NCBI GenBank assembly: GCA_030295235.1
Contig: AP026133.1
Span: 682,001-746,000, forward strand
Length of the DNA stretch: 64,000 nt
Direction: 5' to 3'
Source: Fistulifera solaris
Taxonomy: Eukaryota; Bacillariophyta; Bacillariophyceae; Naviculales; Stauroneidaceae
Shown here: positions 1 through 64,000 of the stretch, one piece after another
Position numbering within the stretch: position 1 is the stretch's first letter
How the letters are laid out: each line of letters begins with the position of its first letter
Translations under genes and position numbers: made by a program
The notes under the pieces: model-generated
Databases searched by the model: none
What the model saw: only the letters and a program-made list of their open reading frames with translations
Told to the model about the DNA's origin: nothing

Positions 1-117
1 TTAAGCAATACAATAGGTTGTAAAAGTTTTTCGACAGCTACCACGCCCGGGACTATTCTTTAGCGTGAAAACTTTGATAAACAACAAAAATTTTGGCAAC
101 AACAGGTCTATATTTAC

Positions 118-1555
<1,438 letters not shown>

Positions 1556-1901
1556 GATTCTCACAAACAATACAGTTCGTTCTATTGAAGTAGAATGAAG
1601 CGAGCGTTCGATGACGGCGGTTCTTGCCGATCGACTCTTCGTGTTTTCGCTTTGCCGTGCGAGTGTCGCCGCCGCCGCGAGGAAAACGCCAAGCAAGTTC
1701 AAAAATCGGGTTCCTTTTGCTGCGGCATCTTTGCAATCTCCTGCTTCAACGCGCGTCGCGCGATTGAGTGCGCGGCATGAGAGGACATTGTCTCGTGACT
1801 GGATTTGAGTCTTGTTCATAAAGAAGCATCAATTCTTTACTTACTACTATTTTACATGAAAAACATGTTTGTCCAAAATCTCTGTAACGACAAAGCATTC
1901 C

Positions 1902-2672
1902 ATGTTTCCAAGTTCAAACAATAGCTCTCTGAATCCAATGGATTCACAGGAAGTTGATGAAGGGGCAGATGAACTGAAAAACCTGCAAAGAGCAAACAAA
2001 GATCGATGGGAGCATCTCCAAGACCTTCATCAGCAGTACTTGCAACTCTCGTCATCTCAGGCCCCTTCTGCCTCCATTGCGGCTTTCATACAGGCCGAAC
2101 GGGACGTTATATCCGTACATGGCACTGCGAATCACGAATGTGACGAACTAGTGGATGAACTAGAAGGCAAACGCTCGGGTACGGATCGTTTGGGGGCAGA
2201 ACTGGTCGAAAGGTGCAATCAACTTCACGAACTGAACCTTTTGTTTCAAGAAAAAATTCAATTTCAAACGGAATTTGTCGAAAAAATCGAGTATTTGATT
2301 CAAGAGCAGCAGATGATGCGACGCAAGTTAAAGCAGTTTGAAGCTGAATTGGACCGCGAAGCCGAGCAGACAGAAAATACAATGGTTGACCAACAAGAAA
2401 ATGAACGCCTCCGCGGTGATCTAGTGTACTTGGCAAGTCTCGTAACTCCAACCGTAAATACAAGTTATGGTCAAGAATCATGCCACATGAATCAATTATT
2501 AATCCAATTATTGGACAGATACATGGCTTCTCCAGTTGATCCTTATCTATCATGTCGTGAGTTGAATGTGGACATCAAGCATGTGGAGATATTGAAGAAT
2601 AGTTGGATGATTGATACATTTGACCACGATAATGACATGATTCGATTGACGGACTATTTGCAAGAGAATTGA
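1902..2672 (+). CDS. Coiled-coil protein, possible CENP-K-like kinetochore subunit
   Basis: An intact ORF of about 256 residues from the first ATG; an in-frame ATG also occurs at 1938. It is dominated by charged coiled-coil sequence (about residues 15-180) with heptad-like spacing. The C-terminal 60 residues contain LLIQLLDRYM, then VDPYL, then a helix ending in NDMIRLTDYL. From memory this resembles the CENP-K tail, which has a helix, DPY, a short non-polar stretch and a final IRLE segment, in a protein of similar size (about 270 residues). CENP-K is a subunit of the inner-kinetochore CCAN. The match rests on motif order only, so a generic coiled-coil protein remains possible. The gene converges on the zinc-finger gene with an 11-bp gap between stop codons. 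Confidence 0.5.
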   Translation: MFPSSNNSSLNPMDSQEVDEGADELKNLQRANKDRWEHLQDLHQQYLQLSSSQAPSASIAAFIQAERDVISVHGTANHECDELVDELEGKRSGTDRLGAELVERCNQLHELNLLFQEKIQFQTEFVEKIEYLIQEQQMMRRKLKQFEAELDREAEQTENTMVDQQENERLRGDLVYLASLVTPTVNTSYGQESCHMNQLLIQLLDRYMASPVDPYLSCRELNVDIKHVEILKNSWMIDTFDHDNDMIRLTDYLQEN

Positions 2673-2683
2673 TAGCTTCGAGC

Positions 2684-5611
2684 TTAGAATAATGCATTAC
2701 GTTCAAAGGAAGAGATCATTGCCTGATTCGTTGCTTCAATCCGAGACACTTCAAGAGTATTGGAGAGCCTTATTTGAGCGTCTTTCAACAGCTCTGTCAA
2801 TTCGTTCAACCTACGCAGCTGTGAAGCCACACATTCGTACTCACGTCCTTGTAGCGTCTGTGTTGTCAGGCGAAGCTCTTCCTCGGCCGCTTCTTTTTCA
2901 TTGGCCAGAAAAACGCGTCCCGTTTCCGCGTCGGAATCCATCAGCTTCTCCAATCGTCGCTTCTGGGCACGATTTCTCCGGCTTTGAACAATACCAATAC
3001 AGCGCGGACACAGAAGGTCATCACCGGGTTCAGGATCTTTCATGGTATACTTTTTCCGAGCACAGCTCCAATGATATGTGTTCGGACAAAATGAACACTT
3101 GTACAAAGGCTCCTGTGTATCTCCAGCTCTCTTCAAACAAGTGGAACATTTCGATGATCTCTTTAGGTCGTCGGGTTGGCGTGTTATGCTAGGGTATCGG
3201 CCAGAACTCAATTCTTCTACAAGTATGCGTAAGTCAATGAAAGGTGGCAAAGGTCTTTGGGGTAGGGACGACAATGTCAGTGTAGGTTGCCGCTCGGGCA
3301 CCTTATTGACCTTGCGCTTTTTCGGTACTTTCTTTTTCGTGATAAAAACCTTTGCTTTCGCAACACAAGGAACTGGTTTCTTCTTCTTCTTCTTCTTTGG
3401 CGCTAATTGTCGAGCTTTGAAGTTGAGCGCCTTGAACACGCTCGGATACATGGATCCAAGAAACTTTGACTGCTCGTTTTGAATTTGCCATTGGAGCTCC
3501 TGCATCGTTGTATCAGGGTGCACAAATTCTTTTTGTGAGGGTTTGCTCGTTTGAGCAATTGCTTTCTTTGAGTCTCTAGCTCGTCCTGTTGTTTGGTGTA
3601 GGCTTCCATCGTCATCGCTCCAGTCTCGCCGCGTGTTTCGATCACAAGGTTAGTTGATGGCTTGTAGGACCGAGGGGCTCCTGGTGGTCGAAACGCACTC
3701 ACTGTAACGGGCTGGTGAGATCGCGGAAGGAGTTTAAAGCCCAAACTGATCAATACTTGTGGATACAAGGGAAAATCCGTTACTTTGTGTTTCGGCACAA
3801 TCGCAACTCGAAGTGGTGGGGGTTTACTGTTACGACGAGCAAGTTCCCGTTGCGCGCGTTCTTCGATTGCAGCAAGCTGAGTTTCAATTGATGTCTTCTT
3901 CTTCTCGTTGTTGGTTACACAAACCTTAGCACGACAGTGATACTTGTATCCCACAATAGAAAGAAAGCCCAGCCCGCAGTCTTCGCATTGGTATTCTTCC
4001 AGTCCGTCAGAAAACGGAGTTGTGAGCTCATGACGTCGGATGTACAAACGCATTTCGGCTGCGTCTGTAAAAGTTGTCTGGTTTAAAGTGGAACCGTCAT
4101 CATTTATAACTACTTGCCGATTCTGAACAAGCTTGCAAACAACAATTCTCTGTGGGTATGAGTCAGCAGGGGCGGCGGGGTCTGCTTGAAATTTTCGGAA
4201 AGACGGTGCGACCGGTGGTAGAATCTTTGATTTTTCTTGATCATAGATGTTTGCAATGTTCGTGGCGTTATCCGATCTGCTCTCGTAAAGAGAACTAAAC
4301 TGGCGGCGTCTTGCTAGAGAATTCACTCCAGCTCTTGCTGTCCGCTCTTCAAAATATTGCCGGTATTGCACTTTGTATTTTGACCACTTTCTGTTAAGCT
4401 GAGCCAAGTCCGAAGGAATACTACCAGTTGGAGTAGCCCTGTCATCTGAAATAACTTCGACAACGCCAAAAGATGTCAAAAACCGACTCCCCGCGGGTGC
4501 TACGTCAAACGGCTTGTCGCTTTGAAACTTCTTAGTATGGCAAACCTTTTTCTCTGATACAAGAAGAGAATTGTAGGATGAGGAATTTTGTCAAAGAGCA
4601 CATGACGGTTTATTCGATTACGTGAACACTCACTTTCATGGTACTGATATCCAAGGACACTCGAGAATATAACTCCACAATCAGGGCATGTGCGATCTTT
4701 TTCAGCGCCACGGAATTTCTTGTACTTTATTTTCCTTTCCGAATTTTCATCTAGTTTTCGTCTGCCTTTTGAATAGGACCATCGGGTCGCTCCGTTGGCC
4801 GACAAACAAAATTTTGCTCGTGGTATTCCAGCGCTCTCGTCGATTTGAACGATTTGTTGCAGTGAGGACAATTGCTGACTTCCTCCTTCTTTTGTCGTTT
4901 GCGAGAACCTTTCGATGCGCCACGGGCTCGAAAGTCTTCATCCTGATCATCGTCGTACTCACTTTCCGTGTCGTCCTCTGTAGGGGCTACTTTCGCTTGT
5001 CGACTGGCGATTGCCGGGCTAGCTTCGTCATCAGCATCCTCCTCCGACTCGGTCGCCGGTGGCGACGCTATTGAAGGGTCCGATTCTCTAACACGCTTTT
5101 TGTTGGTGCCTTTCGATCTGCCCTTTGACGTTTGTCGTTTCGCGGCCGGCTTGACTGCATCCTCGTCGTCTTTGAGAGAATCATCATCGGGCTTTCCAGT
5201 AGATGCGGTGTCCTCGGGACTTTCCGGTCGTTCTTCTGGTCGACAAACGTATTTATTCACATGATAGTTGAGTCCGTAAAGACTTGTGAATACCGTACCG
5301 CAATGGGGGCATGTTTTTTGTTCCGTGGTCGCCTTCTTTCCTCGCTTCTGCTTGAGTTTTGGTATTTGCCGAGGCGAGCTCGGAATTTTCTCCGCTGCAC
5401 TCTCCTTTTTTTCCGCCTGATACTGAGGTCGACAAACCGAATGCTCCATATGATACGTCAATCCGTACTGACTAGTAAACTCACGTCCACAGTGAATGCA
5501 GGTGAGATCCGCAGATCTTTTGTTGGCTGCCGGCAAGGAGAGCTCTTCCTCCTCTGTTTCATCTGGGTCTTCGTCCTTGCTAGCACGACCGGGTTTCCTG
5601 GTTTCCGGCAT
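2684..5611 (-). CDS. Nuclear protein with five C2HC zinc fingers and a C-terminal PHD finger
   Basis: The start is the ATG at 5609-5611 (MPETRKPGR). Five fingers share the pattern C-x2-C-x12-H-x5-C with a G/A-L/Y-x-YH core. Examples are CIHCGREFTS...YHMEHSVC, CPHCGTVFTS...YHVNKYVC, CPHCNKSFKS...YHEQNFVC and CEDCGLGFLS...YHCRAKVC. Finger four is completed only by removing an intron at 4554-4633, which yields YHEKKKVC. Acidic and basic low-complexity linkers separate the fingers. Near the C-terminus a PHD-type Cys4-His-Cys3 module (CSTCLKRAGD...YKCSFCPNTYHWSC...LLCPRC) is followed by a basic coiled segment. Single-base frame breaks lie in the T-run at 4767-4770 and the T-run at 3530-3534. A chromatin-reader or transcription role is inferred from the PHD and zinc fingers; I do not recognise a named orthologue. 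Confidence 0.82.
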
Positions 5612-6309
5612 TCTTGTGCGAATTACAAATTGATTGTATGATAATCGCAATTGTAATGGGATTGATTAGCTGGTTGCTGCCACAAATAATGAGTTGGCCA
5701 CAGATGCTGCTTCACAATCGTTTTGTGTTATCTGCGATGCCTCGTACAAAAGTTCGGATGAGAAATCCAGGTAGTGCGCTACACGCAGCGCGTGTCCCGG
5801 GAAGAGTTTGCGCTCTTTTAGTCGCGAGTCACATAGTCTTTCATTTAGCAAAACGTCTTCCAACAAGCAAAATATCGTCGACTTTACGGAAGATAGCTAT
5901 TCAATACAAAGAGATACACGCGTACCAGGTGATTTCTATCAGTCGCTTTAATATATGTTCTCGGGCTTTCTAAATGAATAATGAGGGGTAAATGTCAGCT
6001 CTAATTGATCACTTATCAAACATTCTAAATTCTAAACGATACTATTTGTCTGACGTCAATTGCGATATCGCTCTGAAGTGACTCTATTATGTTTGAATCA
6101 AACGAAGGTCGGTGGTAACTCTATGACACACCTCTGAGGAGCACTGGAGAGAAGTTGTCAGGCCATTGTGGGCCATGGAATCTCGTGAGGGTGTTGAGTT
6201 TCACGCCAACTAAAAACTGATTAGTATTGTTTGTGATGCGATTGACAGAGAGTGGGCCAAAATGCGTGGGAAAAGCGCATTCGAAAGCAGGGGCGCGCGA
6301 CAGAAGCGC
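5612..6309. other. Intergenic spacer, no supported gene
   Basis: This spacer lies between the 5' end of the zinc-finger gene and the 3' end of the acyltransferase gene. Short ORFs on both strands lack family features. A GTACCAGGT motif at 5922-5930 belongs to the recurrent intergenic motif described in the findings. Confidence 0.6.
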
Positions 6310-9070
6310 TCAGATCAGATCAAAATCATCGTGCATAAACTGCAAAACATCGGTAAACACCGCGGCGAGAATATCATAGTTCCTGTTTTGATTTAAAGGC
6401 GATTGAGGATGTGTTCTTGTAATCAAGTTATGTTTGCACGAAACGTTCGTACCTCGTAGTTTCTTTGTGTTCCACGCCAATCGCTTCGATAACTGAGGTA
6501 GTGTATTCAATGCCCGTCGTCCTGCTTGTACCGTTGCTAAAGTACCGTATCATCTCTGGTTTATATTTCGTTCCATGTGGATGACTTGTACCCGTGTCGC
6601 TCAAATCCTTTTGGGCTTCGTCGTTAACTAATTCTGTTTCTAGGCCTTCTTTCCATTCGATCGCACCCTTGGGACGTCGGCTGATCCGGATAAGATCCAG
6701 CGGATTTGACCCGAAATCTTCACCTGAGTGCTTCAATGCCCTCACCGAATGTAACAACCAAGTTTGCGCCCACGCTAACGATAAATATGGAACCGAACCA
6801 TCCCCGCTATGCGTCTGGTGACCCTCCTTCAAAAATCGTTTCGTAGGCTTCTTTTTTAGCAGGAGAAATCCGCCTTCTTGGACCCTTTCCTCCTCAATCC
6901 GGCCTCCTTCTGTTTCCCAGTAAACAGTTTCTAAATTTGGGATTTCGTTGCTCGATGACTTTCTCTCTTCATTTCTTTTGCGATATGCGTAACCGACTTC
7001 AGTTGGTATGTCAACACCGTAGGCCATAATCACGTGTTTAATCAATGGACGCTCCCAAGTACGATTCAGCATGTTCTTTACGTTGTCTCTCCAAAACGAA
7101 TCTTTCAGTTGGTTTCTTTTCACAAGTAACGGTTTATCAGGTTCGTTCCAAATTTCATTGAATATTTCAAAGACTCGCCCTTTTCCGGCAAAATATATTG
7201 AATGAACAATCATAAGTGGCTGAATGCCTTCAAATAAGAACTGAACAAATCTCTCCTACGACTTACCGGACTGCACGTCTCGTGGACCAACATGCAGTGT
7301 TCTATTAACGGCACACGGTGACTTTTCTTTCGCAGTGCAATTTTCTTCGACAATTTGTATCATAGGAATATCCGAGTCCCAATCAGAGCGCTTGTATAAG
7401 AGATTTTTTAAAGTTAGGAAGTTCGCCCAAGGGTCGCCGATGTCTTTGTTCTCTTTCGACTCGATTTCCAAAACAATATCGTCCAGACATGCCAGTCTAA
7501 CATCAACGTGCTTCCGCTCCATCTTTTTCTCGTCCCATTTCTCAAAGTCCCAGCTATCACAGAATCCCATCTTCGTTGAGACCGGGTTCAGAGTATGAGT
7601 CGATCCGAACGACAATTCCATGTGCCGAGCTGCTTCGTCCGTTAGTGGCATCCCCATGTTCTCACCTGAGATGACGGCTCGAGAGGATTTGCTGCTCCCA
7701 AGAGTGGAGCAGCTAAGCCAACATAAGTCCATATATGTTTTTCGATCCATTCGTGCCATAGCGCATCGCCTTCGATTTTGGCAAGTTCTCGCAGCTGTAA
7801 ACTTCTATCTTTCTCGTCTGGTTTCTCGTCACTCTCTGCATCGGTGGCTTGAGGCTCTGAATACAGCCATCCTGACATTGTACTAAGATAGCTGGTACTT
7901 GCAGAGTTAGTTTTTGTCTGTTTGAGCCTGTCTTGTCGCGCTCTTTTCTCTTTTTGCTGCTCGCTTCTGGAATCCCTCGAAGGCCTCTTGTCGAAATTCG
8001 GCTCGCAACCACTCCAAAAAGTATTGGAAAACGAGGTTCCCCATGCTGTGCGCAACAACTATACCGGGCAGCTGACTGGTACTGACAGACGCTTCCAGTT
8101 TTCTTCTCATATTCGCCAAGTATCCATCTCGCTCTTGCATCTTGGATGGTGTCAGCCGCCAATCGTATGGCAGTCCTATGAGATTACTCACGTCGTACCC
8201 CAAATGTTCTGCGAGCCACTGAATCAACCACGCATAGACAGTATTCGTTCCTCCCATGAGCATTTCACTGCTGAAACCGTCGGGACTAAGACTGGATATG
8301 GCATCGAGCCCTTCGTCCGGACGCAACTTGCAACCCCCGTTATCATTGGCGTCACTTTGATTGACGCCTAAAGCAATACACTCTTTCATGCAGCTGACGT
8401 CCAGGGTACTAGCTTGGACCAAGATTTGCAAATTCAACCACACATTGTCCTGAATTTTGATATCACTCAGGATACCGGGGCATGCTTTAAATTTCCAGGC
8501 AATGAGGCGCGTCGCTGCCAGTCCGGGTATCAAAAAGATAGGAGGCCGTGTTGTATTGTGCTCGCCAGCTAAACCACTTCCACTTCGACGAAGTTTGTCA
8601 CGCATTCTTAAAATGTTCGGATTTCTTCCCCAATGTTTATCAACGGGTGGATTTGCCGTACATATCTCTTCGACATCGGTTTGAAAGTCCGTGGAGCAAG
8701 TTTCCTCGGTATCTCCTAGCTCTAGGGAAGTGACGGGGGGTGTATAGCAATTTTGATCTTCGCAGTCTGGATCAGCTTGAATTGGATCTAGAAAGGAGTC
8801 TTCAAAGGCATCCAGCGAGAGCTTGTCGGTCACGAAATCGGAAAGAAGTGTTTCGGTCAGATGTGTTTTTGCAACGCTGATATCATCATCGGAACACACA
8901 ATATGGAGAAGTAGGAAGAGCACAATGTAACGACAAGAGAGAATCGTCGTCGCGGTCCTGCTCTGAACAAAGGGCATGTTTCTAGACGATGAAGAGTACG
9001 ATCTCTTGCAAGACATCCCATAGATTTGTCTTCGATCTTCACGTCGTTCAGTCTCACAAACGTATCTCAT
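6310..9070 (-). CDS. Phospholipid:diacylglycerol acyltransferase (PDAT/LCAT family)
   Basis: Transfers an acyl chain from a phospholipid to diacylglycerol to make triacylglycerol. The N-terminus has one hydrophobic anchor (YIVLFLLLHIVC), as in ER-anchored PDATs. Family marks in order: PPIFLIPGLAATRL (lid/oxyanion region), the nucleophile serine in VVAHSMGN, LGAxxSxRAVISGENMG, HVGPRDVQSG, the catalytic aspartate in SGDGSVPYLSLAW, and a probable catalytic histidine in GVEHKETTR. The last exon is reached through an intron at 6383-6452 and ends FMHDDFDLI. Frame breaks lie in the T-runs at 7951-7955 and 7688-7690. A TAG at 7256-7258 interrupts an otherwise continuous frame right after a GTAAGT; either a 47-bp intron plus an indel or a base error explains it. 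The product is about 900 residues, with an insertion before the IEGDALWHEW region. Confidence 0.88.
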
Positions 9071-9516
9071 TACTGTGCGCCCACACTCTATTCACGGTCT
9101 CCGATCAAATGTTCTTGATTGTTTCAGTTGCAATCTAGCAGGGGTAAGCATTGTTTGCTATGGTAGTACGCGATACCCGGTATTCTCATAAAGGATCTAA
9201 TAAACATAAGATTCAAGAGAGATGCAAGATCATCGGTCACCAATCAAGGCTCAAGTCACTGCGATGACGTTGGTGCAGCCAAAAATGCGTCTTTGCACGC
9301 TATAGATTTTGGCTCTATTTTGGAGGATGGAGGACAGACACCTACTACTACTAGAGAGGGTGGAGATTTTGGTATTGAGGGACCTCTATGCCCTCTATGC
9401 TAAAAACATCCACCCACTGTTATTTAGAGAAACGCTCCTTTTTGGAGTTATATACGAAACGTGATTCACACCAAAAAATCTCTCGCCTGTCGCACGGATT
9501 TCGTGCGCTACCAGTA

Positions 9517-9540
9517 CCTGGTACCGGTACCGGTACCAGG
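9517..9540. repeat. Perfect 24-bp palindrome built of GGTACC units
   Basis: The 12-base half CCTGGTACCGGT is followed by its exact reverse complement. It contains the recurrent intergenic word TACCTGGT/ACCAGGTA. Its function is unknown; a dimeric protein-binding site or a simple cruciform-forming repeat are both possible. Confidence 0.85.
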
Positions 9541-9949
9541 TTTTGCTGCAATTTGAATGGTCGTTTGGCTCTCTCGATCTTATTCTGCGACTAAATAATT
9601 TCAACAGCAGCGAGTAGCCTATCTGCGTATCCATTGGCTAGAGACTCTTGAAGCTGTATTTCCCATGTTACGATGCGGTCGGCCAATTCTAGTCGCGAAG
9701 TTCGAGAAAGTCCAAAACACCGTCGTTTGACTAAAGCCGACAAATACGTGAACTGGAAGAGTTGAGACAACGAGGAGTAACGACATTACTCAATCGGCGT
9801 TTCCGTTGGTACTGCTCAAAAGGATTTGGAGGGACGAAAAGCTCAAGCTTCTTTATCTGCGCGACAGAAGAACTCTGTCGAAGTATCGCCTATTGTGTTT
9901 GAAGGTCAATAAATGGCAGAAAGAAACGCGTCGGAAAGAACGTAAGACT

Positions 9950-10033
9950 GTTCTTATGTATCAGCGCTACGTTGATACCTTTGGAAAGGCCGTTCTTATG
10001 TATCAGCGCTACGTTGATACCTTTGGAAAGGCC
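9950..10033. repeat. Exact 42-bp tandem duplication (2 copies)
   Basis: Two identical copies run from 9950-9991 and 9992-10033, each starting GTTCTTATGTATCAGCG and ending GGAAAGGCC. The length is a multiple of three and one forward frame stays open through both. However, that frame has no upstream ATG and no recognisable domain. It is probably a recent slippage or unequal-exchange event, or an assembly duplication. Confidence 0.85.
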
Positions 10034-11062
10034 AGGACGTCAAACCAAACACTCGCAAAATCCATTCGGAAAACGAGACCAAAGAGGTGCTTTTGCAGTC
10101 CGCTTCTCTCAGTCATGTATTAGACGAGAATGGATGTTCGAATCTTCCTTTCATTCAGGAAGCGACCGCAAAATGTATCCAACAACCGACAGATTCATCG
10201 ATTGAAGGCGAACCCGACAAGAAATCTGAGAGCTTCTGAAGTTATGTAAACAGCCCGCACAATCACTCGCCGACTAACGTTTCTGATTTGATCGAGCACC
10301 AGGATCTTCTCAACAACAAAGACGACTTATCCCTCTGCTCAGGTCTAACATTGAGCTCAGAACAAGCTCAAAACTAGAGCATAGAAGGGTAACGTCTATA
10401 GAAGATATGAGAGGAGTGTCATGGTCTGGAAGTATTTGTTTTTGCGAGCCGAAAATAACAATATGGCACCGTTGACTTTTCAAGGACATCATTCAACGAA
10501 TGAAACCTAGCTGAGTTCATCTTACCATAGATTAGTGTAAAAAAATTTGAAAAGCGCAGGTTTCTATCAGTCTTTATTATCTTTCCTACCATACTTAAAA
10601 TGGGAAACGAGAGCATCGAAGTCAGTCCTGAGTCCTGAGTCCAAAGGGAGACTATTAACCTCATCCTTCTAAGGTTCGAGGTCATTGCAAATTACAAATA
10701 CTTTTAAAACGGACGTCATCCAACAAAATTTGGCGCACCTTGACCCGACTGATTGTATACAGCTTTGAAGAAAAGTCAATGATGAAATTCATTTGAAATT
10801 TGTCGCCGCGACCCGTTGAGAAGAATAAAGTAACATCGCGTGTGCGCGATGAGTTTTTACTATAGATATTAGAGTTAAGGAAATGGGCATTTAACGGTAG
10901 ACATTGGATCATTTTTTGCACCTCAACCCCTCCGACTTCCGCCGACCCAACGACTTCTTCATTCGACGAAACTTTTTGTTCACAAATTCTCGTTTCAAAT
11001 CTTGAACCGTTCTGGTGAATTACTAAATATCGCACTTCAAGACAACCAAAACCTTTGCTAAT

Positions 11063-11908
11063 ATGTTAAAACAAATCGTATTCGTTCAAATGCTGTTGAT
11101 CCTTTCCATGGGTTTGTCAGCTGGACAGAGGGCAGAAAATACCATTCGAGGAGCACTTTCGCAAGAACAAAACCAACGTGCCCTCAGCCGTCATGATGAC
11201 GATGGCTACTATACAGATGACTACTACTACGGTAAGTTTACCTCCCATCGCAAAGATTAGTTTAGCGCCAGAACAGATCACTCACGATGTATTATGTTTG
11301 CTCGCCTTTCAAAAGGAGGCAAGGGTAAAGGAAAGGGCAAGGGTAAAGGAAAGGGCAAGGGCGGAAAGAAGGGGAAGAAGAGCAAGAAATCCTCAGGTGA
11401 CTACGATGATGATTACCATCCCGAGAGTGGCGGTTGCGAGTTGACCGTGATGAACGAGACTTTCTCGATTCCACGTGCCTTGAGTTATGTTGCACCTGAT
11501 ACTACATCGCCAGAAAATATGGGTGACCCCGTACTGGCAGGAACTGTATTCTTGTGGAGAAACCAGCAAGTTTTCGAGGCAGACGGCGTTATCCCCATCT
11601 CAGGCACAACTGTCAGTGGAACTTGTACACGAACAAACCAAGATGGAGAAGAAGGTATGGGATCCTGCCAGTTCGTCTTTGTCGATGACGACGACTACAC
11701 CATCACTGTAGACGGCTTACTGTCAGGTCCATCCGGAAGCAGTCTTGGTATCACCGGCGGAACCGGCAGTATGGCGGGGGCCGTAGGTGAAATGGAGTTC
11801 TTCTCTGTACATGAGGAAGACGACGATGCTTCTGGTGACATATTTATCAACGTCACACGATACGAGATCGAAGCTTCATTGGGTTTGATCAAATGTCCAA
11901 CCCATTAA
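11063..11908 (+). CDS. Secreted Gly-Lys-rich protein with dirigent/allene-oxide-cyclase-like barrel (copy 1)
   Basis: Exon 1 (11063-11231) encodes a signal peptide (hydrophobic core FVQMLLILSMGLSAG) and an Asp/Tyr-rich stretch DDDGYYTDDYYYG. The intron 11232-11315 (GTAAGT...AAAAG) joins this to a GKGKGK repeat and a GGKKGKKSKK block. A domain of about 150 residues follows: NETFSIPRALSY, SGTCTRTNQDG, GSCQFVFVDDDDYTI, the glycine-rich turn LGITGGTGSM, and INVTRYEIEA. The ITGGTG turn and alternating strands suggest the small beta-barrel shared by dirigent and allene oxide cyclase proteins. This is an inference from motif style, not a proven orthology. It is likely secreted or cell-surface. A near-identical copy lies inverted at 13168-14132. 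Confidence 0.82.
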
Positions 11909-12400
11909 TCGCTTCGTTGCTGTCCATTTCCCCGTTTTGTTCTAGTAGATTAATTGAGTAAAAATCTTGACAATGTCAGTCTAATCATTTCAATTCTCTG
12001 CCTTGTCTTGTCAATTTTAACTTACGGAAAGCCGACCGCCCTAATAATGATGAACAATGTTGTTGTGGGCCAATTCCAGACATCTAACAAAAGAAATTGT
12101 GCTGCTTTCGTCTCTGTTGCTGTTGTGGATGATTTTTGTGTATTAAAAGATATTTTATAGCTGCCCTAACCTGTACTTAGATTCCCTCATCTTGCACTAT
12201 AATGCTGTCTTAAGTTAGGTTTTACATGATGTGACTCAATCGATTTGCAGTCCCGGAAAAATTTCGATGCGACGATTGATTAGTTGCGGCTTGCGGTAGC
12301 TTTGGACGACCAAGAGCAGTGTTGTATGAAATGAAGCAAATCATGCTCGAGTAATAGGCCCTTCGATACAGGAACCAGTTCAACAAGCCTCGAAGCTGTA
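11909..12400. other. Spacer, no supported gene
   Basis: AT-rich sequence downstream of copy 1 and upstream of the next forward gene. No ORF with a convincing start or domain was seen. Confidence 0.55.
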
Positions 12401-13027
12401 ATGATAGTGTTCAGTCGCAGGGACTTGTTCTTTTCCGCGTTGGTGTCTCGTTTGATCAAGTGCGACCGAGAAAATAAAGGTTTATCACTGGAAGGGTGCG
12501 CTGAAATCATCTGTCAAGAGACTCCAAAAGAGCTCTGCCAAGCAGTAAAAGAAACCAGGCGCGTACTTTATCGTGGTGAAGATGTGGAAAGGGCATGTAT
12601 TCTGACATTGGAGCCAGACTTATTAGATGAAAGCACTTACAACGACCCGAAGGCGCTTGCATACTTCCGTTGCATGGAAACCTTTTTAGATCAAAAACAA
12701 ACTTTCGCGAGACCGTCTACCGGCCACATTGCGACGTCATCCATTGAGGACGCCATTCCATGGGGGAATCCGGTTTCAATTTGGCCGTTAGGACGGCAAT
12801 GGAGCTACCTTTGGGCCAAAGATCGAAAGCTACTTTATCCTGGTTTTTGTGATCAGAACAACCACCTTGTGATAAACGAGGGCCTTTCTATGGCTTTGCA
12901 AATGGGAAAAGAAGTTCTTTTTTCAACGGCTGACGAAACGTCATTGAAGTCACGAGTCTTAGTTATTCCAAGGGACTTGACAACAGACCTCATGGCCCTG
13001 CTGCACGAGAAGCGCTACGGTTCGTAA
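12401..13027 (+). CDS. Conserved-looking hypothetical protein, 208 residues
   Basis: An intact ATG-to-stop ORF beginning MIVFSRRDLFFSALVS and ending LLHEKRYGS. The composition is that of a folded globular protein, with a balanced mix of charged and hydrophobic residues and no low complexity. Visible segments are VLYRGEDVERACI, SIEDAIPWGNPVSIWPLG and WAKDRKLLYPG. The frame is closed by a TGA about 57 bp upstream and no earlier ATG exists, so this start is favoured unless an upstream exon is missed. The N-terminal RR plus hydrophobic stretch could be a weak membrane or transit signal. I do not recognise the family. It sits between the two inverted secreted-protein copies. Confidence 0.65.
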   Translation: MIVFSRRDLFFSALVSRLIKCDRENKGLSLEGCAEIICQETPKELCQAVKETRRVLYRGEDVERACILTLEPDLLDESTYNDPKALAYFRCMETFLDQKQTFARPSTGHIATSSIEDAIPWGNPVSIWPLGRQWSYLWAKDRKLLYPGFCDQNNHLVINEGLSMALQMGKEVLFSTADETSLKSRVLVIPRDLTTDLMALLHEKRYGS

Positions 13028-13167
13028 TTAACAGCGGTGCTGCCTCCCCACGGTGAAGACGATGTACAATTAGAATGTATCAATTCATTATGTATAATTA
13101 TGATTTGGGTTCTACTGCAACAATTCGGGCGACACGACACACCTGGGTCTCTTCATTAATGCGTTCA

Positions 13168-14132
13168 TTAATGCGTTGGACAAATGATCAGACCCAAGTC
13201 AGCTTCAATCTCGTACCGTGTTACGTTGATGAAAATGTCGCCAGCCGCATCGTCATCTTCCTCATGAACTGGGAAAAAATCCATTTGGCCCACAACACCT
13301 ACCATACCGCCAGTGCCTCCAGTGATACCAAGGCTGCTGCCGTAAGGTCCTGTCAATGCTCCATCGACAGTAATGGTGTAATCGTCATCATCAACAAAGA
13401 CGAACTGGCAGGACCCCATACTATTTTCCCCGTCTTGGTTCGTTCGCGTGCAAGTTCCGCTGACGGTTGTGCCTGCAATGGGAACCGAGCCGTCGGCTTC
13501 AAACACTTGCTGGTTTCTCCACAAGAATACAGTTCCTGCCAGTACGGGGTCACCCATGTTTTCTGGTGATGTAGTATCCGGTGCAACATAACTCAACGCA
13601 CGCGGAACAGAGAAGGTTTCGTTCATTACAACAAGCTTACAATCACCATCCGCGAAAAAGTTGTCATCAAAGAAATTGTCATCGAGAAAGTTGATGTCGC
13701 CCACGGAGGGATAAAGCTCGTTCCAATCCCCCTTTTCTTGGTAAGAGTAGTCGTGTGCATGGTGTTTACTTGACTTCTTGCCTTTCTTTCCTCCTTTACC
13801 TTTTCCCTTGCCTTTTCCTCCGCCATTTCCTTTGCCCTTTCCTTTTCCTTTTCCTTTTCCTCCTTCTACAATCGACGGGCATATGTAAGAAATCTTTGAC
13901 GACTTTAGCAAAAATGTATTCTCATTGTTGCGCACTCACCATAGTAGTAATCATCAGCATAGTCGTCTGTATAGCCGTCATCGTCGTAATACCCATCGTC
14001 GTCGCTTCTCAGAGCTCGATGCGGTGCTCCTTGTGAAACCGTCCCCCGGAGGCTGTTCTCGGTTCTTTGTCCGGCTACCGATTGGATCGATAAAAGCAAA
14101 AGCGCTTGAGCGAAGATGAGGTATTTTGTCAT
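13168..14132 (-). CDS. Secreted Gly-Lys-rich protein with dirigent/allene-oxide-cyclase-like barrel (copy 2)
   Basis: This is the inverted paralogue of the gene at 11063-11908. Exon 1 has a signal peptide (IFAQALLLLSIQSVAG) followed by DDDGYYDDDGYTDDY. The intron is 13866-13939 (GTGAGT...GTAG). Exon 2 has the GKGKGK tract, then a longer acidic insert (FLDDNFFDDNFFADG) absent from copy 1. The barrel domain differs from copy 1 at only about twenty positions, including SVPIAGT for VIPISGT and QMDFFPV for EMEFFSV. Both end CPTH. The splice position, directly before the Gly-Lys tract, is shared. Recent duplication followed by divergence of the linker is the simplest reading. Confidence 0.83.
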
Positions 14133-14944
14133 GGTTATTTTCGTTCTATTTTAGTCGTACTTTCACACCGTCTTGGGTACGAAGTGAGTGAATTGTGCTA
14201 TGAATTCGTGGTCGGCCAATTTTGCTGCCAACGGCTCTGTTGCGATTTTGAATGAGAAAGTTTGAATTTTGTTGGCGTTCGTCCGTTTCGTTCTCACGTA
14301 AATGTCACAGAGGAGCAAAACATAAGCCCCGCCCCTGTTGTATAGCCCCAGAAGACTCTTTTTTCTCTCTCAACGCTTTCGGTACAATTCCGATGATCTA
14401 AAATTGCGTATCATCTTTCTGTGTAGGTTGGAGAGTGCATCCCACTTTTTCCTCACCACCTCCAATTATGCGTAAAAGTCACAGTGTTAATTACAGAGCT
14501 ACCTTTGTAGAGGAGGAAGACGACCTCCTCCCTCCTCCGCCTCCGGCCTCCGCCTCGGACTCGGACAGGCCAAGACAGGCGGGACAACGCCCTCCTCGCT
14601 TGCTCTACTCTCCTGCCTCCTGCCGCGCCAAACAGCCCAAACGAACAAAAATGAGGCGAAAATGTCATCAGCGTCGCAGTCATCGGTCATTCACATCTTT
14701 CTTTTGCGATGGTGATGTAATTGGGTAATTTTAAGCACGAAATTCACCACCTCAGGTCCCAACTTGGCAGGATACGCTTTCACTTTAAGTAACATCTCAA
14801 TCAAGGCAAAAATGCGATGGCAGGGTCGTTCACGTCAGGCTTCCGAACGAGGCCAACATGTCAAGACAGCGCAAACTTCAGGATGCACCACAATGGTGAA
14901 TCAAATGGATTTTTTTGTGTGGTTTCGTTCCTGAAATTAGCAGT
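14133..14944. other. Promoter-side spacer with doubtful 98-residue ORF
   Basis: A forward ORF at 14435-14728 begins MHPTFSSPPP and contains a poly-proline stretch after an acidic segment (EEEDDLL). It might be the N-terminus of the decayed gene that follows, but it cannot be joined to it without several frame changes. The rest holds nothing I can support. Confidence 0.35.
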
Positions 14945-15229
14945 GAGCATCACATTGAGTTTTATCATCACCTTGTGGAGTACAACAAATCCATTTGGCA
15001 AACGCGGCCGACGCGAAAACGTATCTTGGTGGCACGCTCCATTGTTGACACGATCGTTCGAAGTGGAGGTCGATTTCTATGTTAAGAAAGGATATGTATT
15101 GGGAACAGAAATGTTACTCACTGGACTGTGATGAGTTACGGCGAGGCCATTTTGAAAACGATGGATGCGTTACGTGAGAGTAGCAGATCGAAAGTCGTCG
15201 CCCCCTGTCGTTCGTCTAAGAAACAATGA
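14945..15229 (+). pseudogene. DUF6824-like domain fragment with in-frame stop
   Basis: One forward frame reads HHIEFYHHLVEYNKSIW, then KRILVARSIVDTIVRSGGRFL, a TAA at 15083-15085, and then HWTVMSYGEAILKTMDALRES. The order (FxxLVxxNK, VARSIVxxIxxxGGRFL, W..V....A..KTxxALRE) follows the diatom DUF6824 family. The usual upstream GRGG/HPGN block is not visible in frame. A second frame stays open from about 15190 to 15330. The stop and missing N-terminus suggest a decayed copy, although indel errors could contribute. The family's function is unknown; a DNA-binding role has been suggested only by its basic character. Confidence 0.45.
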
Positions 15230-16616
15230 AATGAACGATGGGCCTTTTGTTTCTTCAATTAACAAAACTCATGTCAATGATCCTGTTGCCATAGAGGTGA
15301 AAATTCAAGTGTCTGGCAGTCAATTCAAGACCACCTTATAATGTCCGAATATGAGAGAGCGGAAGTGAGTTCTGGGGGAGGAAGCAAAGGTAAAGCCGCT
15401 ACATCTTCAAAAAGAAATAACGCCACTGTATCAGGGCTCGACATATGATGACAAGAACATTGCGAGAACGCTCTTTTCATCGGAAATCTCGTCGTCGTCA
15501 TCCACCGAAACGACCTCCAAATCTAGATGCAGTGTTGATGGTCCGGAAAGGAACAAACATGACCAAACGACTAGGTCGAATATCTGGAGATTTGGCTCGG
15601 TCAATGTCGCTGCTCTTCGAGATGGTCTCCAGAAGGTGAGTCGAGTGGCTCGACAACATCTTCGGAGCAAGCGACTTCATCCTATCGTGAAATCGCATGA
15701 AACCGGGTCCAGCACCATACTAAGTGGATCTTAGTAAGCCTTCACAATCATCTTACTACCGCGCCCCTATCATACACTCCCTTGATGGTTTCCGTGGGTA
15801 CTACGTATGAAATGGTTTCTCCTTGCCGTTTTACAAAATGCTGTCTGTCTCAAAGATCACTTTTAGGGGCTTTCGAGTGGATAATGGGCGCAATGTCTCG
15901 CACTTTGCAAGCCTTCACGATGAATCCCTAGGCTATCCAGCCGTAGGTAAACTTCCTACGGGCCTACGCAAAACCAAATACACTTTCAATTCCAAGACAA
16001 AAGGCATTCCTTTTTATCTGATTTGACGTCCTGAAAATTCCATAGGCATAAGATGTAACGCCCACTTTATGAATGATTTACCCCAGCGATAGAAAGGGTT
16101 GTCGAAGAACCCTAAAGTCCAGGCTTGCTTCTCTGTCCATAAAATCTGCTGATGGAGTCTACGTAAAATACACGTAGACGTGTCTTCGCTCGTTTTTCCA
16201 TGATTACATCGAATGGACCTCGCCTGTTACTTGATGGTACGAATATTGCATTATAAATGAACGTAAAGGTGTTATTAATGCAAAAGGACCCAATTATTGG
16301 TGTTGTCGCAATACGCCATATCCGGGTACCTCGTGATGAATTTCCTACGGCAGCTACGTGCAATAAATACACGTAGACTTTCGAAGAGCGTGTTTTCGCC
16401 TTGTTGCACTTCTTTGGACGTTGAAATTTTGTTCTCTTTCCTTTCTTTTCAAAAGCAGTTCATTATAGATCTTTGATACAACTTTTATATGTTCACTATC
16501 AGTTAATACACCCTTATTTGTCAATCAACAATGGTTTTGCGGCTGATTTGCTGAGAAAATTGCTTTTGTAACGTCTCAAAGCCCAGAACATTGAGGATGG
16601 ACATTTTTCCCGGACT
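15230..16616. other. Spacer with low-complexity ORF remnants and two hairpins
   Basis: Between 15340 and 15720 several frames are rich in Ser/Lys/Arg and stay open for up to 100 codons without a convincing ATG. This may be the tail of the decayed DUF6824-like gene. Two related hairpins at 16157-16179 and 16354-16376 are listed separately. The remainder is AT-rich promoter sequence for the pantothenate kinase gene. Confidence 0.45.
16157..16376. repeat. Pair of related hairpins 200 bp apart
   Basis: The left hairpin is GTCTACGT, a 7-nt loop, then ACGTAGAC (16157-16179). The right hairpin is CTACGTG, a 9-nt loop, then CACGTAG (16354-16376). They share the word ACACGTAGAC. They could be the ends of a small non-autonomous element or paired binding sites. 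Confidence 0.5.
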
Positions 16617-18842
16617 ATGGACGGCAGGAATTGGCTGCTGGTGGCTTCATTTTTCGGTGGTGTACTGTCGTCGTCTGCGGTATGGTATCTTTCAACGCTG
16701 AAAAGTCACGGCGATACGGAGGAAAACAGCCAGGCACTGTTCTTTTGAAAGGGGCCATGAACATGGACGATATTCGCGAGTCGCTGGAGGAGCTCAAAAA
16801 CATATTGAATGATCTTCCTGTTTCTTTTGATGATTTGGAAACATCGAATAGGAGAACTCCCAGCTTTTAAGAAACGCCGGCCATGGCCTTGGGATCGCCG
16901 AAAACGAAAGAAAACGCATGACAATGTTGACGTAAAGCATGAAGAAGAGGGCATTCATCATGTCTCCGCGGACCATCAAAATTCACCCAGTGTTCCTTCG
17001 CCAGCAAATCCTTCGCTTAAATCCGATTTTTGTATCGGTAGTATTTTTGGGATGGATGTCGGAGGAACACTTGCCAAACTTGTGTACTTTGAACAACGAG
17101 CGCCGGTCAATTCGACGACGGATTCGATAGGTCACCGTGAACGCCTCTATCGCAACGCCGCTAGTGCTCAGACTGTTATCATGGCAAGACAGGGTGTTCA
17201 AGGTGGAAAGACAATTCCTATTTTTCCATTGAGACCTTTGCGTCAGTCTTCCTTGGTAGATCTCGAGAGTAATGTCGAACGCGAAATGCAACGATCGAAG
17301 GAGAAACGACGCAAATCAGAGATTGCCATTTCATCCCCCAAACGCAACACGCCATCGAAGGCTTCCAGCGATGACTTACTACACCTTAAATGGATGCGTC
17401 AACAGAGTGAACCCGATAATTTGCAAGCGTATGCGGATTCTGTTGATAATCGTCCCTTGCCCAAGAGTACTTCGTCTACAGACAACACACTTGACGAATT
17501 AGCTCACGACAGGCATGAACACCAACCGCAGCCTACGAATGGTATGCGTCGTTCAAGATCTATGCTGGATTTTAGTCGCGACCGGGCCGAAGCATTGGAC
17601 CAATTTTACAGTTTTGCTCGGAGACTCGATTCCTATCGCGAAGGCGTCAAGGATGACAAACTTAGCTTTTACAGCCGGGAGCTCCAAGGCGAATTCCACT
17701 TTGTTCACTTCGAAACTCGCCGAATGCAACAGGCCATGGACTTGATAAGGACCAACAATCTGCATTTGAATATCAAAAGATGGGCGCTACCGGAGGAGGG
17801 GCTCACAAATTCGCTGCTGAGTGGGAAAAGGAACTGGGGATTATTATGCACAAAGAGGATGAGCTAGATTCCCTGGTTGCCGGTATGCAGTTTGTTTTGA
17901 GAACGGTGGTGGGCGAATGCTATTCATTTCGTCCTGCAACCAGCACGAGCTCTACTAGTTCTGTCAATCTCTCTCGGGGAACATCTTTCCGCAGTGAACC
18001 ATCGTCTTCATTTGAATTTGAGAGTGAGCTCAATTCGACGAAAGGAACATCCGATAATGGGCAGGAAGTCGAAGGTGTTTTTATACCCGAAACTCCGCCA
18101 CTGGCTGTGGATGAATGGTGGTGGTCGAGAAAAGTACGCCGAGACGCTGTCTCAAGTTCTGAGACTTATCCCTATCTTTTGGTTTCCATTGGAACAGGAG
18201 TAAGTATTCTTCGAGTTGATGGACCACGGAAATACGAACGAATTTCGGGTTCTACGATAGGGGTGGAACATACTGGGGTTTGATCCGTCTATTGACCGAC
18301 ATTGAAGACTTTGACGACGTGATGAGAATGGTAGCAAATGGAGATCCAACTAAAGTAGATATGATGGTCGGTGATATTTATGGAGACAAGAGTGATGCTT
18401 TAGAAAAGCTTGGTCTCCCTGCCAACCTAGTCGCATCTTCTTTTGGAAAATTGGTTGCCAAAGAAGATCCAGCTTCTGGACTGAAACAAGAAGACTTGGC
18501 GAGAGCCTTACTCATGATGATCACGAATAACATCGGTCAAGTCGCATACCTCAACGCCAAGCTCTCAAAAACTAAACGCATTTACTTTATTGGTAACTTT
18601 TTGAGACAAAATAAGATATCACAACGGCGGCTAAGTTTTGCGATCGATTACTGGTCAAAGGGTGAGATGGAAGCTCTTTTCTAGAGCATGAAGGCTATTT
18701 TGGCGCTCTGGGGGCGTTTCTTCTCAGTCAGAATGTGAACGAGCCAGCGAAAACAGAAGAAATGGACGCTACTCGCACCGAAGTATTTTGTAAGCCAGCA
18801 TCCAGCGAAGAAAAGAGAATGACTCGCCGCCCTTCACTGTGA
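16617..18842 (+). CDS. Type II pantothenate kinase (eukaryotic PanK)
   Basis: Phosphorylates pantothenate, the first committed step of coenzyme A synthesis. The start MDGRNWLLVASFFGG gives a hydrophobic N-terminal anchor. Family marks follow: the ATP-binding GMDVGGTLAKLVYFE, ATGGGAHKFA, YLLVSIGTGVSIL, ISGSTIGGGTYWGL, MVGDIYG, LARALLMMITNNIGQVAYLNA and IYFIGNFLR. A Ser/Arg-rich insert of about 120 residues splits the N-terminal lobe. Frame changes occur at T-runs 16743-16746 and 16865-16868, A-run 17775-17778, G-run 18260-18263 and T-run 18677-18680. Each is a single base and family sequence resumes at once. The product is about 740 residues, longer than typical PanKs because of the insert. 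Confidence 0.92.
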
Positions 18843-18931
18843 TAATTGTTATCCGAGATATGTTGCTTATATCAGTGAGCTTCCTTGCAAAGTGTGGTTA
18901 ATGCTAGCCTCTTTCTGTCATTCTCCTTTTA

Positions 18932-20095
18932 TTACTGCCGCTTATCGAGCAGTTTCATCATGTTTTGTTTCGTTTCCTCATAAGTCGCGAATTGAATAGC
19001 ACCACTAATCATGGCTTTCCCTACTCGAGGGGCGGCTCCAGCAAACAGTCCCGATAAGCCTTCTGTTTGGGCCAGTCCGACGAGAGTTGTAAGATAGTTC
19101 GTATCGCTTTGCTTCGTAATTTCCGTCGTAGTTGTCTGTGCCATGAGACGATTTCGAACGACATCCAACGGTGTGGTCATGAATTGCGATAAGGCCGTAG
19201 CGGCCGCTCCCACCATCGCACCTTCTGCGGGAGTGACGGGACGGCCACCGGCCAGCTGCTCGTAGAGGACAAATTTCAAAACGTCGGCTGGATATGCGTA
19301 CCAAATATTTTCCCAATATCCCACATAGTAACCTTCCCACAGCGGCACGTTGGTTCGATTGTTCAAAATATCCTCGCGGACGCGGGCGACGGCTTCCCAC
19401 GGATTGGTGGTGTTGACATATCCCGCAATACCCGCTTGTTGTCGCGTCTTGACGACTTCACTCGGATTGCGGACCAGCCAGTAGGGAATTTGGGCGATCC
19501 CTACCGCCAACGAAGTGGAGAGCCATTTGGGAATGTCCCCCGCATAGGACGTCGCTAAAATCGCTTTGGTGGCATCTTTTACGGCAAAAAAGACAGCACC
19601 GGCTGGAATATTCGACAAAAGAGGCACGGTAATGCCGCGATAACTGCCTTTGAGTAAGTTGGGTATATCGAATATAGAATAGGGTGAATTGGGCATTTGC
19701 AAGCGCACAGTGGCCGTGTCGAGTGGGTATTTGACGAGTGTTTTTGTGACGGGAAGACTGGCACCCGCCACCATCCCCGACAAAGATTCTTGTACGGTTC
19801 GCTGAAGAGTCGTATCACTGACTTGTTTCGGTTCTGTCGATTCGACGGCTCGAGTCGACGGACTGGAGGCCGTGAGGGCTACTCCCCCAATGAGAAGTGA
19901 CGTAAGAAACGATTTCCGTGTCACTGGAACGCTACTGAAGCTTTCAGAATAATCCTCTTTAGTCATAGCGATAGCTGAGGGTCTATCTGATCGATTTATG
20001 TGACAAAGCCTTCTTGTCAAATCGATCGGTTCGACCTGAAAACAACTTGATACGAGCGGTGAGAGAATGAGGACAACAGGTCGTAATCTCTTCAT
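18932..20095 (-). CDS. Mitochondrial-carrier-family protein (SAM-carrier-like), possibly plastid-located
   Basis: An intact 387-residue ORF. Three carrier repeats are visible through their Px[D/E]xxxxR signatures: YPLDTATVRLQ, NPSEVVKTRQQ and TPLDVVRNRLM. The matrix glycine motifs appear as YRGITVPLL, WEGYYVGYWENI and LSGLFAGAAPRV. The style is that of S-adenosylmethionine carriers and related plant plastid carriers; substrate assignment is tentative. The first 25 residues form a signal-peptide-like hydrophobic segment ending SSCFQ. A second hydrophobic stretch (FLTSLLIGGVALTAS) precedes the carrier domain. This leader is unusual for an ordinary mitochondrial carrier and fits a complex plastid import route. 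The gene is convergent with the pantothenate kinase gene. Confidence 0.82.
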   Translation of the reverse strand: MKRLRPVVLILSPLVSSCFQVEPIDLTRRLCHINRSDRPSAIAMTKEDYSESFSSVPVTRKSFLTSLLIGGVALTASSPSTRAVESTEPKQVSDTTLQRTVQESLSGMVAGASLPVTKTLVKYPLDTATVRLQMPNSPYSIFDIPNLLKGSYRGITVPLLSNIPAGAVFFAVKDATKAILATSYAGDIPKWLSTSLAVGIAQIPYWLVRNPSEVVKTRQQAGIAGYVNTTNPWEAVARVREDILNNRTNVPLWEGYYVGYWENIWYAYPADVLKFVLYEQLAGGRPVTPAEGAMVGAAATALSQFMTTPLDVVRNRLMAQTTTTEITKQSDTNYLTTLVGLAQTEGLSGLFAGAAPRVGKAMISGAIQFATYEETKQNMMKLLDKRQ

Positions 20096-20626
20096 GATTA
20101 TGATCTCCTGTCGCCCGTTCTGATTGCACTACATACAACAAGGAATGAAGGATGAGATGTGAAGCCCACACGGATACTTCATTGTGAACCCGTTGTGTTC
20201 TTCATCATACTTCGTACTTATTTCTTGCTCGGTTGGCAAAAAATCGTCATCGCGATGAAAAAGGATGAGGCACATTCGTGACCCATTCGTGACCAGACTG
20301 GATTGGAGGAGGTTGAAGTGCGCGACTGCGCGACCACTTTGGGTTGCGCGAATTTTCGCGCACTTTCGAATTCGATTATTGTTTCCGAGAAAAGAAAGAT
20401 CTACCAGGTACCGTGGCCGCAAAACACGACAAACGAAAAAGGCGAAAACGAAAACGAAATTAAAAATGATACCTCTTCTTTATTTTCTTTCTTTATCGAA
20501 TTCTAGAGCACGATTATTGCTGTTATACCTATTATTAAAAGTATTTCCTGTCACAACAATCGACCATCATCCACATTACTGACTACAGAACCTCCAGATC
20601 CCTCACCGAGACCGCTCGATGCACAG
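20096..20626. promoter_or_regulatory. Divergent promoter region between carrier and GH72 genes
   Basis: A 531-bp divergent spacer. It contains a direct repeat of GTGACC(A/C)(G/A)-like words near 20277-20295 and ACCAGGTA at 20403-20410, one of the recurrent intergenic motifs. No gene was seen. Confidence 0.45.
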
Positions 20627-22196
20627 ATGATGCGATACGTGTTCTTGCGCCTTCTTTTCCTCCTCTGGCACGTCACAACTTCGAGTCCGCTTCCTACCAT
20701 TGAAGTCCAAGGATACAAGTTTTTGACTCCCACACGGGCGAAGAATTCGTCGTACGAGGTATCGATTATTATCCTCGTCCGAACTATGGCGACTTGAATC
20801 ACAATTCACTCGACTTGTTTTCGAGTCAGTATCGTCACATCTGGGAACGGGACGTTGTTTATCTTCAAAATTTGAAGGTCAATGTCGTGCGACTGTACGC
20901 CGTGAATGCCTCACTAAATCATGATGAATTCATGTAAGTTTGGTGTTTGTTTGCAAAAACTCGAAATAAATAGCTCCTTATGGAATCTCACTATATCTTA
21001 TTAGGCACGCCATGGAACGGGCCGGCATCTACGTCATTGTGGCTCTAGCGCACGATTGCCCGACCTGCGCCGTGACCCGAGACGCGGCTCCCGATTGTTA
21101 TCCACCCGAACTAAAGTGGCAAGGGCAGCGTGTCATTCGAGCGTTTCGGCAATACAACAATACTCTAGCCTTTTCTGCAGGAAATGAAGTCAATCACTTC
21201 GCTCCACCCAATCAACCGGAATGGAATGCACCGTGTCAAAAGAAATTTATTCGGGATATGAGAAAGTACATGGCGTCTTGTCCTGGGCGTCAAATTCCGA
21301 TCGGCTTGGTGTCCGCCGACAATGAACGAGAAGATCTTGCGCAGTATTACAATTGTGACGAACAGGATGACTACAATCGCGCCGAGTGGTACGGAATTAA
21401 TACGTACGTTTCTTGTGATGGTGCGGCCCAAACATACAGTGATGCACCAGGATTCAAATTGCTCGAAGAAAGCTTTGCCCAGTTGAACTATTCGATTCCG
21501 GTTCTATTGACCGAGTTTGGTTGCTTGTCCGATTCGTTCCCCACCATTGATGGGTACGAAGGTCAGCGAAATTTCTTACAAGGTAAATGGCTGTTGGAAG
21601 AACCCTCATTACGAGAGCAGTTTAATGGCGGTATCGCCTTTGAATATTCGATAGAGAGAGAGAATGCCGGTCAATATCCGTTCAAGACGTTCAATAAGCA
21701 AGGTTATGGAGTGGGCTATTTTTCACCCGAGCTCTGTGATGATATCAATGTATCTTGCGCATACAATCCAATGCCATCCTATAAGGCTTTACGAAACGTC
21801 TACGCCGAATCCCAGAATGTAACAACCATTCGACGAGAAGATTTTGAAATTGCGGCGAGTCGTTCAGGGAGTAGTCAGTGCCCGACACGGTTTGACCGGA
21901 TAGATGCCTTCGTTTGGAAAGCTGATCAGACTCCTAATTTGGTCTGCGCTATCGAAGACGAAACAAGCTCCCAGATCAGCCATCAACAATCAGTGATTGT
22001 TAGAGAAACTGGCTTCACGAAATTGAGCGTAGGAAACGTTGCGTTGGTGGCTGGATTACTCACGATACTTGGGATTGGAGTCTTTCACAAACGCTTGCGG
22101 CATGAGACTCCGATTATGTCAAACAACGGACCTGACGATTCTGTCCCTTTCCTTTCGTTACAAGGATTCAAACTCAATTATAATTCGATTGCATAG
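20627..22196 (+). CDS. GH72-like 1,3-beta-glucanosyltransferase, membrane-anchored
   Basis: Cleaves and re-ligates beta-1,3-glucan chains in fungi; in a diatom the likely substrate is callose or another beta-1,3-glucan. Exon 1 begins MMRYVFLRLLFLLW (signal peptide) and contains VRGIDYYPRP and VNVVRLYAVN, typical of the GH72 barrel. The intron 20934-21004 (GTAAGT...TTAG) restores EFMHAMERAGIYVIV. The proton donor is the Glu of SAGNEVNHF and the nucleophile the Glu of VLLTEFGC. A C-terminal transmembrane segment (VALVAGLLTILGIGVF) replaces the fungal GPI signal. The T-run at 20720-20724 is one base short for the frame. The length is about 500 residues. Confidence 0.87.
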
Positions 22197-22664
22197 AACC
22201 TATACATATTTACACGGGTATACTCAACCATCATGTGTTACGTTTGAAAATTCAGAACATCAATGGCATCGATGATCAACGATAAAATCAAAGTTAATCA
22301 TCCTTCACCAACAATATAGATTGAAGCGATAAAGGAAGGCAATCGGCAATAGCCACAACCAAACAATGCGACGTGCTACTTTCAGAAGAATTCTACTTGA
22401 CGGGGTATACTTAGATTGTGTACATCCAGTACCAGTAAGGTCCACTTCGAAACCTCTTTCCTTCAACTTTCGTTCTGATTGGCTGAAAAAGCATTCGCAT
22501 TCATTTCATGGTATCTTCTTTCAAAATTGTCGGCACTTTCGACGCAGTACCAGGTATCCGATCCAAATTGCACAGGATGATGTCAATCCATCGAAAGATC
22601 CGATCCATCAATCCACAACAATACTGGTACCAGGTATCAATCAAATCTTGAAATTCCATTCATC
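22197..22664. promoter_or_regulatory. Spacer/promoter with two ACCAGGTA motifs
   Basis: The words GTACCAGGTAT occur at 22547 and 22627, less than 120 bp upstream of the next start codon. Otherwise no gene is supported. Confidence 0.45.
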
Positions 22665-23455
22665 ATGCTATTCCGTCAAGCCTTCCGCACTTTGTCGCGC
22701 ACGTTTGGTCGTCGCAGAAAGAGCACTGCTACATTTGGTGATGAGGGAGCGTCTTCGTCGGGTAACGGGGCCCTGGTGGCTGCAGTTGGCACCACCTTCG
22801 TCACGTATATGACCGCCGATTTCCTTTCGAACTTCATCCAGCACCCGACTCAGCAGGTAAGTTATACCCCTTGTCTTGCCAAAAACGGCTTTACTCTTGC
22901 CTTTTCTCAATCCTTCGGGCTCAGATGGACTACGGCTACTTCAACCAATTCATTGGCCGGCCTGTGACGCGTAACTGGTGGGGAACTCGCACGGAACATA
23001 TTGTCGGTGTAGCGGCTTGTCTTGCCGTGACGGATCATGCTTCCCAGGCATACTTTTCAAAGTTTTGGCTGGGTGGACGCGCTCTAAGTTTTGCGGCGGC
23101 CCCGGCCACTTTTGTGGCACACACATTCTTCTTCATCTTCACGGGCGTAACCTTATACGTAGGTGTAGATGCAGCATTCAATCCTCAGCATGCGGGCAAA
23201 CGCACTGAAGAGTTCCTCTCGGGAACTTACTCTTCGGCAGTTGGATCGTGCACTGCTTGGTATGAGCCCTACGTGTCTCCGGCGCTGGCTCGCATTGCTG
23301 GGCCAGCCTTTGCAGGAGGCTGGTTCGGTTCCTCGCTTCTCCCGGCAACGCTGGCTTACTCTACCGTCAAAGGATGCGGATGGAATGATTGGGGTAACAA
23401 CGGCTTGAATGATTTGGAGCTTAGTCTCAACGGACTTACGGGGGACAAGGAATAG
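22665..23455 (+). CDS. Unrecognised membrane protein with mitochondrial-type leader
   Basis: Two exons are joined by the intron 22857-22924 (GTAAGT...CTCAG), giving HPTQQ followed by MDYGYFNQF. The product is about 240 residues. The N-terminus MLFRQAFRTLSRTFGRRRK is Arg-rich, Ser-rich and free of acidic residues, as in mitochondrial presequences. Three or four moderately hydrophobic segments follow (GALVAAVGTTFVTYMTA, AAPATFVAHTFFFIFTGV, PAFAGGWFGSSLLPATL). A conserved-looking motif is GRPVTRNWWGTRTEH. I do not recognise the family; a supernumerary respiratory-complex subunit is one possibility, but nothing in the sequence proves it. Confidence 0.72.
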
Positions 23456-23565
23456 AAGACAAGTCTGATTATAGTTTAGTATGTTAGTGTAATTGATCAA
23501 TATATTTAATTCTGGTCGACGTGATGGATGCTCACTAGCTATCGCTGCGCCTTTCATGCAAAATC

Positions 23566-26500
23566 TCACAACAATCCCTGTTCTTTACGTTCCATGTACT
23601 CGGCGAGACTGATACCCTTTCGAACGCGGTTCGCTCGTATAGCTTTTTTGCGGCTTCCTCCCAAAATGGTATCCATAACTGTTGCTTGCGCCAGACTTTC
23701 TTCATCGATCGTAAACTGATGTCTGTCTCGGAGAGCTGCAGCTTTACCCTGGGACTCGTTAATTAATGTGGGGGTTTGCGCCTCAGTATAAGCACCGCCT
23801 GCGTTTTCCTTCGAGCCTCCTTCGCTTTCTTTCGCCTCCTCGGACTTCTTTTCTTCATCGTTGGTTTGTCCTACTTCCCACAAAATCTTCGGTTTCACGC
23901 GGCGGCGAGCATAAGGGTTGAACGCAGCTTTTTCGGTTGCACCGCTGGTTCCCTCTTTCATTGATTTATTGGCCTCGCGATCAGCGCGCTGGTTCGCTTG
24001 GACCGCACGCTCGTTGACCTTTGCCCAATTCATGTCCTTTGCACGGCTGCTCAATTTTTTTCTTCCTATTTTCGACGATCTCTTTCATTGTGCGTTCTTC
24101 GCTTAGCAGCTCCTCGAGTCGCCTTTGGGCGGTCTCGTACACCTTTTCGGCTTCGCGGACGTTTCTGGTCAGTTCTGTTTCGTCGGCGATACTTTCAGAT
24201 TCCATCAACGCTTTCTTTGCCTGACTTAGCCGACTGTCCATCTCCGCAGCATATTCTCGAGCGGCTTGTACAGCAATTGCCATTTTGGTTTGTTCCAAGC
24301 CAAGATTACCAGACTTCTTTCCCAGTTTCTTGCGCTGTTCCAGGTTTCGCTCAATATCTTCCGTCGTGTAGGTATAGTTGGTGATAAGGTCATCTTGCAA
24401 GCGACGGAGTTTATTTGCCCGACGCTTTGTCAAGACTTCCAGTCTGTGATTTTTTTTGCGTAGTGACATATTTGACGACATCAATTTCTTCAGGAACAGC
24501 ATCCGAGATCAAGAACATAGGAAAGTCACGCTCACTAGTTCCAAATTTCAAACGGAGGGTTTTGTTGGTGGAAATGGGTTTGTCGCCTTTCTTCGCAACA
24601 GGAAATTTGTAAGTTTTATTTGTTGTGACAACATCGACGATCTCGCAAAGACGGTAAACCTTTTCACCATTCTCGTCTTCGCCAATGAACAACCGAACGA
24701 AACATTCCAAAATCGCAGCGTTGAAAAAGGGTTCGTTGCACCAACGAGCAAGTCTACGCCGAGGGATTGTAACTTTTATGAAGTCCTCGAGTCCAGCTTC
24801 TATATCTGTTAAAGCCTTCGCCCCGCGGACTTCCTTCTTCTTTGCAACAGCCTCCTCTTCGTCCTCGTCATCTATATCCATATCGTCACTAGAGTCACCT
24901 GCTTCGTCAAGTCTTGAAACAGTCGAACGGGCTGCTCGGTCTTTTTTCTGCCACGGCTTTAACTGAACATCTTCGTCGTAGTCCTCGTCCGAATCGTCAT
25001 CATCGTCGTCAAATCCAAGATCACTATCGTCAGATGAATCGTCTCGTTGCTGCTGTTGTTGAAGTTTCTTTTCCTTTTTAAGAGCAGCAAGAGCGGCGGC
25101 TTTCTTACTTTTAGCCCCGGTTTTATCACGGTCTCGGGCTGATTCACGGCGTCCAGCCAAAGTTTTTGCTAGTTCTTCATCACCTTCGGTCTTGGACTTT
25201 TTAGCAGGCTGCTTGGCCGGTGCAGCCTTTCGTTTGCCTGTTTGTGTTTTGCCTTCTTTGGTAGCCAGCTCACTTTCCTTGCGCCTGCCGGTAATCGATT
25301 TCATGAGGGACATGAACGCATGACGAGACATAAAAACGAAATACTTACTTAGCCTCTCTGATTGCCTTTCTCATGTCCTGCTCCGCTTTCAGCTTATCGA
25401 ATCGCTCAGCAAGAATAGCTTCACGCTCTAGTTCCGGTAGCGAATCGAGATGCTTTCGGTCAGCTTCGTCACGAATCAAAGCTTCTGTGTTATTAATGTC
25501 TAATTCTACCTCATCGTAATCGTCCTCATCGTCACTGATTTCATCTTCTCCGATCGCATCGTCTTCAACAATGGCCTTCTTTGACGCCGCGGCTCTCTTA
25601 GGTCGTGACTTTGGTGCAACTTCAGCAAAACCTTCGTCGTCGTCATCCTCCTCTTCCTCCACATCCTCGTCGCTCGAGTCCGACTCCAGTTCCATCTCAT
25701 CCTCATCGTCGTCGTCGTCTTCATCTTTTAGAGGTTTGCGGATCTGCTTCCCACGAGTTCCTAGGGAAGAAACGATCTTTGCCGCTTTCTTCTTTGCCGG
25801 CTCTGTTTTCTTGGGTGCCGGTTGCCGCAATTGCTTTCCGCGAGGTGTTGCCTTTGAAATTTGGTTCGTCGCCGGTTCTTCAGTTTCTTCGGGTTCCGGT
25901 TGTCGCAATTGCTTTCCTCGAGACGGCGAAATCGAAGTTTCAACCTTTATAGCAGCTTCAACGGGGGCAGGTTCTGGTGGCCGCAGCTGCTTGCCTCTTG
26001 ATGGAGATGCAATCTGGTTGACAGAATTAGACGTCTCCGGTTCCTTTTTCAATGCTGTAGGAGCAGTTGCAGAAGACGCGGGCTGTTCTTCTTCAGGTGG
26101 ACGAAGGGTTTTCCCACGACTAAGATTCACCAATGCTTTACCACCTGATACACGCTGCACGGGCCGAACCAGCGCGTCCTCCTCTTCTTCCGATTCTTCG
26201 AGATCATCCTCCGACTCTTCTTCCTCGTTTGGTGCCATACGGGTAAGCGATTTTCCACCACTGCGCGGCATCACTTGGTAAGTGGCAGGTTTCTTACCGG
26301 ATTCTTCTTCTTCGTTGTCGTCGTCGTCTTCTTCTTCTTCTTCTTCGCTGTCCTCCTCTTCATCATCATCGTCGTCGTCGTCGTCATCATCATCGTCATC
26401 AGGGGCTGCCATTCGCAACAGATTCTTGCCACCGCTGCGTTGCATGACGCGAACTGGTTGATGATTCGCCGTAACGTCTTCTATTTCATCATCATCGTCG

Positions 26501-26964
26501 TCGTCCTCCAAGGCGTCTTCATCGGAATCTGCTTCTTCCTCGTCATCATCTTGTCCACTAATAACCAAAAGAGGTAATTTGTCAGAGCACGTGTGTACAT
26601 AAACAAACAACCGTTCCTGATTTACTATACTTACGGAGGATGCAGATATTTGCCGCCATGTCCTCGCAGTTGTTTCCCTCCTCCTCTAGCCTGAGAAATA
26701 GAATAGTTCTGTTCTTCTTCCTCCGACGATTCCTCTTCGTCATCCTCCAGCGGACGAAGACCTTTGCCACCACTAACTCGCAATTGCTTGCCGCCGCCGT
26801 AGGGGTCGTTGTTATCGTTGTTGCTGCTACTACTAGGGGCTGTGCGTCGAATATTCGGCTGAGAGTGTCGTGGAAAAGAGGCGTTAGTAAGTGATATTGC
26901 TATCCCCGAACGAAAAGAGCCGTCAGCGATGCTCTAGCTCTCCCATTCTCTTTCTTCTTACCAT
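23566..26964 (-). CDS. RTF1: RTF1 homologue (Plus-3 domain), Paf1 transcription elongation complex
   Basis: RTF1 links the Paf1 complex to Spt5 and promotes histone H2B ubiquitylation during elongation. The Plus-3 domain is clear: EAGLEDFIKVTIPRRRLARW, FFNAAILECFVRLFIGE, YRLCEIVDVV, KFPVAKKGDKPI, LRLKFGTSERDFPMFLIS. The preceding LPELEREAILAERFDKL is also typical of RTF1. Three introns fit: 26859-26961, directly after the ATG; 26558-26634; and 25285-25348. The long N-terminus alternates acidic runs with about ten [SG]xGKxLR repeats. The C-terminal coiled coil and an NPYARRRVKPKILW-like segment follow. Frame breaks lie in the eight-T run 24450-24457 and the seven-T run 24055-24061. The product is about 1,050 residues, longer than yeast RTF1. 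Confidence 0.9.
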
Positions 26965-27647
26965 GATGTCTCCGTACGGCGGTTCGTTCGATTACTTTAA
27001 AGACCCTACTCCACCTTGATTCGAATTGATTCCTTTTTGTAAACCTACCCTAATCCTTTTAATGGTATTAGCCTTGCGCTCATCTCTTTCGCCGATGGCG
27101 TTGGTTTCCTCCGCGGCACCGCGCTGGCCACTGGCAACTGGCAAGTGTCACAAGACGCGGGTCTCTACACTTTGTCGGATTCCCCGGTTGCGACTTTATC
27201 CGCGACTGCATTCCAGTCATGAACCCTGATCTTGCCAACAGATGAATACCTAGACCTTCATTTGTTCTGCTTACTTCGACCATATCTCATTTGATCACAA
27301 TACAGCTTCTTCTAGTAGCATTAGCAGTGCACGCTTTGACTCTTTATGTCGGAAATCCTTGCAAAAATGTTGTCTTTCATATTCACTTTAGACGCAAAGT
27401 GTTGGCGACCTCTTACCACGACTGATTTCCAGTCATGAGCCACTAAACATTAAGGACTGTACCAGGTAACTACAAAGTCCAAAGTAGTATCGGAAATACA
27501 GTTGTCTTGAGTATATTCGTATGTCACACCGCTTTCATGTAATTTTGGGCCCCATTTTCGCCGTGCATCGAATGCATGGCGATCACGTAATCAACCAAGT
27601 TGCAATCGAAGCGTTGTATAGATCATAGAGACAATAATAATAGAAAC
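26965..27647. promoter_or_regulatory. Divergent promoter region
   Basis: Separates RTF1 (reverse) from the acidic-protein gene (forward). It holds ACCAGGTA at 27461-27468 and two loosely similar blocks around TTCCAGTCATGA (about 27210 and 27428). No gene was seen. Confidence 0.45.
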
Positions 27648-28584
27648 ATGACAACACAACAACCATCTGCTTCGACTATCAATGTCTTCAAGGCTTATTT
27701 GAATCCTTTGTTGAAGAAGCACGAAAGTGGGAAGGTCATCGTCTATGAAGATTTAGTAGCATCATGGGAGGCCGTCGAAGCGGTCCTTTCGAAACATGAG
27801 TCGTCCCCCGATGCTAATGATGCGGTAAGGTTTTGTGTTATTTGATTATTCAGTTTGCTTTTCATGGTAGCTTACGTCTGATTTTAAAGAAAGAGAAAAT
27901 CAAAGCGCTGCACGATGAGCAAGTCTTGGAATACAAAAAGGCGGGCAAACGCGCTCTTATCGAATATTGTCGTACCTGTTCCCTCCCCGCCGGCGATTCA
28001 TCCGATCCTAATCACACACTCAAATGTATTCGGCATGCGTTAAATGGCATACCGAACTGGAAATTACCTCGATCATTGGTTCTTTCGGTTTTACAAAGGG
28101 AATTCAGGAGCGCTTGAGTACGACGTCCTCACCGACACCAGCTTCCCCCACCAAGCCTCCAGCGCCAACCCCGACACCAGCTCCAACGAGTCTCACACCT
28201 CTTGCTATCAAACCTTCAGCAAAAGTAGTGTCGAAACAGAATGAGCCTGCTGTGACTTCGATAGTAGAAGAAGGAGAGGAAGTAGAGACTCCCGTTGAGG
28301 AAGCCGCACCTGCGTCCGCTGACGAAGGGGAAATCGAAGAAGGAGAGGAAGTAGAAGAGGAGGAAGACGAAGAAGATGAGGAGGATGCCGAGGGAGAAGC
28401 TGCAGATGAAGACAACACAGAAAAGAAGGGCAATGCCAGTAAGACCAAGGGTCTTCTCGCGAAAAGAAGGGCATTGGGAAAGATGGCAGGGCCGAAAAAG
28501 AAAGGAACCGCCGCCAAAGGTGGACGCAGTGGGGCGCGTGGACGAATAGTTCGACGTGGAGGGAGAAGTGGTGGCAAGGCTTAA
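27648..28584 (+). CDS. Acidic protein with RG-rich C-terminus, probably nuclear
   Basis: The start is the ATG at 27648 (MTTQQPSAS). An intron at 27825-27889 (GTAAGG...AAAG) joins SSPDANDA to KEKIKALHDEQ. One base is missing in the A-run at 28022-28024; restoring the frame gives CVKWHTELEITSIIGSFGF, after which the frame runs to the stop. The first 150 residues are helical and globular. They are followed by a Pro/Thr linker (SPTPASPTKPPAPT), a Glu/Asp tract of about 60 residues, and a basic tail with GGRSGARGRIVRRGGRSGG. Acidic tract plus RG-rich tail suggests a nuclear or nucleolar nucleic-acid or histone-binding protein. I do not recognise the globular N-terminus. Confidence 0.7.
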
Positions 28585-29303
28585 GTCGTTTGGTTACTTC
28601 CCGTTCCTACTACCCAGTGCGGCACTTGGTCTTCATATCTCGCATCATATTGCCCACAGCCAAGTAATTAAGGAACTTTCATCATTTGTGGGATAGTTGG
28701 GTAATGACATCCTTCAATTCGGACGCTTTTTAGAAAAGGTTTCAAATAATGATCTCCGATTAGGTGCAGCACTGCATATATTAATAACGTTTCAAGTTTG
28801 CGAGATCATTTCGGCCTTTTACTATCACATTTTTCACATCCTATCTATAATTTTTCTTCAAGTCGTTCAACGCAAACATGGATAGACGCTAGATTGTCAA
28901 AGTTTTGTATTAGTTACGCGCCTTTTTCCTGGCAAGCGCAAGTTAAATGAAAGAAGATGTCCATGCCTCTGCTGCAAAGGGTCAGTGTTAAATGACGTCG
29001 ACTGACTCTATAACCAGCACAAGGATACGGAACACGCAGCTGAACGCTTGAAAGCCATGCTTAGCCCTTCTTTGAAGCAGATTTTTCGGTCTTGAGTTTA
29101 GTTCGATCATTACGGCGGAAATTATCTGTGAGCCGAGACATTTCGAGTACATTTTTTTGTTATAGTGATTCATGATGTTTTCCGACGACGGACTGTCGCA
29201 GCTAGCTACGACGCTTTCTTCATTGCAACTCAAAGCGCAGAGTGATGGCGCAATAATAGAGTTTGAATAGAAAAGACGTCGGCTAGTTGTAACATTTCTT
29301 GAA
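28585..29303. other. Spacer, no supported gene
   Basis: AT-rich sequence with scattered short ORFs on both strands, none with a recognisable start context or domain. Confidence 0.55.
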
Positions 29304-30407
29304 ATGAATTCGGTGTTCGTTTTACTGTGCTTCTGCATAGCGTTATCAAACGCGTTTTTCTTTTCGTTTCCTCCCATTTCCCGAAATAAACTAGCATTGA
29401 TTCCTCGAAGTCCCGAGACATGCCATTTTTTGTCTTCTTTTTACGGTAACTTTGACGAGGAACTAGAGGACGACGAGGATGATGATGAAGAAGAAGATGA
29501 TGATGATGATGATGATGAGGAGGAGGAATTTGATAACTTGGATGTCGCTAACTTTCGTACACGCATGTCCAGTATGTTTCAAACGGAAGAGTCAAAAGGA
29601 GTGGATGAGCTCATCGGCTTGGCAACGAGCAAATCTCAACAAACATCAAAAGACTGGGCGAGGGCTGCCGATACGGTCGCTCCAGGGACGATTCTCTTAG
29701 CCAATCCGGATTATTTTTGCGCCAACTTTAATGGCAATCGAAGAGTTCCGAGCTCCGATTTGATGGCTCGATTCGGTCTCTCCTTGCCGCCGCCACTGGA
29801 ATTAGGACCCGACCGACGGGCGGATTTGTTACCCGTTCTCTTGGTGGTGGATTCCTCCAAAACCAAAGGAACACGGGCCATTTTACTCAATCGAAGGACG
29901 GGGCATCTTTTGGGTGATTTAGAACAACCGCTAGATGAAGGAGGATCGTCGCCTTTATTGGCCAAATTTTGCATCCAACCATTATGGTTCGGCGGCGTGG
30001 ACTCGTATTCGGCAGGTTTGGAAATGGTACATTTGTGTCCGGCTGTTCGAGGAGCGAAGCAACTCACGGAAGATGGATTGTTCTGGGGTGGGGACCCTAC
30101 GGAAGCGCAAGATGCTATGGAGGATCCTTCACTGGAGCGACCCATGTCGGGGTTTGACTTTAAATTTTTTGTACAAAGTACCATCTTCGCACTGGGGCAA
30201 GCGGAGAAAGAAGTGGCAAGCTCTACTTTCTTTCTGGCTAATGTATCGACGGACGTCATTTTCAAGTCGAGAGATAGAATGGGGACAAAACGCGCGAAAC
30301 CGTTGTGGACCGAAATAATGGAACTCATGGGTGGCAAGTACGAGGCGACAAAGAATAAACTTTACGAGGAAGGGGAATTTAAGGTAGATTATACTACAGA
30401 TTCATAG
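29304..30407 (+). CDS. Plastid-targeted DUF179 / AlgH-like (UPF0301) protein
   Basis: An intact 367-residue ORF. The leader MNSVFVLLCFCIALSNAFFFSFPP is a signal peptide ending in an ASAFAP-like NAFFFS site, which points to the plastid. A run of about 30 Asp/Glu residues follows. The AlgH-like domain then starts near residue 125: APGTILLANPDYF, RADLLPVLLVVD, GTRAILLNRRTGHLLGDL, and WFGGVDSYSAGLEMVHLCP, which matches the family's F.GGPV...L..LH pattern. The family's biochemical role is not settled; plastid members in algae and plants are of unknown function. The acid-rich insert is unusual. The gene is convergent with separase, whose stop lies 34 bp downstream. Confidence 0.85.
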   Translation: MNSVFVLLCFCIALSNAFFFSFPPISRNKLALIPRSPETCHFLSSFYGNFDEELEDDEDDDEEEDDDDDDDEEEEFDNLDVANFRTRMSSMFQTEESKGVDELIGLATSKSQQTSKDWARAADTVAPGTILLANPDYFCANFNGNRRVPSSDLMARFGLSLPPPLELGPDRRADLLPVLLVVDSSKTKGTRAILLNRRTGHLLGDLEQPLDEGGSSPLLAKFCIQPLWFGGVDSYSAGLEMVHLCPAVRGAKQLTEDGLFWGGDPTEAQDAMEDPSLERPMSGFDFKFFVQSTIFALGQAEKEVASSTFFLANVSTDVIFKSRDRMGTKRAKPLWTEIMELMGGKYEATKNKLYEEGEFKVDYTTDS

Positions 30408-30440
30408 CGAAAGTCTTTACGATTAAGAAAGCTCTTCTTG

Positions 30441-33400
30441 CTAATTTTTGAGTGATGTTAAAAGTGAACTCTCTTTATGCTTTTTGCGTTGATCATCTTT
30501 GACAAGAACAGGAAAACCATAACACACTGGAGCGCAGCCAACCAGATACTTCATCTTACAAGCATCTCGCGCATCAGAAACACACTGTGCAATAGAGCGA
30601 CCGCTGTTGTCGAACATGCTTGTTAACAAAACTTCCGTGTAACGATCAATATCACCGTCTGTCACGTCCCATAGGTTACCAACGACACAAGGGGCACCGG
30701 CCAGCAGATAAGACAACGCAATACCTTCGGGCTCGTAATGGATCGGTAGCTGCGACGTCGTTCTAGCATTTCTTCGATTCACTGACTCGAGTCGACCACT
30801 GCTACATCCCATCAGAATTACCGACGATTTTATGGAAAAGCTCTCCTCTGACGAAAGAGATGCAATGTCGGACCTGGAAAGCAAGCTTTCGCCCCCACCG
30901 TGTCCAATGTAGAGAAGTAAACCATCGCGCTGAAGAAAACCATCCCGCATAACATTACCCTCCGGAAGTCGCCCAACCACACCTCTCCATCGGTCGCTTC
31001 CACGGCCTTCACTGAGGGCGGAAACTAACGGATAAAGACGATCTCTTGTCGCTGCCAAGTTTGATTCCGGGTCGATAATGTATGAAACCTTCTCTGTCTT
31101 AACCAAGTATTCCTGAAACGACCGTTGTTTCAACATCGCGACCATGAATGTCAAAGATGGAATCCTACAGACAGATTTTCCACGGAAAAAGGATAAGTTT
31201 TCGAATGGAAAGCGCTGTAAATTTTCGTCGAGAATAAGGAATATGGTTTCTTTTTCTTCCTCTTGATTATAAGCTGTAGTATGCACTGTCTCGTCGTCTT
31301 CAGCAATAGCCTGACGCTGCTCCGTGACAAGCTCCACAAGTTCGTTCTTCCGTAATTTCCGTATTCTCTTGGTTTCCAAAGCCGTAAAATATTAACTCTT
31401 CTCTTAGCTCGGGTACCTTCATTTTCGAAGGGCTTTCTTTGATGTTGTTAAGATAGGTGTCGTTATCTTCATTACTTGCTTCGTCGAAACGCGAAATTAA
31501 TTTCCGGCTTGGAGTGTCTGCACTGCTGCTCATGTTGACCCCAAATATAGACTGCAAATCAGAGTTATTGCAGCACATACCTTCGAATCGGGTAAGTAGT
31601 TCCATTAGGTCGGAATCCAGTTGCTGCCTCAACTCCCACCAAGTTTTCTTCAATTTTCTGTCGTTGTTTTTGTCGCTTCTACATTCCCCAGTCGCGCCAA
31701 GTTGTTCATGGCTTTTGCAAATGATATCATCAAGGGGCTTCAAAAACTCATCATAAAAAGAAAACTTTGGTCGCTTGCCTGATTTTACTTTTGCTGTCTT
31801 GTAAGCAAGACAATCGTCGAAAGAACGGATTGACGACGCAAGCAACTCTCCCGTCGGAGCCAAAGCCGTCATGATGACCCTGCAATTAGGTGGAAGCAGT
31901 CGTTCTAGTTGGTCGAATGCCTCGTCGGAAACAACATGCGCTGTCAGAGATTCTTGTTCACGGGAATCTTCAATATTCAGCTCGAAGTCTACTGCGGAAA
32001 CTTTCATCAACGATGTACACTCATTTTCGATGAGCGCTCCCGAATCGCCACCCAAACCCCTTCCGATCGAAGATGCTATAAAGCGGCAAATCGATTTATC
32101 AGTAACCCCGCCCCCTATCGAAGCCAAAGCAACAAATCTGTAGATATCCCGTATCTTCTGATGAGAAAATACCATCGGTAGTTGCAATGCCGAAACGAAA
32201 TATCGACGCGCATTAGCGAGATTCTCCGAATCAGTGTCTCCGTTGTAATTAGATTCCGAAAGACCAAGAGAGTCTTGTGAGGTAGTTTTTTCGGCGGAAC
32301 TCAAAGACAGACAACCCAGGATATAAAGAGATCTACCACGAAGACTGGCGTGGACATTATGATCATAGACCATTCTTTCAACAAGAGCACGTTCTTCGGT
32401 TCCCAATTTCGTCAGAGGGTGGCGATGGAGTCGGTATTCAATTGATCGAAGGTGTATGTCGAGGTCAAGAACAGGAAGGCTGTTCGTGCCTCGTCGTATC
32501 TCAAGCTTATTGTCTGTATGTTCTAATAACTTCAAAATAGTTCCAAGTACAGCATGAGCACCGCTTTTCGTCAATCGCTCAGCATCATGAATCTCTTCAT
32601 ATGAAACACAACTATATTCCGACCCCAATGTTTCCCACACTAGAGAAAGGGTAAGAAAACAATGATTTCTTTGGAGCAGACCGAGGCCACCTACCTAATT
32701 GACTATCCAGGAGATCCTCTATTTCATTATCTACGATTGGCTCTTCGTCGCTGTACAACGTGTTTAGTAGCGATTTCCTGTTGGCCAAGAACCCCTGGAT
32801 AGCACTAATAACGACATCCAGAGGAGAAGACCGTATCTTTGTCATGATCATATTTCGTCGAAGTAATTTCTGCAAAGGACTCCTGCAAATCTGAGACGAA
32901 AATATTGATAAAGCATCAGAAACAGACGCTTTCGGAGAGACGGTAATAGTATGTATTCCGCTAAAATCGTTCCAGACCAACTGAGCGTATCCCCATGCAC
33001 GGCGATAGTCTCCAATCAGATAATATATACTGCAGAGTTGTCGAAGACAGCTTATCTGGCGCAGTGTACACATGGAACGAAGTGCTTTTAGTTGCAACGC
33101 GTCATTTGGATTTGCTGAAGTATGCGATACAAGGTGTGATGATATTCTGTTGCATTCCGAGAAGCACATCCTTACACCAACTATGGCGTCGACGTAGTTG
33201 CCACAAATTTTCTCCAATTCTCCCCGCCCCAACGAAATGGAGCTTTTGATCCAGCAAGCAGCAATGTCCTCAAGAGAAATCTTGTCGCCGTTTTGCAAAG
33301 TTAGCAGCGACTCCGCATCTGCGATGAGTATATCGAGCTCGTTCCTCATTTGCCTGATGTTTACAGATGATCGAGCTTGGGATACTGCAGCTAGAAAAGA

Positions 33401-36400
33401 TGACGCTCTCATAGCAAGCTCGCGGTCCTCAGTTATACGCGAAGCAGAACCGATTGCTTTGATCGATTGGAAATTGACCAACGGTACATGATTGATATTT
33501 GAAGGTACGTTTGCAAACAAATCGTACCATGGGACTAACATGTCATTCCTTTCTGCTGAATGTTCTCTGTACCAAAAAGCACAGAGTGACGCAGATAGGT
33601 CGAACCCATTTATGATCAAGTAATCTCTCAATCGCATCATAGCCCCTGTCGCACAAGCTCGTGCGAATGATCCCTCTGCAGTCAAGCAAGAGCCAATACC
33701 AATCGACAATCTTCTTGCATCAGCCATCACGTCATCGAAACACTCCGATTCACAAGCATTACCATCTATAAAGAGTCTAGCCTGAAGTGACAAACGGAAA
33801 GAGAGAATCACGACTTCCCATCCACCTTCCGGGCAGCGACCAAGTTCGCTTAGAGCAGATACCAGCCTAGCCAAAACAATCCTGGGGATTTGTGTGGATT
33901 CACAAACCTTATTTATCTCGAGCATTATACGCAATAATTCCCCGAAAAAAGCTTTTGAGGACGAAGCAATCAAAGCGTGAATGTTTTTGTCAAGCAAGGA
34001 AGACAATACCCTTTGACAACAACAGACAGGTTCTTGGATGCCAATACGGCTAGCTTCTTTCTGGATTTGTTTGTACAGTAGAAAAAGAAGAGCAATGTAC
34101 TCCAGATCTTGTGTCGATTCTGGCCTTGTACTAAATCCTCGACCGTCAATTCGAAATAGATAAGAAAGCATATCCTCCAACCCGGAACGGCTATCACCAG
34201 AAAAAACAGCTTTTTGAGAGTTCAGTATTTGTCGACCGAGGAGCATTTCAACTACATCCAATGGAGCAGTCGGTGATTCCCATGAGATTGACGGTCCCTC
34301 TGTAACATTTCCCAATTCGCGTAAACATTGAATAATTTTGAAAACAAGGCGTAAACGACGTGGCGACTGAAATCTTTCTTCGACATGATCGATGTGAAAT
34401 ATCCCGTTGGATAAAGTGCTGAGAAACTTGAAGAAAGCCAACCAACAGTCACCGGTCAACTCCTTGCGACTTAAAGCGCTTTCTTCTGCATCTTTCAGGA
34501 GCGCCATGATAAACGCCATTGTAGCCTCTTCCCACCGATTCATATTCATGTATATTGAGCCAATTGCACTCAACCGAAGCGAGACTTGAAATTGAATGTC
34601 AGAGACGCCATTTTGTGACAAGTGCATGAATAGTCGAACAGAGTGCAACATGGAATCAAGTGCTCCATCGGTAACATCCTTGTCGATTAGGCTTTTTCCA
34701 TTGAGAGCGAATAGCTGCGAAACTGTCAGTATATAATCCGTCAAATAAACAAACCTTCCAACGATTTCACTCACTTTTGCCGCTCTTTCTTGAAACTTTG
34801 GGTATTCGTCAAATTTCTTGCTACAAAGCTCCGTAACAATATCCTTTAAGCAAGATCTGATAGCTTCAGTGCGATAATCGACCAATTCCAATTTCTGATA
34901 GGCTACGATTGATTTGATGACACAGTCACAGCCGAATTCCCACACGCTAGACCCTTTTAGACCTTCAGTGTCGGTAGAGATTGCTTTAGCCATCGACCAG
35001 TAACATCTGTGCAGCAACTGCGCAGCGAGAAATAAGGCTGGATGTGACTTTAAATTTTGATCATCGCCTTCGGCCGCTTTGGAAATCATTCGATTCAAGG
35101 AGGTTTTGTAAAAAATCTTAAACCAGAATTGAAGCCTGACGCTTGAGGTACTGGGATCCGCCGAAATCATGGTCTCAAAATTTTGAATGGCGTCCAATAA
35201 GAAGTTAACGACTCTCATGTCTTCATAAGAAGCGTTCTCATGACCGATCGCCTTGATGACGTCAAGGGCAAGACAAACGATAGATAGAGAAGCATAGTCA
35301 ATTGTAAGCTTGCCTTTGAAGGGATCTTTACACTGGAATCGGTAGGGCAGATTATGAAAGATGCACGTGTCGACATTATGGTCGGAATACTTCTTCTCGT
35401 GGGGGTCCAGCGAACCGCCGTAAAGCGCTCGATATCCACAGAATTCAAAATAGCTTGCTATTTCAGCACCATCGAAGCGTTTCGCTATGGAATCAAGCTT
35501 TCTACCAATATCCTCTAAAATCATTCTCAAGCTCGCAATGTTAGTATGAGCAAGTTGATCACATACCAGAATGGCCTTTGATGCTTGCGAGCACGCACTT
35601 GCGAACTGAGTACGAAACAACTCCTTTTCTATTCCTTTCATCTCGTGTGCGTTCCGAGGAATAATAGCAAGTAAGCAAGCAATCGAATGGTGCCTTAAAG
35701 ACAAAACGGCATCAGGACCAATCGCTTCTTCATAGCCATCGACGCAATCCCACAGAATTTTATTCGCCCGTCTCGACAAAGCAATCGACTCTTTCAAAGA
35801 TCCTTCTGAGCCGAGCGCGAAAAGTTGCAATTGCCAGGGTCGAGCAATAGTACAGATTAGGTTTGCGGATAGATGAAACATTTCAAATGGTGTCTGTTTC
35901 TTTGCAACAGGCAAGCATCGAAGCAGCAACTCCTCTTCCGTGCGAAGTGGTGCGTCATTTGTATGCCAGAGCGGTAGAAGAAAAACTCTGGAGCAGGAAA
36001 GAATGACATGATTTCCAATGGTCAACAGTTGCTCTTTGACAGTGACAATGATAAAGATTCTTTGCAGTGTAGTCTCGGTATCGGAAAGACCCATTGGATC
36101 GTCTCCGAAGCAGTGTGGTCTACAAAGTCGGAGCAACACCTCCTCAGTACAAGTCCCAGAGTTTCAAGCGACAAAACGGTGTAGTAAGCAGCTAGTCGAC
36201 TGACTGAGTGTTTCTTATGAGCGATGGATTCCAAGGTTGAGATAATATGGTAGAGAAGTTTGATGATTCCCTCTGGCTTCGGTACGGTTTGTCCCTCCGC
36301 TGCTACAATGACTCTAATGCCGTAGATAGCAGCACGAAGCAGCCGAAACGCAACTTTATTGTCCTTAGAAACCGTCGACTCTTTGACCAGCTTTCGACAC

Positions 36401-36686
36401 GAATTCAACAATGAGACCGAAAGCTTCTTTTCAGTAAAACATTGTCTTTGGGACTTTTCATCGTGAAGGATAGCTGAACGAGGATTTCAATCAACCCTTC
36501 GTGATCCCTCCAAATTTCATTATCAGGTATATTGGCCATTGAATCTCTAATCTTGATAGCCATTGTTTGTAATTCTTCTTGAGAAAGGATTGTGCGGCAA
36601 TTCCCTGTACTCGACGACTTCGAACAATTAGACATTGCATTTTCCTTGTCGTCTTCGGCACATAAAACATCCTGCATCACATCCAT
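30441..36686 (-). CDS. ESP1: Separase (ESP1, peptidase C50)
   Basis: The caspase-fold protease that cleaves cohesin at anaphase. The C-terminal domain is diagnostic: LLYIGHGGGE supplies the catalytic histidine and ILMGCSSGR the catalytic cysteine. They are followed by LAGAPCVVGNLWDVTDGDIDRY. Just upstream, KVPELREELIFYGLETK and RKLRKNELVELV form a SAP-like helical segment. The N-terminal 1,500 residues are helical repeats. An intron at 32640-32694 (GTAGGT...CTAG) restores SQLVWETLGSEY. Single-base frame changes fit the short runs near 31378-31380, 36085-36087 and 36420-36431. The first in-frame ATG of the 5'-most ORF is 36686, but an upstream exon is possible. The product is about 2,060 residues, normal for separases. 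Confidence 0.92.
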
Positions 36687-37247
36687 CGCAGCAATAAGGC
36701 ACGTATAGAACACCAGGGGGTTTAAAATATCGTTTAAAGCTTGCAGCACTTATCAAGACGAACTAAATTGCAGCAACAAAATAAATAATTTAAATCTTGT
36801 TTGTAATAGTTCGTTTGTTCGTCGTCGATTGATTAGAATTTTAATGTCGTATTGCCGATACGACGTCAAGTGCTATTTGGCGAACAAGCGAATTCGTATC
36901 CACTTCTTAGGTACCGTATATCATAATCTCTTTTCAGGCTTAATCATCATCATTTTTCAAAAGTGTCACTTAGCCATTTTAGTTACGGTCAGACACATTC
37001 TCCCCTGTGTTGTATGCCCCGTCACCCGTCACCCCTCACTTATTATCCCCAACCCTAAACAACACTCACATCTTCACAAACCGCAGATTGCGTCGAATTA
37101 AATCGAAAAAGTCAGCATACCTTGTTTCCAGTCTCACCCAAGTGATTACTTTGACGGATTGTTTGCTTCACCCCTGACTTCTTCCCGCTTCACTGGTCTC
37201 ACTTGTGACCTTTCCGTGGCTTTCAGAAAAGATCGATTCCCAAAACC
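36687..37247. promoter_or_regulatory. Divergent promoter region between separase and TraB-domain gene
   Basis: 561 bp, AT-rich on the separase side, with tandem CCCGTCACCCGTCACCC near 37018-37034. A first separase exon could hide here. No other gene is supported. Confidence 0.4.
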
Positions 37248-38480
37248 ATGACATCCCTCTTGAAACGATCTCTGATCCTCTTTTTATTTGTCGCTAATGC
37301 TGGTGCTTTGATTCCATTACGGTCGCCGAGGGTAGAAAGGATTTCGAGGATAACTCCTACGAATGTTTCATTTTCAACAACCGCAAACAACTCTGAGAAA
37401 TTGAACACATCAAAGGGGCAATCACGACGACAATGGATATCCAACGTGGGTAAAGCTGCGATTGTACCTTTCCTGTTACCATCGCCTTCCTTTGCGAGTA
37501 CAGCGGTAGTATCTTCGAAAGCAGTCTGCGATAGTACAGTTTCTGTGTGGAAAGAACCCAATCGGAATCGATTGGTCTATATCTTGGGAACAGCTCATAT
37601 CTCGAAAGTCTCTGCTGATTTAGCAAGACAATTGGTCCGTGATGTTCATCCGAACGCCGTTTTCGTTGAATTGGATCTCAAACGAGTGAACGGTGTGGCT
37701 CAATACGTCCAGCAGCAGCAAGATCTAAAAGATTCTATTGAACAGGTGACGTTGCCGCCAGGCACAAGGAATATGCCATTGGCACCATTGGCAGCCGATA
37801 CACCACCGAAGCAGTCGACTGTCATCGTTCCTGTCCCGACGACACCAATTGCTTCAGAAGAGACCCCTCCTTCGCCACGACGCGGCTTGTTTGGAGGTCT
37901 ACGTCAGAAAGCTCTGAGCGTGGGTGCACAAGTTGTTGGCAGTGCCGTTCGTGGCATGTACCAAAACCTGGGGGATCAGGGTTTCTCACCAGGTGAAGAA
38001 TTCGCTGCGGCAATAATGGAAGCACAGAAACAGGGCGCCGATGTTATTTTAGGCGATCAAGATGTACAGATCACCCTGCGGCGCCTTACACAAGCACTAG
38101 CCTCGACAGATCTCAGTAAACTCAATGACGATGCGCTGTCCAGCAAATTTTCTGACTTGATGGGTGGCGGCAAGGCGATGGAGTTACCGCCATCTGGCGT
38201 GATGGACGACAAGTACAAAGAAGAACTCACAAAAATGGTTGAAAGCATGAAAAACCGGGAAAATGTCCGTGCTATTATGACTGAGCTGAAAGAAGTTGCG
38301 CCGGCACTAGCGCAAGTCATGCTTACAGAGCGCGATGCGTACATGGCGACCGGTATCGATACGTTGAATCAGTTTGAATGCATTGTTGCGGTGATGGGTA
38401 TTGCGCACATGGATGGAGTAGAAAATAACCTGAAAGGTCGAGGATGGACACAAGTTGCACCCAACTGCGCTGCGTTCTAA
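37248..38480 (+). CDS. TraB-domain protein, probably plastid or secretory-pathway targeted
   Basis: An intact 410-residue ORF. TraB/PrgY family motifs are present: LVYILGTAHISKVSA at the domain start, NAVFVELDLKRVN, GADVILGDQDVQITLRR, LTERDAYMA and IVAVMGIAHMDGV. The GTAH, GDxxxxxT and GxxHxxG motifs are the conserved residues seen in TraB and TIKI-type proteins, some of which are metal-dependent proteases. The first 22 residues form a signal peptide. A second hydrophobic stretch after a twin arginine (RRQWISNVGKAAIVPFLL) ends in SFASTAV. This double leader suggests import into a complex plastid, perhaps as far as the thylakoid. A Pro-rich insert interrupts the domain. Confidence 0.85.
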   Translation: MTSLLKRSLILFLFVANAGALIPLRSPRVERISRITPTNVSFSTTANNSEKLNTSKGQSRRQWISNVGKAAIVPFLLPSPSFASTAVVSSKAVCDSTVSVWKEPNRNRLVYILGTAHISKVSADLARQLVRDVHPNAVFVELDLKRVNGVAQYVQQQQDLKDSIEQVTLPPGTRNMPLAPLAADTPPKQSTVIVPVPTTPIASEETPPSPRRGLFGGLRQKALSVGAQVVGSAVRGMYQNLGDQGFSPGEEFAAAIMEAQKQGADVILGDQDVQITLRRLTQALASTDLSKLNDDALSSKFSDLMGGGKAMELPPSGVMDDKYKEELTKMVESMKNRENVRAIMTELKEVAPALAQVMLTERDAYMATGIDTLNQFECIVAVMGIAHMDGVENNLKGRGWTQVAPNCAAF

Positions 38481-39352
38481 TTAATTTGAGCTGATCATGT
38501 CTGATCCGTCTTCTGCACGGCACTATCTGATGCAACCTACAAGCAAATAGAGCCTTTCGGTTCCTTAGCAAAGTTCAGTTGGATCCCACGGTCCTAGACG
38601 ACAGCAGGGGATAATAGCTAGAGATCTGCTACCAGTTTGCTGTCAGATATCGAATATGAAATGCCATTTAGATCTGGGGAAATAACTTCCCGGCGACAAT
38701 ACTGATTTATGCTTACTTTGTCAATGATAATGACATCAGTGCTGTAAACCTTTGTCATCGAACGTCGAACATCGATTTCAAGCATCGATTTCATCCATTG
38801 ATAGTCGTCGAGCGTCGAACACCGATCGTGATCCATTGATAGTCGTTAAACTTCAAACATCGATTGGGACTGAGAGTTCGCTTATACTTGAAATCTTCAC
38901 AAAGTTATGAAACTTGATAGCTTCTGATGATACATTCCGATCGACATAGTTCATTCTAGAAGACATATCAAAAACAGTATAACCAATCGTGTCTTTCTGA
39001 AGATACTTGTAGCTTGCGATCTCAACATGGCATCCTTTGTATCAAACGTTCTTCGTAGCAGCCATCTAAAACGTCAACAAAAGAAGTACCAATTGGTAGA
39101 TGATTACGTGGTATCAAATATTTCGATAGGAGTTCCCCACCGTGTTTCACGTGAACTCGCATTCTCTTACTATATAGTACTAAAAGAATTGGTTGAGAAC
39201 CAAAGTAGTAAATTTGGTTCGTATTTGTTCAAAAGCCCTTCCTTTGCGATGGTCTAAACATTGTCCTTTAGTCTAAATGCGCCGACCGCCGACTACGAAT
39301 GAAGACTAAGGACGTATATTTTTATACGTGCTTAATGAAGACAACAATCGTA

Positions 39353-39588
39353 CAGATTTTCTGGAAATGGGAAAACACCACACCCACAGATTTTCTGTTA
39401 TCGTGAAAGACACCAAATCCACAGATTTTCTTTTTTCGGGGAGGCCGCAGCCCCAGATTTTCCGGGAATGGGAAACACTAAACAACCAGATTTTCTGCGC
39501 ACGTGAAGACACCACACACCCAGATTTTCTGGGCACAGGAAGACATTAAATACACAGATTTTCTGTGAGTGTAAAGATATTAAATTTA
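39353..39588. repeat. 34-bp minisatellite, seven diverged copies
   Basis: The word CAGATTTTC starts units at 39353, 39387, 39422, 39487, 39521 and 39555, and a slightly diverged CAGATTTTCC occurs at 39454. Spacings are 32-35 bp. The second half of each unit is looser, often GAAGACACCA or GGGAAACAC. Neither strand gives a convincing protein. Confidence 0.85.
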
Positions 39589-39610
39589 AGTAGGCGCCAA
39601 CCGTAAACGG

Positions 39611-39675
39611 CGTTAAAATTCTGCCTCGTCGTGGACGCTACGTAGAATCTTGTACTGGGAGGCAGAATTTTAACG
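39611..39675. mobile_element. 65-bp inverted-repeat element, copy A
   Basis: The 17-base arm CGTTAAAATTCTGCCTC (39611-39627) is matched by its exact reverse complement at 39659-39675. The 31-base centre includes ACGTAGAATCTTGTACTGG. A second copy at 44873-44937 differs at only two centre positions. Both are followed by TCCTTCC-like flanks. It may be a tiny MITE or a hairpin RNA or terminator-like element. Confidence 0.75.
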
Positions 39676-39884
39676 TCCTTCCCCGACGTCTGCTGCGACA
39701 GTTGGATGAGTTTTTGATTTCGATCGTGATCGATGACATGAAAAAGTCATAATTATCGAGATTTGACTACAAGGTAGAAACGATTATCGCTATTCATTCT
39801 AATATCTATCACCATTAAAGGCTCAAAGCACTTGACAAGTGTTTAAAACCACCCACATCGCCGACTAATAACAAAGTGCATGTC

Positions 39885-40745
39885 ATGACCTCAATCGTCG
39901 CTCAAAGAAAAGCAGCTATCGAAGCCCAGCTGAAAGCAAACTCACCGGCGAATGACTCAAGGCCTCCGACATCCGCTCCAAAACGAGCTTCTACAGACTC
40001 ATCCCCCTATAAAAACTACAATATCAAAAGGGTGCGAAAGGTGTCTCAAGAGACGAAGAGAGGCTGGGGCTTCACCAAAACAACATACGTCATAAAACAT
40101 GAACAGCCCAATTCTACAAATCCGTCGCTTGCACCGAAAGTCGTACCGCAAGATCTGCCGTCGCAAAACAGCGCTCAACGCCCCGCTCCACCACCAAAAG
40201 CTTCCGGGAGACTTCATGCTACTCTGCCACAAGAAGCCGAGATGCAACCTCCGGTAGAAAACGTGTATTATTCGGATGTTCCTGAAACAGTATCGCTGCA
40301 GTATTCCGAACACGAAGACTTTGAAGACTTGCAACCTCGCTCAGCAGCTTTAACCGAAAATATTGATCAAAGTAGGCTAGAGACGTTTCGGTCAGCCTCC
40401 GACGAGCAGCCATCAAATGTAACAGCATCTCAAAGGCCTCATTCGATTCAACGAACAGGGAACAGTGCCACGTACGTTCCTTCTTTACCAGAAAGACGCA
40501 AACCCGTGGTTCGAGAAATGGCCGACACTAATCCGTCACAAGATAAGGAATACGAGGGTAGCTGGCAAGCTAAGAGGATGTTGCCACCTCAGCCACACCC
40601 GGGTATGCCCACGCCAGATATGGCCGCCGCTGCAGCGGAAAAGTACAACAAAAACAAGGACAGAATTCAGAAAGCTGTGCGAAAACTAGAAGGTGAAGAA
40701 GACCCGGCGGCAAAACGCGGGTTAGGTTGTTGTGTTATTTTGTAG
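39885..40745 (+). CDS. Disordered protein ending in a CaaX-type CVIL box
   Basis: 286 residues from the first ATG. The composition is rich in Pro, Ser, Gln and charged residues and looks disordered for most of its length. The N-terminus (MTSIVAQRKAAIEAQLK) and the C-terminal AAAAAEKYNKNKDRIQKA are helical. The last residues are GLGCCVIL. A C-terminal Cys-aliphatic-aliphatic-Leu box is the classic signal for geranylgeranylation, so membrane attachment is likely. A preceding cysteine could be palmitoylated. I do not recognise the family. The ORF is intact and has no intron. Confidence 0.68.
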   Translation: MTSIVAQRKAAIEAQLKANSPANDSRPPTSAPKRASTDSSPYKNYNIKRVRKVSQETKRGWGFTKTTYVIKHEQPNSTNPSLAPKVVPQDLPSQNSAQRPAPPPKASGRLHATLPQEAEMQPPVENVYYSDVPETVSLQYSEHEDFEDLQPRSAALTENIDQSRLETFRSASDEQPSNVTASQRPHSIQRTGNSATYVPSLPERRKPVVREMADTNPSQDKEYEGSWQAKRMLPPQPHPGMPTPDMAAAAAEKYNKNKDRIQKAVRKLEGEEDPAAKRGLGCCVIL

Positions 40746-41931
40746 ACAAGAAAAGGTCATTTTACTGTGGTCATGATCTGCCTTCGCCTGCAGGATTGAA
40801 TCCGATTATTCGAGGCTGATGAATTTTGTTAGGATTTTGTTAGGGACGTCCCTTCTTTTATTTGTGACTTGTGACAGTGTAGTTGGAGGTTCCGTTATAA
40901 TGGAGTGATCTTGAGAAGCAAGTACGGAAATTTGGCTATACCGATGTGATGTTGATGTGTGTGACGACGACCGTGAACTCCAGATTTATGACAGCTTCTC
41001 ATCTTTGTAAAGTAAAGAAACCGGTTCTGTTCGGGTCGTAAAATGCTTTCATCGTTCCGTTCTCATTCTCATCGCCATGCATCCTCGCGACCCTCCCTCC
41101 TTCCATCAATCGAGTGGATCCTATTTTTCGCATCATCGTGAATCAGCCATGCGGACTAAACAATTATTTCAAACATATGCACTCGTCTTTCTCAGAACAT
41201 CAATAAAGGGCGATGATACTACACCCGGCGACGAGAAATATGCTCACGGGGAAGAACCGATGACTTATCCTGTAGCTGGAATTGACAACGAGGATATCGA
41301 TACCGTAGAAGTGCAACGCCTGGCCTGTGAATGCGGAAACCCGGGCCTTTGTCCATGTCTTTGATAGCTTACGGATTAATGATATCCCGGAAAAAAACAT
41401 CACTTAAGCGGGTACTAATGCATTTATAATGGATGATGAGCGTTACATTTTAATAAATTTGTGTGGATAATTTCGGCTTGCGCCAAGCGGATTGCATGAG
41501 ACGAATGGGTCTTGCCCGCAGGAAAATTCATTATTCTTTTCACGAGAGAATAGACTTTACAATTGTCGTATCCGTCGCATCATTGATCATCTTAATTGAT
41601 TGATGTGACGAGAAAATGAGATGCATCCTAGGTAGACTTTTTCTACGGAATAATACGTAGAATGTTACGGAGTACATTGTTTGCTGTACTTCGCGTACCA
41701 GGTACTTATTTGTATGCAGAGAACGGAAACCGGAAAGACCTCAGTTTTCTTTTTTGTCCGCGAGGGGACTTTTTTGCCGAGTCGCGCGCCGCTGGGCGTC
41801 ATAATTCAAAATTGAAACAAGAGATCGAGGTTCGACTTTTGTTGTAAGTGACCCTCTTTGTCCATTCAACTATCTTCCATCTTGATCGCCCCGACTTGAG
41901 CATACAACAGTTCGCGTTCAACTTGTAGAAA
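40746..41931. other. Spacer with a doubtful 95-codon ORF
   Basis: A forward ORF at 41077-41364 starts with ATG and ends in a Cys-rich tail, ACECGNPGLCPCL. It has no other feature and I rate it about one in three as a real gene. ACCAGGTA occurs at 41697-41704, about 230 bp upstream of the next start codon. Confidence 0.4.
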
Positions 41932-42606
41932 ATGTCGCGCACCATTTCAAGGCAGCGATCCACGTTAACGTTTTTTGTCTTCTGGTGTCTGTTGAGCATG
42001 AGTCGCGGAGCGTTCGAATGCCCCGCAGCGACTGCTCATTGCATGAATGAGGAAAATCACTCACAATGCATGAAACTATTGCAATCTGGATGCGAAGAAT
42101 TCGATACGTTTGAAAGTTGCCCATTACAGTTCGCTTGTAGCAAGCAGTCAGTGGCAGATGCTTGTGTCACACTTCTGGTCTTTCAAGACGACAAGTGCAC
42201 CGGAAAACCTTTGCAAAAAATGACATTTCCAACGTTTAGTAAATCAAGGAAAGATTGCTGTAAGTTGCAATCGTGCTCTTATCTTTTTCGTGAATAACTG
42301 CAGCGTATTGACTCATTCATCATGTTGTGACGACCGAATTCACTTACAGATCACGATGAAGGCACGAAAAATCTTTCCATTCAAAGTCGGTATTGTAATC
42401 GAGAAACCGGCAACTGGCACGAAACGGTTTACTTTGGATCCGAAGACTGTGGAGAGACAAAGCCATGGTGGCAGTTCTGGTCGACAAAATCAATGGATAT
42501 TGTGTTTTCGCCCGATAGCTGCGTTGAGGGGTATCAATTGGGGAAATGTCAATTTCAACCATGCGACAGTGAAATGAACGGAAAGGTTGCTACAGCAGAA
42601 TCATAA
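41932..42606 (+). CDS. Cysteine-rich secreted protein
   Basis: Exon 1 begins MSRTISRQRSTLTFFVFWCLLSMSRG, a signal peptide, and continues with many cysteines (ECPAATAHC, CMKLLQSGC, CPLQFACSK). The intron at 42260-42349 (GTAAGT...TTACAG) joins KDCC to YHDEGTKNLS. Exon 2 adds RYCNRETGNWHETVYFG, CGETKPWWQFW, SCVEGYQLGKC and a stop at 42604-42606. The total is about 194 residues with around 17 cysteines, so the mature protein is probably extracellular and disulfide-rich. No family is recognised. Confidence 0.72.
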
Positions 42607-42846
42607 TCGCAGTATCGCATTATGTAGTTCGTAGAGGGACTATAGCAAGGATTTTTGTTTAGAGTTATTTCAAAAGTAAGGAGTAGACATCCCGTAAAAG
42701 ATAATTGTTATGACGGCGATTCTCTTTGACAAATAATCTCTAAAATCACCATTTACTTGATGCCAGTGATATTCATCTCGATTTTTATCGAATCGATCAG
42801 GGCACACTAGCGATGTCATCACATTCTAGAGTCAACTACTGGAATA

Positions 42847-43428
42847 TTATTCTTTAAACACAAGATTGGGCTTTTGAGTCACATCTACGAGCTTCCCACC
42901 TTTCGTTCTCGGGATTTCAAACGTCACTTTCCCGTCTTGTTTGAGCTTCTCGACCTCACTATCGGCAAGTGCAACAAACGTCCCATCGGTCTTCTTGACC
43001 AGAGTTTTTCCGACGACGCTGAAAAAATCTGGGTAGTTTTTCATGTAATACGCGTCTAGCGCTTCCTGTACAGCGAAAGGTTATGATTTATGAGTTTCAA
43101 AGAGAAGAGAATGTACGTTTATGTCATTCCTGTTGATGTCGGCATTTTACTCCATTTCGTGTTGTCGTCGTACCTGTTGATACCGTTCCCTATTCATGGC
43201 ACTCTTCTCTTGCAAGGATCGGATGAGCTCATTTCCCTCGCTGAGATCACCACAACCTTCGCCTACTCCAGCGGAGCAGTATTTGCTGGAAATCACAGCT
43301 TCGGCAGGCGACGATGAGGCCACGAAAACACCGACGAGGGCTTGTTGCAACAGATTGCGTCGATTGGTTGACGGTTGGTAGCCGAGAGCCAAGCCGATCA
43401 GCATGATTAATACCAAAGTAGATCTCAT
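42847..43428 (-). CDS. Thylakoid-lumen protein with Tat-type bipartite presequence
   Basis: MRSTLVLIMLIGLALGYQPS is a signal peptide with a Tyr at the plastid site. It is followed by NRRNLLQQALVGVFVASSSPAEA, a twin-arginine segment, hydrophobic core and AxA cleavage site, as in lumenal Tat substrates. The intron 43066-43173 (GTACGA...GTACAG) joins ERYQQ to EALDAYYMKN. The mature part is about 110 residues and contains EGCGDLSEGNELI and a C-terminal TQKPNLVFKE. The length and location resemble small extrinsic photosystem proteins, but I cannot assign a specific one. It is divergent from the PPC-domain gene. Confidence 0.8.
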
Positions 43429-43807
43429 TGATACACACTATGATTTTATCGGAATAGAAATGAACTTTTCGATGCTTACCGTTGCTTTGTTGATCCAGCG
43501 TTTGTGTTTTTCTTTTTCCATTTCTCAAGGCGTCGCTGACGTCACGATTGCGACCTCTCCTCTCGTTTATTGCATGGTGCCGCGACAACGCTAACCTTAA
43601 AATCGTTTTCATCCTGCAATAATGAGCGTCGATCAGGCCAAGAATTAATGCTATTGCTACTTTCTTATCATCCTATTCATTACATCGAGACAAAAGTTAC
43701 ATTCGATCCCTCTCCTTTCTTTTTTCCTTTTGAAGGAAATTTGCGTCCTTGGAGAAACGCGGACTAAATTTACAGAAAAAACCGAACCACTGAAACGATC
43801 TTTTCCC
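43429..43807. promoter_or_regulatory. Divergent promoter region
   Basis: 379 bp between the lumenal-protein and PPC-domain genes. A pyrimidine-rich stretch (TCTCCTTTCTTTTTTCC) lies at 43711-43727. No gene was seen. Confidence 0.4.
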
Positions 43808-44285
43808 ATGACACCTTCTCCCATGCTGAGCGGTCCGATGAAGGCTCATGCTGTCCGCTTGGAACCCGGAGACGATCTCGTCTCATCACTGCAGCGCGTT
43901 GCGAACGATTTGTCCCAAAATAATTGTTTTGTCATTTCCGCCGTCGGCTCCCTATCCGGCGTCACCTTGCGCATGGCCAACGCGACGGCGCAAGGCTCTG
44001 GAACGATCCGCACTTGGAATGAAAATATGGAGATTCTTTCCATGGTTGGTACTTTTGCGCAACACGACAAACACTTGCACCTTTGCCTCTCGGATGCAAC
44101 CGGAGCCACCGTTGGAGGACATTTGGTTTCGGGTACCGTGTATACGACTCTAGAGCTTGTGCTCGGAACTATTGGGGGAATCCGCTTCGAACGCGCTTTG
44201 GATCAAAGAAACTGGTTTCAAAGAACTTGTCGTCACTCCGTTAACGTCTGAAAACACTATCAGAGACGAAAAGAATGAACCCTAA
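43808..44285 (+). CDS. PPC (DUF296) domain protein without AT-hook
   Basis: From the ATG at 43808 (MTPSPML) the protein is almost entirely one PPC domain: HAVRLEPGDDLVSSLQ, CFVISAVGSLSGVTLRMAN, WNENMEILSMVGTF, KHLHLCLSDATGATVGGHL, VYTTLELVLG. Plant relatives (AHL proteins) carry N-terminal AT-hooks; none is present, which resembles the stand-alone bacterial form. Near the end the frame shifts by one base in the A-run 44209-44211. Restoring it gives TGFKELVV, the expected family end, then a tail to the TAA at 44283-44285. DNA-linked and metabolic roles are both possible. Confidence 0.82.
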
Positions 44286-45470
44286 ACACAGAAGTAGTAT
44301 TTCCTTTAATCGACTGCTGGTACATGAGCGCAGTGGAGGGCCACCAATCAAAATTGATCTACTTAGTCGCCCCCCGTTTTCCTTCTAATCAAAATTTTTC
44401 GCAAAGGTCTCGACCCGGTGGAATGCGCCTAGTTCGTCGACTGTCTCGATTTGAACATGGACAAAAAGTGACGTCCCTTCTTGGAATGAATTTCTGCAAC
44501 AGTGTACCTCTTTACACGATATAGTTAGGTCATCTGGGTCGGAGACACGAGTCGGGAAGTCGATCAAATAACTAGAGATTTAGGCAATAGGACCAGGGAC
44601 CACGACGACAGCATTTACCATAAAGTATCACTTTGTAAGCTCTTGCAATAAAGTGGGTGAAGAATAATTACGACAGACGACCAATCCCAACTCCAACTCC
44701 AAAGAAGAATAATGATAAGCACTAAGCACATTAACCATTATCCGGACACGGGTCATCATGAATCATGATCAAAGATCATTGTGAGTCATGAACACTATAA
44801 AACTGTCCGAGACAATTGAACCATGACCATGACCATGACCATGAAACGACTTGCGCAGTTAGCGAGGAACGGCGTTAAAATTCTGCCTCGTCGTAGACGG
44901 TACGTAGAATCTTGTACTGGGAGGCAGAATTTTAACGTTCCTTCCAGTAAGCAGTTAGCAGCAGTGCGTAGACCATAATGACCACTTCCGTTTCCGTTGG
45001 AAGCAAGGAGTTGCGACTTGAGACTTGAACCTGGCGACTAGCTACGCGCTACGCAAGAAACCGAACAACTTTATTAGATCGTTGCCATGCGGTCATTACT
45101 AATATGTAACCTACAAACTGTCCTAAGTTCAAACACGGTCCATGTTCTGCATGACTAGAATACTTTTCATTTCCATAATCTTTGTTCCTCAACCGGAATT
45201 GGGATGATGCGCGAATCGACTGATAATGGTGGTTTCTTGTTATCTTCAAAACTCCGAACTTCGACGTACATAAGGAATGGTTCCAGGTACAGTAGATTAG
45301 TATTTGACATCCGTCATCATCACCGTTCACAGTCAGCATTCCGCAGCTGTCAGCAGGCATGAAGGACAAAAAGATCTTCGCATCAATCTCATCAATCATT
45401 TACTAGTATCACAAACATCATCATCGCCTGACAAGAGATGAATTCACGTCAGTGCAGTTGACATTTGACC
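44286..45470. other. Spacer with copy B of the 65-bp element
   Basis: Contains the second inverted-repeat element and a CATGAC microsatellite (ACCATGACCATGACCATG near 44819-44840). Several ATCATGA words surround it. No supported gene. Confidence 0.5.
44873..44937. mobile_element. 65-bp inverted-repeat element, copy B
   Basis: The left arm CGTTAAAATTCTGCCTC (44873-44889) and its exact reverse complement (44921-44937) flank a 31-base centre that differs from copy A at two positions. Flanking ACGG and TTCCTTCC resemble the flanks of copy A, so the unit may extend a few bases beyond the arms. Confidence 0.75.
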
Positions 45471-46141
45471 ATGAATTCCAGCTCCCTCAGTCCCAGTCAA
45501 CAGAACAATCTGGCAATCGAACTGCTTTTCGAAGGAAAGATTTCCGAAGCCAAAGCACTCTTCCGTGAAGCCATCGCCAACACAAAGAATGTACTCGACT
45601 ATGCCGAATACGTCACTTCGGACGTGCCAAGTTCATTGCCTTCACCAAAACTACTAGCCGTTTTGCTACCTAAGAAGCTAATGGAATACCAGGCTCGGCA
45701 GGATCGCTAGCGCTATTCCGATGTTCCACAAAGTTTTTGTCACACCCGAACACGTGGGCCCCGAGAATCTCGATCTCGTAGCAGCATCCATTTTTTACAA
45801 TTTGGCTGTGACAAACTCCGTTGAGAAAAACGAGTGTGCTTCCTACAATCTTGAACACAGATTATACAGCTTATCTACAGAGATGCTCAACGCTTCTGGT
45901 TACTTTCATGATCCTACGTGTTGTCTTTTGTTGCTGGCTCTGTGTAACAACATAGCACAAAGTTCTTTCTGTGACGGTCGGGTCAACGAAGCGAGCAGCA
46001 CTTCAAGAGATGTTGTACCTACTGGAATCACGACCGCAGGGTGATTCTATGGAGGAGCGGGATGTTCAGTTCTTCTATTTGAACACCTTGGTCATGAAGC
46101 ACTGTGATCAAATGCGATCCATTTGCTCCCCGGCGGCTTGA
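45471..46141 (+). CDS. TPR-like helical protein, frame broken twice
   Basis: The first part reads NNLAIELLFEGKISEAKALFREAI, like a tetratricopeptide helix pair. A second frame continues MFHKVFVTPEHVG, ASIFYNLAVTNSVE, STEMLNASGYF and LLLLALCNNIAQ. A third frame gives RAALQEMLYLLESRPQGDS and YLNTLVMKHCDQ before a TGA at 46139-46141. The three pieces follow in order without overlap problems, so this is one gene of about 220 residues with two single-base breaks (about 45640-45720 and about 45980). They are not obviously in long homopolymers, so true decay is also possible. No specific function can be given. Confidence 0.55.
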
Positions 46142-46543
46142 TTTCCAAGTCGCGGCTACCACCACTGATACCTTAGTTTTGTCGTCAAAGGATTTTATTG
46201 TCTTCGTGAATTGCATTTTAACGATACCAGTAACAGTGAAAATTGAAATAATCCGAAATTTTGAATACTGTTAAGTTAAAGTCGTGTCCCGGTTACTTTC
46301 GAGGCTATAGTAAGCTTGTAACTCTAACCCTGGTACAAAACTAAAGATGGCATCATGCGGACGAAAATAGCACGCAGCGACGACGACTCGGGTTTTTGTA
46401 CGAAGTTCTCGGCGTCGTTGCCAAAGCATTTCTTATTAAATTGCAAACGAATAAGCCCATGGTTTGTTTTGAATGATTACTGTACTCCCTCTGTCGTTGC
46501 TTTCTGTGTGGTTGACGAACAGTTTGAATGATTGTGCCGCAAC
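46142..46543. other. Spacer, possible N-terminal leader of the hydrolase
   Basis: A forward frame starting at an ATG near 46354 (MRTKIARSDDDSGF) is open for 58 codons. It could be an out-of-frame leader of the next gene. Nothing else is supported. Confidence 0.35.
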
Positions 46544-47367
46544 AATGCCCATCCACTACATGACCGTCGGTGACCCTTCTCGACGCATTGCCGTCGCACG
46601 AAGATCGATCCAGTGAAGTTGGCGTCTTATTTCTTCCAGGCTTTCATTCGAAAATGGCATCCAACAAGGGGAACGCGATCGCGAATTGGGCTCGCACGCG
46701 CAACTGTTCTTGTACTCTGTTCGATTATTCCGGCAGCGGCGCATCGGGGGGAGATATTCAAGAGGGCACGATCAGTCGCTGGTTGGAAGAAAGCATGTGT
46801 GTCTTTTCCGAGCAGACACAGGAAAGGCAAATACTAGTCGGCTCTAGTATGGGAGGATATCTGGCGCTTCTACTATGGAAGCAAGTGTTGAAGGAATACC
46901 CACAGGAGGCGACCCGAATCCATGCGTTGATCTTAATTGCTCCTGCTTGGGATATGACGGAAAAACTCCTTTGGAATAGGTTTTCGCAAGGCATTCAGAA
47001 TCAGATCTGGTCGAGCGGTGTGTACAATCGACCTTCGGCGTATGGAGACGGTCCCTATCCCATAACGCGACAGTTGATTGAAAACGGTCGAAAACACTTG
47101 TTGTTTGCCGACGGCTGGCAGTTTCCGGAACAGCGTCCCCCGATTTTCATTTTACATGGCATTCGAGATGAAGATGTTCCGCACACACATTCCATTCAGC
47201 TGACTGAATTGCTTCATGACGGCAACACGAGACTTCAACTGGTTGAAGATGGCGATCATCGGTTGTCACGACCGGAAGATTTGGAGCTATTGTGCGCGAT
47301 ACTCGACGCTGCATTGAGCAGCGATCATGTCGATACACGCACAAATGATGACAAAAACACTATCTGA
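46544..47367 (+). CDS. ABHD10-like alpha/beta hydrolase (probable acyl-protein thioesterase)
   Basis: The likely start MPIHYMTVGDPSRRIAVARRS gives the ABHD10-type lead-in. A one-base frame change near 46600-46615 links it to SSEVGVLFLPGFHSKMASNKG. Then follow FDYSGSGASGG, the nucleophile elbow VGSSMGGYLALLLW, ALILIAPAWDMTEKL, FILHGIRDEDVPHTHS with the acidic residue, and EDGDHRLSRPEDL with the catalytic histidine. ABHD10 in animals is a mitochondrial depalmitoylase and glucuronidase; related bacterial proteins are esterases. The full catalytic triad is present. The length is about 270 residues, normal for the family. Confidence 0.8.
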
Positions 47368-47886
47368 ATTCCGAAAAGAAACGTTCTGGAACCCAGCCGG
47401 TGTCTCCTGCTTCCTGGTTAATTATTCAGTGTGTGTGCAAAGCAATGAAAGACGGTCATCATGTGTTCACGCGGAGAAGAACGCTCCAATAAGCTAGTGA
47501 TTGAAGCAAACGCGCAACACTGGAAGTTTAATACTGCTCATTCATGGCTATTTGATTATGAACCCATTTGTTTCCGAAATGGCGTCGATAGAAAGTGGTC
47601 GTTCTTGAGAACGAAAGCAACTCAAGAAAATGAAGCGAAATATTCCAGGAGACTGCGGGAAATTTGATAACGGTGAAAATTCCCGAAAAACAGTTTGTTC
47701 TGGTTATGAAATAATACTAAGAAATAATCGATTTATTGTTGGTTTGGCTACTTTGCGCATCGTAAAAGCTGTAATTTCCTGCAGAAAGAAAAAATTTACT
47801 CCGTATTCAACAATATCCATTGAAAAATCCTACCGTACTCCGTAGAACGTGTGGCTCAAAGGGTACCGTCGCGAATTAAGGATACA
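47368..47886. other. Spacer before the transposase gene
   Basis: AT-rich sequence, perhaps including the left end of the DDE element. I could not find paired terminal inverted repeats by eye. CGTACTCCGTAG near 47833 resembles the ACTCCGTA words near 53765. Confidence 0.4.
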
Positions 47887-48841
47887 ATGAACATCAAGTT
47901 CAATTACTCTACGTTCCAGGCGCGTGAGTTTTTGAGAAGCGGATGCTTCATTATGGGCGAGTCGCTGGAAATGCGCAACTATCAGCCTACTCTCGTGCAA
48001 ACTCGACGATTCCAATCGCACTTTGGAGTATCCCCAATCCAGTGTTCTCAGCTGTGGATTCTACTGAAAGTACCAGAAAATGCTAGATTCAAGCATTTGC
48101 TCTGGGCATTGCTAAAACTGAAAGTGTACGCGACAGAAGAGGTTCTCAGCGGAATGGCTGGATGCGATGAAAAGACCTTTCGAAAATGGTCTGACCAGTT
48201 TATTGATGCCCTTTCTTTGCTCTCCTCCTGTCTGGTAAGATGTAGACGCTATTTGTCGTGCGTTTCCTGAACCATGAATCATGACTAACAACTACTCAAT
48301 TTTCGTCTGGGTAAGATAAACTGGAATAGTCGAAAGAAGAATGGAGTTCATACATTTTCGGTTGATGGAACCGACTGTCCGATCAATGAACCAAGTCCTT
48401 TTTCGCCTAAATGGTATTCTCATAAGTTCAAGAGTGCGGGTTGCGGTCTCGCTTTTCGCAAGTGAAATAATCTGGATCAACGGACCGTTTCCTTGTGGAG
48501 AATACCCCGATTCAAAAATTTTTTGGCGAGACCTTGTAGATAAACTTCCAACTGGTGAACGAGGCATAGCTGACCAAGGGTATCGATCAATTGCCCAACT
48601 TACCATAAAAAGTCGTGGTCACCAGAAAGGGAAATGTGTCTTGATCGGAAAAGTCTTAGATCGACACGAAAATGTGAATCAACGAATCAAGCGGTTTGGA
48701 TGCCTGCGACAGCGTTTTCGCCATGGTTGGAGATGCCATGGCAAGTATTTTAGAGCAGTCGCTTCTGTCGTTCAATTGCGATTGAAAACAGACAATCCGA
48801 TTTCTTCGCTACCAAAGAATAGTCGAAATCGAGAACACTAG
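47887..48841 (+). mobile_element. DDE-superfamily (IS5/PIF-Harbinger-like) transposase
   Basis: Part one reads FQSHFGVSPIQCSQLW and LLWALLKLKVYATEEVLSG, a helix-turn-helix-like region. An intron at 48235-48315 (GTAAGA...GTAAG) leads in frame to FSVDGTDCPINEPSPF, holding the first catalytic Asp. After a frame change near 48441 come IIWINGPFPCGEYPDSKIF and GIADQGYR, with the second Asp. LDRHENVNQRIKRFG follows with the Glu. The full DDE triad is visible. The frame change may be a missing T, but two codons also seem to be lost there, so the copy may be slightly decayed. It could be a domesticated or recently active element. Confidence 0.75.
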
Positions 48842-48846
48842 ACTGA

Positions 48847-50376
48847 TTACACTAAGCTTTCGATACGCGAACTGTAATTCCAAGAGATACATTTGATATA
48901 ATCTTCGTCTTTGTTTAAAACTTCTTGTTTGTCGCGTTTGCCCACATCAAGTGTGATGTATTTGTCTCTGATGTCTGTCTCGAGAATAATTGAAATCGCT
49001 TCGCCATCATTTGTTTTGGATTTCTTAAAAAGATGAATAGTCGAAATTTGATCGTGAAGGTTGTTGTTGTTTGTTTCAGTCGCAGTAACATCCAAATCTC
49101 TCTCTTTTACGCCATGATGAGCTTCAGAAATTTCTGTCAACGCCGCGATATTTTTTGACGAGTTCAGCGCTTCCATATATTCAAAATCACGTTTCCCAAG
49201 CGCTTGAATATCATAGCTCATAGCTTCAGGTAAAACTTCGAGTGCTTGCTCAGTTGTGAATTGCGAACGCATATTTGTGGTTAAAGATACTGCTCTGGCG
49301 AGAGATGTAGGAGGAGGGGGGTGACGCGCCAAAAATCTTGCGTTCAAACTAGGGGTCTCTTGTGTATTGCTAATTTTAATCGCATTCCAAGGTAAATCAG
49401 CATCGTGAAGTGCTGCCTCAACGCCGCCAGGTAAGTCGCGTAACGCTGAAAGGGGCAAGGATTCCTGTTTTTGTTCTGCAGATGCAGTAATGTGCTCCTT
49501 TGACTCCATTTTAGCAGAGACAGCGATTGCGAATTGATCTAGAGTAGTTTTTCGATCGCCGCTTCCACCGCCGATCGTATTTTTAGCTAACGAGTCATCC
49601 AAACCAAAAATTGTCTGTCTTTTGACCTGCTCTGGATCCGTCTTATTCGGCACAACAGGCTGATCGCCTTTCCTTGTCTCTTTCTTTTCCGCGTCAAATA
49701 CACTGCGTACATGCTCTGAAGTGACAAGCTGGTGGTCGGACGCTTCGTTGTTTTTCACCGTAGGCGGTGCTAGCTCTACAGTCGTGCTTACTTCTTGATC
49801 CATTGAAGCGCGAAAACTAGTGGCCATCCGATCCGACATAGTAAGTTTTTGGCGCCGGCCATGTGGACTATCCGTAAAATTGGTTGCGACCTCCTCCATT
49901 TCGATTGCCGCCACTACTTCGTTTTCATCGCCCTTTCTACTTTTCATTGTTACCACGCGGAACGGACGATTCTCGTCTTTGTCGTCCAACTTTTTAAGTT
50001 CGACTACCCCATCGTTAATCACCTCACGATGCGAAAAAAAGATTTTTCTATTTTTCGCCTTGAGTTCTTTCAGTTTTAGTCTGTGCGCAACAACAAGGGG
50101 GTGGTTCTCATTCATGTCACGGCAAAGGACAAAGAAATCGTCGTGGAACATCAAAGCTTCAGTAATGTCAATCGTGACCTCACTTCCATTCCTATTGATA
50201 CGACATTCAACGGAGTTGCTGCCGTATGCGGTTCGGGGTCGAAGCCCGGATAGAAGATTTGTGTACTGCGAAACGCGAAGATTTGCCTGCCGGTTGTACC
50301 AGCCATAAACAACGGACCCTGGAAGTTTTCCGTGAATTGTGACGGTCTCTTCACTCTCTTCGATATTCCTTTGCAT
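48847..50376 (-). CDS. Unrecognised protein, paralogue 1 of a three-gene cluster
   Basis: An intact 509-residue ORF starting MQRNIEESEETVTIHG. The N-terminal 150 residues share a domain with the two neighbouring genes: LPGSVVYGW near the start, EVTIDITEALMFHDDFF, then NHPLVVAHRLKLKELKAK and VELKK. The remaining 350 residues are charged and probably mostly disordered, with PLSALRDLPGGVEAAL and PLPEAMSYDIQALG-type helical patches. No named family is recognised. Its stop lies only six bases from the transposase stop on the other strand. It is divergent from paralogue 2. Its frame is intact, unlike paralogue 3. Confidence 0.72.
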   Translation of the reverse strand: MQRNIEESEETVTIHGKLPGSVVYGWYNRQANLRVSQYTNLLSGLRPRTAYGSNSVECRINRNGSEVTIDITEALMFHDDFFVLCRDMNENHPLVVAHRLKLKELKAKNRKIFFSHREVINDGVVELKKLDDKDENRPFRVVTMKSRKGDENEVVAAIEMEEVATNFTDSPHGRRQKLTMSDRMATSFRASMDQEVSTTVELAPPTVKNNEASDHQLVTSEHVRSVFDAEKKETRKGDQPVVPNKTDPEQVKRQTIFGLDDSLAKNTIGGGSGDRKTTLDQFAIAVSAKMESKEHITASAEQKQESLPLSALRDLPGGVEAALHDADLPWNAIKISNTQETPSLNARFLARHPPPPTSLARAVSLTTNMRSQFTTEQALEVLPEAMSYDIQALGKRDFEYMEALNSSKNIAALTEISEAHHGVKERDLDVTATETNNNNLHDQISTIHLFKKSKTNDGEAISIILETDIRDKYITLDVGKRDKQEVLNKDEDYIKCISWNYSSRIESLV

Positions 50377-50614
50377 GCTAATAGTGATTCTACAAAAGAG
50401 AGTTGATTCAATAGAAGACAGAAGCTGAAAGCACTGAATAAATAAAACTAAAAACTGAATTTGAGATCAGTCATTTTGTTGTGCGTGTAAATCATGCGTT
50501 GCGTGTTGTGTGCTGCGGGACGAGGAGATGTTCGTTGGTCGTCCTTCGTTGCTTGGTGCTTGATGCCTGTACAGTATCGGTCATCAGTCCCACGTTTACA
50601 GTTTTAATCCGGTT

Positions 50615-51397
50615 ATGCTAGCTATGTACTGTACCCTGTACCAGGTACCGGTACCGTACCGTACTGTAGGATTGTCGGTGTATACGTCACTAGTCGCTGT
50701 CGCTGGGGTGGCCAGTGGCGAGTGGCGAGTGGCCACAGAACACAAACCGATAATACTCCACTCTCCACTACAAGTAAATACTACGTACTACGGTAAGATC
50801 AAACGATTTTCATTTGGGCTTTGGGCACTACTTATTCAACGTCTTTACCTTTTACCTGGTAATGGTACTACGTACGGTGCTCTGTGCACGATTGAAGTCC
50901 CAATCAAACTTCCAGCTTCAGTCATTTACAAGTGGGACACATTGCAGACAAACTATTATTCCCAGCAATCAGTTTTGATCTCGGGTATCGATCCTGCAGA
51001 TGTCCATTTCAGTATTAGTCCATCTGGGAAGGAAACCGAGATTCGGATGAAGGGCGACTCTTCTATCATGATGATGCCAGAAGAATTCTGGCAAGCTGTT
51101 GCTCGGAACGAGTACCCAGCGTCGCATCCAAAAGTTGTAGCTCATATGAAGGCAATCAAGAAGCTCAAAAAGACTTCAATGGCGAATTCCGTTGTTTATG
51201 TACACAAGGTAGATTTGCCGGAAAAGGTCGGGCCTAACTTTGTTCCTCTCCCTCCTTACGAAAAAGGAGCTCGCATCTCCCTCATGGGAACGAAAAAGTG
51301 CCCAGAAATTGTTGCGGGTCTTGAAATGAAGATGGAGGATGATGGTTTTCAATCTCCTACGTTGATGGGTGCTTCCCGCGACGTTCGTTTGGGATAG
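50615..51397 (+). CDS. Unrecognised protein, paralogue 2 of a three-gene cluster
   Basis: The ORF is open from an ATG at 50615, but the first 90 codons have poor composition and contain the intergenic ACCAGGTA word. The real start or an exon boundary is therefore probably nearer 50885. From there the shared domain reads TIEVPIKLPASVIYKW, VHFSISPSGKETEIRM, MMMPEEFWQAV, SHPKVVAHMKAIKKLKK, VDLPEKVGPN and EIVAGLEMKME. The stop is at 51395-51397. The protein is essentially the domain alone with no long tail. The PKVVAHMKAIKKLK block matches paralogues 1 and 3 closely. Confidence 0.65.
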   Translation: MLAMYCTLYQVPVPYRTVGLSVYTSLVAVAGVASGEWRVATEHKPIILHSPLQVNTTYYGKIKRFSFGLWALLIQRLYLLPGNGTTYGALCTIEVPIKLPASVIYKWDTLQTNYYSQQSVLISGIDPADVHFSISPSGKETEIRMKGDSSIMMMPEEFWQAVARNEYPASHPKVVAHMKAIKKLKKTSMANSVVYVHKVDLPEKVGPNFVPLPPYEKGARISLMGTKKCPEIVAGLEMKMEDDGFQSPTLMGASRDVRLG

Positions 51398-51512
51398 TTC
51401 ATTGCTTGGCAGGACAGCCATTGCGTGTATCTATAATCTCGAACAAAAGAACTGTAGACACGTTTACAAAACAACAAAACTATAAAAGTAGATTACACTA
51501 ATCCTATGGTAT

Positions 51513-52919
51513 CTAGATATTGGTATGTTTTGCCTCACTCTGGTCTCCGTACTTTTTATCATCTTTGGGAGCGCCAGCAGGTTTGGCACTGGCCGGGGAG
51601 GATCCTTCAGATTGCTGTTCGTTGTAGTCTTATCAACATCCATAGGTGTCGCACCTTTGCTATTCAAGCCTAAGAAATCTCGGATGTTGTTCTGATGTTC
51701 GTTTTCAAAGACAAAAGTCGTGGTCGTCGGCGTCGTCGTCTCTCGTCCCTTTCGCTTCTTGTTTTCGCGATCCACACTCATATCGTTGCTTTCCTCCGCG
51801 TTAGAGTCGTTTGCTTCTGTTTGCTCATCTTCATCGTCAAAGCAACTCTCCCATGCGTCAGGAACAGTCTGGCTGCGGAATTCGATAGGACGAGCTTCCT
51901 TCATCTCCATGACAACAAACTGCTCCTGCGATCCTTGCACCCCAAACTTGAGTAGAACAAGCTGGTGTTCCTTTGGAGTATCCGGATTCCACTGCATCTC
52001 AACATCAAATGGCAATTCAATTCGACACTTCTTGACAATTCGTTTGCGTGGGTCGCTATCCTTGATATCTTTTATAGCTGAGTTGTGCGCAACAACTTTC
52101 GTGTGGTTCGGACCATGAGCAGCGTCTTTCCAAAACTTCTCGTCAAATTTCTTGGGATCATAGATCGAGTCATCCGTAACGTCAATGGCAACAGTCGCAG
52201 TCCGGGGATTCTCGATGTATGCACTGACGTAGCTCTTCAAACCGCATCCGGGGGCTGGGGTGCGCAACGCGCCTGCAGGTAAGCGAACAATTACCGTCAC
52301 ATCCGCGCCTGGTTTGATCCTACCCATTCGAGCACGAGCAATGGGAGTTCAAAATCAACGTTGGCATTCGGATTCTTTTTCTTGCCCGAATTCTTGTCGC
52401 TCTTGTCGCCTTTGTTTTGTGCTGCTTTCTTCTTCTGGCAGTCTTCAGCGTCTATATCGATCCCTAATGAAACGGTCAGATAGGTTTGTTGAAGGCAGCA
52501 AAGAGGAATAAATGAAAGCTTACCACCAAAGTTCTCGTCAAGGTCATCCAAGCCCGTTCCACCAACATCGTCGTCATCATTGGCATCTGATGATTCGTAT
52601 CCCGCAGCTGCGGCCATTGCAAGAATTGCCGGATCGACTAGAGCCGGTTTGAGACATTTCTTCCACACCTTGGCCTTCTCTTTCCACTGCTTTCGGGCGC
52701 CATCCAAATTGGCGGTGAAGTTTCGCTTTTGTATTGGAAGAAAGGACTCATGGCCCGTACCGCTGCCGGCCCTTCGCCGCCATCTTTCTTTCCCTCTACC
52801 TTGATAAGCTTCGTCTTCAGCATGTAAATTAGAGTATGCCATCCCTCGCAATCTCCGCACTCTTTCCATGCTTTTAGATTGGGGTCAAAGTCGTCATCAT
52901 CGTCATCTTTCTTTGGCAT
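51513..52919 (-). CDS. Unrecognised protein, paralogue 3 of a three-gene cluster
   Basis: Starts MPKKDDDDDDFDPNLKAW with a CGDCEGWH motif, then a Lys-rich helical stretch KQWKEKAKVWKKC. An intron at about 52462-52524 (GTAAGC...ATTAG) joins DENFGG to IDIDAEDCQ. The shared domain follows: ADVTVIVRLPAG, TATVAIDVTDDSIYD, NHTKVVAHNSAIKDIKD, CRIELPFDVEM. The tail is acidic and then KRKGRE-basic. Frame changes fit short runs at 52741-52743, 52323-52325 and 51595-51598. After the last, the frame ends AKHTNI with a TAG at 51513-51515; without it the ORF would end at 51464. No family is recognised. Confidence 0.68.
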
Positions 52920-54795
52920 TGTTCAAAGCTCGAGTGCTGCGTTCTGAGTGCGTGAAATCGTTGCTGCCGGCGATTTGTGAGAATTACCGATTGTTACCAA
53001 AACCAAGATCCGCGAGACGCGGAAATGTGCTTACGTACAAGCGTGAAGCGTGAAGCATGGGGAAATCACAGATCACAGCATCATCAGACATCAGATTCTG
53101 TCACGAATGTCCGATGTCCCCGTTTTAAGTACGTTCAAATTATTTAGCATCATTTAGCATCTTCCTGTTTCCAGCGTCTCATGTCTCATGTCTCATTTCA
53201 TTGCTTGAACACAGAGAACTGTGACGTTCGACAGTCGACAAACAAATCACCAAATCACCTGGTCCTGGTATCGACTATCGACGCTCGATGCAGCTCGACG
53301 GCTTTGGTGATTATTTATTATTTTATCCGCTTGAGGCCCAAGGAATGCCTACTTTAAGTAGATGTTTGAAGACACAAGACACCCTAGTTTAGAAAATCAT
53401 AATATAATAATGTACTTTACAAAAATGAAGCAAAAAACTCTAGGACCTAAAGAATCCCGGATTACGTACTACTTTCTGCATCTAAAATCTAGAGTCTCGA
53501 GTCACGAGTTTTCAGTATCCCGTGGTGAATTCCGAATACCAGAATGACGATGGAGAATGGAGATTGGAGATCGAGAACGAGGACAACAGCAAAACAGTGA
53601 AACGTTCCAGTTAGTGTTTACTTTACACAAAATCACAGAGACACAAAAAATGACATCATCAATCATCATTCCTCATCTACCATCTTTTTTTTTGAAACAC
53701 GATACACGATCAACGATCAGAACTCGGAACTCGCAACTCGCAACAAAACAAATACAGAGTAAAATACTCCGTACTCCGTACCAGGTACGGGGTACGGAGT
53801 AGGGAGTACAAAAAACTCCGTAGGCAAATGGCAATAAAAAAATCAACTAGTCTATCAGCGTTCATAAATTTAGTCCAAAAACGAGAAACGAGTTCCAAGT
53901 TCCAAGTTCAAAGGGTCCAAGGTCCAAGGGTCATTGGTCATAGTTCTGGTCAGCGAAGACCGAAGACTACCAGGTACCTACAATCTACAAGTATAGCTCC
54001 AACTCTCTCTACAGAGGTCTGCTCTGGCCTCTGAAAAGTAAGAGCACATGACAAACAGTCTGCTAGTCTACACGTCCATTGCTCATTATTTCGCCCTCAG
54101 CCTCACCCATAACAGGTACCGTAGCAGAACTGATAGCCAAATTCGGCTTACCATAACTTCTTGTACGGATTTTCGAACGGTAAGCTGTCAGTTATCAAAT
54201 CGTTTCGTACCGTTACAATGGGGAGGAGCGCACGCGTGAAACACTTCGGCTAGCGTCAATGCAGTCTTCCCGAGTTATAATTGAGGTTATTCTTAATCCT
54301 AATCATCATCAATCATCGTCACGATCGTCCATCCTCAAATATTTCACGAGGAACACATTCATAGCTCGTCCGCTACCAATCCACTCAAGAAATAAAGTGG
54401 CGAATAACCATCGTTATGTTATGATAGGTAAACTTTCATAGATTTCCTAATTATGATATTTCCCGCAGTCTCCAGGAACAATCAACGCCGTGTGAATGCG
54501 AAGGTATTTTATTTTGATTACTTGAGAGGAGCCCCGAAATATGTCACTCCCGCGTGACAGTGTATGTGTGTCGAGGCGCAATAGTCGCACCTTTGCTGTG
54601 GAATATTCGACTCTTGTCTTTGCGTCTCCACTCAAGGTATTTTCCGTTCCACGACCCCCATAGACCTCATCAACGAATAAAAATTGCGTGGGACATTGAT
54701 GTAATGGCAGTGAGTTGAGTTTCCAATTCTATCACAAATTTGGGTCAGTGCATTTCTCACTCTTCCACTAACAAATCCTTTTTACGCACGCGAAC
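52920..54795. other. 1.9-kb spacer of short direct and inverted repeats
   Basis: Rich in tandem short words: CATGTCTCATGTCTCAT (53180), AGTTCCAAGTTCCAAGTTC (53890) and AAGGGTCCAAGGTCCAAGGG (53915). An 18-bp imperfect inverted repeat is listed separately. ACCAGGTA occurs at 53780 and 53969. No ORF above 85 codons has a credible start or domain. Confidence 0.5.
53765..53808. repeat. 18-bp inverted repeat around an ACCAGGTA motif
   Basis: TACTCCGTACTCCGTACC at 53765-53782 pairs with GGTACGGAGTAGGGAGTA at 53791-53808, 17 of 18 positions, with an 8-nt loop. The arms themselves contain ACTCCGT in tandem. It could form a strong hairpin. Confidence 0.8.
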
Positions 54796-55124
54796 ATGTC
54801 GAATTTCCAGTCTCTCCTTACCATTTTCTATTTGCTTCTTTTGAGTCGCCACGCAAGCGGTCAAGTTGCTGGTCGTCGTATGCAAGTTCGTAAGCTCGGA
54901 AAGGGCTATTCGAGCCAGTGGATGGAGGAAGTTTTGGACGACAAGAAGGAGGTGTGTCTTCGACGATGTATGTAACTTATATGCTGCTCTGCGCCTTCTC
55001 TAACAACTGTTTTTCGCAGATGGAATACTATTGGAGCCATTCCGTCGAAACATCGTTGTCTATGAGTTGGTCCATGAGTTATCCTATTCACACACGCGGA
55101 AAGGAGCGCAAATTGAAAGCCTAA
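54796..55124 (+). CDS. Small secreted basic protein
   Basis: Exon 1 (54796-54951) encodes MSNFQSLLTIFYLLLLSRHASG, a good signal peptide, followed by QVAGRRMQVRKLGKGYSS. The intron 54952-55019 (GTGTGT...TCGCAG) leads to MEYYWSHSVETSLSMSWSM and a basic tail KERKLKA. The total is about 86 residues. The GT donor is less canonical than others in the window, but the acceptor is strong and the phase is kept. No family is recognised. A secreted short peptide or wall protein is plausible. Confidence 0.6.
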
Positions 55125-55709
55125 TTCGCTTTTGTGTGAATACTTCCCAACTCTTTTACTTCCTTAGTTACGATGATCCGTAAAATCCCGTAAAGAAAGA
55201 AAGTGGGATGAACATTGGCAGTGTTATAAATGTTGGCTGTTAAATGTTGATGGTTACTATCGTTTTCGTAACCAATAATTGAAAAAATGTCGTTACCAAA
55301 TTAAGATTTCGCGTATATTGCTCTAGGACCCACCAGCATTAGTGTAGCGGTCGATTGAAAAGCTCCTTTTATAGTTTATGGTGCGTTTGTTTTGAGACTT
55401 GCTATTCAATCAGCTACTGGTACGATCACCGAAAAATGCAAAGATCCTCGCGAGAGCGTGGAGCGTGGACGTGGACGTGGACGAATAGGGATCAGGTCAC
55501 GAGCGTGCTCTATCATACCCGCATTTTTACCTGTGCGACACACCGTGTCGTCGAACGGGTATTACATTTTTCAACCGACTTTGTTGCAACCATGGACGAT
55601 TAAAGCGAAAACATACCAGTATCTACCGACAATCTAAAAAGCTCTGCATTAAATTCAGATGATCGCTGCATTGATATAAGGTCGAGTGACGAGGAGCACA
55701 CCGCAAGCC
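55125..55709. other. Spacer, no supported gene
   Basis: Contains GTGGACGTGGACGTGGAC (about 55468-55486), a short hexamer repeat. Short overlapping ORFs have no family features. Confidence 0.5.
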
Positions 55710-58700
55710 ATGTCGACGTTTTTCCGGTCAGCGGCAATGTCCATTTTGTCGAGGACATTGCAGACATTGCTTTACAAATACTTATTAGATGTCGACGTAG
55801 AAGGAGTTGCCTTGCCGTCGCTGTACGAAAACGGCTGGGGAGTTCGCCTTTCTAATGTAAAACTTCGAGAGGGTATCAAATTGATGGACCTTCCCGGAAC
55901 TTTTCCAAAGAAAAGCGACGGAAAGAGAAAAACGCTCGCAGAAGAGGTCTTCAAATGATCCAGAGAAAAATTCAGCCAACAACACCGAGAGTGAAACGAA
56001 TGATCATAAAAATTCATTTCATGCATCTCAGACTGGAATCTCTGACGTGAATGTTGACCCAGAAGACCAAATTCCTGCTGTGGAAACGAGCAGCTCTTGG
56101 TTTAGTCGGCTTTACTGCCGCTCCACACCGCAAGCAGTTACCGTTCCTCTAATACCTGAACCTATAAAGCCTACCCCTGACCACGCTCATCAGCCAGACG
56201 ATCTTGTAGATGTTGCAGAAGCACTTCCGAATGGCGAGGAGTCGTCTGAAAATACAGAAGCGTCAGACCACGAAGCAAAGTCAGATCCTTCACCGCCTGT
56301 CATTTTGCGACTTGGGAAAGATGGTCATATTGGAGTTTTAGATGTCCGACTAGTTGGAAAAAGTATTCGAGTACTAGTTGAGGACGCATCACTGACGGTG
56401 GAAGTAATACAGGCTCGTGTAGACGACGAAGAGGATGCAACAGAAACATCGAAAGCTGAAGTCCGCAAAACGCTAAAAGACACGAAACCCCCGTCTACAG
56501 TGGGTGAGCGAGTTCTTGCAGAAAACTCCTTGGCTCGCATCTTTTCGGCTATTCCGAATCTGTTTCTGAGAGACATTCGGCTACGAGTCATTATTCGAGC
56601 AAACGCGACGGTGTCATCGTCCTCCCCACAATCGGAAGAAGTGTCCGAGGAAATCGAACAAGATGACACCGTTTTAGATTTTGCAATCGAGCTACTTTCT
56701 GTCACAGACGGAGAAGACTTTCTCTCAAATTTTCGAGCAGCGGCTGACGTGGAATCTGTTTCCGACTACGACGAGAATGAAGATCACACCGAGTCGGTCA
56801 CAGAAGAAGCTTCTGATTTCTTTAAGAGCAATCCCAGCAGAGACAACTTTAACGAGTTTGATGTGAAGCGCATTCGGACAGGTCGCGGTGAAGAAGGCGG
56901 CGTAACGATACGAGTCTATTCTGGTTCTGATATGGGCAATTTCGATAGAAGATACACTGCGCCCGTATGGGCTCGCCAGCAGTTTCTGTCATCGTCAAAC
57001 TATTATGCTTTGCGTTTATCGGGTGTTGACATCGAGTCTCGTGTGTTTCTGGGCGAGAACAGTGATCTCGTAGCTTCGGGTGATGTATATGTCGATGATT
57101 TTCGAATGGACTCGATGTTATTTAATATCGACTTCATTGCCCCCGCTTCGAAGAAGCCTCTCCCGCCAATCAATTCGAAACACGAATACCTTGAAAAGGA
57201 CGACCAGTCATGGTCCTTACCTGGTGCAACGACGTTTGCTGCAGATATGAATGGAATACAACGATGCGGCTTGAAGAGTAATTTCCATCGAGTTTCGCGA
57301 GGCATGGTACCTGTCCCATGTGATGGCAATCATCTCCCATGTGAATATTGTTCGAAATGCTGGGTAGAATGTCAGAGCAATCCAATTAATAAGCATTTCT
57401 TGGACAATTCTCTTCCCATGGGTGGATTCGTGATGCATGCTTCAATTCGTGATATTCTTGAGATCAATGTTGACCGTCGATTGCTCGAGACAATTGCGAT
57501 ATTGGTTAAAGTGTTCAAGAGACGAACCTCGCCCGCAGATGTGGAACTGGAGACAGCTGAATCACAAGCAGGGGATAAGACTGACACTAGCGATATCTCT
57601 GAATCTTGGGATGTCGACAACAGCAAATCACAATTGTTTTCTACAAGTTTCCATGATGATAGGGCTCGCTCTAGAACATCAACTCAACGGGGTACCAAAG
57701 ATAAAAGTAACGGAACGAGGAACGACGAGGATGCGTCTAAATCTTCAGTCCGGACCGTCAACGAGAACTTAAATTCATCGTTCCCACCATACATGCAACC
57801 AGAAAAAATCCAAATTCTCGGCCTTCATATCGGGGAAGTAAAGTTTCGAGTCCACATACTCCGTAACGACTCACCCGATCGAAATTTTACTTTCTGCTAT
57901 TGGGATCTTAACTCAAAGTGTCTGACCGCTGACGTACAGCGTCTTACGGCCAGTGAGTGTCCATTTCAAGATACTCGAATTGATATCGGGCAACTGATGG
58001 TGGTAGAACATATTGGCATTCAAACCAAAATTCTAGCAAGCTTGGGAACGCGGCATCCAGAAGTCGATCTCGATGAAATGACTGTTCAGACATTACTTTC
58101 CAAGGAAACCGACAATTTGCGCCCTCCGTGGCCATCGACCGCAGCTATACTTCTCGATTTACCGCCGCCTCTTGAAACAATTCTTTACGAAGCACGAGAA
58201 AGACATGGTTTGCAACTACGACTTCTAAAGGTTGACACCTCTCCACAGTCATCTTCAAGAATACCGACTAGTCTGAACGTTGCGCTTGGAAGTACTTCCG
58301 TAGACGTTCCTTTTGGAGTCCAAAGCACGGTGTCGTCAGTAATCAATATCGCGAAGAATATCGTTATGGGAACTCCAATTGAAGTGGATGGCAAAGATGA
58401 AAACCCACTGGCAAGTTGTTCAACAAGCTCCGAGGGACGTGACTCGGTGATTCTCTACAAACTTCGTGCTAGTGGAGGGAGAGTGAAAATGCACCCCAGG
58501 TTCGATGTTAGCTTGCCCCTTTCGACAGCATTTGGTGAATGGTCGTCTTTGTCGGGTATTTGCTTGGAAACTGTGCTAAATGGTGCAAGGATAAAATACT
58601 CTAATCCTACTTCTTCGAGAAGAAATGAACGTTTCCTTTCCTTGCAAAATTTGGCTGAATTACCGGAGCATGTTCGACTCAGAATACTGCTTTTCCTTCC

Positions 58701-58980
58701 TGATTTAAAGACGATGGAAAAAGCACTTGGGATGAAAGCTGCCCCCAATTCCTTCATGCGATGCCGCGCGGTTAATAAAGGATTGGTAAAGGTTGCTCGG
58801 AGAATGATGACGAACACGCTGACTGAGCACGAAGATGATGAACCTTCGAAGACGGTAAGTCGTCGACAAGAGCTCATGGAAGAATTCATGAAACTTGGAG
58901 AATCGGAACTAGAAGATCTGTTCAGAATATACAATCGACGCCTTAAACAGTCGAGCAGGAATCCCACCTCGCGCCGTTGA
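55710..58980 (+). CDS. Chorein-N (VPS13/ATG2-like) protein with F-box-like C-terminus
   Basis: The start region reads LQTLLYKYLLDVDVEGV, then SLYENGWGVRLSNVKLREGI. This is the classic chorein N-terminus, in which a helix, YL, a valine strand, then SxxxGxVxLxNVxLR occur in VPS13, ATG2 and related bridge-like lipid-transfer proteins. After a one-base frame change near 55940-55960 the ORF continues for 977 codons: HIGVLDVRLVGKSIRVLVEDASL, NLFLRDIRLRVIIR, IHILGLHIGEVKF-like beta strands. Near the end, LAELPEHVRLRILLFLPDL followed by MRCRAVNKGLVKVARR looks like an F-box. The total is about 1,090 residues, much shorter than VPS13. Its stop is 1 bp from the stop of the JmjC gene on the other strand. 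Confidence 0.75.
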
Positions 58981-58981
58981 G

Positions 58982-60290
58982 TCACCTGCGATGAGTGTAC
59001 TCAACTTCGATAAGATTCAGTGCTCGCTGAGCCAGCTCGTATGCTACCCTAGCAAGATTGGCTTCTGCTAGAGATGCTTCCATTCTGTCTTTCAAGTGCA
59101 AATCCTGGTCATTTACTAGTTTGTCCAGCATGACGCCAAGGTGAATTAAATCGAATACTTTTTCTGATGCGGTATACTCGTGAGGTGGACTCTGAGTAGG
59201 AAGTAGTTTCACCATACCCACAAGTATCATAAAGAAGAAAGCAGTCACATCTAGGCCTACACATCCCCGTAACATAGATTCTTTCGCGTCCCAACCGTAC
59301 ATAAGTTCCGGAGTCGATTCTTCCCATTCCTTCAGCTCGGTCTCGACAGACTCTAGTTCACCCCGTATGCATTGCCAAACCGAGCCTAGATTCGATGAAG
59401 TGATCCAATTGTGATTCACTGATAAAGTTTCTCCAATATTCTTTACCGTATGAGGCATCATGGCAGGTACAAACACGCAGTCTCCTGCATGCTGCAAGAG
59501 TGTAACGGGAGCTGGGGTATAGAACGTCCACTCTTTCGTACCAATGATATTGAACGACCAAGAAAATGAGTTCAAGACATCTGTATGCCGGCCCGTATGT
59601 GACCCATCTGGTCCCCAGTAGGTAAATCGATAGTCTCCGTTGGTACACAGCAATTGCATCTGATTCAGTAAATCGCATTCGAAATGAGGCGGAGTCTGAT
59701 ATAATGGTTCCTCATTCGGAAAATTTGATTCATAATACTTCTGAAAGTGCCAATCCTTCAAATAAAAATCATTTGACGAAGTATCCAATTTTTCGAACCA
59801 TTCCGTTAAAGTGAGATGTTCGGTTGAAGGCTCGTAAGCACGACCTTGATCATCGACGGCAGACAATGTGGACGGGTTTGTTCGCTTGACGGGCAGAAGA
59901 TCTGCTTGCCTCCATTGATCCGCAAACCACTGTCGCCGCTTTTCCGGGGATCTTCCCCACCACTCCATAATTCTTCCAAAATATCGTTCAGCCCAAGCGG
60001 GATCTTGAATGAGACAAGGGCGATTCGTTTTTAGGACGAATTGCTCACGAAATTGGCTTGGACACGGCATTTCTTGAAGAATTGCAGGGGGAGGGGAAGA
60101 CGATGATTGCGGGAATGCCTGCAAATGCTTTTTTTTGGAAGAACTCCGTATTCCGTAGAACTGTATCATTTTCTGGTAAATGTTTGTCTTTTAGTTGACT
60201 TATACAGAATTCAAGCGCTCGACGCATCGAAATTGTGTGCTCGGAAAGAAATTTCTCTTCGTCATTTTCGTGAGGAGTCTCGTCGTCCAT
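58982..60290 (-). CDS. JmjC-domain oxygenase, JMJD4-like
   Basis: The JmjC core is clear: YRFTYWGPDGSHTGRHTDV, SFSWSFNIIGTKEWTFYTP, HAGDCVFVPAMMPHTVKN and GETLSVNHNWI. Fe(II) ligands are the His and Asp of GRHTDV and the His of MPHTV. The order and the SxSWSxNIxGxKxW block are those of JMJD4, which in animals hydroxylates a lysine of translation termination factor eRF1. The N-terminus MDDETPHENDEEKFL is joined across an eight-T run at 60129-60136 that is one base off. A hydrophobic stretch (VTAFFFMILVGMV) and a helical tail follow the core. The length is about 436 residues, near the family norm. Confidence 0.86.
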
Positions 60291-61255
60291 CTTTGCAAGC
60301 CGTTTCTCAATGAGCGCTTGACTTCAGGCCCGGTTATGTTTAGCTACCAAACCAAAGTAACGATGATGTAATAGCCCTAAGGTTTCATTTCCAGGGAACT
60401 CAGCTAATTGTCATGAGGTGGAATAAAAATAAGCGTTTGCATATTTTTCTTTTTGTTTTGTTGCTCATCACTCATCATTATTATTCTCTCACCAGGTATT
60501 GCCCGTCTGTCATTTCTTCGTCGTCTTGGCTTATATAGCTGTTTGTGTAGGCCGCAATCGAGGTGGTCACCATGATGGACGATCGCCATTGCGGCAAAAC
60601 ATGCCAGCTGAATCTTTTTCATGCTTACGACTTTTACGACAACCCTTTATCTCAAATAATTACTGCGCTACATGCTCGGCTCGTTTCGATAAGAAGACGC
60701 TCAAACACAAGAATCTTTTATCGATTTATGATGAACAACATTTTGCGCTTCTCTTGACTAACAAAAAGGTCACGAAAGGCCATGCCGCACGTGTTTCATC
60801 ACGAACAGATCGTTTCATAATCGAATATTTCAATAGAAAAGACGTGATCGCCATTCTTTGTCGCATGCTGCCATAAGCAACCGAATATTGATAGCGTCAA
60901 AGCGAGATGGACAGTTTCATTTGGCTTACGATAGGGAGATATTTCTGACAAGAAGCGGTTGTGAGCTTTGTGGAATTCTTGCTTGGGCACACTCTTTTCG
61001 GGAAGCGCAAGGGGTGCCCGGCCGCGAGTCGTCGCACCAGTTGCTTGTTTCGTGAGGTACAAGGTGAATCTATTCGCAGCGGCGAGAAAGACCTTCGTGG
61101 AGTGCTGTTTGGCTGCTAAGAGCGCTATTGTAAGGACAATACATTTTCGTCTTGACAAATCATCAAAGGCTTTTTTTAGCCTTGAGGCCAATTTTTTCTC
61201 TTCATGCCGCAAGAAATAATGCAGTTTACGTTATAAATATTACAGATGGAATAGG
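60291..61255. other. Spacer with ORFs lacking start codons
   Basis: A reverse frame at 60799-61212 is open for 137 codons but contains no ATG, and shorter ORFs overlap it on the other strand. ACCAGGTA occurs at 60491-60498. I cannot support a gene. Confidence 0.45.
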
Positions 61256-61996
61256 TTAGCTGTCATGGGAAGAACACCATGGGATGGAAAAAATGTGCGA
61301 CATTGCCGAAGACGATCGCGAGTCGCACGTACTACAGGTCAAGTTCGATCCTTTGAATGAAACGTCGGTTAAAGGGATTTCACGACCCTTATCACCAAAC
61401 AGTTTCTCGGTTCCTTGTTCGTCCTGTTCTGTGTTCGAGTGATTCCGTGTTGGTGATAAAGTCCTTCGAGGAGACGAAGTAAGTGTGCGAGATGATTCTG
61501 AATGCGAAAACCACCGACTATTCTCTTTAACGAGAAGTCGCCTTCTTGGATCTTCAACTCCCGTCGAGGTTGTCGATATAGTTATTTCCCGAGGAAACTC
61601 AACTGTCGCCACAATATCTCTTCGTTTCGGTTTCTTTGGCGACTCTTTAGGCGTGCGCTCGGCCCAAGAGTCCCATCGGTTCATTTCCATCGCTCTGGAC
61701 CTTGAAGATAAATGGCGTTCCGGTGACAAAGAGCTTCTGCGTGAAGTAATTGATTCATTGTCACTTATCTCGAGCGCGGGCGAAGTCGAAAACGATGTTA
61801 GACTGCAAAGCGACGACGACGACAAATCGCTTAATCTTTCCGAACTTTGCAGAATTACTGCTATTTTTTGGGTCGACAAGCTTTTACGACTGTCAACTCG
61901 AATTATTCGTATTGACGGTTGACCTTGTCTTGACTTCCGAGCCACCATGATCCTACGGATCGGCATCGTCTCATGAATGAGTAATCTACCAACCAT
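61256..61996 (-). CDS. Ser/Arg-rich hypothetical protein
   Basis: 246 codons from the first ATG (MVGRLLIHETMPIRR) to a TGA/TAG-type stop at 61256. The sequence is rich in Ser, Arg, Thr and Pro, with segments ERHLSSRSRAMEMNRWDSW, SPKKPKRRDIVATVEFP and SSPRRTLSPTRNHS. It looks disordered, with many SP/RRxS phosphorylation-like sites. The stretch RRRDIVATVEF followed by RRLLVKENSRWF is the only part that looks folded. No family is recognised. The opposite strand is also open for 145 codons, so the coding strand is not certain. Confidence 0.45.
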   Translation of the reverse strand: MVGRLLIHETMPIRRIMVARKSRQGQPSIRIIRVDSRKSLSTQKIAVILQSSERLSDLSSSSLCSLTSFSTSPALEISDNESITSRRSSLSPERHLSSRSRAMEMNRWDSWAERTPKESPKKPKRRDIVATVEFPREITISTTSTGVEDPRRRLLVKENSRWFSHSESSRTLTSSPRRTLSPTRNHSNTEQDEQGTEKLFGDKGREIPLTDVSFKGSNLTCSTCDSRSSSAMSHIFSIPWCSSHDS

Positions 61997-62547
61997 TCTG
62001 ATATTTGTCTTGTTGGTCAAAGCAACGATCGAAGATTAAAAAAATGACTGAGTCAACCAATGGAGCAAAGAAGGAAAATATCGACAAAGAAGTAATTGTT
62101 TCTAGTTCTTGCAATCCCTACTCGGTTAACCTCTCTATACAATCCGTTATGTAAGTCTGTGCAGAACTCCAGACGCCTGACTACTGAGTACACCTGGTAA
62201 ACAAACTCTTTCTGAGAGAGAGAGCGAGGGCACTGATCGAGAATCGCGAGCAAGCTCCGCCCCCAAGTGTAATTTATCCGGTGAAGGCGGAAAAGGAGTG
62301 ATAATCACAAAATTCTACTTCAAAAGACGAACACAGAAAAGAGACTATAGCACATACGTAGGAAGAAAAGAACATTTCCCAATAAAACACATGATAGCAA
62401 GTAGCAACCAGTACCGGTTAGGGTTAAAGTAACTATTCCTGAGTCCTTTGTTAACTTCACAATAGCTGTTTGGATCAATTCGACTACGCAGAATTCAATT
62501 TTCGACTCCAAAAGTTCATCAGATCAACCGATCATTTGCTTTTCAGC
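61997..62547. other. Spacer or 5' region of the retroelement
   Basis: Holds GAGAGAGAGCGAGGG at 62215-62229 and CACCTGGTAAAC near 62197. An LTR or 5' UTR of the element may lie here, but its matching partner would be outside the window. Confidence 0.35.
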
Positions 62548-64000
62548 ATGGATAATCATGGTCCAAACGCCGAAGAGCCTCGGAATCGGCGATCGGTGAG
62601 GTTTGGCGAAGATCAAATTCACTACGTCGAACGTCTCGAACCGAGTACAGAAGAAGAGACAGTACCGGCTATTCGTACTAGTCACAGTGAATCTCAAAGT
62701 ACTAAGAACGCTAATCACTTAGGGACAAACGGTACTGCATCACGATGCTGTGACTGCAGTCGGCGCTCTCACTGTCTACAACGGAAAAAATGCGCATGTA
62801 AACGTAATGGAGTCCATTGTACCAACTGTATCTGCGCTGACTGTCATAACAAAGAAACTGCTACGGATACCACAACCACAACTCACAACGTTAACGGACG
62901 AGATCTTGTTGTAGACTTCGTTGCCCCAACGGCACCAACGGAAACCAACGACACCTCCGTTCACAACATCAACGGACGAGAAATTGTCGCCGAGGTCGTT
63001 CAACCAACAACTGCTCAAGTGCCTTGGCACCATCGCACTAGACTCACGGACGAAAACAGACAAAGGGACAATACTCAAAACATCAATCAGGCCCAGGACA
63101 CTATTGCACTTCCATTCAATAATGGGGAACCAGCACTAAAACAAGAAGCCGAACCACGCAAAACAACTATGCCCGTATTGAGATTGATGATGGTAGACTA
63201 CTAAAGCGAAGACACGGATGATGACTCTGAGGCAGAAAGGGGAGAAAGCTTTACACCGCACAACAATTATGAACCTTTCCTTACCCCTGAACCCGATGCG
63301 GACCTTCCGGATTTCGTTGAAGAAGAGGCACACAGAAAAATCAAAGAAGTCTACGGAGACCATCCCCATAACAACGACGGCACCCATCTCACGGGAGGAA
63401 TACCAGCGGACATTGATGCAAAATGGCAAGAATGGTACTACAAATTGGTATCTTACCCATCCCGTAGCTACATGCTGTCTAAATGTGCGACATCAAAAAG
63501 ATTCCTAAACCTCCTAGTTGAAGAAATGAAGAATGTCCGAGTGCATAGAACAGCCAACTTTGAACGAGTAATTGTCTTCTGCATTGTCATCCTGGAACGA
63601 TGCCCAACAGTCAAGGGACATAGGAACATCACGAACAGGCTCAATGACCGAATGGACATGTGGGCAAACGAACATTTCGAAGCACTGTTTACGGACACTT
63701 TGTACACAAGAAGCATCGCGCTTCCGGAAGCGCAAAGAATCTATGGAAGAGCTGGCACGACAATTCGACCTCACATTAAAGTCAGGAAGAACAAAAGAAG
63801 CAATGCAACAGCTCAAAACTACCCATCAAAAAGGGCGGTGTACTTGACCCTGATGAAATCGATGAAAAAACAGGACGCCAAAAGTCATAGACGTGTTAGA
63901 AGAAAAACACCCTGAGATGCGAGTCCCTGACCTTGATCGACCCGGGGGCACAGTGCTTTTGAACACCATGACAACCTCCCACCAGTGATACCGCTTGAAT
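62548..64000 (+). mobile_element. 5' portion of a retroelement with a CXC-like Cys cluster, truncated by the window
   Basis: From ATG 62548 a frame runs 218 codons to a TAA (63202-63204) and continues in the same frame for a further 237 codons. The first part holds a Cys cluster, CCDCSRRSHC then KKCACKRNGVHCTNCICADC, resembling one half of a tesmin/CXC domain. It also contains two HNxNGRxxVxxV repeats. The second part reads HRKIKEVYGDHPHNNDGTHL, KWQEWYYKLVSYPSRSYML, FERVIVFCIVILERCPTVKGH. Then one-base breaks near 63705, 63832, 63885 and 63950 carry the sense through LDPDEIDEKTG, VIDVLEEKHPEMRVPDLDRPG and HHDNLPPVIPL. Such segments precede a reverse transcriptase in diatom retroelements I recall; the RT itself is not in the window. 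Confidence 0.6.

Follow-up and report, generated by a model that had tools for sequence, protein, structure and literature searches.

The mobile elements most similar to the locus analyzed here are the PHIS (PIF/Harbinger-ISL2EU-Spy) transposons. Excerpts of one description (PMC4482050) present Spy as having a single transposase ORF and as inserting within AAATTT. Another kind of likeness is offered by the Arabidopsis IDM/MBD7 complex: in excerpts of two reports (PMC6801703, PMC5462541), two alpha-crystallin-domain proteins, IDM2 and IDM3, associate with MBD7 and with the Harbinger-derived proteins HDP1 and HDP2, and silencing is suppressed. We compared these systems with a locus in a window of 64 kb on contig C8 of the diatom Fistulifera solaris, whose genome comprises 51.7 Mb in 61 contigs. 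The window carries an element that shares with PHIS transposons a DDE_Tnp_4-type transposase, terminal inverted repeats (TIRs) starting with GG, and further ORFs. It differs from them in having no TWA, AT, ANT, CWG or TNA target duplication and in encoding three paralogous, putatively HSP20-like proteins instead of one Myb/SANT or YqaJ protein. Its placement near PHIS comes from this comparison of features.

The initial annotation of the window described three adjacent genes in -,+,- order, here called A, B and C, beside a DDE transposase. The three reading frames are present and the transposase does adjoin them; it is, however, not a neighbor but part of the same TIR element. The three genes and the transposase are the coding content of one TIR DNA transposon, not a host cluster beside a transposase. 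The window copy spans 47648..54473 (6826 bp, given without strand) and is delimited by two tips found by pattern search, GGAGACTGCGGGAAATTTGATAA at 47648..47670 on the + strand (C8:729648-729670) and GGAGACTGCGGGAAATATCATAA at 54451..54473 on the - strand (C8:736451-736473), by colinearity with four other copies, and by a homoeologous empty site. Across the genome, the tip pattern gave 10 perfect matches, which are both ends of five elements, and 2 matches with three mismatches; the pattern read backwards, used as a control, gave 0 matches. The tip sequence GGAGACTGCGGGAAAT was found in all 10 tips of the five elements. A near-tip was also seen at C3:1090504; in the 6.6 kb on its element side the same pattern found no second tip, and neither A, B, C nor the transposase gave a match at E≤0.1.

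Genome searches with each of the three domains showed that every gene recurs at four further places with the order kept, and the order Tnp-A-B-C holds in all five elements. The elements form two lineages. Four are close copies of 7.07-7.15 kb each, 98.0-99.3% identical in all six pairs when 18-20 kb around each place was compared, and their TIRs align over 172-182 bp at about 75%. The window copy is the diverged one: it is 67-74% identical to the close copies in the longer alignable blocks, which are mostly coding, and its TIRs are clear over the first 25 bp or so only. Neither A, B nor C was found near the other DDE_Tnp_4 copies of the genome at any of the six other places found (L055-L060, about 3.3 kb each). 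The 3.7 kb beside a DDE_Tnp_4 copy on C7 (L083) likewise contained none of the three genes, and the one B match there (E 0.52) was at chance level.

To find empty sites, we joined the two flanks of each of the five insertions and searched the genome with them. The window copy has its empty site at the homoeologous C7:840869-841060; others were found on C7 for the copy at C8:935232, on C34 for the C35 copy and, in two pieces, on C9 for the C10 copy, and the search found none in the genome for the C6 copy. None of the five junction pairs has an adjacent duplication of at least 2 bp. When 0-9 bases were dropped at each of the four empty sites, one extra base gave the best fit in all four. Its lead was a single point for two of them, the window copy (over two bases) and the C8:935232 copy (over none). 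At two of the four sites this base is identical to that of the opposite flank. No target duplication longer than 1 bp is thus compatible with all sites; insertion may have duplicated 1 bp or added a single base. In the window copy, both junctions are spanned by the same 7 bp, TCCAGGA; this was not taken as a target duplication, because it includes tip bases and is absent from the empty site. The TWA duplication of PIF/Harbinger was thus lacking at five of five junction pairs, with one extra base at four of four empty sites. The element showed neither the AT duplication nor the YqaJ ORF of ISL2EU, and no YqaJ match was found among the proteins scanned. It may resemble Spy, which makes no target duplication: any duplication here is shorter than 2 bp, though one extra base fits best. 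It differs from Spy in its three further genes and in the absence of AAATTT from the flanks at its junctions.

Alignment of the five copies resolved the transposase gene into two exons, lying at 47887-48841 on the + strand of the window. Exon 1 (47887..48234, 116 codons), aligned with the four other copies, is followed by an intron starting with GTAAG (48235-48315, borders read from the alignment) and by exon 2 (48316..48841), which holds the DDE core. The frame is open in three of the five copies; a 14-bp gap in exon 2, relative to the other copies, interrupts it in the window copy, and two single-base indels do so in the C35 copy. The spliced transposase of the C6 copy matched DDE_Tnp_4 (PF13359) at 34.1 bits, with a cut-off of 24.8, whereas the window exon-2 frame alone scored 18.2, below the cut-off. 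The DDE triad of the spliced C6 protein, read from motif positions as D133, D207 and E239, is intact. DDE_Tnp_4 transposases are the PIF/Harbinger and IS5 kind. A PDB sequence match of the transposase to a fatty acid kinase protein (E 0.24) was taken as chance.

Gene A (48847..50376, - strand, 509 aa) consists of the N-terminal shared domain (49822-50376) and a long, poorly conserved tail. Gene B (50888..51397, + strand) is the bare domain; its frame is open from 50615 (50615-51397) and its start is putative. Gene C, on the - strand, has an exon 1 (52524..52919) with a GWHTL...MSPLFKY...NFxANLD region and an Asp/Glu-rich tail, and an exon 2 (51464..52463) with the domain and a charged tail, including a 287-aa frame at 51464-52327. 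The two would be separated by a GT...AG intron of 60 nt (52464..52523), as read from the sequence, and the C35 copy has a similar border, as does the end of P0004, a relative from a public assembly. The window copy has a frame change in exon 1 and another near 52300-52330 in exon 2. Among the five copies, the domain frame of A is open in all and that of B in four, and the domain exon of C is a single unbroken frame in the C35 copy only, with a local sequence change there.

Smith-Waterman comparisons gave scores of 115 for A-B (shuffles 28±4.4), 91 for B-C (30±5.1) and 54 for A-C (29±4.7), which 0, 0 and 1 of 1000 shuffles reached, respectively. A, B and C are, on this alignment evidence, paralogues with domains related beyond chance, as had been proposed. 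The block HxxVVAHxxx[IL]Kx[IL]K is indeed present in all three window proteins; because only V39, F67, H80, V83, V84, H86, K94, E146, M147 and F154 (B numbering) are invariant in an alignment of eight rows, the HxxVVAH motif is looser in C-type relatives. Other parts of the proposed domain fared less well. TVxVxLPA/G is the first strand in A and B and not a homologous position in C, where, by a weak profile comparison (probability 7%), TVIVRLPAG aligns with the strand that ends in LLSG in A and B; the first strand of C is likely to be LPxLVIxW, which lies just upstream and in another frame in the window copy. The later xLPxxV strand does not hold for A, where the position reads VINDGV.

The architectures described earlier (a long tail in A, a bare domain in B, an N-terminal region in C) stand, except for the CxxC of gene C: two relatives show GEGTKGWHTL and GESCKGWHTL, so a metal site is unlikely and we rejected a zinc motif. 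Scanned against Pfam at E≤1, C exon 1 had no match to Myb/SANT; its structure model is helical and of low confidence (pLDDT 53). By eye, C exon 1 resembles a WRxS-repeat domain beside another DDE_Tnp_4 transposase (L057), a candidate that was rejected when 283 of 1000 shuffles (C35 exon) and 972 of 1000 (P0004) reached its score against the whole repeat ORF.

A, B and C matched no family above cut-off in Pfam or NCBIfam, in agreement with the statement that they belong to no named family. The HSP20 (PF00011) and CS (PF04969) profiles matched none of the eight members at an E limit of 10, a scan in which HMMER filters drop most matches above about 0.1. No PDB match to the shared domain was found by sequence, and full-length A had no counterpart in the protein database. 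In viral contigs, 42 and 40 stretches fitted the patterns and none was confirmed. Relatives were found in public assemblies: P0001 (source 'ena') is of the B type and 55% identical to B, P0002 (source 'lgn') is a relative of C exon 2, and P0004 (source 'lgn') is of the C exon 1 type and 62% identical to the exon of the C35 copy. These three show that the family exists outside the elements described here. P0002 and P0004, each on a 2707-base contig, are presumably from the same contig. A third match that appeared beside P0001 and P0002 in the protein search was the window's own protein.

A structure model of B was built from eight sequences (pLDDT 64, pTM 0.53). It has strands at 11-17, 22-29, 39-43 and 49-55 and, after two helices at 65-72 and 81-97, the second of which includes VVAH, further strands at 102-109, 114-116, 128-134 and 139-149. 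Foldseek searches of PDB and BFVD agreed on HSP20/CS in their confident rows (probability over 0.9; 2 and 4, respectively, among the best 50); no E-value reached 0.001 among the rows listed, and the first PDB row by E was a serpin with a probability of 0.08. VIA-align, which re-aligns Foldseek's own candidates, gave small heat-shock or CS-domain chains in 50 of 50 rows. Against seven HSP20 sequences of the host, the B profile scored above 198 of 200 shuffles, and the pooled, A and C profiles did not stand out from shuffles against the same seven. The fold of B is thus probably an HSP20-like (alpha-crystallin/CS) beta-sandwich as modeled, and so probably not new; A and C may be expected to share it through their homology to B. 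Because sequence support is thin, we speak of an HSP20-like fold and not of HSP20-family membership. Small heat-shock proteins have a beta-6 loop at the position of the helices in the B model, and the two extra helices carrying HxxVVAHxxxIKxLK are predicted to sit there. The element proteins are thus like HSP20/alpha-crystallin and CS (p23-like) proteins in the predicted fold of B, and unlike them in having no profile match, in the two-helix insert and in being transposon-encoded.

Gene for gene, the window copy is 57-63% identical to the close copies where these are undamaged, and 36-49% identical to B and C of the C10 copy, both of which are damaged; identity among A, B and C is about 22-31%. 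As the between-lineage identity is far above that among the three genes, the two element lineages parted only after the triplication. Comparison of the window copy with a close copy by codon-position counts and by dN/dS, with dS near saturation, showed that the domains of all three genes are under purifying selection; for A against the C35 copy, dN/dS was 0.30/1.60 in the domain and pN was 0.51 in the loosely kept tail. Selection was strongest in transposase exon 1 (window copy against the C6 copy, 20/6/54 differences by codon position, dN 0.087, dS saturated). A, B and C are maintained by the element.

We favor, as a reasonably probable account, an element made of TIRs, a DDE_Tnp_4 transposase and three HSP20-like accessory proteins that serve transposition or anti-silencing. 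A, B and C would act with the transposase. They may bind one another through the shared domain, with C contributing a separate N-terminal region, possibly DNA- or chromatin-binding, A a long flexible tail, and B a bare adaptor; together they could aid the transposase as assembly or solubility factors or by preventing silencing of the element. Given the Arabidopsis IDM/MBD7 complex, which in the excerpts cited above pairs alpha-crystallin-domain proteins with Harbinger-derived ones, we find a role in anti-silencing or in assembly the most appealing; the parallel is in kind only, between host genes in a plant and one mobile element in an alga. The VANC anti-silencing proteins of VANDAL transposons are also accessory proteins encoded by a transposon. 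That the element is a Harbinger-like transposon whose own alpha-crystallin-domain trio forms an anti-silencing or transposase-assembly complex, as a mobile counterpart of the plant IDM complex, is a more specific proposal that we hold to be doubtful. If true, it would mean that the pairing of alpha-crystallin-domain and Harbinger proteins is ancient or repeatedly selected. A chaperone-like domain is an unexpected cargo for a jumping gene, and among the papers listed by literature searches none described a transposon with HSP20-like proteins of its own. Three diverged HSP20-like copies kept by one element offer a defined protein set for asking whether chaperone-like adaptors act in transposition or help an element to evade silencing. 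Without this context, A, B and C would probably be annotated as orphan host genes.

Three other explanations were weighed against this accessory role. A, B and C might belong to the transpososome, as structural or DNA-binding subunits whose fold is beta-rich but unrelated, and their HSP20 likeness would then be an accident of modeling; we think this unlikely. It would fit the pLDDT of 64, the Foldseek E-values, none under 0.001, and the lack of a Pfam HSP20/CS match, and PHIS transposons, according to excerpts of PMC4482050, in most cases have a second ORF that encodes a DNA-binding protein; however, two structure libraries given the same B model both returned HSP20/CS among their confident rows. 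It is more improbable still that the proteins are stress chaperones captured from the host, passengers of no help to the element. A source existed, with at least 10 HSP20 and at least 16 CS-domain matches in the host genome, but no related host gene was found: all 11 matches of P0002 at E≤10 lie inside the five elements, as do all 24 matches of A, B and C at E≤0.001 (first-look candidates scored). The gene order, moreover, is kept in both element lineages under purifying selection. The initial annotation had instead suggested local duplication of genes next to the transposase, and the genes are adjacent and related; yet inverted tips enclose the three genes, which occur together as a unit at five places, with homoeologous empty sites, and whose duplication is older than the element lineages. 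With five whole-element copies, we rejected local duplication of host genes, to which we give almost no credence.

The HSP20 and CS matches of the host are often paired on neighbor-numbered contigs (C34/C35, C17/C18, C19/C20, C1/C2 and C36/C37), and matched homoeologous stretches are 83-92% identical. These gene pairs and stretches indicate that the host diatom is probably allodiploid; excerpts of a published report describe the Fistulifera solaris genome as allopolyploid (PMC5935921).

The homoeologous site, on the matching stretch of the other subgenome, was empty for four of the five insertions of the transposon (contigs C8, C10 and C35 vs. C7, C9 and C34, respectively), and therefore these four insertions probably took place after the split of the two subgenomes and are younger than it. 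Between genes A and B of the element, short tandem repeats, detected as off-diagonal matches, were seen at C6:1902197-1902495 and at the equivalent position of each of the three remaining close copies; under identical settings, they were not found in the window copy.

In the window, an alpha/beta-hydrolase gene (46570-47367, +; Hydrolase_4, 44.5 bits) ends about 280 bp ahead of the left tip of the element, and this gene presumably belongs to the host. A host HSP20 gene (L033:3162-3749, equivalent to C8:943162-943749, -) lies about 0.9 kb beyond the copy of the element that occupies C8:935232-942296. Such a neighbour was noted for this insertion, one of five, and its closeness may be a coincidence.

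Tips with three mismatches (GGAGGATGCGGGAAAT...) occur at C3:1090504-1090526 and C17:392-414, perhaps representing a related element family or a remnant; no partner of the C3 tip was found within the 6.6 kb examined there. Locus L057 (C15 near 195228) encodes a further DDE_Tnp_4 transposase (1477-2538, -; 353 aa, 46.3 bits). The adjoining ORF (2630-3379, +) carries tandem WRxSxARxxL...FxxxLADHR repeats and had no Pfam match above the cut-off, and the two could together belong to an additional family of transposons that brings along an accessory protein of its own.
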